Of a stretch of DNA of 49,881 nt, positions 1-49,881 are shown piece after piece. The DNA comes from Alphaproteobacteria bacterium (lineage in GTDB: Bacteria > Pseudomonadota > Alphaproteobacteria > Micropepsales > Micropepsaceae), in assembly GCA_947474645.1 (NCBI GenBank), contig CANJJD010000018.1, positions 1 through 49,881 on the forward strand, read 5' to 3'. How positions within the stretch are numbered: the stretch's first letter is position 1; the number at the start of each line of letters is the position of its first letter. The notes beneath the pieces were generated by a model. That model made no database searches. It was not told the DNA's origin and saw nothing but the letters and a program-made list of their open reading frames with translations. The position numbers and the translations under genes were made by a program.

Positions 1-110
1 GCCACTACAACACCGTCCGGCCGCACTCATCCCTGGGATATCGGCCACCCGCACCGCTGGCATTCAGCCCTGTCCCACCACCTCTGGATCAGGCGGCGGC
101 GATGCAATAG
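1..110 (+). CDS. IS3-family transposase, C-terminal fragment (cut by window)
   Basis: Reading from base 3, the last 35 codons contain HYNTVRPHSSLGYRPP, the signature C-terminal end of the IS3 OrfB integrase core (rve-type DDE transposase), followed by a proline-rich tail and TAG at 108-110. The catalytic D-D-E residues would lie upstream, outside the window. Whether the full transposase is intact cannot be judged. Identity as an IS3-group transposase end is clear from this motif; the subgroup is not. Confidence 0.85.
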   Translation, partial: HYNTVRPHSSLGYRPPAPLAFSPVPPPLDQAAAMQ

Positions 111-148
111 TCTCTCTATGCCGGTGGTACAAAATATCCGTCAGGTCA
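1..148 (+). mobile_element. Right end of an IS3-type insertion sequence, cut by window edge
   Basis: The first 110 bases encode the end of an IS3-family transposase. The next ~40 non-coding bases, ending in TCAGGTCA near 141-148, look like the terminal region of such an element. Only this end is visible, so the inverted repeat cannot be matched to a partner and the right boundary is approximate. The element reads toward the window interior, and no coding sequence follows it until the DedA gene. Confidence 0.55.
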
Positions 149-371
149 TTAAGCCTTGGGGCTATGGCTTCGTGAGGGGGCGATGCAGGAGATGGGCCAG
201 CCGGAACCCGGCCTTTTCGGCCTTTTTGGTGCCAAAACGGGCGCCTGCCGCATCCGCCAAGCAGGCTTTCGGCCAATTAACCTAAGAGCCCCGTTTCATT
301 TTGGGCTTGAAGCCATGCCGGGCGGGCGGCCGAACCGAACCTTACCGAAAAATAACTTTTAAATCAGTGGC

Positions 372-914
372 TTAGGTCAGAAGGTACTGCGCCGCCATGG
401 CCGGGAAAGCCAACAGCGCCACGGCCCAGATCACCGCGGAGGCGGCGTTGGCGATCATGAAGGGCCAGAACGCCAGTTCGGACATCCCCGCCACCAGGGG
501 CACGGTGGCGCGGAAGGGTCCCATGAATCGGCCGATGAAAATCGCCCAGGTGCCCCAGCGATGAAAGAAATGGAGACCCTTTTCAATCTGCTCCTCGAAG
601 CGCCGGAACAGCCAGAAATGCACGATTTTGTGATGATAGTGAAAGCCGATCCACCACGAGATCCAGTCTCCCATGATCGAGCCGAGCACCGCGCCCGCCA
701 CGGCCGGGAAAAGCCCGATATGCGAGGCGCCTATGACCCCGCCCAGGGTAAGCAGAAGGATGGTGCCGGGGACAAGGAAGGACACGCCGACAAAGGATTC
801 GGAAAAGGCGATGGCGAAGGCGATGGGAAAGACCCAATAGGGATGGGTTTGAGCGGTGACGGTGACCCAAGTGCGCGCATCGTGAGTAAACCAGTGAAAA
901 ATATCGAGAAACAC
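372..914 (-). CDS. DedA/VTT-family inner-membrane protein
   Basis: A 180-residue hydrophobic protein with several membrane segments. It has the DedA-family signature: an early acidic stretch in a membrane-proximal region (SESFVGVSFLVPGTILL, around residues 38-55) and a later GRFMGPFRATVPLVAGMS motif (about 128-145) with the conserved Arg and Pro. DedA proteins act in the inner membrane; some members are involved in undecaprenyl-phosphate or lipid translocation and envelope homeostasis. It is divergent from the mdtABC-like efflux operon, with about 260 bases between the two. The exact lipid substrate cannot be read from sequence. Its length is slightly short of the common ~200 residues but complete. 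Confidence 0.88.
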   Translation of the reverse strand: MFLDIFHWFTHDARTWVTVTAQTHPYWVFPIAFAIAFSESFVGVSFLVPGTILLLTLGGVIGASHIGLFPAVAGAVLGSIMGDWISWWIGFHYHHKIVHFWLFRRFEEQIEKGLHFFHRWGTWAIFIGRFMGPFRATVPLVAGMSELAFWPFMIANAASAVIWAVALLAFPAMAAQYLLT

Positions 915-1178
915 GCGTCCGCCTGTTCTTGTGATCGGGCCGCCGGGAGCCCGGGGGCCGACATAGCGTTATTGCACCTGCCATACCAGTTGTGGCGCCA
1001 GTTGCCGGGCCAGTTACCGGGACAATTGCGACATATTTTTCCGTTGCCGGGCGGCTATATGAGCCCCTGTCCGTTGAGGCTATAAGGTTCACGCTGCGTT
1101 CATCCGCGCGGTGCTAACCCATTTGACATATTCAGTTTCCTTGGGTTTTCGGCCCTTTTGTGACGCGGGATAGACGTT

Positions 1179-2675
1179 ATGAACATTGATCGTTCCCCCG
1201 GAGATTTTGGACATCTTGGCAAGGGCGCGCCCGGGCCGGTGGGCCGTAGCTGGGCCGGTGTCAAAAGCTGGAGTTCGCGCAATCCCCGCCTGTCGCGGGT
1301 GGTGTGGTTCGCCGTCGGGCTGATCCTGCTGGCAGCGTTGATCTGGGTGATCTATCCGCCCAAGGCCCAGAACCGCCGCGGCCAGATCAACCAGGGCGCG
1401 CAACCGGTGGGTGTGGCCAAGGTCATCAGCGGCGATCTCAATCTGACCTTGAATGCGCTGGGCACGGTAACGCCGCTCACGACCGCCACGGTACGCCCGC
1501 AAGTCGGCGGCATGCTGATCAAGCTGAATTTCACCGAAGGCCAGATGGTCAAGGCCGGCGACACGCTGGCCCAGATCGATCCGCGCCCTTACCAGGCGGC
1601 GCTGAACCAGGTGCGCGGCCAACTGGCGCGCGATGCCGCCACCCTGGCCAACGCCAAGGTGGATCTGGCGCGCTACCAGTCGCTGCTCGCCCAGAACGCC
1701 ATCGCCCAGCAGCAGGTGGCGACCCAGGAAGCCACGGTCAGGTCCAACGAAGGCATCGTGGTGTCCGACCAGGCCAATGTCGCAACCGCCCGCATCAACC
1801 TGGGCTATACCAACATCGTCTCGCCGGTGGCGGGCCGCGCCGGCATTCACCTGGTGGATATCGGCAATATCGTGCAGGCGGGCCAGGCCAACGGCATCGT
1901 GGTGGTGACCCAGCTCGATCCCATGAGCGTGCTGTTCACCATTCCCGAGGACAGCGTCGGCAAGGTGGTGACGCGGGTCGACAGCGGCGCCACCCTGCCG
2001 GTGGATGTCTATGACCGCAGCCAGACCCACAAGATCACCAGCGGCAACCTGTCGGCGGTGGATACGGTGGTGGATCCGACAACCGGCTCGGTGAAGCTGC
2101 GCGCCTTGTTCGACAACAAGGACAACAAGCTGTTCCCGGCCCAGTTCGTGAACGTCAAGCTGTTCGTGGACACGCTGCACAACCAGACGCTGGTGCCGGT
2201 GCCCGCCATCCAGCGCGGCGCCGATGGCAACTTTGTCTTCGTGGTGATGCCGGACAAGACCGTCACCCAGCGCGACGTCAAGACCGGCGTGCAGGACGGC
2301 GACAATATCCAGGTCCTGTCGGGCCTGAAGCCGGGCGACACGGTGGTGGTGGATGGCGCCGATCGGCTGCGCGACGGCGCCGACGTGGAGATTCCCAACC
2401 AGACCGTCAAGCTCACCGCGCCGTCCGGCAGCGAGGCCGACGCCGCCCGCGCCGCCCGCCGCGCCGAGACGGCCGCGGCGCTCAACAAGGCCTGCAGCGA
2501 GGACGTCAAGAAGATCTGTCCCACCGCCAAGCCCGGCAGCCGCGAGATGCGCATGTGCCTGTTCCAGAACCGCGATGACCTGAACGCCGATTGCTCCAAG
2601 GCGCTGTCGCAGATGCGCCGCGGCGGTGGTGCCGGCGGCGGACGCCGTGGGGGCGGTGGCGGCAGGGCGCCGTGA
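1179..2675 (+). CDS. mdtA: RND efflux periplasmic adaptor, MdtA-like, with Cys-rich C-terminal extension
   Basis: Membrane-fusion (HlyD/MdtA) subunit of a tripartite RND pump, 498 residues. An N-terminal membrane anchor lies at about 40-59. The barrel-sandwich half-motifs flank an alpha-helical hairpin at about 135-205 rich in Gln and Ala. Beta-barrel and membrane-proximal domains follow to about residue 410. After that comes an unusual tail: an Ala/Arg helix, then a four-cysteine segment (Cys439, 447, 460, 472) spaced like the GLG1/FGFR-type cysteine-rich repeat, then an Arg/Gly-rich end. Its TGA overlaps the GTG of the next gene, so the pump subunits are translationally coupled. The adaptor role is secure. 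The role of the Cys-rich tail is unknown. Confidence 0.9.
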
Positions 2676-5600
2676 CCGCATCGTCAGCGGGCGCCGGCGC
2701 CCCTTCGCCCGAACCCAAACCCGGCGCCAATATCTCGGCGCCTTTCATCGAGCGTCCCGTAGCGACATCGCTGCTGATGATCGCCATCCTTCTGGTGGGC
2801 CTGTCCGGCTACAAGTTCCTGCCGCTGTCGGCCTTGCCGGAAGTGGATTATCCCACCATCCAGGTGCAGACCTTCCTGCCCGGCGCCAGTCCCGATGTGA
2901 TGACCACCTCGGTCACCGCGCCCCTGGAAAAGCAGTTCGGCCAGATGCCGGGCCTGAAGGAAATGTCGTCCGTCTCCTCGGCCGGCTCCTCGGTCGTCAC
3001 CCTGCAGTTCGACCTGTCCCTGTCGCTGGATATCGCCGAGCAGGAAGTGCAGGCGGCGATCAACGCCTCCAACAGCCTGTTGCCCAACAACCTGCTGCCG
3101 GCGCCGCCCATCTACGCCAAGGTCAATCCGGCCGACGCGCCGGTGATCACCCTGGCAGTCAGCTCGACCAGCCTGCCCATTACAACGGTGCAGGAACTGG
3201 CCGATTCCCGCATCGCGCAGAAAATATCGCAACTCTACGGCGTGGGCCTGGTCAGTATTTCCGGCGGCCAGAAGCCGGCGGTGCGGATACAGGCCAACCT
3301 GCAGCGGCTGGCGTCGCTGGGCCTGAACATTGACGATCTGCGCACCACCGTCGCCAACAACAACGCCAATCAGCCCAAGGGCAGCTTCGACGGGGCGACC
3401 CAGTCCTACACCATCAACGCCAACGACCAGCTCCAGGATGCCGAGGCCTACAAGAACATCGTGGTGGCCTACAAGAACGGCGCGCCGGTGTTCCTGCGCG
3501 ACGTCGCCAATGTGATTGAGGGCGCCGAGAACAACAAGCTGGCGAGTTGGGCGAACAAGTCGCCGGCTGTGCTGATCAATGTGCAGCGCCAGCCCGGCGC
3601 CAACGTCATCCAGGTGGTGGATTCCATCAAGGAATTGCTGCCCCGGATCCAGGCAGGGCTGCCGCGCTCGGTCGATGTGAAGACCCTGACCGACCGCACC
3701 GAGACCATCCGCGCCTCGGTGGAGGATGTGGAATTCGAACTGATGCTGGCGGTGGTGCTGGTGGTGGCGGTGATCTATTGCTTCCTGGGAAGCCTGCCCG
3801 CCACCTTCATTCCGTCCCTGTCGGTGCCGCTGTCCATCGTGGGCACCTTCGCCGTCATGTACCTGATGGGCTATTCGCTTAACAACCTGTCCTTGATGGC
3901 GCTGACCATCTCCACCGGCTTTGTGGTGGATGACGCGATCGTGATGATCGAGAATATCAGCCGCTATATCGAGAAGGGCGAGACTCCCTACAACGCCGCC
4001 ATGAAAGGCGCCGGCGAAATCGGCTTCACCATCGTGTCGCTCACCGTGTCGCTGATCGCGGTCTTGATCCCGCTTCTGTTCATGCAGGAAGTGGTGGGGC
4101 GCCTGTTCCGCGAATTCGCCGTCACCCTGGCGGTGACCATCCTGATCTCGGCGGTGGTGTCGCTGACCTTGGTGCCGATGCTGTGCGCCAAGCTGCTGCG
4201 CACGCACAAGGAAGACCAGAAGCGCGAGAGCGGCATCCAGAAGCGGATCGAGGGCTATTATGCGCGGCTGGTGTCCGGATATGACCGGTGGCTGATCTGG
4301 GTCCTGAAGCACCAGAGGCTGACTTTGCTGACGGCGGTCGGCACCCTGGTGCTGACGGTGCTGCTGTACATCGCCATTCCCAAGGGCTTTTTCCCGCTGC
4401 AGGACACCGGCTTCATCCAGGCCATCACCCAGGCCGGCCCCACCGTTTCGTTCGACGCCATGTCCAAGCGCCAGCAGCAACTGGCCGCCAAGCTGCTGGA
4501 GGATCCCGACGTCGCCAGCCTGTCGTCCTTCATCGGCGTGGACGGCACCAACAACACCATGAACAGCGGCCGCTTCCTGATCAACCTGAAGCCCAAGAGC
4601 CAGCGCGACGGCGTTTCCGAGGTGATGGAACGGCTGCTGGAGGATGCCCATAGCGTGCCCGGCATCACCTTCTATCTTCAGCCGGTGCAGGACCTGACCA
4701 CCGATTCAGTGGTCTCCCGCGCCCAATATCAATTCGTGCTGCAGGCCGCGACCAATGCCGCGCTCACCCAGTTCGTACCCAAGCTGGTGGCGGAACTCGG
4801 TACCAAGAAAGCGTTGCGCAATGTCTCCACCTCGTTCCTGGACAAGGGGCTTTCGGCCTACCTGAACGTGGACCGCGATACGGCGGCGCGGTTCGGCGTC
4901 ACCTCCGCAACAATAGACAATGCGCTGTATGACAGTTTCGGCCAGCGCATCATCTCCACCATCTTCACCCAGTCCAACCAGCGCCGCGTTATCCTGGAAG
5001 CCGATCCCAAGCTGCAGAATTCCGTGCAGTCGCTGCAGGAAATCTATCTGCCCACCGCGGGCGGCGGCCAGGTGCCGCTGGCCGCCATCGCCAAGGTGGA
5101 ACAGCGCACCGCCCAGTTGCAGATTGACCATCTGTCGCAATTTCCCTCGGCGACATTCTCGTTCGACGTGGCGCCGGGCTATTCGCTGGGCGCGGCGGTG
5201 AAGGCCATCCAGGCCGCCGAGAAGACTGCCGGCCTGCCGCCCGGCATCACCACCCAGTTCGAAGGCTCGGCCCTGGCGTTCCAGTCGGCCTTGACCAACG
5301 AAATCCTGCTGATCCTGGCCGCCATCGTCACCGTCTATATCGTGCTGGGCGTGTTGTATGAGAGCTTCATCCATCCGGTGACGATCCTGTCCACCCTGCC
5401 ATCGGCCGGCGTGGGCGCGCTGCTGGCGCTGATCGTCAGCGGCCATGACCTCAACATCGTCTCCATCATCGGCATCATCCTGTTGATCGGCATCGTCAAG
5501 AAGAACGCCATCATGATGATCGACTTCGCGCTGGAGGCGGAGCGCAACGAGGGCAAGTCGCCGGCGGAAGCGATCCACCAGGCGGCGCTCTTGCGTTTCC

Positions 5601-5854
5601 GTCCCATCCTGATGACCACGGTGGCGGCGCTGTTCGGCGCCCTGCCGCTGATGCTGGGTTCGGGCATGGGCTCGGAATTGCGCCATCCCCTGGGCATTTC
5701 CATTGTCGGCGGCCTTCTGGTCAGCCAGATCCTCACTTTGTTCACCACCCCGGTGATCTATATCTATTTCGACCAGGCGGGCCGGGACCTGCGCGCATGG
5801 CGCGCCCGCCGCCGCGCCGCGCGCTCGGGACTTGAGCCGGAGCCGGCGGAATGA
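2672..5854 (+). CDS. mdtB: RND multidrug efflux pump inner-membrane subunit, MdtB-like
   Basis: About 1060 residues starting at GTG 2672, chosen because it forms a 4-base GTGA overlap with the adaptor stop and leaves a normal N-terminus ([18 protein letters not shown]). It has the usual RND layout: a first membrane helix, a large periplasmic loop, helices TM2-6 with the TM4 proton-relay motif [11 protein letters not shown] (Asp420-Asp421), a second periplasmic loop, and TM8-12 with the TM10 lysine in [14 protein letters not shown]. All key relay residues are present. It likely forms a heteromeric trimer with the next subunit, as E. coli MdtB and MdtC do. Substrates cannot be inferred. No outer-membrane factor is encoded nearby, so a TolC-like partner must lie elsewhere. 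Confidence 0.93.
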
Positions 5855-8800
5855 ATTTTTCGCAGATCTTCATTCATCGGAAGATCGCCACCACCTTGTT
5901 GGCGCTGGGCCTGGGTTTGGCGGGGCTGGTCGCCTATTTCCTCCTGCCCGTCGCGCCGTATCCCAATATCGACATTCCCACCATCGCGATAAGCGCCAAC
6001 ATGCCCGGCGCCTCGCCGGAAACCATGTCCACCAGTGTGGCGACGCCCCTGGAACGCCATCTGGGCGCCATCGCCGGGGTCACCGAGATGACCTCGCGCA
6101 GCAATATCAACAGCACGCGCATCGTCATGCAGTTCGACATCAACCGCGACATTGACGGCGCGGCGCGTGACGTGCAGGCGGCGATCAGCGCGGCGCGGGC
6201 CGACTTGCCGGCGGCGCTGCGGTCCAATCCCACCTATCGCAAGTTCAACCCGGCCGACCAGCCAGTCCTGATCCTGGCCCTGACCTCCAAAAGCCTGTCG
6301 CCGGGCCAGATCTACGATCAGGCTTCCAACATCATCCAGCAGGAACTGTCGCAGGTTTCCGGGGTGGGCGATGTCTCGCTGAACGGCGCTTCGCTGCCGG
6401 CCATCCGCATCGAGCTCAATCCGCGCGCCTTGTTCAAGTACGGCATCGGGCTGGAAGATGTGCGCGCCGCCGTCAGCGCCGCCAACGCCAACAGCCCCAA
6501 GGGCGACGTCCAGCAAAAGGGCCAGACCTTCCAGGTCTATGCCAACGACAATGCCAGCCTGGCCAAGGACTATCAGGACCTCATCATCGCCTATCGCAAC
6601 GGCGCAGGCGTGCGGCTCCAGGACGTGGCCGAGGTCTATGACGGGGTCGAGAATGTCCGCAACCTGGGCACCTTCAACGGCAACCCCGCCATCCTGGTGC
6701 AGATCACCAAGCAGCCCGGCGCCAATGTCATCGAGGTGGTGGATCGGATCCGCGCCCAGCTTCCCCAGCTCAAGGCCGCGCTGCCGGTCAGCATCGACCA
6801 GGGCATCCTGTTCGACACCACCACCTCCATCCGCAACGCCGTCCATGACGTCGAATTCAGCCTGATCGTCTCGACCCTGCTGGTGATCCTGGTGGTGTTC
6901 GTGTTCCTGCGCAATTTCAAGGCGACTTTGGTGCCCACCATCTGCGTGCCGCTGTCGCTGCTGGGCACCTTCGGGATCATGTACCTGCTGGGCTTCAGCC
7001 TGAACAATTTCTCGCTGATGGCGCTGATCGTCTCCACCGGCTTTGTGGTGGACAACACCATCGTGGTGCTGGAGAACGTCACCCGCCATCTGGAGAATGG
7101 CGAAGACCGCCTGACCGCGGCGCTGAAGGGCGCCGGCGAGGTCAGCTTCACTGTCCTGTCCATGAGCATTTCGCTGGTGGCGGTGTTCTTTCCGGTGCTG
7201 CTGATCGGCGGCATCGTGGGGCGCATCTTTCACGAATTTGCCATCACCATCACCATCGCGATCATCATGTCCATGATCGTGTCGCTGACCGTCACGCCGA
7301 TGATGTGCGCCTATCTGGATTTCACCGTCAACGAGGACCAGAACTGGCTGATGCGCTGGTCGCGCGCCGCCATGGACCGGATGCAGAATTTCTACCGCCG
7401 CACCCTGACCTGGTCGCTGGGCAATCCCAAGACCATCATGGCCATCCTGGCGATCACCGTGGTGGTGAATGTCGGGCTCCTGGTCATCGTGCCCAAGGGG
7501 TTCTTTCCCGACACCGACAACGGCATGATTTTCGGCGGCATCCGCGGCGACCAGAGCATCTCGTTTCAGTCGATGGAGAAGAAGTTCAAGCAGTTCATCG
7601 ACATCATCAAGGCCGACTCGGCGGTGGCGACGGTGGGCGGCTTCGCCGGCGGCCAGGCGACCAATTCGGGCAATGTCTTTGTCACCCTCAAGCCCTTGCG
7701 CGAACGGGGCCTGTCCACGCCGGAGGTGATCCAGCGCATGAGCCCCAAGCTGCTCCAGGTGGCGGGGGCGCGCCTGTTCCTGCAATCGGGCGGCGGCATC
7801 CGCGCCGGCGGCCGCCAGGGCAATGGCGATTACCAGTACACCGTGCAGGCGGACGAGCTGAAAGAACTCAATATCTGGCTGCCCAAGATCACCCTGGCGT
7901 TGCAGGACGTGCCGCAATTGCAGGACGTCAATTCCGACCAGCAGGACAAGGGCCTGCAGGTGGATCTGAAGATCGACCGCGTCAGCGCCGCCAGGCTGGG
8001 GCTGAACGTGGCCCAGATCAACAATGCGCTGTATGACGCCTTCGGCCAGCGCCAGGTCTCAACCATCTACAAGGACAAGAACCAGTATCATGTGGTGATG
8101 GAGGTGGCGCCCGCCTTCTGGCAAAGCCCGGAAACCCTGCACGATATTTTCATCTCGACCTCCGGCGGCTCGGTCAGCGGCACATCGGCCAGCGCCGCGG
8201 CCGGGGGCGCCTTTGTGGTCGCCCGTGGCGGCGCGACCGGCAGCGTGAACACCGCGTCCGCCGCCGCCGCCGATGCCGCCACCATCGCCGCCGATGCGGT
8301 GCGCAACCAGCAGATCAATTCGGTGGCCACCGGCGCGCGTGGCGGTTCGTCCACGGGGGCCTCGGTGTCCACGCGCGTGTCCACCATGGTGCCGCTATCG
8401 GCCTTCACCAGCTTCGGGCCGGGCACCACGCCCTTGTCGGTCAATCATCAGGGCCCGTTCGTCGCCACCACCTTCTCGTTCCGCCTGGCGCCGGGGGTTT
8501 CGATCAGCGAGGCGCTGGGCGCCATCCAGAAGACGATGGCCGACATCAATGTGCCGATCTCGGTGCATGGCGAGTCGGCGGGCACCGCGCAGCTTTTCCA
8601 GAAGAGCTTCGCCAACATGCCCTTCCTGCTGCTGGCGGCGATCCTGACCATCTACATCACCCTGGGCATCCTGTATGAAAGCCTGATCCATCCGGTGACC
8701 ATCATTTCCACCCTGCCGTCGGCGGGTGTCGGCGCGGTGATGGCGTTGCTGATGTTCCGGGCCCAGTTCGACCTGATCGCCACCATCGGCGTGATCCTCC

Positions 8801-9192
8801 TGATCGGCATCGTCAAGAAGAACGCCATCATCATGATCGACTTCGCCATCGACCTGGAGCGCAAGGAGGGCCTCAGCCCGCACGACGCCATCTACAAGGC
8901 GTGCCTGCTGCGCTTCCGCCCCATCATGATGACCACCACCGGCGCCATCCTGGGCGCGCTGCCGCTGGCCATCGGGCTGGGCGAGGGCTCGGAGCTGCGC
9001 CAGCCGCTTGGCATCTCCATCGTGGGCGGGCTGTTCCTCAGCCAGATCCTGACGCTCTACACCACGCCGGTCGTGTTCCTCTACATGGACCGGTTCGGCA
9101 AATGGACGAGCGGGTTCTGGAACCGCTGGTATCACGGGCTCATGGGTGACAAGCCCGAAGACCACATCTCAACGCCGTCGCCGGCGGAGTAA
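5851..9192 (+). CDS. mdtC: RND multidrug efflux pump inner-membrane subunit, MdtC-like, with altered TM4 relay and porter-domain insertion
   Basis: An RND pump of 1113 residues, overlapping the previous stop by ATGA. Overall architecture is complete, with a TM10 lysine in [14 protein letters not shown]. Two features are odd. In TM4 the Asp-Asp pair is [11 protein letters not shown]: Asp401 is kept but the second Asp is Asn402 (codons gac aac at 7051-7056), and the equivalent AcrB Asp408 is essential for proton relay. Second, residues ~771-846 form a Gly/Ser/Ala/Thr-rich stretch inside the second periplasmic region, just before VPLSAF, where homologues normally have only a few residues. Reading frame is open throughout, so these are not frameshifts. 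Pairing with the adjacent fully equipped subunit suggests division of labour within a heterotrimer. Confidence 0.92.
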
Positions 9193-9194
9193 AC

Positions 9195-9300
9195 TTGTCA
9201 TGCCCGCGTAAGCGGGCATCCAGCCTTCTATCCAACCATCAGAACAAAGTAGTTGGATTCCCGTTCATACGCTGTCGCTATGAACTCGCGGGAATGACAA
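9195..9300. repeat. Intergenic palindromic repeat with nested hairpins
   Basis: Just after the efflux operon. TTGTCATGCCCGC (9195-9207) pairs with GCGGGAATGACAA (9288-9300) at 12 of 13 positions as an outer stem. Inside are GCCCGC-gtaa-GCGGGC, ATCCAAC (9230-9236) with GTTGGAT (9252-9258), and GTTCATA (9263-9269) with TATGAAC (9279-9285). The sequence resembles the dispersed GTCATTCCCGC...GCGGGAATGAC repeats common in proteobacterial intergenic regions. It may also stop transcription between the convergent efflux operon and mlaA. Copy number cannot be seen from one window. Confidence 0.7.
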
Positions 9301-9314
9301 TGGAAGGGGTCAGG

Positions 9315-10043
9315 TCAGAGGTTCGGCAGATCGTCCTGCGAGCCGGCCTTGCCGTCATTGATCTTGGCGTTGCGGCTCTGGCGATACAGGTTGCGGGTCG
9401 TCGCATAGAAATCGATCGAGGTGCGCTCGATGGTTTCCACCTGGTCCAGGGTGGAGGCGCGGGCGTCCAGGATGCCGATACCGTAGCGCACCACCATCCA
9501 GGTGTCCCTGCCGTGGAAGCGGACATAGGTCAGGGGATCGAAGGCCTGGTCCACCGCGGTGCCCAACAGGTCGCGGGGCGGCTTGGGACCGGCGAAAGGC
9601 AGCACCAGATAGGAGCCTTCGGCGACGCCGCTCTTGCCCAAGGTGATGCCGAAATCATTGTCGTGGTCGGGAATGCCGAGCTTGCTGGCGACGTCGATCA
9701 GGCCGCCCAGGCCGACGGTGGAATTGATCAGGAGGCGCCCCGTGGTGTTCACGGCCTTGTCGCCATCGCCCTGCAGCACATCATTGGCCAGCACGACCGG
9801 CGAATTCAGGTTGTTCAGGGCATTGTGGATGCCGTCGCGCACCGGATCGGGCAACACGGCGCGATAGCCCTTGGCCAGCGGACGGGCCACGGCATGGTCC
9901 AGGCGCACGTCGAAATCGAACACGTCGCGGTTGGTTTTTTCCCAGGGATCGTTCTGGGCGAGGGATTCAGGGCTGGGGGTGCTGCACGCGCCTAGGGCAA
10001 GGCAGAGAGCCAGCGCGGAGATCACCGGAAGAGAGATTTTCAT
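9315..10043 (-). CDS. mlaA: MlaA (VacJ) outer-membrane lipoprotein
   Basis: A 242-residue lipoprotein with a signal peptide and lipobox ending LALGAC (Cys20). The body matches the MlaA/VacJ family: NDPWEKTNRDVFDFD near residue 31, a central NLNSPVVLANDVLQGD, RLLINSTVGLGGLIDVA, and SYLVLPFAGPKPPRDLLG. MlaA sits in the outer membrane with a porin and removes mislocalised phospholipid from the outer leaflet, passing it to the Mla pathway. No other mla genes are beside it, so it is separated from mlaBCDEF here. The start has a GGTGGGG Shine-Dalgarno-like stretch a few bases upstream. Confidence 0.93.
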   Translation of the reverse strand: MKISLPVISALALCLALGACSTPSPESLAQNDPWEKTNRDVFDFDVRLDHAVARPLAKGYRAVLPDPVRDGIHNALNNLNSPVVLANDVLQGDGDKAVNTTGRLLINSTVGLGGLIDVASKLGIPDHDNDFGITLGKSGVAEGSYLVLPFAGPKPPRDLLGTAVDQAFDPLTYVRFHGRDTWMVVRYGIGILDARASTLDQVETIERTSIDFYATTRNLYRQSRNAKINDGKAGSQDDLPNL

Positions 10044-10462
10044 GCCCCACCAAATACAGAAATCTAAATAAAATAACGTTTACGGTGAGTCTCTAACGCC
10101 CAATATCGGTATTCGTGCCTTGGGAAACAAGGGGTTCCCGATGGGGCGCCCTGCGGCGTCCTGCCCTTTTTCCCGGCCTCCGGGCGTACAAAACCGTTGT
10201 TACACGACGGACATACGGCCCCTGGGTGTGGATGGATCAGGCCGTGGCGGATTTGCTACAGGGCCGGCCGACAACGGGGTGACCTTCCGGCCGTCGTACG
10301 GGATGGGCTTGTCCATCAGCAGGGGCGGGGCCTGCAGGGTCGCGGTCCCGAAGCCCAATGCGCAGATATTCTGTCCCAGAAAACATGCCCGCATGTGCGA
10401 CCTTCCGTGTGGAAGTACAAAGCGCGATACGCAAAAGCGCTCCCGGGCAGATCAGAAAAGCA
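10044..10462. other. Intergenic region without a supportable gene
   Basis: About 420 bases between the starts of mlaA and the end of the membrane-protein gene. The first ~60 bases are AT-rich and probably hold the mlaA promoter. Short open frames exist on both strands, including a ~40-65 codon minus-strand frame over 10200-10394, but none has a recognisable domain or a convincing ribosome-binding site. No RNA gene is recognised. Confidence 0.4.
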
Positions 10463-11758
10463 TCAAACTTTCCTCGCGGTCCAATGCAGCGCCGCCGCCA
10501 TGGCGGCCAGGTCCAGCAGGATCAGGTAGCGGTAATCGCAGGCCAGCGAGACGGCCGCGAAGGTGACGGTGAAAACAAGGGCACCCGCAAGAAGTCCCGC
10601 GATGGCCACATCGCCCGGCTCGCCCCGCCGCAGCAGCAGGACCAGAAGCACCAGCGCCAGTAGCCCCCAAAGGATGTGGGAATAGACGGGGGTGGCGAAG
10701 AACAGGTGGCTGTAACGGTCCAGCGTCCGGTCCTGGGGCCGCATGCCCGCCGTCAGGCCCAGCCGGCGCAGCAGTTCGGGCGGGCCTTGGATGCCGGTAT
10801 GGGAATAATGGCAGACCGCAGTGTCGGGCGTGGTCAGCACCGCGCCGAACGCCGCCAGCCGGACGCGCAGGTAGAGCAGGGGATGGCCGGTGACCAGGCC
10901 CTTCCAGGCGCGCCCCATCGCGCCGTCGGGCGCATCGGACAGCCCGTGATTTATGGCGGCATCGGCGGCAAAGGGATCGTTGCGCAGCGGCGTGTAAAGC
11001 GCCGGACTTTTCTCGCGCAGGACTTTTTCAAATTCCGGGTCTTCCGCCGCCAGCGACGGCAGGGGCAATGCGGGATCGCGCGCCAGCACGCCGGCCAGGT
11101 CATAAGCCTGGCCCAGCCGGATCTGGGCGCTGGCGCCGTCCCCACCATCACTGCGCGATACCAGCCAAAGGCTGGTGCCCAGCCCCAGGATCACGGTCAC
11201 GGCGAGAAAGCCAAATCCCAGCAGCCAGCGCTTGCGGGGCAGGGCCAAAGCGGCGGCGGCCACCGGCAACAGCACCACCGCGTTCTGGCGCACGCCTGCC
11301 GCCAGCGCCAGCAGCAACGCCGCCGCCACCAGCCAGCGCCTGCGTCCGTCCTTGGCGAAAACCGCCAGCGCCGTGAAGCCGGCAATGGCGGCGTTGGCGC
11401 ACAACATGTCTTTCCAGATCTGTCCCTGGAACATCAGCCATTGCGGCGTCAGCACGATTGCCAGCGCCACCAGCGCCGTCCATCCGTTGCGCGGCTTCAG
11501 CCATAACAGCGCCAGCAGGGCGCCCAGCAGCAAAAGGCTTTGAAAGACCAGGAACAGCAGGGTGCCGGGCAGCACCGCATCGAACAGGCCCAGAAGCCAG
11601 GCCATCAGCGGAGGATGCCAACTGTTATAGGCGCCGCTGCGCCCATCGGCGAGCTGCTCCACGGAATCGTAGGACAGTTGCCCCGGCGCATTGATCGCCA
11701 GCATGACGCCAAAACCCAGGACCAATATCCCGGCGGCGGTGCGGCGTGCGGCGGTCAC
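10463..11758 (-). CDS. Polytopic membrane protein, GT-C glycosyltransferase-like
   Basis: A 431-residue protein with about ten hydrophobic segments. A conserved-looking loop follows the first helix (SYDSVEQLADGRSGAYNSWHPP, residues 29-50, given here in two halves around Gln35). An acidic residue, then Asn45 and His48-Pro-Pro, is the arrangement seen in lipid-linked sugar transferases of the GT-C fold and related uncharacterised families. A large soluble loop lies around residues 205-330. It starts at GTG, overlapping the TAG of the upstream SDR gene by one base (TAGTG), so the two are coupled. Specific donor and acceptor are unknown; it could instead be a non-catalytic membrane protein. Confidence 0.6.
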   Translation of the reverse strand: MTAARRTAAGILVLGFGVMLAINAPGQLSYDSVEQLADGRSGAYNSWHPPLMAWLLGLFDAVLPGTLLFLVFQSLLLLGALLALLWLKPRNGWTALVALAIVLTPQWLMFQGQIWKDMLCANAAIAGFTALAVFAKDGRRRWLVAAALLLALAAGVRQNAVVLLPVAAAALALPRKRWLLGFGFLAVTVILGLGTSLWLVSRSDGGDGASAQIRLGQAYDLAGVLARDPALPLPSLAAEDPEFEKVLREKSPALYTPLRNDPFAADAAINHGLSDAPDGAMGRAWKGLVTGHPLLYLRVRLAAFGAVLTTPDTAVCHYSHTGIQGPPELLRRLGLTAGMRPQDRTLDRYSHLFFATPVYSHILWGLLALVLLVLLLRRGEPGDVAIAGLLAGALVFTVTFAAVSLACDYRYLILLDLAAMAAALHWTARKV

Positions 11759-12498
11759 TAGCCGCGTCCGAACAGCGGCATCTTGGTGGCCATGATGGTG
11801 ACAAAGGCCACGTTGGATTCCAGCGGCAGGCCGGCCATGAAGGCCACTTGCTGGCCGACATGGTCCACGTCCATGCGCGGCTCGATCCCCATCTTGCCGT
11901 CGGCCTGCAGCACGCCCTGGGTCATGCGCTCGGTCATCTCGGTGGCGGCGTTGCCGATGTCGACCTGCCCGGCGGTGATGTCAAAGGGCCGTCCGTCCAG
12001 GATGATGGACTTGGTCAGGCCGGTGATGGCGTGCTTGGTGGCGGTGTAGGGCGCGCTGTGCGGCCGCGGCCGATCAGCGCTGATCGAGCCATTGTTGATG
12101 ATGCGTCCGCCGCGCGGCGCCTGCGCCTTCATCATCCGCACCGCTTCCTGGGTGCAGAGGAACGCGCCGGTCAAGTTGACGCCGACAATCGCCTGCCACT
12201 GCTCGAAGCTCAGTTCCTCGATCGGAATGGCGGGGGTGCCCATGCCGGCATTGTTGAACAGCATGTCCAGGCGGCCGAACCTGTCCTTGATCTTAGCGAA
12301 GATGGCTTTGACCTGGGCCGGATCGCCGACATCGCCGGGCGCCACCAGGTGATCGCCCTTCAGCGCCTTGGCGGTTTCCTCCAGCGCGTCTTTTTTGCGC
12401 CCCACCAGCGCCAGGCTCCAGCCTTGGGCGGCCAGCGCCTTGGCGGTGGCCCGGCCCACGCCGCTGCCCGCGCCGGTGATCATTGCGATTTTGCTCAT
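11758..12498 (-). CDS. Short-chain dehydrogenase/reductase (classical SDR)
   Basis: About 246 residues from ATG 12498 ([15 protein letters not shown]). This start is preferred over an upstream in-frame ATG because the Rossmann glycine motif TGAGSGVG then sits at residues 8-15, as in the family. NNAG, the catalytic Ser in NNGSIS and YTATK (Tyr and Lys) are present. It is an NAD(P)-dependent oxidoreductase with an unknown substrate. The final residues lead directly into the GTG of the GT-C-like membrane gene, suggesting a two-gene operon. It is divergent from the TonB receptor gene. Confidence 0.9.
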
Positions 12499-12666
12499 TT
12501 GTGCTTTCCCACCCCTGATAACGGTCGTGCCGCCCGGCCAAACCATAGATTCCATAAGGCTTTAGAGGCAACAGCGGCTTTGGCCCCGCGTGCTTTATTT
12601 GGCCTCATATTTCCGTTAGAGGTTGCCCGCCGCAACGCCCGAAAAGGGATAGGGCATGGGAGTTTC

Positions 12667-15348
12667 ATGCGTAAGTCGTTGGTTCTGGCTTTTCTGGCGG
12701 CCGCTGCGCTCGCTTCCGATCCGGCATGGGCGCAAGCCGGTGCCGATGCCTCCCAGACCCAGGTGGCCGGCCTGGACAGGGTCGTGGTCACCGCCCGCAA
12801 GCGCGCGGAAGATCAGCAGGCCGTGCCGATCTCCATCACCGCCCTGAACCAGGCCGACCTCGACAGGCTGAACATCAAGACCCTCGAGGACCTGAAATAT
12901 GTCAGCCCCTCGGTCTATATCGCGCCCACCGCCTTCCGTCAGGACACGCTGAACATCACCATCCGCGGCCAGCGCAATTTCGACGCGCCGTCGGGCGGCG
13001 GCAATCCGGGCCTGGCTTTCGATACCGCCTCGGCGGTCTACAAGGACGGCGTCTATTATGCCCGCGCCATCGGCCTGACCGGCTCGCTGTTCGACCTGGA
13101 CAGTGTGGCGGTGCTGAAAGGCCCGCAAGGCACCCTGGTGGGCCGCAACTCCACCGGCGGCGCCATTCTCTACAACAGCCGCGATCCGGGTCCGGATTTC
13201 GGCGGCTATGTCCAGGCCACGATCGGCGATTACAGCCGCGCCGGCCTGCAGGGGGCGATCAACTATCCCCTCTCCGACACCGTGTTCCTGCGCGTGGCGC
13301 TGAATTCGGAAAACCAGAAGGGTTATATCGCCAATTACTTTTTCGACCCCCAGTCGGGCCGCCGCAATACGCAGGCCGCGATGGGCTTCAAGAAGCTGGC
13401 GGGCATCTTTTCGCTCAAGTGGCAGCCGGATGAGACATTCAACTTGCTGCTGCGCGCCGATGTCGCGTCCGAGCATGACACCGGTTCGACCTATCACGAT
13501 CTGGGCATTTTCACCGGCACGGTACCGTCCAACGGCCGCACGTCGATCTGCAACATTCCGGTTACCTGCCTTCCTTTCACCGACCTGCGCGGCCAGGTGA
13601 TGCAGCCCTATTACCTGACCGCCACCGCCACCAGCGTTTCCAATCCCAATCCCTCGCCGCAGGCCTATAACGCGATCCTGGCCTCGGCGCTGCGCCAGCA
13701 GAATTACGGTTTCTGGTCGGCCGAGCAGGATATCTCCAACCTCAGCCAGGGGCACTACCAGACCTATTCGGCCACGGCGAACAAGAGCTTCGACGATATC
13801 GATGTGCGCCTGATGGCGGCCTATCGCACCTTCGACAATACCGGCACCGCGGTCAGCCGCGGCCTGCCGTTCGAGAGCAATACCTACGATTACAATTTCC
13901 CGAAGTATGAATCCTGGCAGAGCGAATTGACCGTCAACGGCAAGGCGCTGGCGGGCAAGCTGCAATGGACCACGGGCCTGTTCTTCTTCAATGAGCGCAG
14001 CCCCAATGACGGCGGCTTTCTCTATCAATTCCTGCCGTCGGCCGGTTCGGCGCCTGCGGCCACGCCGGCAAACCGGCAGTTCCAGTTCACCAACTGGAGC
14101 AACAATAGCGAGGAGAATAGCTCCTACGCCGCCTATGCCCAGGGAACCTACAGCATCCGGGCCGACACCCGCTTCACCGCCGGCGTGCGCTACACCTATG
14201 ACGAGCGCTTTGCCCATATCGCAAGCCAGTTGACGCGCACCCCCGCCACCATCGCGAGCAACGCGGCCGTCACCAACGGGGTCTTCAATCCCGCCGCCTT
14301 CACCTATAACGGCATCAGCTATGCCGGGCAGACCAATGTCTGCCTGCTCACCAACCCCAATGGCGCGACCTTGCCGCTGTCCCAATGCGCGGTGGATATC
14401 CGCAAGAGCTATCACAAGCCGACCTGGACCCTGGCGCTGGACCATGACCTGTGGGAAGGCACTTTGGTCTATGCCACAATGCGTTCGGGTTACCGCTCAG
14501 GCGGCATCAACACCCAGGCGCAGAATATCGGCGCCCTGACCGCGCTGCCCGAAAGCGTGCTGGACTATGAGATCGGCGTGAAGTCGGATTTCTCACTGTT
14601 CGGCCTTCCCGTCCGCGCCAACTTGGCGGCGTATGAAACCAGCTATCACAACATCCAGGCGCAGCAGCAGGTGCCGAACGTGACCTTGGCTACCGCCATC
14701 GGCGGCGGCGCCTGCACCCAGGTCCAGTTCAATGCCGGCAACTGCGCCGGCTTCCTGAACGAGAACATCACGCTCAACGCCAAGGCGGGCAAGATCTATG
14801 GCGCCGAATGGGATGTGACCTTCCTGCCCACCGACTGGCTGACCCTGAATGCCGCGGGCAGCTATATCGATCCGCGCTATACCGATTTCAGCTTCATCGT
14901 GCCGGCCGGTTACCTGCAGCCCGCCGGCGGCACCAACCTCTCCGGCACACCGATCCCGGTGCCGACCTGGCAGACCAACGAAAGCGCCACCATCAATTTC
15001 GGCACCGACCTGGGCGGGCTGCCGCTGGGCGAAACCCGGTTCACGGCGCATTACTACTGGCAGAGCCGTTATCTGGCGGACCTGCGGGCCTACAATTCCG
15101 TGCAGCGCACCTCGCCCTATGGCTTGCTCAACTTCCGCCTGGAATTCACCGATGTCGGCCACAGCAATGCCAATGTGGCGCTGTTCATGAACAACGTCGC
15201 CAACACCGAAGCCTGCCTGCCGGAATATAATGGCGTGCTGAACTCCGCTCCCAACGGCACCTTCGGCAGGCCCGATACCTCCGGCGTCCTGCAATGCATC
15301 CCACTGCCGCCGCGCATGACGGGTATCACCCTGGGCTATAAGTTTTAG
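12667..15348 (+). CDS. TonB-dependent outer-membrane receptor
   Basis: A receptor of 893 residues with signal peptide MRKSLVLAFLAAAALA...AWAQ. The start at ATG 12667 is chosen because upstream in-frame sequence is antisense to the SDR gene and lacks a secretion signal. The N-terminal plug includes RVVVTARKRAEDQQAVPISITAL and the typical VLKGPQGTLVGRNSTGGAI segment. The rest is a 22-strand-type barrel ending in aromatic GITLGYKF, the usual BamA-recognised C-terminus. It imports a scarce ligand using TonB energy. The QQAVPISITAL plug is characteristic of the large receptor sets in Sphingomonadales and Caulobacterales, whose ligands (siderophores, plant compounds, sugars) usually cannot be told from sequence. 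Confidence 0.92.
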   Translation: MRKSLVLAFLAAAALASDPAWAQAGADASQTQVAGLDRVVVTARKRAEDQQAVPISITALNQADLDRLNIKTLEDLKYVSPSVYIAPTAFRQDTLNITIRGQRNFDAPSGGGNPGLAFDTASAVYKDGVYYARAIGLTGSLFDLDSVAVLKGPQGTLVGRNSTGGAILYNSRDPGPDFGGYVQATIGDYSRAGLQGAINYPLSDTVFLRVALNSENQKGYIANYFFDPQSGRRNTQAAMGFKKLAGIFSLKWQPDETFNLLLRADVASEHDTGSTYHDLGIFTGTVPSNGRTSICNIPVTCLPFTDLRGQVMQPYYLTATATSVSNPNPSPQAYNAILASALRQQNYGFWSAEQDISNLSQGHYQTYSATANKSFDDIDVRLMAAYRTFDNTGTAVSRGLPFESNTYDYNFPKYESWQSELTVNGKALAGKLQWTTGLFFFNERSPNDGGFLYQFLPSAGSAPAATPANRQFQFTNWSNNSEENSSYAAYAQGTYSIRADTRFTAGVRYTYDERFAHIASQLTRTPATIASNAAVTNGVFNPAAFTYNGISYAGQTNVCLLTNPNGATLPLSQCAVDIRKSYHKPTWTLALDHDLWEGTLVYATMRSGYRSGGINTQAQNIGALTALPESVLDYEIGVKSDFSLFGLPVRANLAAYETSYHNIQAQQQVPNVTLATAIGGGACTQVQFNAGNCAGFLNENITLNAKAGKIYGAEWDVTFLPTDWLTLNAAGSYIDPRYTDFSFIVPAGYLQPAGGTNLSGTPIPVPTWQTNESATINFGTDLGGLPLGETRFTAHYYWQSRYLADLRAYNSVQRTSPYGLLNFRLEFTDVGHSNANVALFMNNVANTEACLPEYNGVLNSAPNGTFGRPDTSGVLQCIPLPPRMTGITLGYKF

Positions 15349-15356
15349 CTGATCCC

Positions 15357-15429
15357 GGCGATCAGGCGCGGAATGGGGCGCTTAATCAGCCCGTTGTGGG
15401 GCGATTGCGTAAATCAAAGCCTGATCGCC
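15357..15429. repeat. 11-bp inverted repeat between convergent genes
   Basis: GGCGATCAGGC at 15357-15367 is perfectly complementary to GCCTGATCGCC at 15419-15429, with a 51-base spacer. It lies between the ends of the TonB receptor and the phosphatase gene, so an RNA hairpin here could mark the end of either transcript. No clear T-run follows, so it is not called a terminator. Confidence 0.45.
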
Positions 15430-15479
15430 AGGCATGACCCGACAAAAACGCATTGCCCGAAAACCCGCTGGCATAAAGC

Positions 15480-16988
15480 TTACTTCGCCATCATCGCCGC
15501 CTGGATGATGTGGAAGATGCTGTGTTGCTCGATGGTGCCTTTGAACAGGTACGCCATGGGCCCCGAGGCGCGCACCGCGACATCCTCGCCGCCACGGGTC
15601 TCGCCCGCCAGCGGCACCAGCGCCTGCTGTTTGTAATCCAGGGCCGCCGTGTCGGTGGCGGCAGGATCAATGCGCGGCGTGTCGGTGGTGGCACCGGAAC
15701 CATTGGCGTATCCCAAAGTTGTGTATGCCTTGCCGTCGTTGCCCCTGGTCACTTTGCCATCCACTCCGGTGACGACCCCCAGGATCGGATTGCCGCGCCG
15801 GGGATAGCCGTTGATGGTCAACGTGTGGCTGTGATCGGCGGTGACCAGCACCAGCGTGTCTTTCAGGTTGACCGTATCAAGGGCGGCGCGCACCGCGCCG
15901 TCCAACGCTACGGCGTCTTCCAAAGCCCGCTTGGCGTTGCCTGCATGATGGCCGTGATCGACGCGCCCGCCCTCGACCAGCAATATGTATCCGGCCTTGT
16001 GGCTTCCAAGTTTGGTGATGGCGGCGCGGGTCAGCTCGGCCAGAGAGGGCTCGCCGCCCTTGTCGCCCGCGCGGTCGGCCTCATAGCGCATATGGTCGGG
16101 TTCAAAAAGGCCTAGCACCTTGCCCGCTCCGTTCAGATTGAGCGCGGCAAAGTCGCGTTCATTCCAGACATAGCTGCCGCCGGGGTTGGCCTTGCGCCAG
16201 GCGGCCACCAGGTCGCGCCCGTCGGTGCGGCGGCCCGTTTGGTTGGGGTATTCCGGATCGGCCATGGTGGATGGGAGGAAATTCGACCGTCCCCCGCCGA
16301 GGATGATGTCGAGCTTGCTGCCGACAGGCTGCTCGATCATCTGGCGCGCTATGTCGAGGCAACCGGCGCTTTTCGCCGCCACCGGCATGTCACTGTCCGC
16401 TTCCCAGTCGCGCTGCGGCGTGTGGGCATAGGTTGAGGCGGGCGTGGCATGGGTAATGCGGGCGGTGGAGATAATGCCCGTGGCCCGGCCAGTAGCTTGC
16501 GCAAAGGCAAAGATTGAGGGGATTGCCTTGCCTTCCGAGCCGGGGCAATCGCCCACCAGTGCTTCGGGGCCGACGCCGATGACATCGTTGCGCGCCTTAA
16601 CCCCGCCCATGATCGCCGACGCGGTGGGCGCGGAGTCCGAGACTTGGGCGTCATGGGAATAGGTTTTCACTAGCGCCGTGTTGGACAAGCTGTCCATGGC
16701 GGTGGTGAAGGATTCCCCGTCCCGACCCAGCTTCTGACCCTGATAGATGCGAGCGGCCGTCAGGGTGCTGATCCCCATGCCGTCGCCGATGAAGATAATG
16801 ACATTGCGCGCCCGGCCATTGATCGGCTGTGCGGCCTTGAGCCGCGCCAGTTCCGCCTGCGCCTGACGACGATAATCATCAGTGGTGACCTGCGCGCCTT
16901 GGGTGATCACTGGAGTGGCGGTCTGGGCGAAGGCGACGGCTGACGAAAAAAGAATTGCGAAAAGTGTGGCAAGATGGCGAGAGATCAT
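15480..16988 (-). CDS. phoA: Alkaline phosphatase (PhoA family), exported
   Basis: A 502-residue protein with signal peptide MISRHLATLFAILFSSAVAFAQ. Family hallmarks are IIFIGDGMG (metal ligand Asp69), DSAPTASA with nucleophile Ser119, the metal-binding VEGGRVDHGHHAGN and VTADHSH. It hydrolyses phosphomonoesters in the periplasm using two zinc ions and magnesium. A QAAMMAK end completes the protein. No Pho box was recognised upstream. It is convergent with the TonB receptor; proximity alone does not show that they cooperate. Confidence 0.92.
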   Translation of the reverse strand: MISRHLATLFAILFSSAVAFAQTATPVITQGAQVTTDDYRRQAQAELARLKAAQPINGRARNVIIFIGDGMGISTLTAARIYQGQKLGRDGESFTTAMDSLSNTALVKTYSHDAQVSDSAPTASAIMGGVKARNDVIGVGPEALVGDCPGSEGKAIPSIFAFAQATGRATGIISTARITHATPASTYAHTPQRDWEADSDMPVAAKSAGCLDIARQMIEQPVGSKLDIILGGGRSNFLPSTMADPEYPNQTGRRTDGRDLVAAWRKANPGGSYVWNERDFAALNLNGAGKVLGLFEPDHMRYEADRAGDKGGEPSLAELTRAAITKLGSHKAGYILLVEGGRVDHGHHAGNAKRALEDAVALDGAVRAALDTVNLKDTLVLVTADHSHTLTINGYPRRGNPILGVVTGVDGKVTRGNDGKAYTTLGYANGSGATTDTPRIDPAATDTAALDYKQQALVPLAGETRGGEDVAVRASGPMAYLFKGTIEQHSIFHIIQAAMMAK

Positions 16989-17028
16989 CGTGGTTGTTCT
17001 TTCCTTTGGCGCAGGCCCTGCAATTAGA

Positions 17029-17520
17029 TTAAAGCGGCAAGTGAGCTTTGTTTACAACGGGCCTTAGGACCAGATTGGATGAGAACCCGGATACGCCAGG
17101 TAACCGTCGCAATGCGGTTGCATAAAGCTTTTCGAGGCTATCAAGGTCCGCGACGGCTACGCGGAGAAAGTAATCCGGCGTTCCTGTCATTAGGTAACAT
17201 TCCAGTACTTCGGGAATTTTCGCTACTGCCTGTTCAAACTTAACGACGTCATCGTCTGACTGTTTTGCCAAGCTTATCGAAATGACGGCGGTCAGATTCA
17301 ATCCGATTGCTTTCGGGCTTATGCGAACGGTGTAGTTTTCTATTACGCCGCTATCTTCCAATTTTTTCAGACGGCGAAAGCACGCCGATTCCGACATGTG
17401 GCTCACGGCTGACAATTCTGCATTGGTCGCGCGCCCGTTGCGCTGTAATTCGCGAAGAATGGCACGGTCGCCAGCTTCCAGCGTCACTGCAGAATTATTT
17501 CGATTACGGGCGGTTTTCAT
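17029..17520 (-). CDS. Lrp/AsnC-family transcriptional regulator
   Basis: About 163 residues starting at ATG 17520. This start is preferred over a longer reading because AGGATAT lies just upstream. The N-terminal winged HTH (LEAGDRAILRELQRNGRATNAELS...SESACFRRLKKLEDSGVI) is followed by the RAM ligand-binding domain (ALRRLPGVSGFSSNLVLRPVV). Such regulators sense amino acids and often control a divergent gene. Here the divergent neighbour, 126 bases away, is a PLP aminotransferase-like enzyme, making it the likely target. The DNA here is noticeably less GC-rich than its neighbours. Confidence 0.92.
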   Translation of the reverse strand: MKTARNRNNSAVTLEAGDRAILRELQRNGRATNAELSAVSHMSESACFRRLKKLEDSGVIENYTVRISPKAIGLNLTAVISISLAKQSDDDVVKFEQAVAKIPEVLECYLMTGTPDYFLRVAVADLDSLEKLYATALRRLPGVSGFSSNLVLRPVVNKAHLPL

Positions 17521-17646
17521 CAATATCCTGCCGCTAATCCCTCGGTTTCCGCATTTTTCGGTGAAAATCTCCACTTCTCAAGCGGTAGTCTTGGCTGGCT
17601 GGCTAAGGCACCGATGGGGGACAGCCGTGCCTGATGGGGACGATGC

Positions 17647-19005
17647 ATGGCCGTAGCGATTGCCGAGCCGAAGCTCCAAACGCCAGAACAAGGGCAGAAC
17701 GCCGACAGCTCTCTCACATTTGCGCGCTCTGCAGCGCAGATCGTCGAAAGTTCAAAATCAGTCGCGGGTGGGGTCAACAGTAATTTCCGCATAGGCATGG
17801 CAGGCGGGCCGCTGGTGTTCCAGCGGGGCGAAGGCGCTTACCTTATCGATGTCGATGGCAACCGGCTGATCGATTATTATTGCGGCATGGGTGCCATGGT
17901 GCTGGGCCACACGCCCCGGGGCGTGCAGCAGGCCGTCAAGGACCAGGTTGAGAAGGGCATTCTCTATGCCGGCCAATCGGAGATCGAATTCGAAGCTGCG
18001 AGAATTCTTTGCGAGCGAATACCTTCCGCCCAGCGAATCCGCTTCGGCTCATCGGGTTCGGAAGTGGCGCAGGCTGCCTTTCGCCTGGCGCGGGCCGCTA
18101 CGGGCAAGCGCATTATCCTGAAATTCGAAGGCCATTATCATGGCTGGTTCGACAATATCCTGTGGTCCACCGCACCGGCCGAGAATGCGGCGGGGCCGGC
18201 CGAGGTGCCGGTGCGTGTGCCCGGCAGCGTGGGCCAGGATCTGATTGATGCCGCCGGACTGGATGTGATCGGCTGGAATGATCTTGCCGGCCTGGAAGCG
18301 CGGCTGGCCAAGGGTGATATCGCCGGGGTGATCATGGAGCCGGCGATGTGCAACCAGGGCGCGATTCCGCCCGCCCCCGGCTATCTGGAAGGCGCACTGG
18401 CGGCCTGCCGCGAGCATGGCGCCATCCTGATTTTCGATGAGGTAATCACCGGATTTCGCCTAGGTCGCAATAGCGTCCAGGGGCGTTTTGGCGTGACGCC
18501 GGACCTTTCGATTTTCGCCAAAGCCATCGCCAATGGTTTTCCGGTGGCGGCCATTGTCGGGCGCGCCGACCTGCTCGACCTGTTCGTCACCGGCGGCGTG
18601 CTGCATGGCGGCACCTTCAATGCCCAGCCCGTGACCATGGCGGCGATGGTGGCGACGCAGAACGCGCTGACGCCACAACATTATGAACAAAGCTCAAAGC
18701 GCGGCATACGCTTGCGCGATGGTATCGCCGGTATTTTGAACGATGCCGGCATCAAGGCTCAGGTTACCGGTTTTGAGTTGATGTTCCATGTCGGTTTCGG
18801 GCTGGAAGCGCCGGCGAAAAATTATCGTGACCTTCTGAAACTCGACAAAATGGGTTATGCAAAGTTTGCCCATGCGCTTCTGAAGCGCGGAGTGCGAGTG
18901 CTGGAGCGCGGCGCCTGGTTCGTCTCGTCAGCGCATGATGATGCGGTGATCGATGCCACGCTGGATGCCGTGAAGGGCGCGGCTGGGGAAATCGCTACGA
19001 CGTAG
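17647..19005 (+). CDS. Class III PLP aminotransferase, glutamate-1-semialdehyde aminomutase-like
   Basis: A 452-residue fold-type I PLP enzyme. It has the GSSGSE phosphate-binding motif (134-139), EGHYHGW (161-167), FDEVITGFR (263-271) and the Schiff-base lysine in FAKAIANGFP (Lys292). The order and spacing match HemL-like aminomutases, but the protein has a longer N-terminus and a degradative context, so it may be an aminotransferase or aminomutase for another amino acid rather than the haem enzyme. The divergent Lrp regulator suggests control by an amino acid. The next gene follows after 72 bases. Confidence 0.88.
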   Translation: MAVAIAEPKLQTPEQGQNADSSLTFARSAAQIVESSKSVAGGVNSNFRIGMAGGPLVFQRGEGAYLIDVDGNRLIDYYCGMGAMVLGHTPRGVQQAVKDQVEKGILYAGQSEIEFEAARILCERIPSAQRIRFGSSGSEVAQAAFRLARAATGKRIILKFEGHYHGWFDNILWSTAPAENAAGPAEVPVRVPGSVGQDLIDAAGLDVIGWNDLAGLEARLAKGDIAGVIMEPAMCNQGAIPPAPGYLEGALAACREHGAILIFDEVITGFRLGRNSVQGRFGVTPDLSIFAKAIANGFPVAAIVGRADLLDLFVTGGVLHGGTFNAQPVTMAAMVATQNALTPQHYEQSSKRGIRLRDGIAGILNDAGIKAQVTGFELMFHVGFGLEAPAKNYRDLLKLDKMGYAKFAHALLKRGVRVLERGAWFVSSAHDDAVIDATLDAVKGAAGEIATT

Positions 19006-19077
19006 TTGCCGTCTGGGTTAATTACTTGGACTTTAGGGGCCTGAACCGTCTGAGCTGACTAAAATAAGGAGTGCGTC

Positions 19078-20538
19078 ATGATTGATCTTACACGCTGCGG
19101 ATCGCCGCTGATGACGGGACTGTGGCTGCTCGTCGCGGCCCTTATGCAGCCAGCCTTTGCGGCCGACGAAGCGGGAGGCTTGCGGGTCGCCACCTTCCAA
19201 ACCGATGCGACGCCTCCCATCGGCTACGAGATGGGCTATTCGGTGGTCAAAACCATCGGCACGCCGCTGCAGGCCAAAGGCGTGGTGATTCTCGGCGCGG
19301 GCAAACCCATCGTCATGCTGGCGGTCGACTGGGGGGGAGTCGACGGGCGGGCGCGCGATGAATGGCACGCGCTGCTGGCACAGGCGGCGGGCACGACGCC
19401 TGACCGGGTCACGGTGCACCATCTGCATCAGCATGACGCGCCCGGCGCCAGCTTTCAGATCTACGATGAAAGGGCCAAGAATGGCGTTCCGGAACGCATC
19501 CCGGCGGGCCTCCCGGACAAGCGCGTCTGGGCGCGTGGGGTGATGGAAAGGTCGGCCGCCGCGCTGGCGAAGTCGTTGCGCGAAGCCAAGCCGGTCACCC
19601 ATGTCGGCCTGGGAAAGGCAATTGCGGAACGCATCGCTTCCAACCGTCGTATTATGGGCGCCAACGGGCGTGTGGCGATGCATCGCCAATCGACCTATAC
19701 CAGCGTATACCCGGCGGAGGTCGCCGCGATGCTCAAGGTGGACGCCGATGCGGACGGGCACAAGCTGAGCATCTTCCACCCGGAGGAAGCGCAGGCCGCT
19801 CCAGAAGGGCTGATCGATCCGAACGTGCGCGTGATCAGCTTCTGGAACGGAAATCGGGCGCTGGCCGCGCTCACCTATTATGCGACTCATCCCCAAGTGT
19901 CATTCGGCAAAGGTATCGTTACGCCTGATTTCGTGGGGCTTGCACGCGAGCGTCGTGAGAAGGAGACCGGCGTGTTCCAGGTCCATTTCAACGGCGCGGG
20001 CGGCAACATCACGCTCGGCAAGTATAATGATGGGTCAGATCGCGCCCGCGAAGAATTCACTGGACGTATGGTGGACGCCATGGAGCGCGCATGGACCGCG
20101 ACCAAGCGTTCGGCGCTGACCCCTGCAGATGTGGAATGGCGTACCACCAACATCTCGCTTCCCGCCAAATACGGCGCCTTCAAGGATGAGTTGCGTGCAG
20201 TCGCCGCCGACTCGAAGCGTCCGAGCAATGAGCGCATCGGGGCGATCGGGAAATACGCCCGTGCGGAAGCCCTAGAGGAAGGCACTACGCTTGCCGTGCT
20301 GCGATTGGGGCACGCCTATTCAGTCACCATACCGGGCGAAGCCTTCATTCAGTATCAGCTCGGAACCCAGGCGCTTCGCCCCAACGACTTCGTGGCGGTT
20401 GCCGCCTATGCCGAACAGTTCGGCTATATTGGCAACAGGGACGCTTATGGCGAGGGCGGCTATGAGATCACGATCTCTGCCACCACGCTCGCAGCGGAAA
20501 AGGCGATCATGGACGGCGTTCGCAAACTGCTCCAATAA
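19078..20538 (+). CDS. Exported neutral/alkaline ceramidase-like hydrolase
   Basis: A protein of 486 residues with a signal peptide ending around PAFAADE and an AAGGAG-type ribosome site (AAGGAG) six bases before the ATG. It resembles the N-terminal domain of neutral/alkaline non-lysosomal ceramidases: early DATPPIGYEMGY, the His-rich metal motif VHHLHQHDAPG (His114, 115, 117, 119), YATHPQ and HFNGAGGNIT. It lacks the long C-terminal immunoglobulin-like domain of true ceramidases. Many bacterial members of this shortened type have no known substrate, so amidase activity on a lipid or another amide is only an inference. It may be co-transcribed with the preceding PLP enzyme. Confidence 0.75.
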   Translation: MIDLTRCGSPLMTGLWLLVAALMQPAFAADEAGGLRVATFQTDATPPIGYEMGYSVVKTIGTPLQAKGVVILGAGKPIVMLAVDWGGVDGRARDEWHALLAQAAGTTPDRVTVHHLHQHDAPGASFQIYDERAKNGVPERIPAGLPDKRVWARGVMERSAAALAKSLREAKPVTHVGLGKAIAERIASNRRIMGANGRVAMHRQSTYTSVYPAEVAAMLKVDADADGHKLSIFHPEEAQAAPEGLIDPNVRVISFWNGNRALAALTYYATHPQVSFGKGIVTPDFVGLARERREKETGVFQVHFNGAGGNITLGKYNDGSDRAREEFTGRMVDAMERAWTATKRSALTPADVEWRTTNISLPAKYGAFKDELRAVAADSKRPSNERIGAIGKYARAEALEEGTTLAVLRLGHAYSVTIPGEAFIQYQLGTQALRPNDFVAVAAYAEQFGYIGNRDAYGEGGYEITISATTLAAEKAIMDGVRKLLQ

Positions 20539-20661
20539 GGCCGCTCATTGACGGACAATGGAAATGAGGCGCGATACTTGACGCTCTACCAACCATTTGC
20601 GGATATGATTGTTCACTACGGTTTTTTGCCATAGTATCAGCGCATAAAAAGGGGACGCGGC

Positions 20662-23600
20662 ATGAAACATCGTCATTTCCTCGTGGCCACGTCGCTTTGC
20701 GTGGTTCTTGCGCTTCCGATCCTGAGCTCCAGCGCCCAGCCGGGACTACCGCCGATCCGAAGCTCGAGCGGCATAGGGCAGGGGGCGGATGCCGAATTCA
20801 TGCGCGCCAAGGGCGCAAATCCCAACAAGCTCGACTTCACCGTTGACGAAGCCACCATGGCGGGCCTGTCCGTTTCGCCCAGGAATGATGCCGTCATTTT
20901 CGATCTGCTGGGCCATATCTACCGCCTTCCCATCAATGGCGGGGCGGCGCAATCCCTCACCCAGGATAGCGGCATCGCCGTCAACGCCCACCCGCGTTTT
21001 TCGCCTGACGGCAACCGCATCGTTTTCGTCTCCGACCGCGGCGGCCAGGACAATCTGTGGGTGATGAATGCCGACGGCTCGAACGCGCGCATTCTTTACA
21101 GCGATCCCTACATGCGGTTCACCGATCCGGCCTGGTCGCCGGACGGCAAGACCATTGTCGCGGTGCGCAACCTGGCGTCGCCGGGTCGCGGCTGGCATCG
21201 CCGCACCTGGGCGTTGACGCTGGTGCCGGCCGGCGGCGGCAAGCCGCGCGAATTGCTGGCGGGAACGTCCGACCAGTATTACGCGCCGACTTTCTCGCCC
21301 GATGGCCGCCATATCTATTTCCATTCCGCGATCATGGCATTCCGCGGCCTTTCCATCTTCCAGTACCGCCAGAAGATAAAGCGCATCGAGCTTGCGACCG
21401 GCAAGGTCGAGACCATGACCACCCCCGAGCTGCCCGATACGACCAAGGACAAGATCGCCTCGCCCTGGGTGATGGCCTATCACGAACTACCCGACCGCTC
21501 ACCGGCCGAAATGGAGCCGCATCCCGATCCGTCGGGGCGCTACATCGCCTATGCGAAGGAAATGCCGGAGGGCAACACGTTCTGGCGCCGTCATCACTTG
21601 AAGGGTACCACCGCATTGGTGCTGCTCGACACCCAGACCCGCACCGAGAAGGTGCTGGTGGATCCGGTCACCCGCGATGTGTCGCGCTCCCACGCCTATT
21701 ATGTCGATACCCAGATGCCCGGCCATGACTGGACCCCCGACGGCAAGTCGGTGCTGTTCTGGCGCGAAGGCCATCTGTGGAAAGTGGATGTGGCGACCAA
21801 TGCCGTCACTCAGATTCCCTTCACCGCCCGTTATCAGCGCACCGTCAGCGAGCTGGTGAAGCCCAAGCTCGATGCCGCCAACGCGGTCAATTTCACCCCG
21901 CGCCTTTACATGTGGCCGGCCTTGTCACCCGACAAGCGCACCCTGGTGTTCGGTGCCATCGGCCGGCTGTGGCGCAAGGACATGAGCGGTGCGGCCGATG
22001 CAACCCCGTTGATCGCCGGAGACGGCAAGGGGCCCGCCGAGATCACGCCCGCCTGGTCGCCCGACGGCACCAAATTGGCTTTCGCCACCTGGCATGACGA
22101 AAAAATGGGCGCGCTGAATGTCCTGGATGCCGCCAGCGGCAAGGTCACGCAAAGCTGCGCTGGGGCCACGGCCTTCATTCATCCGCGCTGGGAAAAAGGC
22201 GGCACGCTGGTGGTGACGGCGCGCACGGTCGCGCCGACCGACGGCTCGCCCTGGGACGGCGGCAGTTGGGAATTGCGCCGGATAAACATGGGCACCTGCG
22301 CGCAAGACCGCATCAGCCAGCTCGTGTTCAGCCAGCCGGCTCAGATTATGGCCGATGGCCGTATTTCCTTCACCCGCCAGAGCCGTTCCAAGAATCCCAT
22401 GGTGTTCATGGAGCCGTTCCCCGGCGACGACACCACCTCGCGTGTCTTCGAGGTTATTACGGTGGCTCCCGACGGTAGCAACGAACGTCGCCATGCGCTG
22501 TTCCCGCCCCGGAGCGGTTCAGGCAATAACCCTATGTTGATGCCCGATGGTAAATCCGTCCTGTTTGAAAGCGGGCAAAGGCTCTTCCAACAGAAACTTC
22601 CAGAGAAGCCATCGAGCAACCAGGTATCTCAGTCATCCCGCCCTGGTGATGGGGTCCCTGGCCTTATTCGCATAGCACTCGCGGCGCCAGACGCCAGCGA
22701 GCCTCGGCCCACGCGCTCACCGAGTGATAATGAGGCGGTGATTTCAGTTCAACCCAACGATATGCCCCGGGGACGCACCCGCCTCGATCCCAATGGCTTT
22801 TCCAGTGCCTCGATCTTCAGCCCGACCGAAGTGCAGCTGATTTCCGGCAACCGCTTCGTCCTCTTCAATACCGCCACCGGCCGAAAGACGGAAACCCTCC
22901 TGCGCGTCACAGTGCCGAATGAGCCGGCGCCCGGCCGCCTGGCCCTGGTCGGCGCCAAGATCATCACCATGGAAGGCGGCCAGGTGATCGAGAAGGGCAA
23001 CGTCATCGTCGAGAAAGGCAAGATCCTCTGTGTCGGGGAATGCCGGCCCGCCGCCAGCGACACCGTCATGGACATGGCCGGCAAGACCATCATTCCCGGC
23101 TTGATCGACATGCACGCCCATATTGTCGGGGACGAAGGCGCCGATGACGGCGTCGCCATGCGCCGTCACATGCGCTTGTCCATCGCCTTGGCCTATGGCG
23201 TGACCACGGTGCGCGATCCTTCGGGCGGCAAGATCGACCACCCGCTGCTGCGCGACCTGACCGAGTCCGGCTATGTGCTGGGCCCGCGCACCTATGGCAC
23301 CGGCCGGGTTGTCTCCGAAGGCGGCTTTATCGGCCTGGGCGACCATGTCCGCATCGATAACATGGAGGATGCCCGCTATCACGTTTCGTCGCGCCTGGCG
23401 GTTGGCATCGAGTCGCTGAAGAACTTCCGGGTCGCCAACCGCAAGAAGCATCAATATCTGATCGAGGCGGCGCGCGAGCACCATATGCCGGTGACGGCGG
23501 AAGGCGCCTCGCCGATCCTGGCCCTGGGCTTCGCCATGGACGGACAAACCGGCTGGGAGCATGCCATCGCGGCGCTGCCCCTGTTCAAGGACATGACGAC

Positions 23601-24192
23601 GTTTTTCGCCAAAACCGGCGTCACCCATTCGCCGACCATGACCATCATCGGCTGGCCGGACGGGACGCAGACCTATTTCCGGCCCTATGCGAAGCTGCAG
23701 AATGATCCGATGTACCGCTACGTCACGTCGAAATCCTTTATCGACAACCGCAACGCGCGTTCGATGGTGGAGCAGCCCAAGGAACGCTTCTGGCATCCGG
23801 TCTATGCCGAAGCCTCGGCCGATATCCAGCGCGCCGGCGGTTATGTGACCTCCGGCGAGCATGGCGAGCAGCCGGGCATCGGCACCCATTGGGACATCTG
23901 GGCCTTTTCCGACGCCATGACCGAGTTGGAGGCACTCTATACCGCCACTGTCGCGGGGGCGCATTTCCTGGGGGCGGAAGACCAGATCGGCTCGCTCAAG
24001 GCCGGCAAGCTGGCCGACCTTGTCGTTCTCAACAACGACCCCACGCGCAATATCCGCAATACCACCGACATCGCCTATGTGATGACGGACGGGCGGATGC
24101 TGCAGCGTTCCACCCTCGACCAGGTCTGGCCCCGCAAAGTGCCCATGGGCTTCCGCCCATGGTCGCGCGATGCGCATCCGGCGGCACAATAG
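20662..24192 (+). CDS. Exported TolB-like beta-propeller fused to amidohydrolase
   Basis: A fusion of 1176 residues with a signal peptide (MKHRHFLVATSLCVVLALPIL). Residues about 60-740 hold repeated WD40-like/PD40 blades (FSPDGNRIVFVSDRGG, WSPDGKTIVAV, FSPDGRHIYF, WSPDGTKLAFAT), as in TolB and prolyl-oligopeptidase propellers. From about 765 an amidohydrolase domain begins (LVGAKIITMEGG), with the metal motif GLIDMHAH (His818, His820), GVTTVRDP and a C-terminal GSLKAGKLADLVVLNNDP. Known members cleave amides, for example prolidase- or imidazolonepropionase-like reactions; the propeller may gate or bind the substrate. A Ser/Pro-rich linker near residues 650-690 is less GC-rich. Substrate unknown. 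Confidence 0.88.
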   Translation: MKHRHFLVATSLCVVLALPILSSSAQPGLPPIRSSSGIGQGADAEFMRAKGANPNKLDFTVDEATMAGLSVSPRNDAVIFDLLGHIYRLPINGGAAQSLTQDSGIAVNAHPRFSPDGNRIVFVSDRGGQDNLWVMNADGSNARILYSDPYMRFTDPAWSPDGKTIVAVRNLASPGRGWHRRTWALTLVPAGGGKPRELLAGTSDQYYAPTFSPDGRHIYFHSAIMAFRGLSIFQYRQKIKRIELATGKVETMTTPELPDTTKDKIASPWVMAYHELPDRSPAEMEPHPDPSGRYIAYAKEMPEGNTFWRRHHLKGTTALVLLDTQTRTEKVLVDPVTRDVSRSHAYYVDTQMPGHDWTPDGKSVLFWREGHLWKVDVATNAVTQIPFTARYQRTVSELVKPKLDAANAVNFTPRLYMWPALSPDKRTLVFGAIGRLWRKDMSGAADATPLIAGDGKGPAEITPAWSPDGTKLAFATWHDEKMGALNVLDAASGKVTQSCAGATAFIHPRWEKGGTLVVTARTVAPTDGSPWDGGSWELRRINMGTCAQDRISQLVFSQPAQIMADGRISFTRQSRSKNPMVFMEPFPGDDTTSRVFEVITVAPDGSNERRHALFPPRSGSGNNPMLMPDGKSVLFESGQRLFQQKLPEKPSSNQVSQSSRPGDGVPGLIRIALAAPDASEPRPTRSPSDNEAVISVQPNDMPRGRTRLDPNGFSSASIFSPTEVQLISGNRFVLFNTATGRKTETLLRVTVPNEPAPGRLALVGAKIITMEGGQVIEKGNVIVEKGKILCVGECRPAASDTVMDMAGKTIIPGLIDMHAHIVGDEGADDGVAMRRHMRLSIALAYGVTTVRDPSGGKIDHPLLRDLTESGYVLGPRTYGTGRVVSEGGFIGLGDHVRIDNMEDARYHVSSRLAVGIESLKNFRVANRKKHQYLIEAAREHHMPVTAEGASPILALGFAMDGQTGWEHAIAALPLFKDMTTFFAKTGVTHSPTMTIIGWPDGTQTYFRPYAKLQNDPMYRYVTSKSFIDNRNARSMVEQPKERFWHPVYAEASADIQRAGGYVTSGEHGEQPGIGTHWDIWAFSDAMTELEALYTATVAGAHFLGAEDQIGSLKAGKLADLVVLNNDPTRNIRNTTDIAYVMTDGRMLQRSTLDQVWPRKVPMGFRPWSRDAHPAAQ

Positions 24193-24250
24193 ACAGGATT
24201 ATTGCGCCGGCGAAAAATGCTTCGCGCCCATCCCGAACTGAAGAGACGTT

Positions 24251-24511
24251 ATGGATCGCGGACTTAATCCTCTTACCTGGCAGCGCCGGCACCTGGTGAT
24301 CTGGGCATTGCTGATTGCCGCCGGCGGCGTTGGCGGGCTTGTTTTCGGATGGTTCCTGTCGCCCTTCTCAAGGCTGGGGCGGATCGATGACGCCGCGATG
24401 ATCATGGCCTGGCTGCATTATCCGCAAAGCTATCTGGTCTATGTGGCGGCGGGTGCAATCACGGCAGGCCTGGCCTATTACGCCGGGGACCTGCTGACCG
24501 GCGCGCGCTGA
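24251..24511 (+). CDS. Small two-helix membrane protein, unknown function
   Basis: An 86-residue protein with hydrophobic helices at about 16-38 and 58-80, joined by a short polar loop (RLGRIDDAA). A GAAGAGA ribosome-binding stretch precedes the ATG. It lies 58 bases after the propeller-amidohydrolase gene on the same strand and could be the last gene of that transcript. No family is recognised. Confidence 0.65.
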   Translation: MDRGLNPLTWQRRHLVIWALLIAAGGVGGLVFGWFLSPFSRLGRIDDAAMIMAWLHYPQSYLVYVAAGAITAGLAYYAGDLLTGAR

Positions 24512-24595
24512 CAGGGTCGAACCACGCGCGTGGCCATTGCTGTGTCAGCCGCTTTGGCGCGCCAGCAGCAACCGCGGTTTCACGCGGACTGTCCG

Positions 24596-25099
24596 TCAGG
24601 GAGCGTAGTCGACCTTAACCAGGGTCATGGTGAAGACCAGGGCCTGGTCCGGCGGGATGTCGGCGCCCGCGCCTTCGCTGCCATAGCCAAGGTCGGCGGG
24701 CACCACGATTTCCCAGGTGTCGCCGGTCTTCATCAGTTTCAGGGCTTCGACCCAGCCCGGAATCAATTGTCCCGCCGGAAACTGCGCCGGCTGTTCCGGC
24801 TGGGTCTGGTCGAACACCTTCCCGGTGATCAGCGCGCCCTTGTAGAAGACTGTTACGACATCATTGTCCTTCTGGACGGCGGGGCCGCTGCCCGCCTTGA
24901 TGGCGCGGTACATCAGGCCCGAGTCCGTCTTCTTCACTCCGTCGCGCGCGGCATAGTCGGCCAGGAAGCGCTTGTTGGAATCGGCGGAGGTGTCATAAGC
25001 GGAGCTTGCGACGCCGGCGCCGGCGGTATCGGACTTCTTCTGGTCGCAGGCGGTAAGAGTTACCAAAGGCACCAGGACCAGGACTTTTAGAAAACGCAT
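24596..25099 (-). CDS. FKBP-type peptidyl-prolyl isomerase, lipoprotein
   Basis: A 167-residue protein. It starts with a lipoprotein signal (lipobox LTAC, Cys18). The C-terminal FKBP domain has DVVTVFYKGALITGKVFDQT, LIPGWVEALKLMKTGDTWEIVVPADLGYG and a final MTLVKVDYAP, so the isomerase pocket (Tyr, Phe, Asp, Trp, Tyr) is kept. It catalyses cis-trans prolyl isomerisation at the envelope. It stands directly downstream of a paralogue with the same layout, the product of a tandem duplication. Confidence 0.92.
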   Translation of the reverse strand: MRFLKVLVLVPLVTLTACDQKKSDTAGAGVASSAYDTSADSNKRFLADYAARDGVKKTDSGLMYRAIKAGSGPAVQKDNDVVTVFYKGALITGKVFDQTQPEQPAQFPAGQLIPGWVEALKLMKTGDTWEIVVPADLGYGSEGAGADIPPDQALVFTMTLVKVDYAP

Positions 25100-25151
25100 C
25101 GTCTCCCCCGATTTTTGGAAGCTGTCTTATAGGCAAAAACGGATTTGCCAG

Positions 25152-25664
25152 CTATGGCGCGTATTCGACTTTGGTCAGGTTTACGAGAAAGACCAGGGTC
25201 TGATCCGGCGGAATGGCGTCGCCCATGCCGTTGCTGCCATAGCCGAGTTCCGAGGGGATCACCAGTTCCCAGGTGTCGCCGGTTTTCATCAGTTTGAGAG
25301 CTTCGGTCCAGCCAGGGATCACGGCGCCGACCTGAAACGAGATAGGCTCTTCGGGCTTGGTCATGTCGAAGACCTTGCCGTTGATCAGCGAGCCCTTGTA
25401 ATAGACCCAGACCGTGTCGCTGTTTTTTTGCACCTGCGGACCGGTGCTCGGCGCCGCTCGCAATGCGCGATACATCAGCCCGTCGGGCAGTTTCTTCACG
25501 TCAGGCCGGGCGCCATAGTCGGCCAGGAAGCGCGCATTGGCTTCGGCGGAGGTGTCATAGGCCGCGCCCGGCACCCCTGGGCCGGCCGCGGCGGCATGGG
25601 CCTTCTGGCCGCAGACGCCCAGAACCACCAGCGATGCGACAACCAGGAATTTCAAGGTGCGCAT
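25152..25664 (-). CDS. FKBP-type peptidyl-prolyl isomerase, secreted paralogue
   Basis: A 170-residue paralogue of the adjacent isomerase, with the same pattern AAYDTSAEANARFLADYGARPDVKKLPDGLMYR split over the pre-domain and the same GWTEALKLMKTGDTWELVIPSELGYG core. Its signal peptide ends near Cys19-Gly-Gln...AHA, which fits signal peptidase I cleavage at AHA better than a lipobox. It therefore may be soluble in the periplasm while its neighbour is membrane-anchored. Upstream gene of the pair, 52 bases from the second copy. Confidence 0.9.
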   Translation of the reverse strand: MRTLKFLVVASLVVLGVCGQKAHAAAAGPGVPGAAYDTSAEANARFLADYGARPDVKKLPDGLMYRALRAAPSTGPQVQKNSDTVWVYYKGSLINGKVFDMTKPEEPISFQVGAVIPGWTEALKLMKTGDTWELVIPSELGYGSNGMGDAIPPDQTLVFLVNLTKVEYAP

Positions 25665-25716
25665 GCCGTTTCCCCACGAATGAAGCGCCTTTATAAGCGA
25701 TCCGGCAGGCTTCGCG

Positions 25717-26916
25717 CTACTTGTTCGCGACCCTTACTTCGTCGCCATCTCGCAAGGCATCGGCGGGGTTGTCGATAATGCGGTCCTTGGGGCTGATGCC
25801 GCCACCCACGTCCACCGAGGCCCCCATGTCGCGGGAGATGATCACGGTCTTGAGCTTGACGTGATTGGTGGCATCCACCGTGGCCACCTGCATGCCCTCG
25901 TCCCGGAACATCAGGGCGGTGGCCGGCACACGGATGCCGTTGGCCCCGGCCGGCAGGGGGAACTTCACTTCGGCATAGGCCCCCGGCTGCAGTTCATTGG
26001 CCGTATTGTCCAACCCGAACTGCACCAGCACCGTGCCGGTGGCGCTGGCCACCGCGCCGGAGCTGGCCACCAGGGTGGCATGGAAGACTTTGCCCGGATG
26101 CTGGGGCACCGAGAAGGTCACCTCCATGCCGGGGCGGATATAAGAGGCATAGTTCTGCGGTACCCGCACATAGACCCGCAGCTTGGTCAGGTCCGACACC
26201 GTGAACAGGGGTGTTGAGGTGGGCGTGCCCACCGTCACCAGGGCGCCCACATCCACCGAACGGCTGGTCACCACCCCGTCAAAGGGCGCCACCAGCCGGC
26301 GGAAACCTTCCTGGGAGGAGACGCTGTAAAGACCGGCCCGGGCCGCGGCCACGGCCGCGTTCTTGGCGGCCAGGTCGGCATCCTTCTCGTCTTTTGATTG
26401 GCGGGCCACCGCGCCTTGGGCAAACAGGGCGTCATAGCGCCGGGCGGTCGCCTCGGAGAGTTTCTGGGCGGCTTGGGCATTGACCAGATTGGCGCGGCCC
26501 TGCGCCGACTGGCCGGTCAGGTCGGGAGTGTCCAGTTCGGCCAGGAGCTGGCCCTTCTTCACCGGCGCGCCGATATCCACGTACCATTTTTTCACATAGC
26601 CGCTGACCTGGGCATAGATCGGGGCGGTGGTGAACGCCTGCACATCGCCGGGCAGATTGAGGGTGCTGCCGGTCTTGGCGTTCTTCAGCATGATGACCTG
26701 GACGGTCTGCACCGCCTGCTCGTCGGTCCAGGCCGCGGTGTTGTGGCTCTTCCACACCCGCCAGCCGACTCCTGCGGCCGCGATCGTCACCGCCGCCACC
26801 ACTGCAAGCCGGCCCCAGCGCTTCAGGCCGGGCGGCGCGGTGTGGCGCAGCAGCGCCTCGGGTGTGGATCCGTCCGTATGCGAAGCAGGCCCGGACTCGG
26901 GGTTCTTGTCAGGCAT
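25717..26916 (-). CDS. RND efflux periplasmic adaptor subunit (HlyD family)
   Basis: About 399 residues from ATG 26916 (MPDKNPES). This start is preferred because GGAGAGG lies just upstream and the gene then overlaps the pump gene by only 8 bases. It has an N-terminal membrane anchor near residues 35-55, the barrel-sandwich motif YAQVSGYVKKWYVDIGAPVKKGQ, a helical hairpin rich in Ala and Gln, VAPFDGVVTSRSVDVG, and a beta-barrel end. It joins the upstream RND pump to an outer-membrane channel not encoded here. Substrate unknown. Confidence 0.9.
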   Translation of the reverse strand: MPDKNPESGPASHTDGSTPEALLRHTAPPGLKRWGRLAVVAAVTIAAAGVGWRVWKSHNTAAWTDEQAVQTVQVIMLKNAKTGSTLNLPGDVQAFTTAPIYAQVSGYVKKWYVDIGAPVKKGQLLAELDTPDLTGQSAQGRANLVNAQAAQKLSEATARRYDALFAQGAVARQSKDEKDADLAAKNAAVAAARAGLYSVSSQEGFRRLVAPFDGVVTSRSVDVGALVTVGTPTSTPLFTVSDLTKLRVYVRVPQNYASYIRPGMEVTFSVPQHPGKVFHATLVASSGAVASATGTVLVQFGLDNTANELQPGAYAEVKFPLPAGANGIRVPATALMFRDEGMQVATVDATNHVKLKTVIISRDMGASVDVGGGISPKDRIIDNPADALRDGDEVRVANK

Positions 26917-29900
26917 ACGCCTCTCCAGGTTGGGCGGGCGGACGAACCGCTGTTGCGCCCTTGGCCGCGCGGCGGCCATGAATGATGCTGAACACCACCG
27001 GCACAAAGATCAAGGTGGCGCCGGTGGCGAAGATAAGGCCGCCGATCACCGCACGGCCCAGGGGCGCATTCTGTTCGCCGCCTTCGCCCATGCCCAGCGC
27101 CATGGGGCTCATGCCGATGACCATCGCCAGCGCCGTCATGCAGACCGGGCGGAAACGGGTGAAGCCGGCCTCCACCGCCGCCAGCATCGCATCGCCGTGA
27201 TGGGCCAGCCGCTCGCGGGCAAACGCGATCACCAGGATGGAGTTTGCCGTGGCCACGCCCATGCACATGATCGCGCCGGTGAGCGCCGGCACCGACAGGG
27301 TGGTGCCGGTGACGAACAGCATCCAGACGATGCCGGCCAGGGCGGCGGGCAGGGCGGTGATGATGACGAAGGGATCGGTCCAGGACTGGAAGTTCACCAC
27401 GATCAGCAGGTAGATCAGCACCACCGCCGCCAGAAGGCCGTAGAACAGGCCGGAGAAAGCGGTGTTCATGATCTGGATCTGGCCGCGCAGGGTGACGGTG
27501 GCGCCGCGCGGCAGGTATTTCATGTTGGCGTCAATCACCTTCTGCACATCCTTGGCCACCGCGCCCATGTCGCGATCCTGGTTGGTGGCGAACACATCGA
27601 TGGTGGGCAGGATGTTGTAGTGCGTCACCACCGAGTTGCCCTGGCTGCGGGTGATGCGGCTTATCCCGCCCAGCACCTGCGAGGCGCTGCCGGTCGTGCC
27701 GGTGACGGGCAGGTTCTGCAGCGCCTCCAGGGAATCGAGTTTATATTCCGGCGTCTGCGCCTGCATGTTGTAGGACACGCCGTTCTTGGGATTGAGCCAG
27801 AAATTCGGCGCCGATTGCGAGGTGCCGGCCAGCGCCGTGCCCAGCGCATTGGTGACGTCCCGTTCGGTCAGGCCGACCTGCGCCATGCGGCTGCGGTCGG
27901 CCTTGACGTTGAGCACCGGCAGGCTGCGGGACTGGTGCATGCGCGCGTCCACCAGGCCGGGAATGGTGCGGATCTGGCGCAGGATGCGAAAGCCGAACGC
28001 CTCGGTGGCGTCATGGTCGGTGCCGGTGATCTGCACATCCAGCGCCGAGGACTGGCCGAAGTTCAGAATCTGGCTGGTGATGTCGGGCGGTGGGAAATAG
28101 AAGGTCACGGTGGGAAACAGGCGCGGCAGCTTTTCGCGCAGCGTGCGGACATAATCGGCCGTGGTGCCGTGATCCTTGTTCAGGGTGATGAAGATGTCGG
28201 AATCCTGCAAGCCCGTGGTGCCGGTATTGTTGTAGATCATGTTGGTCGGGCTCTGGTTGAGGCCGACATTGTCCACGATGGTGGCCAGTTCGCGGGCAGG
28301 AATGATCCGGCGCACCTCACGTTCGATCTGGGCCACGATCTGGGTGGTGTCCTCGATGCGGGTGCCGGCGGGGGTGCGGGCATGCAGCGTGATCTGGCCT
28401 GAATCCACCGTGGGGAAGAAGTCCTGGCCCAGGAACGGCACCAGCAGCATGGACAGCGCCACCGCGCCCAGAAAGCCGAACACGAAGGGCCGCCGCCGTG
28501 TCATGGCCAAAGCGAGAAGGTTGCGATAGCTCTCGCGGGTGTTCGAAAAGCCCGTCTCGAATCTTTTTTGAACACGTGCGAAGGCGTTGTTGCCCAGCGC
28601 GGCATGTTCCTCGGCATGGGGCCGCAACAGATACAGCGCCAGGGTCGGCACCAGGGTGCGCGACAGGATGAAGGACGCGATCATGGCGAACACCACCGCC
28701 ATGGCCATCGGCACAAACAGAAAGCCCGCAATGCCCTTGAGCGCGAACATGGGGACAAAGCTGACGCAGATGCAGAGCAGCGAGACAAAGGCCGGCTGGG
28801 TGATCTGGCGGGCGCCGTCCATGATGGAATCATAGACGCCCTTGCCGTGCTCCAGGTGCCAGTTGATGTTCTCGATGGTGACGGTGGCGTCGTCCACCAG
28901 GATGCCCACCGCCAGGGCCAGCCCGCCCAGTGTCATGATGTTGAGCGTCTGGCCCGTCGCCCACAATCCCATCAGCGCACACAACACCGCCAGCGGGATG
29001 GAGGTGGCGATGATGATGGTGGAGCGCCAGCTTCCCAGGAACATCAGGATCATCAGGCTGGTCAGGGCGGCGGCGATGGCGCCTTCGCGCACAACCCCGT
29101 TGATCGCGGCCTTTACGAACAGCGACTGGTCGGCCAGCACGTCGATCTTCAGGGCGTCGGGCATTTGCTGGCGCAGCAGCGGCAACAAGCCCTTGATGCC
29201 GTTCACCACATCAATGGTGGAGGCCTGGCCGTTCTTGAGCACGGTGGACAACACCGCGCGGCTGCCGTCCACATGCACGATGTTCTGCTGCACGGTATTG
29301 CCGTCTCGCACATGTCCCACGTCATGCAGGAAGACGGTGCCGCCGCCCTGCTGCTTCACGGGAAGCTCGTTGATGCCCTGGATGCTGTCGGCGGCGTTGT
29401 TGAGCTTCACCACATACTGGAAGCTGCCGATCTTTATGTTGCCGGCCGGGGTGATCTGGTTCTGGCTGGCAAAGGCGTTCTGCACGTCGGAGGCCGACAG
29501 GCCGCGGGCCTGCATGGCGGCGGGATCGAGGTCGATCTGCACCGAGCGGAACTTGCCGCCATAGGAATAAGGCACCGCCGCGCCCGGCACGGTGGTCAGG
29601 CGCGGGCGGGCGAAATTCTGCGACAGGTCCAGAACCTGCTGCTCGGACAGCGAGGCGCTGGAAAATGCCAATTGCAATACCGGCACGGTGGAGGCGCTGT
29701 AGTTCAGGATCAGCGGCGGCTGGGTGCCCGCCGGCATCTGGCGGATGGAGGTCTGGGACACCGATGTGAGCTGCGCCGTGGCCAGGCGGATATCGACATT
29801 GGGCTGGAAGAAAATCTTGACGATGCCGATGCCCTGCATGGACTGGCTCTCGACATGCTCGACGTCGTTGACGGTGGTGGTGAGGAACCGCTCATAGCCC

Positions 29901-30097
29901 GCCAGCATGCGCGCGCCCACTTCATCGGGCGACAAACCGCTATAGCTGAAGGCCACCCCGAGCACCGGGATGCCGATATTGGGGAAGATGTCGGTGGGGG
30001 TCCGGACCGCGGCCAAGGGCCCGAAGATCAGGATCATCAGTGCCATGACGATGAAGGTATAGGGCCGGTCCAGGGCCACCTTGACGAGCCAGGTCAT
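26909..30097 (-). CDS. RND efflux pump inner-membrane subunit (HAE1-like)
   Basis: A 1062-residue RND transporter, first gene of a two-gene operon with the adaptor. TM4 carries GILVDDATVTIEN with both relay aspartates (Asp402, Asp403). In TM10 the position of the AcrB lysine is not Lys: the segment reads GVATANSILVIAFARERL. From memory this ATANS form is usual for one branch of the family rather than a loss. The periplasmic loops are of normal length. The pump likely drives proton-coupled export of hydrophobic compounds. It is not closely similar to the mdtBC-like pair at 2672-9192. It is divergent from the Rrf2 regulator gene. Confidence 0.92.
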   Translation of the reverse strand: MTWLVKVALDRPYTFIVMALMILIFGPLAAVRTPTDIFPNIGIPVLGVAFSYSGLSPDEVGARMLAGYERFLTTTVNDVEHVESQSMQGIGIVKIFFQPNVDIRLATAQLTSVSQTSIRQMPAGTQPPLILNYSASTVPVLQLAFSSASLSEQQVLDLSQNFARPRLTTVPGAAVPYSYGGKFRSVQIDLDPAAMQARGLSASDVQNAFASQNQITPAGNIKIGSFQYVVKLNNAADSIQGINELPVKQQGGGTVFLHDVGHVRDGNTVQQNIVHVDGSRAVLSTVLKNGQASTIDVVNGIKGLLPLLRQQMPDALKIDVLADQSLFVKAAINGVVREGAIAAALTSLMILMFLGSWRSTIIIATSIPLAVLCALMGLWATGQTLNIMTLGGLALAVGILVDDATVTIENINWHLEHGKGVYDSIMDGARQITQPAFVSLLCICVSFVPMFALKGIAGFLFVPMAMAVVFAMIASFILSRTLVPTLALYLLRPHAEEHAALGNNAFARVQKRFETGFSNTRESYRNLLALAMTRRRPFVFGFLGAVALSMLLVPFLGQDFFPTVDSGQITLHARTPAGTRIEDTTQIVAQIEREVRRIIPARELATIVDNVGLNQSPTNMIYNNTGTTGLQDSDIFITLNKDHGTTADYVRTLREKLPRLFPTVTFYFPPPDITSQILNFGQSSALDVQITGTDHDATEAFGFRILRQIRTIPGLVDARMHQSRSLPVLNVKADRSRMAQVGLTERDVTNALGTALAGTSQSAPNFWLNPKNGVSYNMQAQTPEYKLDSLEALQNLPVTGTTGSASQVLGGISRITRSQGNSVVTHYNILPTIDVFATNQDRDMGAVAKDVQKVIDANMKYLPRGATVTLRGQIQIMNTAFSGLFYGLLAAVVLIYLLIVVNFQSWTDPFVIITALPAALAGIVWMLFVTGTTLSVPALTGAIMCMGVATANSILVIAFARERLAHHGDAMLAAVEAGFTRFRPVCMTALAMVIGMSPMALGMGEGGEQNAPLGRAVIGGLIFATGATLIFVPVVFSIIHGRRAAKGATAVRPPAQPGEAYA

Positions 30098-30320
30098 CGG
30101 CCGTTCCTGTCCTGTCTTTTCGCGGTCATGGCGGATCTTTGAAGGTCTGGCGATAGCAATTTGTCAGGATTATAGCGGGAAATGCCAGAGGCGCACCGCC
30201 GGGGTTGTCGCAAGCTGTCGCGCAACTTGCCCCCTCCGATCCGGCCTGCGCGCCTGTCGGCGCTTGGCGTTCGGCTGGCTTGGCCGCCAGCCTCACCCTT
30301 CGCTCGCCAACGTATTTTCT

Positions 30321-30345
30321 ATTCTCCATAGATTTTATGGGGTAT
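30321..30345. promoter_or_regulatory. Imperfect inverted repeat before the Rrf2 gene, possible autoregulatory site
   Basis: ATTCTCCATA (30321-30330) and TATGGGGTAT (30336-30345) pair at 8 of 10 positions around a 5-base spacer, ending 8 bases before the regulator's ATG. Rrf2 proteins bind dyad sites of this size and often repress themselves. It differs in sequence from the dyad before the porin gene, so shared recognition is doubtful. Confidence 0.35.
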
Positions 30346-30353
30346 TATGGGAC

Positions 30354-30788
30354 ATGATTTCCCAGAAAGCCCGCTATGCCCTGCGCGCCCTGCTGTTCCT
30401 GGCGGTGCGCGGGGAGGGGACTTCGGTCCAGATCTCCGAAATCGCCCAAAGCGAGCGGATTCCCCGCAAATTCCTGGAAGCCATCCTGCTGGAGCTGAAA
30501 AAGACCGGCATTGTGCGCAGCCACCGGGGCCGCAGCGGGGGCTATTCCCTGGGAAGGCCGGCCAAGGACATCAGTTTTGCCGATGTCCTGCGGGTCACGG
30601 ACGGCCCCCTGGCCCTCAGTCCCTGTGTCAGCGTCATGGCTTACCGCAAATGCGATAACTGCTTTGACGAGGCGGTCTGCGCCATCCGCAAGGCCCTGTT
30701 GGCGGCCCGGGACGCCACCGCCCAGATCCTGGAATCCAGAAATTTGGCGACGGCTGCGGCACAATTGCGGCGTTCAGGCGCTTTATAA
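30354..30788 (+). CDS. Rrf2-family transcriptional regulator, probable sulfur-uptake regulator
   Basis: A 144-residue Rrf2 winged-helix protein starting MISQKARYALRALLFLAV, with recognition helix region IPRKFLEAILLELKKTGIVRSHRGRSGGY. The start at ATG 30354 places this typical N-terminus at residue 1. It has four cysteines (91, 100, 103, 109) in the C-terminal part, arranged C-x8-C-x2-C-x5-C. IscR uses three cysteines and a His in that area for an Fe-S cluster, so a cluster is possible but not shown. Relatives such as CymR sense cysteine status. It is immediately upstream of the porin and sulfate ABC genes, which suggests regulation of sulfate uptake. Confidence 0.9.
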   Translation: MISQKARYALRALLFLAVRGEGTSVQISEIAQSERIPRKFLEAILLELKKTGIVRSHRGRSGGYSLGRPAKDISFADVLRVTDGPLALSPCVSVMAYRKCDNCFDEAVCAIRKALLAARDATAQILESRNLATAAAQLRRSGAL

Positions 30789-30833
30789 ATTCCCCTCTTT
30801 TGCGCCAGCCTTTCTAGGTTTCCAAAAAACATC

Positions 30834-30875
30834 TTAATTCCTATTGACTAGATAGAGATTTAGAGGAATTAATAT
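30834..30875 (+). promoter_or_regulatory. Promoter of sulfate-uptake operon with 9-bp dyad (candidate Rrf2 operator)
   Basis: TTAATTCCT (30834-30842) and AGGAATTAA (30864-30872) form a perfect 9-bp inverted repeat with a 21-base spacer. A TTGACT box (30844-30849) lies just inside it, and TAATAT (30870-30875) overlaps its right arm. The spacing between these two is 20 bases, longer than ideal, so the exact -10 is uncertain. The right position for a repressor site is clear. AT-rich ATTCC/GGAAT half-sites are also seen at CymR-type Rrf2 sites. The porin start codon lies about 45 bases downstream. Confidence 0.55.
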
Positions 30876-30918
30876 GCCTAACCGGTCGGGATGGGCCGGG
30901 ATGATTTCGCGGGGTCTC

Positions 30919-32409
30919 ATGAACAAGCTTCTCACATCCTTTCTTCTGGCCGGCACGGCGATCGCCGCCCTGTCCGTGCCCGTTCTTGCCGCTGCGTCCA
31001 ACAAGCCCGCGACACCGGATCCGCGCATCAGCGTCCTGGAGCAGGAGTTGCGCGACGTGCAGCTTCAGCTTCGCCAGATCAAGGCCGCCCATGGCGATGC
31101 CGACAACAGCGCCGCGCTGGCCGACCTCAAGCGCAGCACCAGCGCCCAGTATGCCGACATGGGCAGCCAGCTCGCGGCCCTGCCCAAGACCAGCCTGTCC
31201 AATGGCCGGGTAAGCTTTGCCTCCGCCGACGGCGCCTTCACCCTGGCGTTGCGCGCCCTGATGCAGTTCGACACCGCCTATTTCGCGCAAGGCAAGAATC
31301 CCGCCAGCGTGGACCTGAACAGCGGCACCAATTTCCGCCGCGCCCAACTGGGCTTGCAGGGCACCGTCTATAACGACTGGGCCTACAACTTCCTCTACGA
31401 TTTCGGCGGCAATGGCGTTGAGAATCGCGGCTATATCTACAACGCCTATATCCAATATGACGGCTTCAAGCCCTTTTTCTTCCGCATCGGCGCCTATACG
31501 CCGGCCGAAGGATTGGAAGACCAGACTGGCTCGGGCGATCTGTTCTTCCTGGAGCGGGCGTCGGCGTCGGACATCGCCCGCAACATCGCTGGCGCCCCCA
31601 GCCGCGAAGCCGCCAGCCTGTGGGCGCAAGGCGAAAACTATCTCGTGTCGGTGTCCTATACCGGCAAGAAGACCAGCGACGGTACCTCCACCGGCGCCGC
31701 CGTCGGCACCTTCGATGCCCAGGAGGCCGTGATCGGCCGTGCTTCCTGGCTGGCGGTGTCCCAGCCCACAGTGAAATGGCTGCTGGATGGCCACATCACC
31801 GAAATCCTCAAGCTGACGGACGCCGTGGCCAGCAGCCCCATCAGCCCCACCACCATCCGCTTCAGCAATGGCCCGGAAGTGGCGGTGGATGCCAGCCGCA
31901 CCGTGGATACCGGCAATATCGACGCCCATCATGTGCGCGAGTTCGGCTTTGAAAGCGCCGCCGAGTATGACCGCTTCTTCGCGCAAGGCGGCTGGTTCCG
32001 CTATGAGATCGAGCGCCGCATCGCCGTTCCCAGCCCCAATTTCACAGGCTGGTACGGCTTTCTGACCTATTCGCTGACCGGCGAGCAGCATCCCTATGAT
32101 GCGGCCACCGCCAGCTTCCGCAACATCCGCCCGGCCAAGCCCTTGGGCACCCAGGACGGTTGGGGCGCCTGGGAAGCGACCGCGCGCTACAGCAGCATCG
32201 ACCTGGATTTCCTGCCCTTCAGCACCGCCGCAACCGGCGGCATCGCCGGCGGCAAGCAGGATGTCTGGGCGCTGGGCCTGAACTGGTATCCCAACAACGC
32301 GATCAAGTTTCAGCTCAATTACGAGAACGTCCAGGTCAATCATATCAACGCACCCGGCACCGACATTTCCGCGAATGTCATCGGCTTGCGCAGCCAGATC
32401 CAACTCTAG
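30919..32409 (+). CDS. OprO/OprP-type anion-selective outer-membrane porin
   Basis: About 496 residues from ATG 30919 (MNKLLTSFLLAGTAIAAL), chosen because the signal peptide begins there; an earlier in-frame ATG at 30874 would place 15 non-signal residues first. After the signal comes a short coiled coil (about 35-60, ISVLEQELRDVQLQLRQIKAA), then a 16-strand-type barrel with FRRAQLGLQGTVYNDWAYNFLYDFGG and FFFRIGAYTPAEGLEDQTGSG, hallmarks of the phosphate-selective OprO/P family. It ends IGLRSQIQL. Lying 9 bases before the sulfate-binding protein, it probably lets sulfate cross the outer membrane rather than phosphate. Confidence 0.85.
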   Translation: MNKLLTSFLLAGTAIAALSVPVLAAASNKPATPDPRISVLEQELRDVQLQLRQIKAAHGDADNSAALADLKRSTSAQYADMGSQLAALPKTSLSNGRVSFASADGAFTLALRALMQFDTAYFAQGKNPASVDLNSGTNFRRAQLGLQGTVYNDWAYNFLYDFGGNGVENRGYIYNAYIQYDGFKPFFFRIGAYTPAEGLEDQTGSGDLFFLERASASDIARNIAGAPSREAASLWAQGENYLVSVSYTGKKTSDGTSTGAAVGTFDAQEAVIGRASWLAVSQPTVKWLLDGHITEILKLTDAVASSPISPTTIRFSNGPEVAVDASRTVDTGNIDAHHVREFGFESAAEYDRFFAQGGWFRYEIERRIAVPSPNFTGWYGFLTYSLTGEQHPYDAATASFRNIRPAKPLGTQDGWGAWEATARYSSIDLDFLPFSTAATGGIAGGKQDVWALGLNWYPNNAIKFQLNYENVQVNHINAPGTDISANVIGLRSQIQL

Positions 32410-32418
32410 GAGCATGCG

Positions 32419-33408
32419 ATGAAGCGCCTTCTTTCCCTGGCTGTCGCCGCCGGTCTTTTTGCCGGTACCGCGGCCCAAGCCGACGTCACATTGCTGAATG
32501 TCAGCTACGACCCGACACGCGAGCTCTACAAGGATCTGGGTGCCGCCTTTGCCGCCAGCTACAAGGCGGACAAAGTGACCGTCAACACATCCAATGGCGG
32601 CTCGGGCGCGCAGGCGCGCGCCGTAATCGACGGGCTTCAGGCTGACATCCTGACGCTTGCTTTGGCCGCCGATATCGACGCGGTGTCGAAGAATGCCAAG
32701 CTGCTGCCCGCCGACTGGCAGAAGCGCCTGCCGGACAATTCTTCGCCCTACACCTCGACCATCGTGTTCCTGGTGCGCAAGGGCAATCCCTGGAAGATCA
32801 AGGACTGGAACGACCTGGTGAAGCCGGGCATCCAGGTGGTGACGCCCAATCCCAAGACCAGCGGCGGCGCGCGCTGGGCCTATCTGGCGGCCTGGGCCTT
32901 TGCCGAAAAGGCGCAAGGTGGCAATGCCCAGAAGGCCAAGGATTTCGTCGGCAACCTTTATAAGCACGTGCCGGTGCTGGATACCGGCGCGCGCGGTTCG
33001 ACCGTCACCTTCACCAAGCGCGGCATCGGCGATGTGCTGCTGTCCTGGGAAAATGAAGCCCATCTGGCGCTGAAGGAATCGCCGGGCCAGTACGAGATCG
33101 TTTATCCTTCGCGCTCCATCCTGGCCGAGCCGCCGGTGGCCGTGGTGGACAAGAATGTGGATCGCCACAAAAGCCGCGCCGCCGCGGAAGCCTTTGTGAA
33201 ATTCCTCTATTCGCCCCAGGCGCAGGAGATCGAGGCAAAGGATTTCTACCGCCCGCGCAACCAGGAAATTCTGGCCAAGTATAAGAGCCAGTTTCCCAAC
33301 ATTCCCCTGGCCACCGTGGACGGCGATTTCGGCGGCTGGGCCAAGGCGCAGGCCACCCATTTCGGCGATGGCGGCGTGTTCGATCAAATCTACCAGCCGG
33401 GCAAATGA
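32419..33408 (+). CDS. sbp: Periplasmic sulfate-binding protein
   Basis: A 329-residue protein with signal peptide [21 protein letters not shown] and the Sbp/CysP signatures [27 protein letters not shown] and [16 protein letters not shown]. These form the sulfate-binding cleft. It delivers sulfate (or thiosulfate) to the CysTWA importer. It follows the porin gene by 9 bases and is followed by a strong hairpin, so it probably is made in excess of the membrane subunits. Confidence 0.95.
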
Positions 33409-33443
33409 CCGGCATTTGACTCAAAGCGATCTTCCCCCAACTT

Positions 33444-33477
33444 TCCCGGGCCGTTTTCGCGGCCCGGGAGTTTCTTT
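33444..33477 (+). terminator. Intra-operon hairpin after sbp
   Basis: TCCCGGGCCG (33444-33453) pairs perfectly with CGGCCCGGGA (33460-33469) around a 6-base loop, followed by GTTTCTTTG. It lies between sbp and cysT on the coding strand. The weak T-tract suggests partial termination or a 3' stabiliser that yields more sbp than permease mRNA. Confidence 0.6.
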
Positions 33478-33498
33478 GAAAAGCCCATTTCAGACATC

Positions 33499-34344
33499 AT
33501 GAGCGCCATTGGATTGAAACTGTTGCCCTTGCGGTCCCGGCACGTGTTGCCGGGCTTTCGCCTTTCGCTGGGCTTTACCCTGTTCTACCTGGCCGGGATC
33601 GTGCTGGTGCCGCTGCTGGCGCTGGTGATCCGCCCGGTCGAGCTGGGCTTTGACGGTTTCTGGACCGCGATCTCCACGCCGCGCGTGCTGGCGAGCCTGC
33701 GCCTGTCCTTCGGCATGGCGCTGGCGGCGGCGGTGATCGACTCCTTCTTCGGCGTCATTATCGCCTGGGTGCTGGTGCGCTACCGCTTTCCCGGCAAGGC
33801 CTTGCTGGACGCGGTGATTGACCTGCCGTTTGCCTTGCCCACGGCGGTGGCGGGCATCGCGCTTTCCACCCTGTATGCCCCCAATGGCTGGATCGGCGCG
33901 GCTTTGGCCGAATATGGCATCCGCGTCGCCTACACGCCCTGGGGCGTGTTGGTGGCGATGGTGTTTATCGCCTTGCCGTTCACGGTGCGCACGGTGCAGC
34001 CGGTGATGGCCGAGCTGGGCCTGGAAGTGGAGGAGGCGGCCGCCACCCTGGGCGCCACCCGCATCCAGACCATCGCCCGCGTGGTGATCCCCATGCTGGG
34101 GCCGGCGGTGCTGACCGGCATGGCCATGGCCTTTGCCCGCGCCGCCGGCGAGTACGGCTCCATCATCTTCATCGCCGGCAATATTCCCGCGGTGAGCGAG
34201 ATCGCGCCGCTGCTGATCGTCACCAAGCTGGAACAGTATGACTATGCGGGGGCCTCGGCCATCGGCGTGGTGATGCTGATCGCCAGCTTTGTGATGCTGC
34301 TGGCGCTGAACGGGCTGCAAAGCTGGGCGGCGAAGCGCAGGTGA
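33499..34344 (+). CDS. cysT: Sulfate ABC transporter permease CysT
   Basis: A 281-residue integral membrane permease with about six helices. It contains the binding-protein-dependent EAA loop, [20 protein letters not shown], and the CysT-typical [21 protein letters not shown]. It forms the channel with CysW and is powered by CysA. It overlaps cysW by GTGA, which indicates translational coupling. Confidence 0.95.
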
Positions 34345-35192
34345 AAAAGCGATACCTCAAGCCCACCGAAGATCCGTTATGGCTCAAGCTGATTTTGGGC
34401 GCGGTGACCATCGGCTTCATCGCCGTCCTGCTGCTGTTGCCGCTGGTGCTGATGTTCAAGGAAGCCCTGGCCAACGGGCTTAACGGCTTCTGGGCGTCCA
34501 TGACCGAGCCGGATGCGCTGGCCTCGGTGCGCCTGTCCTTGATCGCCGCCGCCATCGCGGTGCCGCTGAACACCGTGTTCGGCATCGCCGCCGCCTGGGC
34601 CATCGCCAAGTATGATTTTCGCGGCAAGACCTTCCTGGTCACCCTGATCGATCTGCCCTTCTCGGTATCGCCGGTGGTGGCGGGCCTGATCTATGTGCTG
34701 GTGTTCGGAATGCAGGGCTGGCTGGGCCCGACCCTGGCGGATCACGATGTCCGTATCCTGTTCGCGCTGCCCGGCATCGTGCTAGTCACCATCTTCGTGA
34801 CCTTTCCCTTTGTGGCGCGCGAACTGATCCCGCTGATGGTGGACCAGGGCCGCGACGAGGAGGAAGCCGCCGCCACATTGGGCGCCAGCGGCTTCCAGAC
34901 CTTCCTGCGCGTCACCCTGCCCAACATCAAGTGGGGCCTGCTCTACGGCATCCTGCTGTGCAACGCGCGCGCCCTGGGCGAGTTCGGCGCGGTGTCGGTG
35001 GTGTCGGGCCATATCCGCGGCGTGACCAACACCATGCCGCTGCATGTGCAGCTTCTCTACGACAATTACGATTATGCCGGGGCCTTCACCGTCGCCGCCT
35101 TGCTGGCGATGCTGGCGCTTCTGACCCTTGCCCTGAAGTCACTGCTGGAATGGCGTTATGCGGACGAGCTCGCCGCCGCGCACCGCCGCTAG
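34341..35192 (+). CDS. cysW: Sulfate ABC transporter permease CysW
   Basis: A 283-residue second permease beginning at GTG 34341 inside the stop of cysT. Markers are [20 protein letters not shown] and the EAA-type loop [19 protein letters not shown], followed by [20 protein letters not shown]. This last motif is characteristic of CysW. It pairs with CysT as a heterodimer. Nine bases separate it from cysA. Confidence 0.95.
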
Positions 35193-35201
35193 GAGAATGG
35201 A

Positions 35202-35921
35202 ATGTCCCTGACCGTCGACTCCGTCACCAAGAAATTCCGCCGCTTCCCGGCGCTGAACGGGGCCAGCTTCGTCGCGCCGCAGGGCAGCTTTGTGTCGCTG
35301 CTGGGGCCGTCGGGTTCGGGCAAGACCACCCTGCTGCGCATCCTGGGCGGGCTGGAATTCGCCGACAGCGGCTCAGTGCGCTTTGCCGATCTCAACTGGC
35401 TGGACATGCCGGCGCGCACCCGCAATCCCGGCTTTGTCTTCCAGCAATATGCCCTGTTCAAGCACATGACCGTGGCCGACAATATCGCCTTCGGATTGAA
35501 GGTGCGGCCGCGGAGCAAGCGCCCTTCCAAGAGCGAAATCCAGGACCGGGTGAAAAGCCTGCTCGACCTGGTGCAGTTGCCGGGCCTGGAACAGCGCTAT
35601 CCCAGCCAGCTTTCGGGTGGCCAGCGCCAGCGCGTGGCGCTGGCAAGGGCGCTGGCCATCGAGCCGCGCATGCTGCTGCTGGACGAGCCGTTCGGCGCGC
35701 TGGACGCCAAGGTGCGCAAGGAGCTGCGCGCCGACCTGCGTCGCATCCATGACCATGCCGGCGTCACCACCGTGTTCGTCACCCATGACCAGGAAGAAGC
35801 CTTTGCGGTGGCCGATCTTGTCGCGGTGATGAAGGATGGCCGCATCGAGCAGTATGGCGCTCCCGCCGATGTGCGGCGCAATCCGCGCACGCCCTTCGTG
35901 TCGGAGTTCTTGAGCGTTTAG
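35202..35921 (+). CDS. cysA: Sulfate ABC transporter ATPase CysA, lacking the C-terminal regulatory domain
   Basis: A 239-residue ATPase with Walker [10 protein letters not shown], signature [16 protein letters not shown], Walker [13 protein letters not shown] and switch HDQEEAF. E. coli CysA is about 120 residues longer because of a C-terminal TOBE-like domain. This protein ends right after [15 protein letters not shown], where that domain would begin. The stop overlaps the end of the convergent FAD oxidoreductase gene by 4 bases, so the shortening may be ancestral or follow gene packing. It energises sulfate import. Confidence 0.93.
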
Positions 35922-37498
35922 ATCCCAGCGATGCTTTTGGCGACGGCTTCGGCCACGCGGATGCCGTCCACGCCTGCCGACAGGATGCCGCCTGCAAACC
36001 CTGCGCCTTCGCCGGCCGGAAAAAGTCCCGGCGTGTTCAGGCTCTGATAATCGTCGCCGCGCTGAATGCGGATCGGGCTTGAGGTGCGCGTTTCCACCCC
36101 CGTCAACACGGCATCGGCGCGGTCAAAGCCGCGGATCTGCTTGCCGAAAGCGGGCAAGGCCTCGCGGATCGCCTCAATGGCGTATCCTGGCAGACAGGAC
36201 GACAGGTCGGTCGGCGTGACACCGGGACGATAGGACGGGATGACTTCGCCCAGCGCGGTGGACGGCGTGTTGGCGATGAAGTCGCCCACCAACTGCGCCG
36301 GCGCCGCATAGGTGCCGCCGCCCGCCGCAAATGCGGCTTCTTCCCATTGCCGCTGCAGGGCGATGCCCGCCAGGGGATGGCCGGGATAATCCGCATCCGG
36401 GGTGATGGCGACCACGATGCCGGCATTGGCGTTGCGCTCATTGCGCGAATACTGGCTCATGCCGTTGGTGACGACGCGGCCCGGTTCGGAGGCTGCCGCC
36501 ACCACCGTGCCGCCGGGGCACATGCAGAAGCTGTAGACGCTGCGGCCGTTCTGGGCGTGATGCACCAGCTTGTAATCGGCGGCGCCCAGCGCCGGGATGG
36601 AGCGGCCGAAGCGCGCCTTGTCGATCAAGCCTTGCGGATGCTCGATGCGAAAGCCGATGGAAAAGGGCTTGGCCTCGATGGCGACGCCGCGCTCGTACAA
36701 CATTTCGAACAGGTCGCGGGCGCTGTGGCCCGGCGCCAGCACGACATGGCGGCTTTGGATCTCTTCGCCGCTTTCCAGCTTCACGCCGCGCACCTGGCGA
36801 TCCGCATCCAACAGCAGGTCCGTCACCTTGCTCTGGAAGCGGTATTCGCCGCCCAGCGCCTCGATCGTTTCGCGCATGGCTTCCACCATGGTGACCAGGC
36901 GGAAAGTGCCGATATGGGGATGGGCTTCGGTGAGGATTTCCTCCGGCGCGCCCGCCGCCACGAATTCGGTCAGGACTTTGCGGCCCAGATAGCGCGGGTC
37001 CTTGATCTGGCTGTAGAGCTTGCCGTCGGAAAAAGTCCCGGCGCCGCCTTCACCAAACTGGACATTGGATTCCGGATTGAGCTCCGAGCGGCGCCACAGG
37101 CCCCAGGTATCCTTGGTCCGCTCGCGTACCACCTTGCCGCGCTCCAGGATGATGGGGCGAAAACCCGATTGCGCCAGGATCAGGCCTGCGAACAAGCCGC
37201 AAGGTCCGGCGCCGATCACCAGCGGGCGCTGGAATTGCGCCGGGGCCGTGGCCACCGGCCTGTATTCCATGTCGGGGGTGGGCCGTGCCTCCTTCGGGAT
37301 CGGCACGCCCGCTTTCAAAGTCACGTCCACGGTATAGACGTAGGCGATGGCCTGCTTGTTGCGCGCGTCATGGCCGCGCTTGAACACCCGCCAGTCCAGC
37401 AGCGCCTCGGCCGGCAGCTTCAGCTTTTTGAGGATGGCGGCCTTCAGCGCCTCGGGCGGATGGCCGAGCGGCAGCTTGATGTCGGTCAGGCGCAGCAT
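35918..37498 (-). CDS. NAD(P)/FAD-dependent oxidoreductase (uncharacterised dehydrogenase family)
   Basis: A 526-residue flavoprotein with an N-terminal ~90-residue domain ([22 protein letters not shown]...), then a dinucleotide-binding [19 protein letters not shown] near residue 95. Further markers are [17 protein letters not shown] and [20 protein letters not shown] near the C-terminus. This layout is that of the widely conserved uncharacterised FAD-dependent dehydrogenases. It follows the TonB receptor gene by 17 bases on the same strand, so the two are probably co-transcribed. The substrate is unknown. Confidence 0.88.
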
Positions 37499-37515
37499 GC
37501 GCCCGACCTAACGCG

Positions 37516-39900
37516 TCAGAAGCGCAACTTCAAGCCGAGCTGGAACGTGACCGGCTGGCGCAGGGTCAGGGTCCGCGGATCGGTCAAGGTCGGCGTGACC
37601 AGGCCGGCGCTGCTGGAGGGCTCGAAATAGGCGCCGTACAGCGCGTCGCGGTTGTCGAACACGTTGTTCACCAGCCCGAACAACTGCCAGCGCTCGTCGA
37701 ATTGCCAGGCCGCGCGCAGATTGACCACCAGGGTGGAGGGCAGCTTGGTGTTGAGGTTGGCCTGGTCACCATCGAAATATTGGCTGCCGGTAAAGGCCAG
37801 TTCGCCGCCGATGCTGATGTCTTCGAACAGATCTGCATCCGCGCCCGCGCGCACCGTATTGGCCGGGTTCACCGGCATGCGCCGGCCCGGCGTGACGGTG
37901 ATGTTGCCCGCGGCATTGGCCTTGGGGTTGTTGGGCGAGGCCAGGGCGCCGGTGAACTGATAGGTGGCGTCCAGATAGGAATAGCTTGCATAGGCCGACC
38001 AGCCCTGGGTTTCATAACGGGCGCTGACATCCACGCCCTGACGCCGGGTGGCGGGCACATTGGCGAAATAGCCGCGGCCCTGGATGGTGCTGGCCAGCGA
38101 AACAATGTCGTTGTCGCTGTCGGTGCGGAACAGGCTGACGCTCCATGCGACAGGAGCGTCACCCAACAGGCCCGTCAGGTTCCCGCGCAGGCCCGCCTGA
38201 TAGGTGTGGGATACAACCTGGGCCAGCGGCGGATCGGCCACCAGCGAACCTTCCAGCAGGCATGGGCGCAGCGGATCGGCGCAGTCCAGTTCCAGCGGCG
38301 TCGGCGCGCGGTTGGCCTCGGAGTAACCGCCAAAGGCCGAGATCGCGTCCGAGAATTTGTACGTCAGGCCCGCCAGCGGATTGATATGGCCATAGCCATG
38401 CACGCCGTTGAGCTCGGCCGCTGTGCCGCTGCGGTCGCGGGTGACGATGTCGGCGGCATTGACGCGAAAGCCCAGCGTCAGGGTCAGGGCATCGGTCAGG
38501 TCCAGCGCATCCACCGCATAGAAGCCGTAATAGTTGGTGGTGGCGCCCAAGGTGACCGGGGCATAACCGATATTGCCGTTGCTGTGCAGGATGCTGCCGG
38601 CGCCGGCCAGCGCCGCATCCACCGCCACATTGAAGTCGGGATAAATGCGGCCCAGCGTACTGGTGGAGCGAAAGCCGATGCCGCTGCCGTCAAAGCTGAA
38701 ACCGGCGGTGAAATAGTTGCCCAGGCCCAGCAGCGGCGCGTTGCCGGTGACCTGCAGGGTCGCGCCGGTGGTGGTGCTGTCGGTGAAGGTGCGGTCCACC
38801 GTGCCGTAGATCACGCCCGGGGTGAAGGGTATGGCGGCGCCGGTCGGGTCCAGGATCGCGAACTGGTTGCGGAAGTTCAGCGCCGCCGCCCCGGTAAAGG
38901 GCACGGGGCGGGTGAAGGCGTCGTCTTCCAGGCACAGCCTGTTGGCGAAGGACGAGGAGGCGGAGCAGCGTTCGAAATCCGCATCATTGCCGTCCACGTG
39001 CCGCTGTTTCTGCGCGCGCATATAGACCGAACCTTCGATCTGCCAATTCTCGTCCAGCCGCGTCTTGGCCGTAAGCGCCAGGCTGCCGATGCTGTTCCGC
39101 GTGGTCTGGGGAAAGGTATAGACCGACTTGGCGTTGCGCTGGATCAGGCCGAACGGTGTGGGACCGACCACGCCCAGGCTGGTGACGGCGCCGGACGCCA
39201 CCAGATGCAGCTCGCTGTCGCCGAAGCGCCAGCCGGCATCGGCATAGAGCCGCGCCAGGTTGGATTGGGAATGAAAGCGCCAGCCGGCATCGGTGACGGC
39301 TTCGGCCGCGCCGTAAAAGCTGAAGGCGCCATTTTCCATGCCCCATTGGCCGGATGCCATGCCATGACCGTAGGAGCCGCCTTGCAGCGAGGCTTCCGCG
39401 CCCTGCCAGGAAAAACCGTTCTTCATGATCATGTTGACCGAACCGCCCAGCGCGTTCAGGCCGAACACCGGATTGGCGCTCCACACATCCAGCCGCGCGA
39501 TGGCGGCGGCGGGGATCGCATCCCAGTTGACCGTGTCGCCGAACGCCTCGTTCAGGCGCACGCCGTTCTGATAGACGGCGATGCCCTGCGGCACCCCTTG
39601 CAGCGGCGAGGCCTGGAAGCCGTGAAAGCGCAGGTCCTGGAACATGGCGTTGCCTTGCGTATCGCTCAGTGACACGCCGGCGGCCTGGGTGCCCAGCGCA
39701 TCCAGCACCGTGGCGCCATGCTGGGCGTTCAGGCGATCGGCGCTGAGGCTCTGCACCAGGCCCTGCACTTTGTTCGCGGAAAGGCCGATGTCGGAATTGG
39801 GCAGGGGGCCATAGACCACGACGTGTTCGGCGCTCCGCTGCGCCAGCGCAGGCGGGATGGCCAAGGCCATCCCGGCCAGCCATATCATGCCCGCCTTCAT
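37516..39900 (-). CDS. TonB-dependent outer-membrane receptor
   Basis: A 794-residue receptor with signal peptide MKAGMIWLAGMALAIPPALAQ. The plug has SADRLNAQHGATVLDALGTQAAGVSLSD, GVPQGIAVYQNGVRLNEAFGDTVNWD and PVFGLNALGGSVNMIMKNG. The C-terminal barrel ends VTFQLGLKLRF with the terminal Phe. The plug differs from that of the receptor at 12667-15348, so the two belong to different ligand groups. No cobalamin riboswitch was found upstream. It probably forms an operon with the oxidoreductase downstream. Confidence 0.9.
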   Translation of the reverse strand: MKAGMIWLAGMALAIPPALAQRSAEHVVVYGPLPNSDIGLSANKVQGLVQSLSADRLNAQHGATVLDALGTQAAGVSLSDTQGNAMFQDLRFHGFQASPLQGVPQGIAVYQNGVRLNEAFGDTVNWDAIPAAAIARLDVWSANPVFGLNALGGSVNMIMKNGFSWQGAEASLQGGSYGHGMASGQWGMENGAFSFYGAAEAVTDAGWRFHSQSNLARLYADAGWRFGDSELHLVASGAVTSLGVVGPTPFGLIQRNAKSVYTFPQTTRNSIGSLALTAKTRLDENWQIEGSVYMRAQKQRHVDGNDADFERCSASSSFANRLCLEDDAFTRPVPFTGAAALNFRNQFAILDPTGAAIPFTPGVIYGTVDRTFTDSTTTGATLQVTGNAPLLGLGNYFTAGFSFDGSGIGFRSTSTLGRIYPDFNVAVDAALAGAGSILHSNGNIGYAPVTLGATTNYYGFYAVDALDLTDALTLTLGFRVNAADIVTRDRSGTAAELNGVHGYGHINPLAGLTYKFSDAISAFGGYSEANRAPTPLELDCADPLRPCLLEGSLVADPPLAQVVSHTYQAGLRGNLTGLLGDAPVAWSVSLFRTDSDNDIVSLASTIQGRGYFANVPATRRQGVDVSARYETQGWSAYASYSYLDATYQFTGALASPNNPKANAAGNITVTPGRRMPVNPANTVRAGADADLFEDISIGGELAFTGSQYFDGDQANLNTKLPSTLVVNLRAAWQFDERWQLFGLVNNVFDNRDALYGAYFEPSSSAGLVTPTLTDPRTLTLRQPVTFQLGLKLRF

Positions 39901-40087
39901 GCGTTCCCCTTTGTTCTGAGGACTTAGAACAGGGTCCGGCGACGCGCAACCGGGCGCTTATCGCCGCGAATTTGGCCATAATCAGAAGCGAGATCTCATG
40001 AAATCGCTCGTCAGGTTCCTCGAGCGCATGATTCGAATCGTTCCAACTTCACAAAGTATTTCGACGGCGGTTTCGTGTTGACCGCAA

Positions 40088-40195
40088 CGCGTTTCGGGCG
40101 CACGCTTTGTGTGCTGAGAAAAAGGATTGCGTTGACGCAGTTACGTCCTTGAAGCGCCCAACGCGCGGTGATGCGAAAGCATCGGAAGCCGCGCC
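40088..40195 (+). other. Stem-rich intergenic segment upstream of the structured RNA
   Basis: On the plus strand CGCGTT-tc-GGGCGC (40088-40101) is complementary to GCGCCCAACGCG (40154-40165), 12 pairs with a 2-base bulge. It encloses a small TGCG-ttga-CGCA hairpin. Next GCGCGG (40163-40168) pairs with CCGCGC (40189-40194) around GATGC-GAAA-GCATC. The stems partly share bases, so they may be alternatives. Function unknown; it could be the 5' part of the RNA that follows or its guide/leader. Confidence 0.4.
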
Positions 40196-40223
40196 ATCTG
40201 GTGGAGACCGGATGTCATGGTGC

Positions 40224-40486
40224 CCGGACTGTAGCGCGAGACTCTTCCTCGATCCCGGCAGGTGAAACCCGCTAACAGGAGGGTCCTGAATGGAAGATAC
40301 TCCGCCGGAAAGTAAGCCGGGCTTCGCCTGATGCGGAGCCAAGGCCCGGATCAAAAACCCGGACCTCCGCCACAAAATTGAAACTGAACAATGGGCGAAA
40401 GCCCATATCAAACAGTCCGGCCTGATGTCGGATACAAGAGTAAAACAGGTCCTGTCGGTAATCCGGCTGGGCCTGTTTTCTTTTGG
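40224..40486 (+). ncRNA. Candidate structured RNA, HEARO/OMEGA-RNA-like (tentative), ending in a terminator
   Basis: A gene-free interval with nested pairing. CCGGACTGT (40224-40232) pairs perfectly with ACAGTCCGG (40412-40420), closing a ~180-nt domain. Inside, GGAGGGTCC (40278-40286) pairs with GGACCTCC (40361-40368) with one bulged G. GGCTTCGC (40320-40327) pairs with GCGGAGCC (40333-40340). ATGGGC-GAAA-GCCCAT (40391-40406) is a GNRA hairpin. A terminator follows. The unpaired tract GTGAAACCCGCTAAC, the ACTGTAGC after the first strand and the TGAACA before the GNRA hairpin recall HEARO RNAs, which are the guide RNAs of IscB/IsrB elements. That likeness is from memory. No IscB or IsrB gene is present, so it would be an orphan copy. 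Other large RNA classes remain possible. Confidence 0.5.
40442..40486 (+). terminator. Rho-independent terminator of the structured RNA
   Basis: AAAACAGGTCC (40442-40452) pairs with GGGCCTGTTTT (40469-40479) through 11 pairs including one T-G wobble, followed by CTTTT. It ends about 115 bases before the lipoprotein start on the same strand. It indicates that a transcript from the plus strand is meant to stop here, independent of the following gene. Confidence 0.75.
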
Positions 40487-40599
40487 ATAATCACATTTGT
40501 TCCGTTCCTTTTGTAATGTGTGCGGCGATTTTCGCGTTGCAATAATTTGAAGGATAAATAGGGTTTGCCGTGGGCAGGGGCTGATTTAATGAGTCCCTC

Positions 40600-41244
40600 A
40601 TGTCCAAGACTCCCGTCCTCTCTGTCGTCCTGTTGTGCGCCGCCCTGATGGCGGGTTGCACGACCGCCCGCTCCACCGCGCCATTGCGCACCGCCAGCGA
40701 GCAGCTTCTGATTTCCGCCGCCGCCGACCGCGCCGCCTCACAATTGTCACTGGCGATCCCCAAGGGCACGCGGATATTCGTGGATACCCGCTTTTTCCAG
40801 GGCTATGACGAGGGCTATTCCATCGCGGCCATCCGCGCCCAGATGCTCAAAAGCGGCTTGATGTTGATGGATGACCGCGCCCAGGCCGAAGCGGTGGTGA
40901 TGGTGTCGTCCGGGGCGCTCTCGACCGACCAGAAATCGCTGCTGATCGGCCTGCCGCAGCTCACAGTGCCCTATATCCCGGTGGGCAATTCGGTGACGGT
41001 GCCGGAAATAGCGCTGTTCAAGCAGGCCGAGGAAAAGGGCGTCGCCAAATTCGTAGCCACCGGTTACGACGCCAAGACCGGCAAGCTCTTGGCCACCACC
41101 AATCCGCGCTATGGCTTTGCCCACAATACCAATCAAACGGTGCTGCTGTTTTTCTCCTGGGCGACGGGCGACGTTGTCCCGCCGGGGGTGGACCAGAAGG
41201 CGCTGTCGTTCCAGACCCTGACAAGCATGCTTCCCGGGAATTGA
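40600..41244 (+). CDS. Predicted lipoprotein, unknown function
   Basis: A 214-residue protein with a lipoprotein signal peptide (LMAGC, Cys20). The mature part has a mixed alpha/beta pattern with an RIFVDTRFFQGYDEGYSIAAIRAQM segment, GYDAKTGKLLATTNPRYGFAHNT and VLLFFSWATGDVVPPGVD. It resembles a recently defined family of proteobacterial lipoproteins (from memory DUF6655), whose role is unknown. It probably sits at the outer membrane. Its TGA overlaps a TTG-started relic of an arabinofuranosidase. Confidence 0.8.
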   Translation: MSKTPVLSVVLLCAALMAGCTTARSTAPLRTASEQLLISAAADRAASQLSLAIPKGTRIFVDTRFFQGYDEGYSIAAIRAQMLKSGLMLMDDRAQAEAVVMVSSGALSTDQKSLLIGLPQLTVPYIPVGNSVTVPEIALFKQAEEKGVAKFVATGYDAKTGKLLATTNPRYGFAHNTNQTVLLFFSWATGDVVPPGVDQKALSFQTLTSMLPGN

Positions 41245-41531
41245 TTTGCTCGTCGCTCCCGTTCGCGGCGATGGTGGATGTGTCGGCGGCGCGCGGCAAG
41301 GATGGTAAGCTGTACCTGGTCAACACCGATCCCAGCCATGCGGTGCAGGTGATCACCAACCTGACGGGCAGCGCAAAGGGGCGTATCCTCACCGCCTTCG
41401 CCATGGATGCGCATAACAGCTTTGCGGCGCCTAACATGGTGCGCCCGTTGCCGTTCAAGAACAGCAACACCGACGGCAAGCTGGCATTTGATATGCCGGC
41501 GAAGTCCGTCGCGGTCGTGGCCGTTGACTAG
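41241..41531 (+). pseudogene. Relic of GH51 alpha-L-arabinofuranosidase, C-terminal end only
   Basis: About 96 codons whose product matches the C-terminal beta domain of GH51 enzymes: AARGKDGKLYLVNTDPSHAVQV, GRILTAFAMDAHNSFAAPNMVRP and a final FDMPAKSVAVVAVD. The catalytic barrel is missing. There is no plausible start: the frame begins with TTG overlapping the previous stop, and the upstream DNA encodes an unrelated lipoprotein. It abuts the convergent aldose 1-epimerase gene. The simplest reading is that a deletion removed most of a pentose-utilisation gene and joined its tail to the lipoprotein gene. Confidence 0.75.
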
Positions 41532-42653
41532 CTACTTGGCGCTGAACTTGTAGACCATGGTGTTGAGGTAGGTCTGGCCGGGATTGAGCCGCGCGCTGGG
41601 AAAGTCGGCATGGTTGGGCGAATCCGGGAACACGCCCGGCTCCAGGCAGATGGCGTCACCCTGGCGATAGCTGCGCTGGCCCTTGCCGAAGAAAGTCCCG
41701 TCCATGAAGTTGCCGGTATAGAACTGGATGCCCGGCGCGCTGACGCGCATTTCCATGGTGCGGCCCGACACCGGATCGGTCACCACCGCCGCCGGGCGCA
41801 AGGTGCCCGGCGCGCCGTCCACGATGAAATTGTGATCATAGCCGCGGCCATAGCGGATCTGCTGGTCGCGCGCATCGCGGATGCGGTCGCCCACGCGGGC
41901 AGCCTTGCGGAAGTCGAAGGGCGTGCCGGCCACGGCGCGGCGCTCGCCGGTAGGGATCAGGGTGGCATCCACCGGGGTGAAGCGCGCCGCATTCAGGGTG
42001 ACCATGTTGCCCATCACGTCGCGGGCGTCATTGCCCGACAGGTTGAAATAGGAATGGTTGGTCAGGTTCAGCACCGTGGGCTTTGAGGTGGTGGCGCGGT
42101 AATCCAGGCGAAGTTCGTTCTGCTCGTTCAGCGAATAGGTGGCGGTGACTTTCAGCTCGCCGGGAAAGCCTTCCTCGCCATCGGCGCTGACATAGGACAT
42201 CACCACCTTGGCATCCGGGCCGCTGGAAACCGAGTCGATCTTCCACACCCGCTTGTCGAAGCCCTTGGGGCCGCCATGCAGGGCGTTGGGGCCGTCATTG
42301 CTGGACAGCGTGTAGCTCTTGCCGTCAATGGAGAACTTGCCCTTGGCGATACGGTTGGCAAAGCGGCCGACCGAGACGCCGAAATAGTTGGGACGGGTGA
42401 GATATTCCTGGGCGGTGTCATAGCCCAGCACCACGTCCTCCTTTTTGCCGCCGCGGTCGGGCACGATCAGGGCCTGCAGCGCCGCGCCCAGGGTGATGAC
42501 TTTCGCGCTCATTCCGGCGGCGTTGGTCAGGGTCACCGCTTCGATCTTGCTGCCGTCCGACAAGGCGCCGAAGCCGGCCCGGGTGGCGCTGGCGGCCAGG
42601 GCGTGAGAGCTGCACGCCATCAGGCAGGCCGCGCCGAGAATTGCGTATTTCAT
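41532..42653 (-). CDS. galM: Aldose 1-epimerase (mutarotase), exported
   Basis: A 373-residue protein from ATG 42653, which has GGAGGGG just upstream and begins a signal peptide (MKYAILGAACLMACSSHALAAS). An upstream ATG would add 17 unlikely residues. Family marks are FGVSVGRFANRIAKGKF, the catalytic His in NLTNHSYFNLSG, YDHNFI and the catalytic Glu in LEPGVFPDSPNH. It interconverts alpha and beta anomers of sugars such as galactose, arabinose or xylose, here in the periplasm. The adjacent GH51 relic suggests a former arabinose-polymer locus. It is divergent from recQ. Confidence 0.92.
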   Translation of the reverse strand: MKYAILGAACLMACSSHALAASATRAGFGALSDGSKIEAVTLTNAAGMSAKVITLGAALQALIVPDRGGKKEDVVLGYDTAQEYLTRPNYFGVSVGRFANRIAKGKFSIDGKSYTLSSNDGPNALHGGPKGFDKRVWKIDSVSSGPDAKVVMSYVSADGEEGFPGELKVTATYSLNEQNELRLDYRATTSKPTVLNLTNHSYFNLSGNDARDVMGNMVTLNAARFTPVDATLIPTGERRAVAGTPFDFRKAARVGDRIRDARDQQIRYGRGYDHNFIVDGAPGTLRPAAVVTDPVSGRTMEMRVSAPGIQFYTGNFMDGTFFGKGQRSYRQGDAICLEPGVFPDSPNHADFPSARLNPGQTYLNTMVYKFSAK

Positions 42654-42748
42654 GATCCCCTCCATCTTTTGGCGCCCAATATTCCGGCAAACCCGGATGC
42701 ACACAAGCCCACGGCTGGAAGATCGCCGGCCCGTGTTATAAGGCCCGC

Positions 42749-44548
<1,800 letters not shown>

Positions 44549-44608
44549 CCGTTAAGCCGTTCGCGATTTGCTGCCCATGGCATTTTGCAGACAGCTCTGG
44601 AGGGATTG

Positions 44609-44695
44609 CGAAAAATCGGCTGGGCCGATTTTTCGTCCTCGCTTTGCTCGGATCGCTCGCTGCGCTCGCGCCCAAAATCGGCTGTTGCCGATTTT
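44609..44695. repeat. Twin AAATCGGC/GCCGATTT hairpins after recQ
   Basis: CGAAAAATCGGC (44609-44620) pairs perfectly with GCCGATTTTTCG (44624-44635) around tgg. Then AAAATCGGC (44674-44682) pairs with GCCGATTTT (44687-44695) around tgtt. The spacer is full of CGCTCG-like steps. The first hairpin with its T-run can end recQ transcription. The related sequence of the two stems suggests a dispersed intergenic repeat. It ends 11 bases before the left edge of the integrative element. Confidence 0.6.
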
Positions 44696-44705
44696 GTCGA
44701 ACAAG

Positions 44706-44718
44706 GGTGCCGGAGGGA
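44706..44718. repeat. attL, 13-bp direct repeat copy
   Basis: GGTGCCGGAGGGA, identical to the tRNA-Ser end at 47509-47521. The flanks differ beyond these 13 bases (AAG before and CCA after here), so the core is no longer than this. Confidence 0.75.
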
Positions 44719-45078
44719 CCATACCATATGAACCAGATCAGTTACTTGTATTGGCTAACCCCGAAAACCTCTCCCAATACATTCCAATAGCTTACTTCGC
44801 GATTGGCTAACGGGAACCGGTACTCAGTTCAGAACGGCGGCTTCGCAAATGCCAAGGTCTTCCTCCCGGTTCGGCGTCAATCCAAAGGAACTAGCGGATC
44901 GAGCGCAACCCTAACCCTCCGTATGATTGTGGACACAAGTGCTCTACAATGCCCCTGCGTCCGATTGCGACAACGGTGGCCTTGCTGAACCCCGGACCAA
45001 CGGTGGTACAATAGGAGAACGAAGCAGCCGAAGCTCCGCACTTGGCGCACCCAAACCCCGCCGGGAACACTGGAAACT
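44719..45078. other. Left non-coding part of the integrative element
   Basis: About 360 bases with no supportable gene. It contains two ATTGGCTAAC repeats (see that entry) and a TACAAT box with AGGAG near 45010, which could serve the methyltransferase fragment. Short open frames here show no recognisable protein; they may be debris of deleted cargo. Confidence 0.4.
44750..44811 (+). repeat. ATTGGCTAAC repeats inside left end (candidate arm sites)
   Basis: ATTGGCTAACC at 44750-44760 and ATTGGCTAACG at 44802-44812 (10-base core shared). The same word recurs at the right end of the element (47431-47440 and, inverted, 47451-47460). Short repeats just inside both ends of a tyrosine-integrase element are typical arm-type binding sites for integrase or excisionase. 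Confidence 0.5.
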
Positions 45079-45462
45079 ATGAATTTTATTGAAGACCAGA
45101 CAGCACAGAAACTTCGCGGGGGCTATTACACACCAGACGACCTGGCAGGTTTTCTCGCGGCGTGGGTAAACGAGATCTCCCCTCAAAATTTGCTCGAGCC
45201 GAGTTGTGGAGATGGGGTCTTCATTAAGGCGCTCGCTCAGTCGGGGATTGATCGCAGAGCTAAGATCACATGCTTTGAACTAGATAAGACCGAGGCATCT
45301 AAGGCTAAGAGCAGTGCGTCTTCTAGTTCTCTCAAAAATGTAGATGTTCGTGCGGAAGATTTCCTTGGCTGGGCCGAAAAAGCACTGGACCATAAAAATA
45401 AGAAGATGGCGTTTGACGCGGTTGTGGGTAATCCGCCCTTCGTGCGGTATCAATATGCTTGA
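45079..45462 (+). pseudogene. N-terminal fragment of an N6-adenine DNA methyltransferase (Eco57I-like)
   Basis: A 127-codon frame with GGYYTPDDLAGFLAAWV, SAM motif I LLEPSCGDGVF (38-48) and catalytic motif IV VVGNPPFVRYQY (115-126). It stops one residue later. Full-length relatives run several hundred residues further with a target-recognition region. The remaining sequence to the next gene does not continue the family. The enzyme is therefore truncated and almost certainly inactive as a methyltransferase, probably trimmed when the element lost cargo. Relatives occur in phage-like restriction or defence modules. Confidence 0.75.
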
Positions 45463-45573
45463 GGGCCGGTAATCATCGACAGGTCCGGCAATGAGACATA
45501 CCTTTGAGGCGTCGCTTACGCGATCACTAGCGCAGTGCATCGCAAGTCTATTCACTTCGCTCGCGGGCACGCC

Positions 45574-46215
45574 ATGAGCGGCCTAGTCGTGGGCTGGGCC
45601 ATGGAGCAGACTACTGGCTCCCCTTTCGCCAAGCTTATCTTGGTCAAGCTTGCAGAGCATTCAGACGAGCAAGGCTACACCCATCCCGGCATTCCGCGCA
45701 TTGCCAGGGATACGGAGATCGCACCGTCCACTATCTATAAGCACCTCAAGCACCTAAAGGAGGTCGAGCTTGTCCAATCGGTCAAGATCATGAAGACCAA
45801 CAAGCGCGGGGCGCGATACTACGTGCGCGGCTATCGATTGCCCGTCCCTGAGTTTCCACGTCGTGGAGCTTCCGTTAAGGACGCTCCACCACATGGGAAA
45901 CTCCGTCTACGTGGCGGAGCCCCTGGTCTACGTGGTGGAGCCCCTAGTACAGAACCGTCATCCGAACCGTCATTTACCCCTCCCGCATTCATCGCGCCGC
46001 CTCTTAAGGCGCGCGTTGAACGGCTCCGAGAGATTATCGGGCACAGTAAGTTCGATGCGTGGTTTCAAAACGCAAATTTCCTTGACGGGCCATGCATCGC
46101 CTTACCCAGCCCAGCGCGTCTGAATTGGGTCCAAGGGAAATTTTCTGACGCAATTCGGGAGGTGTTCGGTCAAGCTTGCCTAATCCGCCTAGCATCAGCC
46201 GACGAACTGCCATGA
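45574..46215 (+). CDS. HTH protein with DnaA-N-like C-terminal domain, putative replication initiator
   Basis: About 213 residues from ATG 45574 (MSGLVVGWAMEQTTGSP). The N-terminal half is a winged HTH (KLILVKLAEHSDEQGYTHPGIPRIARDTEIAPSTIYKHLKHL). The middle is a low-complexity linker, and the C-terminal ~65 residues (VERLREIIGHSKFDAWFQNANFL...) resemble the DnaA N-terminal domain, which binds helicase in true initiators. Proteins of this layout are found in prophages and plasmid-like elements and are thought to start replication. Tandem DNA repeats occur in the linker-coding part. The stop overlaps the next start by ATGA. Alternatively it is a regulator. Confidence 0.65.
   Translation: MSGLVVGWAMEQTTGSPFAKLILVKLAEHSDEQGYTHPGIPRIARDTEIAPSTIYKHLKHLKEVELVQSVKIMKTNKRGARYYVRGYRLPVPEFPRRGASVKDAPPHGKLRLRGGAPGLRGGAPSTEPSSEPSFTPPAFIAPPLKARVERLREIIGHSKFDAWFQNANFLDGPCIALPSPARLNWVQGKFSDAIREVFGQACLIRLASADELP
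45905..45946 (+). repeat. Tandem 21-bp repeats within the initiator-like gene
   Basis: Two adjacent 21-bp copies, 45905-45925 and 45926-45946, share GTCTACGTGG at their starts and GGAGCCCCT later, and differ at only two positions. A related CCACGTCGTGGAGC lies at 45856-45869, and an inverted GCTCCACCAC at 45883-45892. In protein they give LRGGAP repeats. Repeats inside an initiator gene are how lambda's O gene carries its origin. Confidence 0.6.
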
Positions 46216-46385
46216 CGTATTCATACGTCGGCATCAGCCCCACAAAGTTTGACCAGCTTGTTGCCGATGGCAGAATGCCGAAAGCCAAACAGATCGATGG
46301 CCGGAAAGTGTGGGACGTGCGTGAGATCGACCCTGCGTTTGAAGAACTGGGTGCCAGCGATACATCGTGGGGCGATGTGTCATGA
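46212..46385 (+). CDS. Small excisionase/AlpA-like DNA-binding protein
   Basis: A 57-residue protein (MTYSYVGISPTKFDQLVADGRMPKAK...DGRKVWDVREID) with the layout of a MerR-type/AlpA HTH: a short helix-turn-helix, then a wing with WDVREIDPAF. Such proteins control excision direction or integrase expression. The start ATG overlaps the upstream stop, and its own TGA overlaps the integrase ATG, so the three are translated together. That it is the Xis of this element is an inference from position. Confidence 0.75.
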   Translation: MTYSYVGISPTKFDQLVADGRMPKAKQIDGRKVWDVREIDPAFEELGASDTSWGDVS

Positions 46386-47476
46386 AGGTGCGGAAATACC
46401 TAAAGGGTGTTTCTGAGTTCACCGATCGACATGGTACCTTACGTATCCGTGGCCGCCGCGCCGGTTGGCCGACTTATTACTTCAAGTACCGTCCGCCGTG
46501 CGAGGCCTTCGAGGAAGAGCTTCGCAATTGGCAAGCTCGTGAAATCCAGCGCCCCGCCGTTGGTGTGGATCGCGTGGAGCCCGGCACGATCTCGGCGCTG
46601 GTCGCGCGTTACTACCGCTCCGCGGAATATTGGAAATTGGAGAAATCGACCCAAGCCACCTATCGCGGGATACTCGAACGCTTTCGTCAGGAACACGGCC
46701 ACCGCACGGTTGTCGGGCTGGACAAGCAAGCGGTCCGGAAGCTTGTTGAGGCTAAGCGCGAGAAGCCGTGGGCTGCCAACAACTTTCTCAAGCTGCTGCG
46801 CGTCTTAATACGCTTTGCCATCGAAGAGGACATGCGCCGCGACGACCCCACGGTGGGAGTGCGGCCCATTGGAAGTAAGACCACCGGCCATCATAGCTGG
46901 ACCGAGGAAGAAATAGCCCAGTTCGAGCAGACGCACGCGGTGGGCACGCGGGCGCGGCTGGCATTTGCTCTACTGCTTTATACCGGCCAGCGCCGCAGCG
47001 ATGTGATCCGTATGGGGCGGCAGCATATTAAAGACGGGAGTATCGCCGTGCGGCAGCAGAAGACGGGGGCGGCGCTGGAAATCCCCATCCATCCGGAACT
47101 CGCGCGCATCATCACGGCCACGCCATCCGACCATCTCACCTTTCTGGTGACGAACGAGCGCGGCAAGTCCAAGCCATTCACCGCGCCGGGGTTCACTAAT
47201 TGGTTTCGTGAGATGTGCCGCAAAGCGGGCCTGCCGCATTGTTCAGCCCACGGTCTTCGCAAGGCGCTGGCGCGGCGTTTGGCGGAAGCCGGATGCTCCG
47301 AGCATGAGATCGCCGCCATCACTGGCCATCGCAGCTTGCAGGAGGTTCGCCGCTATACCCAGGCTGCCAGCCAGATTGTTCTGGCCCGGCGCGCGATGGA
47401 GGCCATACCAAGCCCGAACGCAGAACAAAAATTGGCTACCCCATCGAAGCGGTTAGCCAAAAAGCGCTTTAAGTAA
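46382..47476 (+). CDS. Tyrosine-type site-specific integrase
   Basis: A 364-residue integrase from ATG 46382, the start that gives ATGA coupling to the upstream gene. A SAM-like core-binding domain lies at ~70-155 and the catalytic domain follows. The catalytic residues are Arg204 or its neighbour (YTGQRRSD), Lys227, His290 and Arg293 (AHGLRKAL), His316 (TGHRS) and nucleophile Tyr325 (RRYTQAAS). All are in place, so the enzyme looks functional. Located next to tRNA-Ser, it presumably uses the tRNA 3' end as its attachment site. Repeats at its 3' end may be its arm sites. Confidence 0.93.
   Translation: MKVRKYLKGVSEFTDRHGTLRIRGRRAGWPTYYFKYRPPCEAFEEELRNWQAREIQRPAVGVDRVEPGTISALVARYYRSAEYWKLEKSTQATYRGILERFRQEHGHRTVVGLDKQAVRKLVEAKREKPWAANNFLKLLRVLIRFAIEEDMRRDDPTVGVRPIGSKTTGHHSWTEEEIAQFEQTHAVGTRARLAFALLLYTGQRRSDVIRMGRQHIKDGSIAVRQQKTGAALEIPIHPELARIITATPSDHLTFLVTNERGKSKPFTAPGFTNWFREMCRKAGLPHCSAHGLRKALARRLAEAGCSEHEIAAITGHRSLQEVRRYTQAASQIVLARRAMEAIPSPNAEQKLATPSKRLAKKRFK
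47431..47460. repeat. Right-end copies of the ATTGGCTAAC repeat
   Basis: ATTGGCTACC at 47431-47440 and GGTTAGCCAA, the inverted form of TTGGCTAACC, at 47451-47460. Both lie in the last codons of the integrase gene and match the words at 44750 and 44802 at the other end. The word ends 48 bases from the tRNA core repeat. Confidence 0.5.
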
Positions 47477-47504
47477 TTGGAATTGCTTTCCCCGATGGGA
47501 AGGG

Positions 47505-47598
47505 TGGCGGTGCCGGAGGGATTCGAACCCTCGATACGGCTTTACAACCGTATAACGGTTTAGCAAACCGCCGCCTTCAGCCTCTCGGCCACAGCACC
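47505..47598 (-). tRNA. tRNA-Ser(GCU), attachment site of the integrative element
   Basis: On the minus strand GGTGCTG pairs with CGGCACC as acceptor stem. The anticodon loop TTTGCTAAA gives anticodon GCU, for AGC/AGU serine codons. There is a long variable arm (ATACGGTTGTAAAGCCGTAT) typical of tRNA-Ser, a T-arm GAGGGTTCGAATCCCTC and an encoded CCA at the end. All arms are complete, so integration at 47509-47521 kept the tRNA functional. Confidence 0.95.
47509..47521. repeat. attR, 13-bp direct repeat copy within tRNA-Ser
   Basis: GGTGCCGGAGGGA, the tRNA acceptor stem plus part of the T-stem on the opposite strand. It is identical to 44706-44718. The integrase gene ends 32 bases before it. 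Confidence 0.75.
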
Positions 47599-47898
47599 AT
47601 CCAGAACTTCGGCCGCGCTACCGGCCGAAGACCGCCACCAAACGGTGCGGGAACGGCGCCCTTTTGCCCTAGATTGGACTGGGGCTCAAGGCGGCTTGTT
47701 GGCCGGTAAATGCCCGTTTTTGCCGGTTTTTGCCCCCAGAAAGCATCGAATTCTTGCGCTGCGGCATCAATAGCGCCTTGCCAGCCCCCGGGGCCGGGCG
47801 CAGCATCCTCTCATGACCGGGAAGAACCCGGCCGGTTTTGCGCTTCGCCCGTGAGATCGAGACGAAGCGCCCAACAATGCGTGTTGAGGAGCATCGTC
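47599..47898. other. Intergenic region between tRNA-Ser and CBS gene
   Basis: About 300 bases with the tRNA promoter region (minus strand) and the CBS gene leader. A local repeat of tttttgcc occurs near 47717-47733. No protein, RNA or mobile feature is recognised; the long in-frame extension of the CBS gene has no start signal. Confidence 0.4.
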
Positions 47899-48336
47899 AT
47901 GCAAGTCAGGCATATCCTGCAGGGCAAGGGACGCGACGTCGTCACCATCACTTCCACTGCCACCGTCTGCGACGCCGCCAAGCTGCTGACCGCCAAGAAA
48001 ATCGGTGCGTTGGTGGTCAAGGACAAGAGCGGAAAGCTCAGCGGCATTATTTCCGAACGCGACCTGGTGCGCGCCATGGCCAATGGCGGCGCCGATTGCT
48101 TCACCGATCCGGTCAGCGCCCATATGACGCCGGCGCCGGAAACCTGCGTCGAGAACGACCCGGTGGAAAGCGTGATGGAAGTCATGACCCGCGGCCGTTT
48201 CCGCCATGTCCCCGTTCTGGACGACAGCAAGTCGCTGTGCGGCATGGTCTCGATCGGCGACGTGGTGAAGACCCGTATCGCCGAAACCGTCAATGAAGCC
48301 GCGGCTTTGCGCGATTATATCAGCGCCGCGGTCTAG
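47899..48336 (+). CDS. CBS-domain protein
   Basis: A 145-residue protein from ATG 47899 with GAGGA upstream. It consists of two CBS domains (MQVRHILQGKGRDVVTITSTATV...IISERDLVRAMANGG, and VSAHMTPAPETCVENDPVESVMEVM...GMVSIGDVVKTRI). Stand-alone CBS pairs bind adenine nucleotides and often sense energy state. The partner it controls is unknown. Confidence 0.92.
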   Translation: MQVRHILQGKGRDVVTITSTATVCDAAKLLTAKKIGALVVKDKSGKLSGIISERDLVRAMANGGADCFTDPVSAHMTPAPETCVENDPVESVMEVMTRGRFRHVPVLDDSKSLCGMVSIGDVVKTRIAETVNEAAALRDYISAAV

Positions 48337-48421
48337 GGAACTTCAGGTTCCATGTCATGGTGGGCGGAACCGCCTTTGGTTCCGCACGTTCCTTTGGCAG
48401 AACGCCCCAAAGGAGTACGCC

Positions 48422-49063
48422 ATGAAACTCGACATGCTGGCCGCCGCTAGCGGCCTTGCGCTAAGCGCCTTTTTGATCGCCTCGCCCGTGTCCGCGCAAT
48501 CGGCCCGCGTCGATGCCAACGGCAATCCCACCACCGATTCCACGCCGGCGGAAAAGGCCGAAACAGCCCGCATCAACGCCCAGGAAGGCGTCACCACCAC
48601 CGGTCCCAGCGCTGCCGCCACCGCGCAATCCGATGCCAACAATGCGCAGTACCAGGCCCAGCAGCAGCAGTATCAGCAGCAGTTGCAGAACAATCAGGCC
48701 GCGCAGGCCAAGTACCAGGATCGCAGCGCCGCCTATCAGGCGCTGCGTGAGCGTTATGCGGCCGAGCGCGCCGCTTATCAGCGCGGCATCTGGCCGGATC
48801 GCTATGTGAAGTGGGTGATCGTGGAGCGCGATGCCAACCTGATCGGCGAACGCGTGCAATTGATCACCGGCAGCCGCGTCGGCACGGTGATCGATACCGC
48901 CCATGCCGCCAATGGCAATGTCACCGCGCTGCTGGTGCGCCTGGACGATGACAAGATCGTTTGGATCGACTCCAACGATGTGCGTTACAACCGCGCCGAC
49001 GGCATCGTGATGACCAACCTGCGGGCCGCCGACCTGCGCCATATGGCGGACGAACGGCTCTAA
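48422..49063 (+). CDS. Exported Gln/Ala-rich protein with PRC-barrel-like C-terminus
   Basis: A 213-residue protein from ATG 48422, with AAAGGAG upstream and a signal peptide ending PVSAQS. Residues ~75-125 are strongly Gln/Ala/Tyr-rich and likely helical (YQAQQQQYQQQLQNNQ). The C-terminal region (RDANLIGERVQLITGSRVGTVIDT...VRLDDDKIVWIDSNDVRYN) has the pattern of a PRC-barrel-like domain, which suggests binding of protein or RNA partners. Similar secreted proteins occur in alphaproteobacteria without known function. A strong terminator follows. Confidence 0.75.
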   Translation: MKLDMLAAASGLALSAFLIASPVSAQSARVDANGNPTTDSTPAEKAETARINAQEGVTTTGPSAAATAQSDANNAQYQAQQQQYQQQLQNNQAAQAKYQDRSAAYQALRERYAAERAAYQRGIWPDRYVKWVIVERDANLIGERVQLITGSRVGTVIDTAHAANGNVTALLVRLDDDKIVWIDSNDVRYNRADGIVMTNLRAADLRHMADERL

Positions 49064-49083
49064 AGCCTGCCGCTTAGAAGGAC

Positions 49084-49115
49084 AAAGGCGCGCGAGATTC
49101 TCGCGCGCCTTTTTC
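49084..49115 (+). terminator. Rho-independent terminator
   Basis: AAAGGCGCGCGA (49084-49095) pairs perfectly with TCGCGCGCCTTT (49101-49112) around gattc, followed by TTTCTTT. It ends the transcript of the Gln-rich exported protein and separates it from the rRNA operon. Confidence 0.9.
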
Positions 49116-49744
49116 TTTGGAAAAAAATCAAATATAATCAATGCGTTAGAAGAGTTCCCGGGGTGTCTAAAGCTGCTGCTGCCCAGCCGGGACAGCGTGC
49201 ACTTGGGGCCAGGCGCCGGAAGGCGCGCAAAAGCCTTTGTTTATAGGCTTTTCGGGCCCGTCGCAGGGTTGCTCCCGCCCGCTGTGGCTCCTGCCGGCGC
49301 CGCACCTATATATGGGGCGCGCAGGGGGCGATTGTTGCAGCGCCGAAGCAGTCCACAGCCCCCGGAAAAAAAGGCTCTTTTCGGGGCATTTTTGGGTTTG
49401 ACTTGCCCAGACCCCGCACCTATAACCCGCGCCCACGCTGCTTCGCGGCTGATGTTGCGAAGTGGTGTTTACCGTTGAATTTAGACGCGAAAAACGTCGG
49501 CGGGCGCTGTTTGACATTGTGATTTAAGGAAGGGGAACGCGGGCGGCGGCTTGGTAGCCATTCGCGTCAAAGGTCAAACTTTGACGCAACACTATCGAGC
49601 AGCGACGTTTGAATGCTCGCGTTCTTCTGCAAGACAAAATTGTACAAATGTTCGGCCGTCGAAAGATGGCCAAACCCTAGTCAATCAGTTTTGCGAATAA
49701 CGCAAATACAAGAGCGTTCAGCGTCGTCTGCGCACTAGGATCAA
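49116..49744 (+). other. rRNA operon upstream region
   Basis: About 630 bases before 16S rRNA with no gene. It holds an AAAAGCCT/AGGCTTTT hairpin (49229-49252) that could end read-through transcription, a TATATAT element near 49307, and the promoter listed separately. The last ~300 bases are the rRNA leader. The word CCGCACCTATA occurs at 49300-49310 and 49415-49424, suggesting a second, weaker promoter. Confidence 0.6.
49398..49426 (+). promoter_or_regulatory. rRNA operon promoter
   Basis: TTGACT (49398-49403) and TATAAC (49421-49426) are separated by exactly 17 bases, close to the primary sigma-factor consensus. It points at the 16S gene, which begins about 310 bases downstream. Confidence 0.7.
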
Positions 49745-49881
49745 AAACATGAGAGTTTGATCCTGGCTCAGAACGAACGCTGGCGGCAGGCCTCAAACAT
49801 GCAAGTCTAGGGGGTGTAGCAATACATCACCGGCGGACGGGTGCGTAACACGTGGGAATATACCTTTTGGTTCGGAACAAC
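49745..49881 (+). rRNA. 16S ribosomal RNA, 5' part (cut by window)
   Basis: It contains AGAGTTTGATCCTGGCTCAG (from 49752), ACGAACGCTGGCGGCAGGC, ATGCAAGTC and GGCGGACGGGTG, all conserved at the 5' end of bacterial 16S. The start at ~49745 is placed seven bases before AGAGTTTGATC as in E. coli. The pattern is alphaproteobacterial. The gene continues beyond the window. Confidence 0.97.

Follow-up and report, generated by a model that had tools for sequence, protein, structure and literature searches.

A structured RNA of Alphaproteobacteria with a conserved diproline mini-ORF, a candidate regulator read by the ribosome

MgtL of Salmonella is a proline-rich regulatory leader peptide, encoded in cis before mgtA. 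The dual-function sRNAs SgrS/SgrT and Spot 42 also encode a very short peptide. In the description given in PMC10117765, rnTrpL/peTrpL of Sinorhizobium is a dual-function attenuator RNA that is leaderless and has an ORF of 14 codons. Here we describe a structured RNA in a gap between genes, predicted at about positions 40113-40487 of the window, the whole 49,881-nucleotide stretch of DNA that was analysed. The RNA is apparently of an undescribed kind and is patchily distributed in Alphaproteobacteria.

The RNA shares with MgtL a short ORF with start-proximal proline codons in a structured RNA, an arrangement in which the speed of the ribosome can choose the fold. However, MgtL is located before mgtA in cis, whereas the RNA described here has no constant downstream gene and carries its own terminator. 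Like rnTrpL, it is an alphaproteobacterial small RNA with a very short ORF, but rnTrpL is leaderless and corresponds to the trp attenuator, whereas this RNA has a leader, a Shine-Dalgarno sequence and a Pro-Pro pair, and stands alone. The likeness to SgrS/SgrT and Spot 42 is that of a regulatory RNA encoding a very short peptide; it differs from them in that it has no Rfam match, only the first residues of its peptide are constant, and the fold around the ORF is conserved. To our knowledge, the known proline-responsive ORFs are located in cis before the gene that they control. With a free-standing one, if true, bacteria would be using a separate RNA to signal the state of their diproline translation throughout the cell.

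Transcription signals and conserved fold

The strand carrying the RNA folds better between positions 40190 and 40490 than dinucleotide-shuffled sequences do (z = -5.36), with none of 100 shuffles being as good. There is a single copy in the genome from which the window comes. At the gathering score, no Rfam 15 family matches the RNA in the window or the 17 loci from other families. Seven sub-threshold matches to Rfam 15 were obtained at E<=10 for positions 39980-40600, the best of which, with an E-value of 0.11, aligns the model of a plasmid antisense RNA with the terminator. No title or abstract describing the RNA was found in the literature searched, a search outside which most subscription papers and preprints lay. 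Several other identities were considered and rejected. The RNA is not 6S RNA, as the 6S RNA of the genome sits elsewhere, on contig 15. A plasmid or phage origin was discarded, as searches of 72,556 plasmid and 50,697 phage records at E<=0.01 returned no matching DNA. The long antisense ORF at 40049-40411 (120 aa) was also discarded: its frame is broken across 13 close relatives, in most of which every frame of the region contains one to five stops.

Table 1. Features of the RNA and its flanks (positions are those of the window)
Feature	Position	Strand	Sequence	Remark
Promoter-like site	40078-40106	+	TTGACC, 17 nt, CACGCT	Hexamers at 40078-40083 and 40101-40106; GGCG just before the second
5' leader	40113-40276	+		Conserved in close relatives; predicted to start about 7 nt past the -10-like hexamer
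Leader hairpin	40196-40213	+	ATCTGGT-GGAG-ACCGGAT	Nearly invariant in 13 aligned close relatives
Closing stem of the initial annotation	40224-40232/40412-40420	+	CCGGACTGT/ACAGTCCGG	9 bp
Shine-Dalgarno sequence	40277-40282	+	AGGAGG	Purine-rich, upstream of the mini-ORF
Nested stem	40278-40286/40361-40368	+	GGAGG(G)TCC/GGACCTCC	
Mini-ORF	40290-40331	+	ATG GAA GAT ACT CCG CCG GAA AGT AAG CCG GGC TTC GCC TGA	
PPX motif	40302-40310	+	CCG CCG GAA	Pro-Pro-Glu
Helix P2	40306-40309/40366-40369	+	CGGA/TCCG	Closes H1 and H2
Hairpin H1	40320-40327/40333-40340	+	GGCTTCGC/GCGGAGCC	12 nt past the first base of codon X
Hairpin H2	40343-40365	+	GGCCCGG/CCGGACC	One C-A mismatch
Unpaired A-rich motif	40372-40382	+	ACAAAATTGAA	ACAAUY type in other members
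Hairpin H3 (GNRA)	40391-40406	+	ATGGGC-GAAA-GCCCAT	
Hairpin H4	40415-40433	+	GTCCGGC-CTGAT-GTCGGAT	96.7% paired in 13 sequences
Intrinsic terminator	40442-40486	+	TTTTCTTTT after the stem	Stem 40442-40458/40463-40479, one internal mismatch; T tail

The flanking signals (Table 1) suggest that the RNA is a separate transcription unit spanning approximately 40113-40487; the initial annotation had placed its start at 40205, and the RNA probably begins earlier, near 40113. Homologous loci, hereafter members, were compared for the same signals. In the 66 members for which 200 nt or more of upstream sequence was available, TTGAC is present at most 300 nt upstream in 62 (shuffled mean 12.4), TTGAC-N11-14-GGCG in 32 (0.37 in shuffles) and TTGAC-N18-[CT]A..[ACG]T in 21 (0.14 in shuffles). 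Downstream, 60 of 68 members have a terminator-like element, as opposed to 19-25 in shuffles; these promoter and terminator counts are not independent, because the members are related. The terminator stem is conserved in the 13 close relatives, with 198 of 208 alignment cells paired and double changes in 9 of 16 pairs. A simple consensus scan of the plus strand listed neither the promoter-like site nor the terminator of the window, and the promoter-like site was missed because CACGCT is far from TATAAT. The combination of GGCG with an unusual -10 hexamer (CACGAT, CAGCAT or CACGCT) is common at the promoter-like sites of the members and may mark a particular regulator or sigma factor. In contrast, the rRNA promoter-like site near the end of the window reads TTGACT-N17-TATAAC. 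With its own promoter-like and terminator-like signals and its intergenic position, the RNA has the sequence attributes by which a candidate dual-function sRNA is recognized.

Pairing was evaluated in three alignments. In a plain MAFFT alignment of the window and 12 close relatives (A6), for which the structures tested come from the window sequence, the structure presented here has 96.8% of cells paired and double changes in 7 of 38 pairs, compared with 1.0 in shuffles. In the 46 model-aligned sequences (A3), 94.9% of the cells are paired, and in the 41 class-wide sequences (A5) 93.0%, with double changes in 22 and 23 of 28 pairs versus shuffled means of 15.9 and 16.4, respectively, and these pair counts lean to the model structure because the two alignments were fitted to the model. 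The covariation score is 0.468 for the 46 sequences (0.187 shuffled) and 0.521 for the 41 sequences (0.184 in shuffles, none of 500 as high), and the covariation in the 41 sequences is lost when the pairing partners are slid.

The elements of the fold differ in their conservation. Among the 41 members, double changes occur in six of the seven modelled pairs of hairpin H1, in all five of H3 and in six of seven of H4, and both modelled pairs of H2 covary; in the 13 close relatives, the six counted pairs of H2 are 100% paired, one with a double change. The loop of H1 holds the stop codon of the mini-ORF (TGA, 40329-40331). The 5' side of helix P2 lies within the second proline codon and the following codon X. 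The helix is 96.2% paired in the 13 close relatives, with no double change there, and an A-U to C-G exchange is found in 3 of 15 sequences; class-wide it is weaker, with 82.9% of cells paired and double changes in two of four pairs (41 members). Downstream of the mini-ORF, the A-rich motif recurs as ACAAUY in 30 of 68 members (on average 3.7 and at most 11 in shuffles), the copy in the window being the variant ACAAAATT.

The Shine-Dalgarno sequence has two pairing options, a local one of GGAG with CTCC 40300-40303 and a distal one of GGAGG with CCTCC 40364-40368, which are paired in 84.6% and 90.4% of the cells of the close relatives, respectively; the second part of the local hairpin that holds the Shine-Dalgarno sequence is 97.4% paired. 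The CCUCC at 40364-40368 is kept in close relatives and replaced by other sequence in distant members, and a constitutive sequestration of the Shine-Dalgarno sequence by CCUCC was rejected for this reason. Taken as a whole, the comparison of members shows a new RNA family, which combines a conserved fold with a putatively translated mini-ORF.

The initial annotation had interpreted the region as a HEARO/OMEGA guide-RNA scaffold without its IscB/IsrB gene. All the elements that it listed are present in the sequence; their conservation in the alignment of the window and 12 relatives is uneven. The hairpin at 40320/40333 (98.1% paired, double changes in two of eight pairs) and the GNRA hairpin (100% paired, two of six pairs) are well kept in the 13 sequences, as is the nested GGAGG/CCUCC stem, which lacks double changes. 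The 9-bp closing stem is poorly conserved: 72.6% of its cells are paired, two inner pairs fail to form in 8 and 7 of the 13 sequences, and for each of two pairs a double change is seen in a single sequence. Its 3' arm overlaps the better-kept hairpin H4, and the stem was dismissed as being outdone by this competitor. Overall, the structure proposed there is 89.1% paired, with double changes in 6 of 31 pairs, compared with 2.0 in shuffles, 2 of 500 of which were as high.

The GNRA-type hairpin within a multi-stem RNA is a likeness to HEARO/OMEGA RNAs, and the initial annotation had likened some short strings to them as well. However, the gap described as gene-free contains, at 40290-40331, a conserved 13-codon ORF with its own Shine-Dalgarno sequence inside the supposed scaffold. 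The Rfam HEARO model has no match at E<=10 in positions 39980-40600, and none at the gathering score in the window or in 17 loci of other families. No nuclease partner was found: Pfam RRXRR (PF14239), which we take to be the IscB/IsrB domain, has no match in the genome of the window and likewise none in any of the 14 control genomes, so that this absence is weak. Because of the missing Rfam match and the poor conservation of the closing stem beside the supposed guide, we conclude that the RNA is no HEARO/OMEGA guide RNA; that assignment is almost certainly wrong. The fallback offered at the same time, an undescribed RNA class, gains support, as homologues covary, no frame is open across the region in 13 close relatives, and Rfam 15 gives no confident match to an unrelated RNA family.

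The mini-ORF and the hairpin that follows it

The mini-ORF of the window encodes MEDTPPESKPGFA*, a product of 13 codons. It was compared in 68 members, comprising 45 from the family of the window, 13 found outside it by covariance models, and 10 found by a sequence pattern. All 68 keep Pro-Pro in frame, a count that is partly the result of selection, because weak matches without such an ORF were dropped as chance and ten members were chosen by the pattern. The constant part can be written as AUG-(1-6 codons)-Pro-Pro-[Gly/Glu/Asp/Ala], and the AUG lies 2-7 codons ahead of the first proline. The total length varies from 7 to 44 codons and the C-terminus differs between lineages, some of which retain C-terminal residues such as ...WYR* or ...PGxR*.

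The third codon position is the most variable one in all nine codons from 3 to 11 in 44 of the 45 family members, the remaining one having been left out for its differing AUG-to-Pro distance. In the same 44 members, the first and second bases of the two proline codons are invariant and the third bases vary. Across the 68 members, the first proline codon is CCA in 44, CCG in 19, CCC in three, and CCT in two, and the second is CCG in 54, CCT in 11, and CCC in three. Codon X of the 58 members not found by pattern specifies Gly (29), Glu (13), Asp (8), Ala (7) or Ser (1). The residue before Pro-Pro is threonine in 61 of 68 members, or 51 of the 58. As far as sequence variation can tell, the comparison shows the mini-ORF to be translated, and the in-frame Pro-Pro-X gives it the sequence of a candidate ORF for stalling that depends on elongation factor P (EF-P).

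The convincing members outside the family have a Shine-Dalgarno sequence, an AUG, Pro-Pro-[Gly/Asp] and a hairpin shortly after. Distant members found through their structure begin MNPPD, MEPPG, MQELPPG, MTPPD, MDTPPG or MTPPGHF, and keep Pro-Pro with varying codons and spacing. Two members (L132 and L133) probably start with GUG. The distant members L102 and L117 have lost the local Shine-Dalgarno hairpin and retain the AUG and in-frame Pro-Pro. Tandem pairs of Pro-Pro mini-ORFs are found in three members (L144, L158 and L159). In L158 and L159, the Shine-Dalgarno sequence of the second ORF, whose X is Lys or Ile, lies within the first ORF. One genome (G324) has two near-identical mini-ORF RNAs on different contigs (L140 and L166), both encoding MTPPGQQAPT*. 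At 7-44 codons, the mini-ORFs fall below the minimum length used in most annotation, and such genes have probably gone unannotated.

In the local fold, the first stem after codon X starts 12 nt away in 21 members and 13 nt away in 18 of the 68. These 39 include 28 of the 45 family members and 11 of the 13 model-found outside members, the latter not being independent for the spacing of H1, which is partly built into the models. Of the ten pattern-found members, none shows the stem at 12-13 nt for its matched ORF (14 in two, 16 in one, and elsewhere in seven); for the second ORFs of L158 and L159, the hairpin was located by eye at 12 and 13 nt. When measured from the best single hairpin, the distance is 12-13 nt in 25 and 9-11 nt in 20 of 68 members, the latter because extra pairs draw H1 outward, and is flat in shuffles, a control that covered this measure only.

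With the second proline in the P site, a stem 12-13 nt from X starts 15-16 nt from the point where the P-site codon begins. The boundary of a stalled ribosome against RNase R is given as 17 nt from the P site in PMC6238534. As described in PMC4140641, ribosomes lacking EF-P pause at PPG while Gly-tRNA occupies the A site and the P site contains peptidyl-tRNA-Pro. In this geometric model, a ribosome delayed at the proline pair would touch the next hairpin in many members. According to PMC4176338, threonine before prolines in a PPP context (TPPP) leads to weak stalls; by analogy, the threonine before Pro-Pro speaks against a strong stall, but would not speak against a tunable one. In the literature considered, stalling after so few residues is not reported, apart from the entries for trmL and yjhB in the table of PMC4140641, which lie slightly further in.

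Distribution in Alphaproteobacteria

Copies are present in 44 of the 96 genomes of the family of the window. A covariance model built from 15 sequences (R1, from alignment A2) matched 43 of these genomes in three of seven genera at E<=0.01, at 46 places, one of which (L103) was dropped; in the 44th genome the copy is truncated where the contig ends. In the other 52 genomes, the RNA was undetected with this model. BLAST of the 96 genomes yielded matches in 18 other genomes at E<=5e-4, including one (L020) without the motif, which was judged to be due to chance. Two genomes of the same genus as the window, G069 (L035 and L097) and G054 (L045 and L099), have two diverged copies each.

Covariance models rebuilt with divergent members (R2 from A3, R3 from A5) were applied to a class sample of 385 genomes, in which G301, G303, G458, G256, G279 and G407 hold convincing members outside the family. 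The later class-wide search matched 11 outside-family genomes, of which five were retained, and missed G256, which had been found in the earlier one. At most seven candidates per genome were scored in these searches, so that the distribution is a lower bound and the class-wide spread is understated. Copies occur in 8 of 41 genomes in the family of G279; in that of G301 the only convincing copy among 24 genomes is from G301 itself, and in that of G458 two of 21 genomes were matched, one convincingly, again G458 itself.

The pattern of a Shine-Dalgarno sequence, AUG and ACTCC-N-CC-N-GR was found at 30 places in 27 of the 385 genomes, and once in the reversed control. The AUG is in frame at 20 of the 30 places, compared with 12 expected from the allowed gap lengths, and the in-frame places comprise 16 ORFs of 7-20 codons, three of them from the genus of the window, and four long ORFs. 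The four long ORFs and the ten out-of-frame places were dropped. The members outside the family of the window come from eleven families (f15, f34, f35, f56, f66, f81, f91, f102, f104, f123 and f128). The RNA would be a family matched by nothing in Rfam 15 and present in at least 12 alphaproteobacterial families of the sample.

Several weak matches were discarded, and the E-values of the covariance models are rough. L103 (E 0.0019), L122 (0.02 in the earlier and 0.003 in the later search), L127-L129 (0.04-0.05) and L130 (0.011) were judged to be due to chance partly for their lack of Shine-Dalgarno, AUG and Pro-Pro, a reasoning that is circular for those matches. L125 (E 5e-5), in a lysine/alanine-rich and coding-like stretch, and L126 (E 0.0017), also coding-like, were dropped as chance, again partly for this lack. 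Another genome (G134) has a 24-nt match with an E-value of 0.008.

A proposed reading of the RNA by the ribosome and competing explanations

The family couples a start-proximal pair of proline codons to a conserved RNA structure. We propose, at a probability of roughly 0.4, that ribosomes read this RNA of about 370 nt, which would act as a stand-alone regulator. Ribosomes would load at the strong Shine-Dalgarno sequence, form three to eight peptide bonds, and slow at Pro-Pro-X, a tripeptide of the class needing EF-P, when the second proline occupies the P site and X the A site. The leading edge of the paused ribosome would stand at the foot of H1, and the second proline codon and X would be barred from helix P2. 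If the pause were relieved, by active EF-P and charged tRNA, the ribosome would open H1, reach the stop codon in or beyond it, and leave, after which the RNA would refold. EF-P or the supply of proline would set the pause, and the pause would in turn alter P2 and H1. It is proposed that pausing or passage at Pro-Pro-X leads to a choice between RNA states, which may be two shapes, or a protected and a degraded RNA. The 3' part of the RNA, with the A-rich ACAAUY tract, H3 and H4, may act in trans on a target; EF-P-sensitive pausing would then switch a trans-acting RNA that reports the capacity of the cell to translate proline pairs. The fuller form of the idea is a 'minigene' that serves as a stand-alone sensor of diproline translation, in which a ribosome stalled at H1 switches the trans-acting fold according to EF-P activity, with two mini-ORFs in series in some lineages; this we offer more tentatively, as a possibility with the odds against it. 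Points against the proposed reading are the threonine before Pro-Pro, the few residues that precede the proline pair, the H1 spacing that is partly built into the models and not seen in the pattern-found members, the Lys and Ile that follow Pro-Pro in the second ORFs of L158 and L159, the weaker class-wide pairing of P2, the genomes of the family in which the RNA was undetected, and the single convincing copies in the families of G301 and G458.

Of the rival explanations, we regard the following two as unlikely. The RNA could be a small mRNA with the micropeptide as its product and structures that only protect or tune the message, which would agree with the coding constraint on the ORF, the strong Shine-Dalgarno sequence, the tandem ORFs and the C-terminal residues kept in some lineages. 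However, the ORF varies widely in length and, between lineages, in its C-terminus, the covariation is located in the RNA around and after it, and the seven residues of MTPPGHF offer little for a protein function. In a base-pairing sRNA the Shine-Dalgarno and AUG region would be only an RNA element, sequestered for example by CUCC, and translation would be incidental; the possible pairing of the Shine-Dalgarno sequence with CUCC within the ORF (and with the downstream CCUCC in close relatives), the A-rich unpaired tract and the promoter and terminator signals of the RNA are compatible with this. It is opposed by the period-3 variation in the mini-ORF and by the two distant members that have no local Shine-Dalgarno hairpin yet keep the AUG and in-frame Pro-Pro.

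The series of a leader-peptide-like ORF, hairpins and a terminator would also suit a cis-acting leader, or attenuator, of a downstream gene, with termination as the regulated step, and the next gene of the window (40600-41244) is on the same strand as the RNA. Within the family the same holds for 9 of 17 loci, and outside it for 9 of 19; however, in the other 8 and 10, or 18 of 36, the next gene runs on the opposite strand, as called by a crude ORF caller. In three of the 19 outside loci (L173, L176 and L184), the first ORF called is possibly spurious, because it adjoins the RNA or overlaps with it. The same-strand neighbours, named by eye, differ by group and include an MFS transporter, an acetyltransferase, a gyrB-like gene and others, so that no constant same-strand gene was found. 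Because the downstream genes vary in strand and identity, the RNA is not the leader of one particular gene, and a cis-leader of the gene at 40600 was rejected as the neighbours differ between loci. We consider an attenuator improbable, and the stand-alone RNA read by the ribosome remains our preferred interpretation.

Two related small secreted proteins are encoded downstream of the RNA in two genomes of family f56. Elsewhere in the window, positions 45079-45462 hold an ORF that, by eye, resembles an N-terminal piece of an adenine-specific DNA methylase and ends early, and the 5' end of a 16S rRNA gene occupies positions 49745-49881, at the end of the contig.
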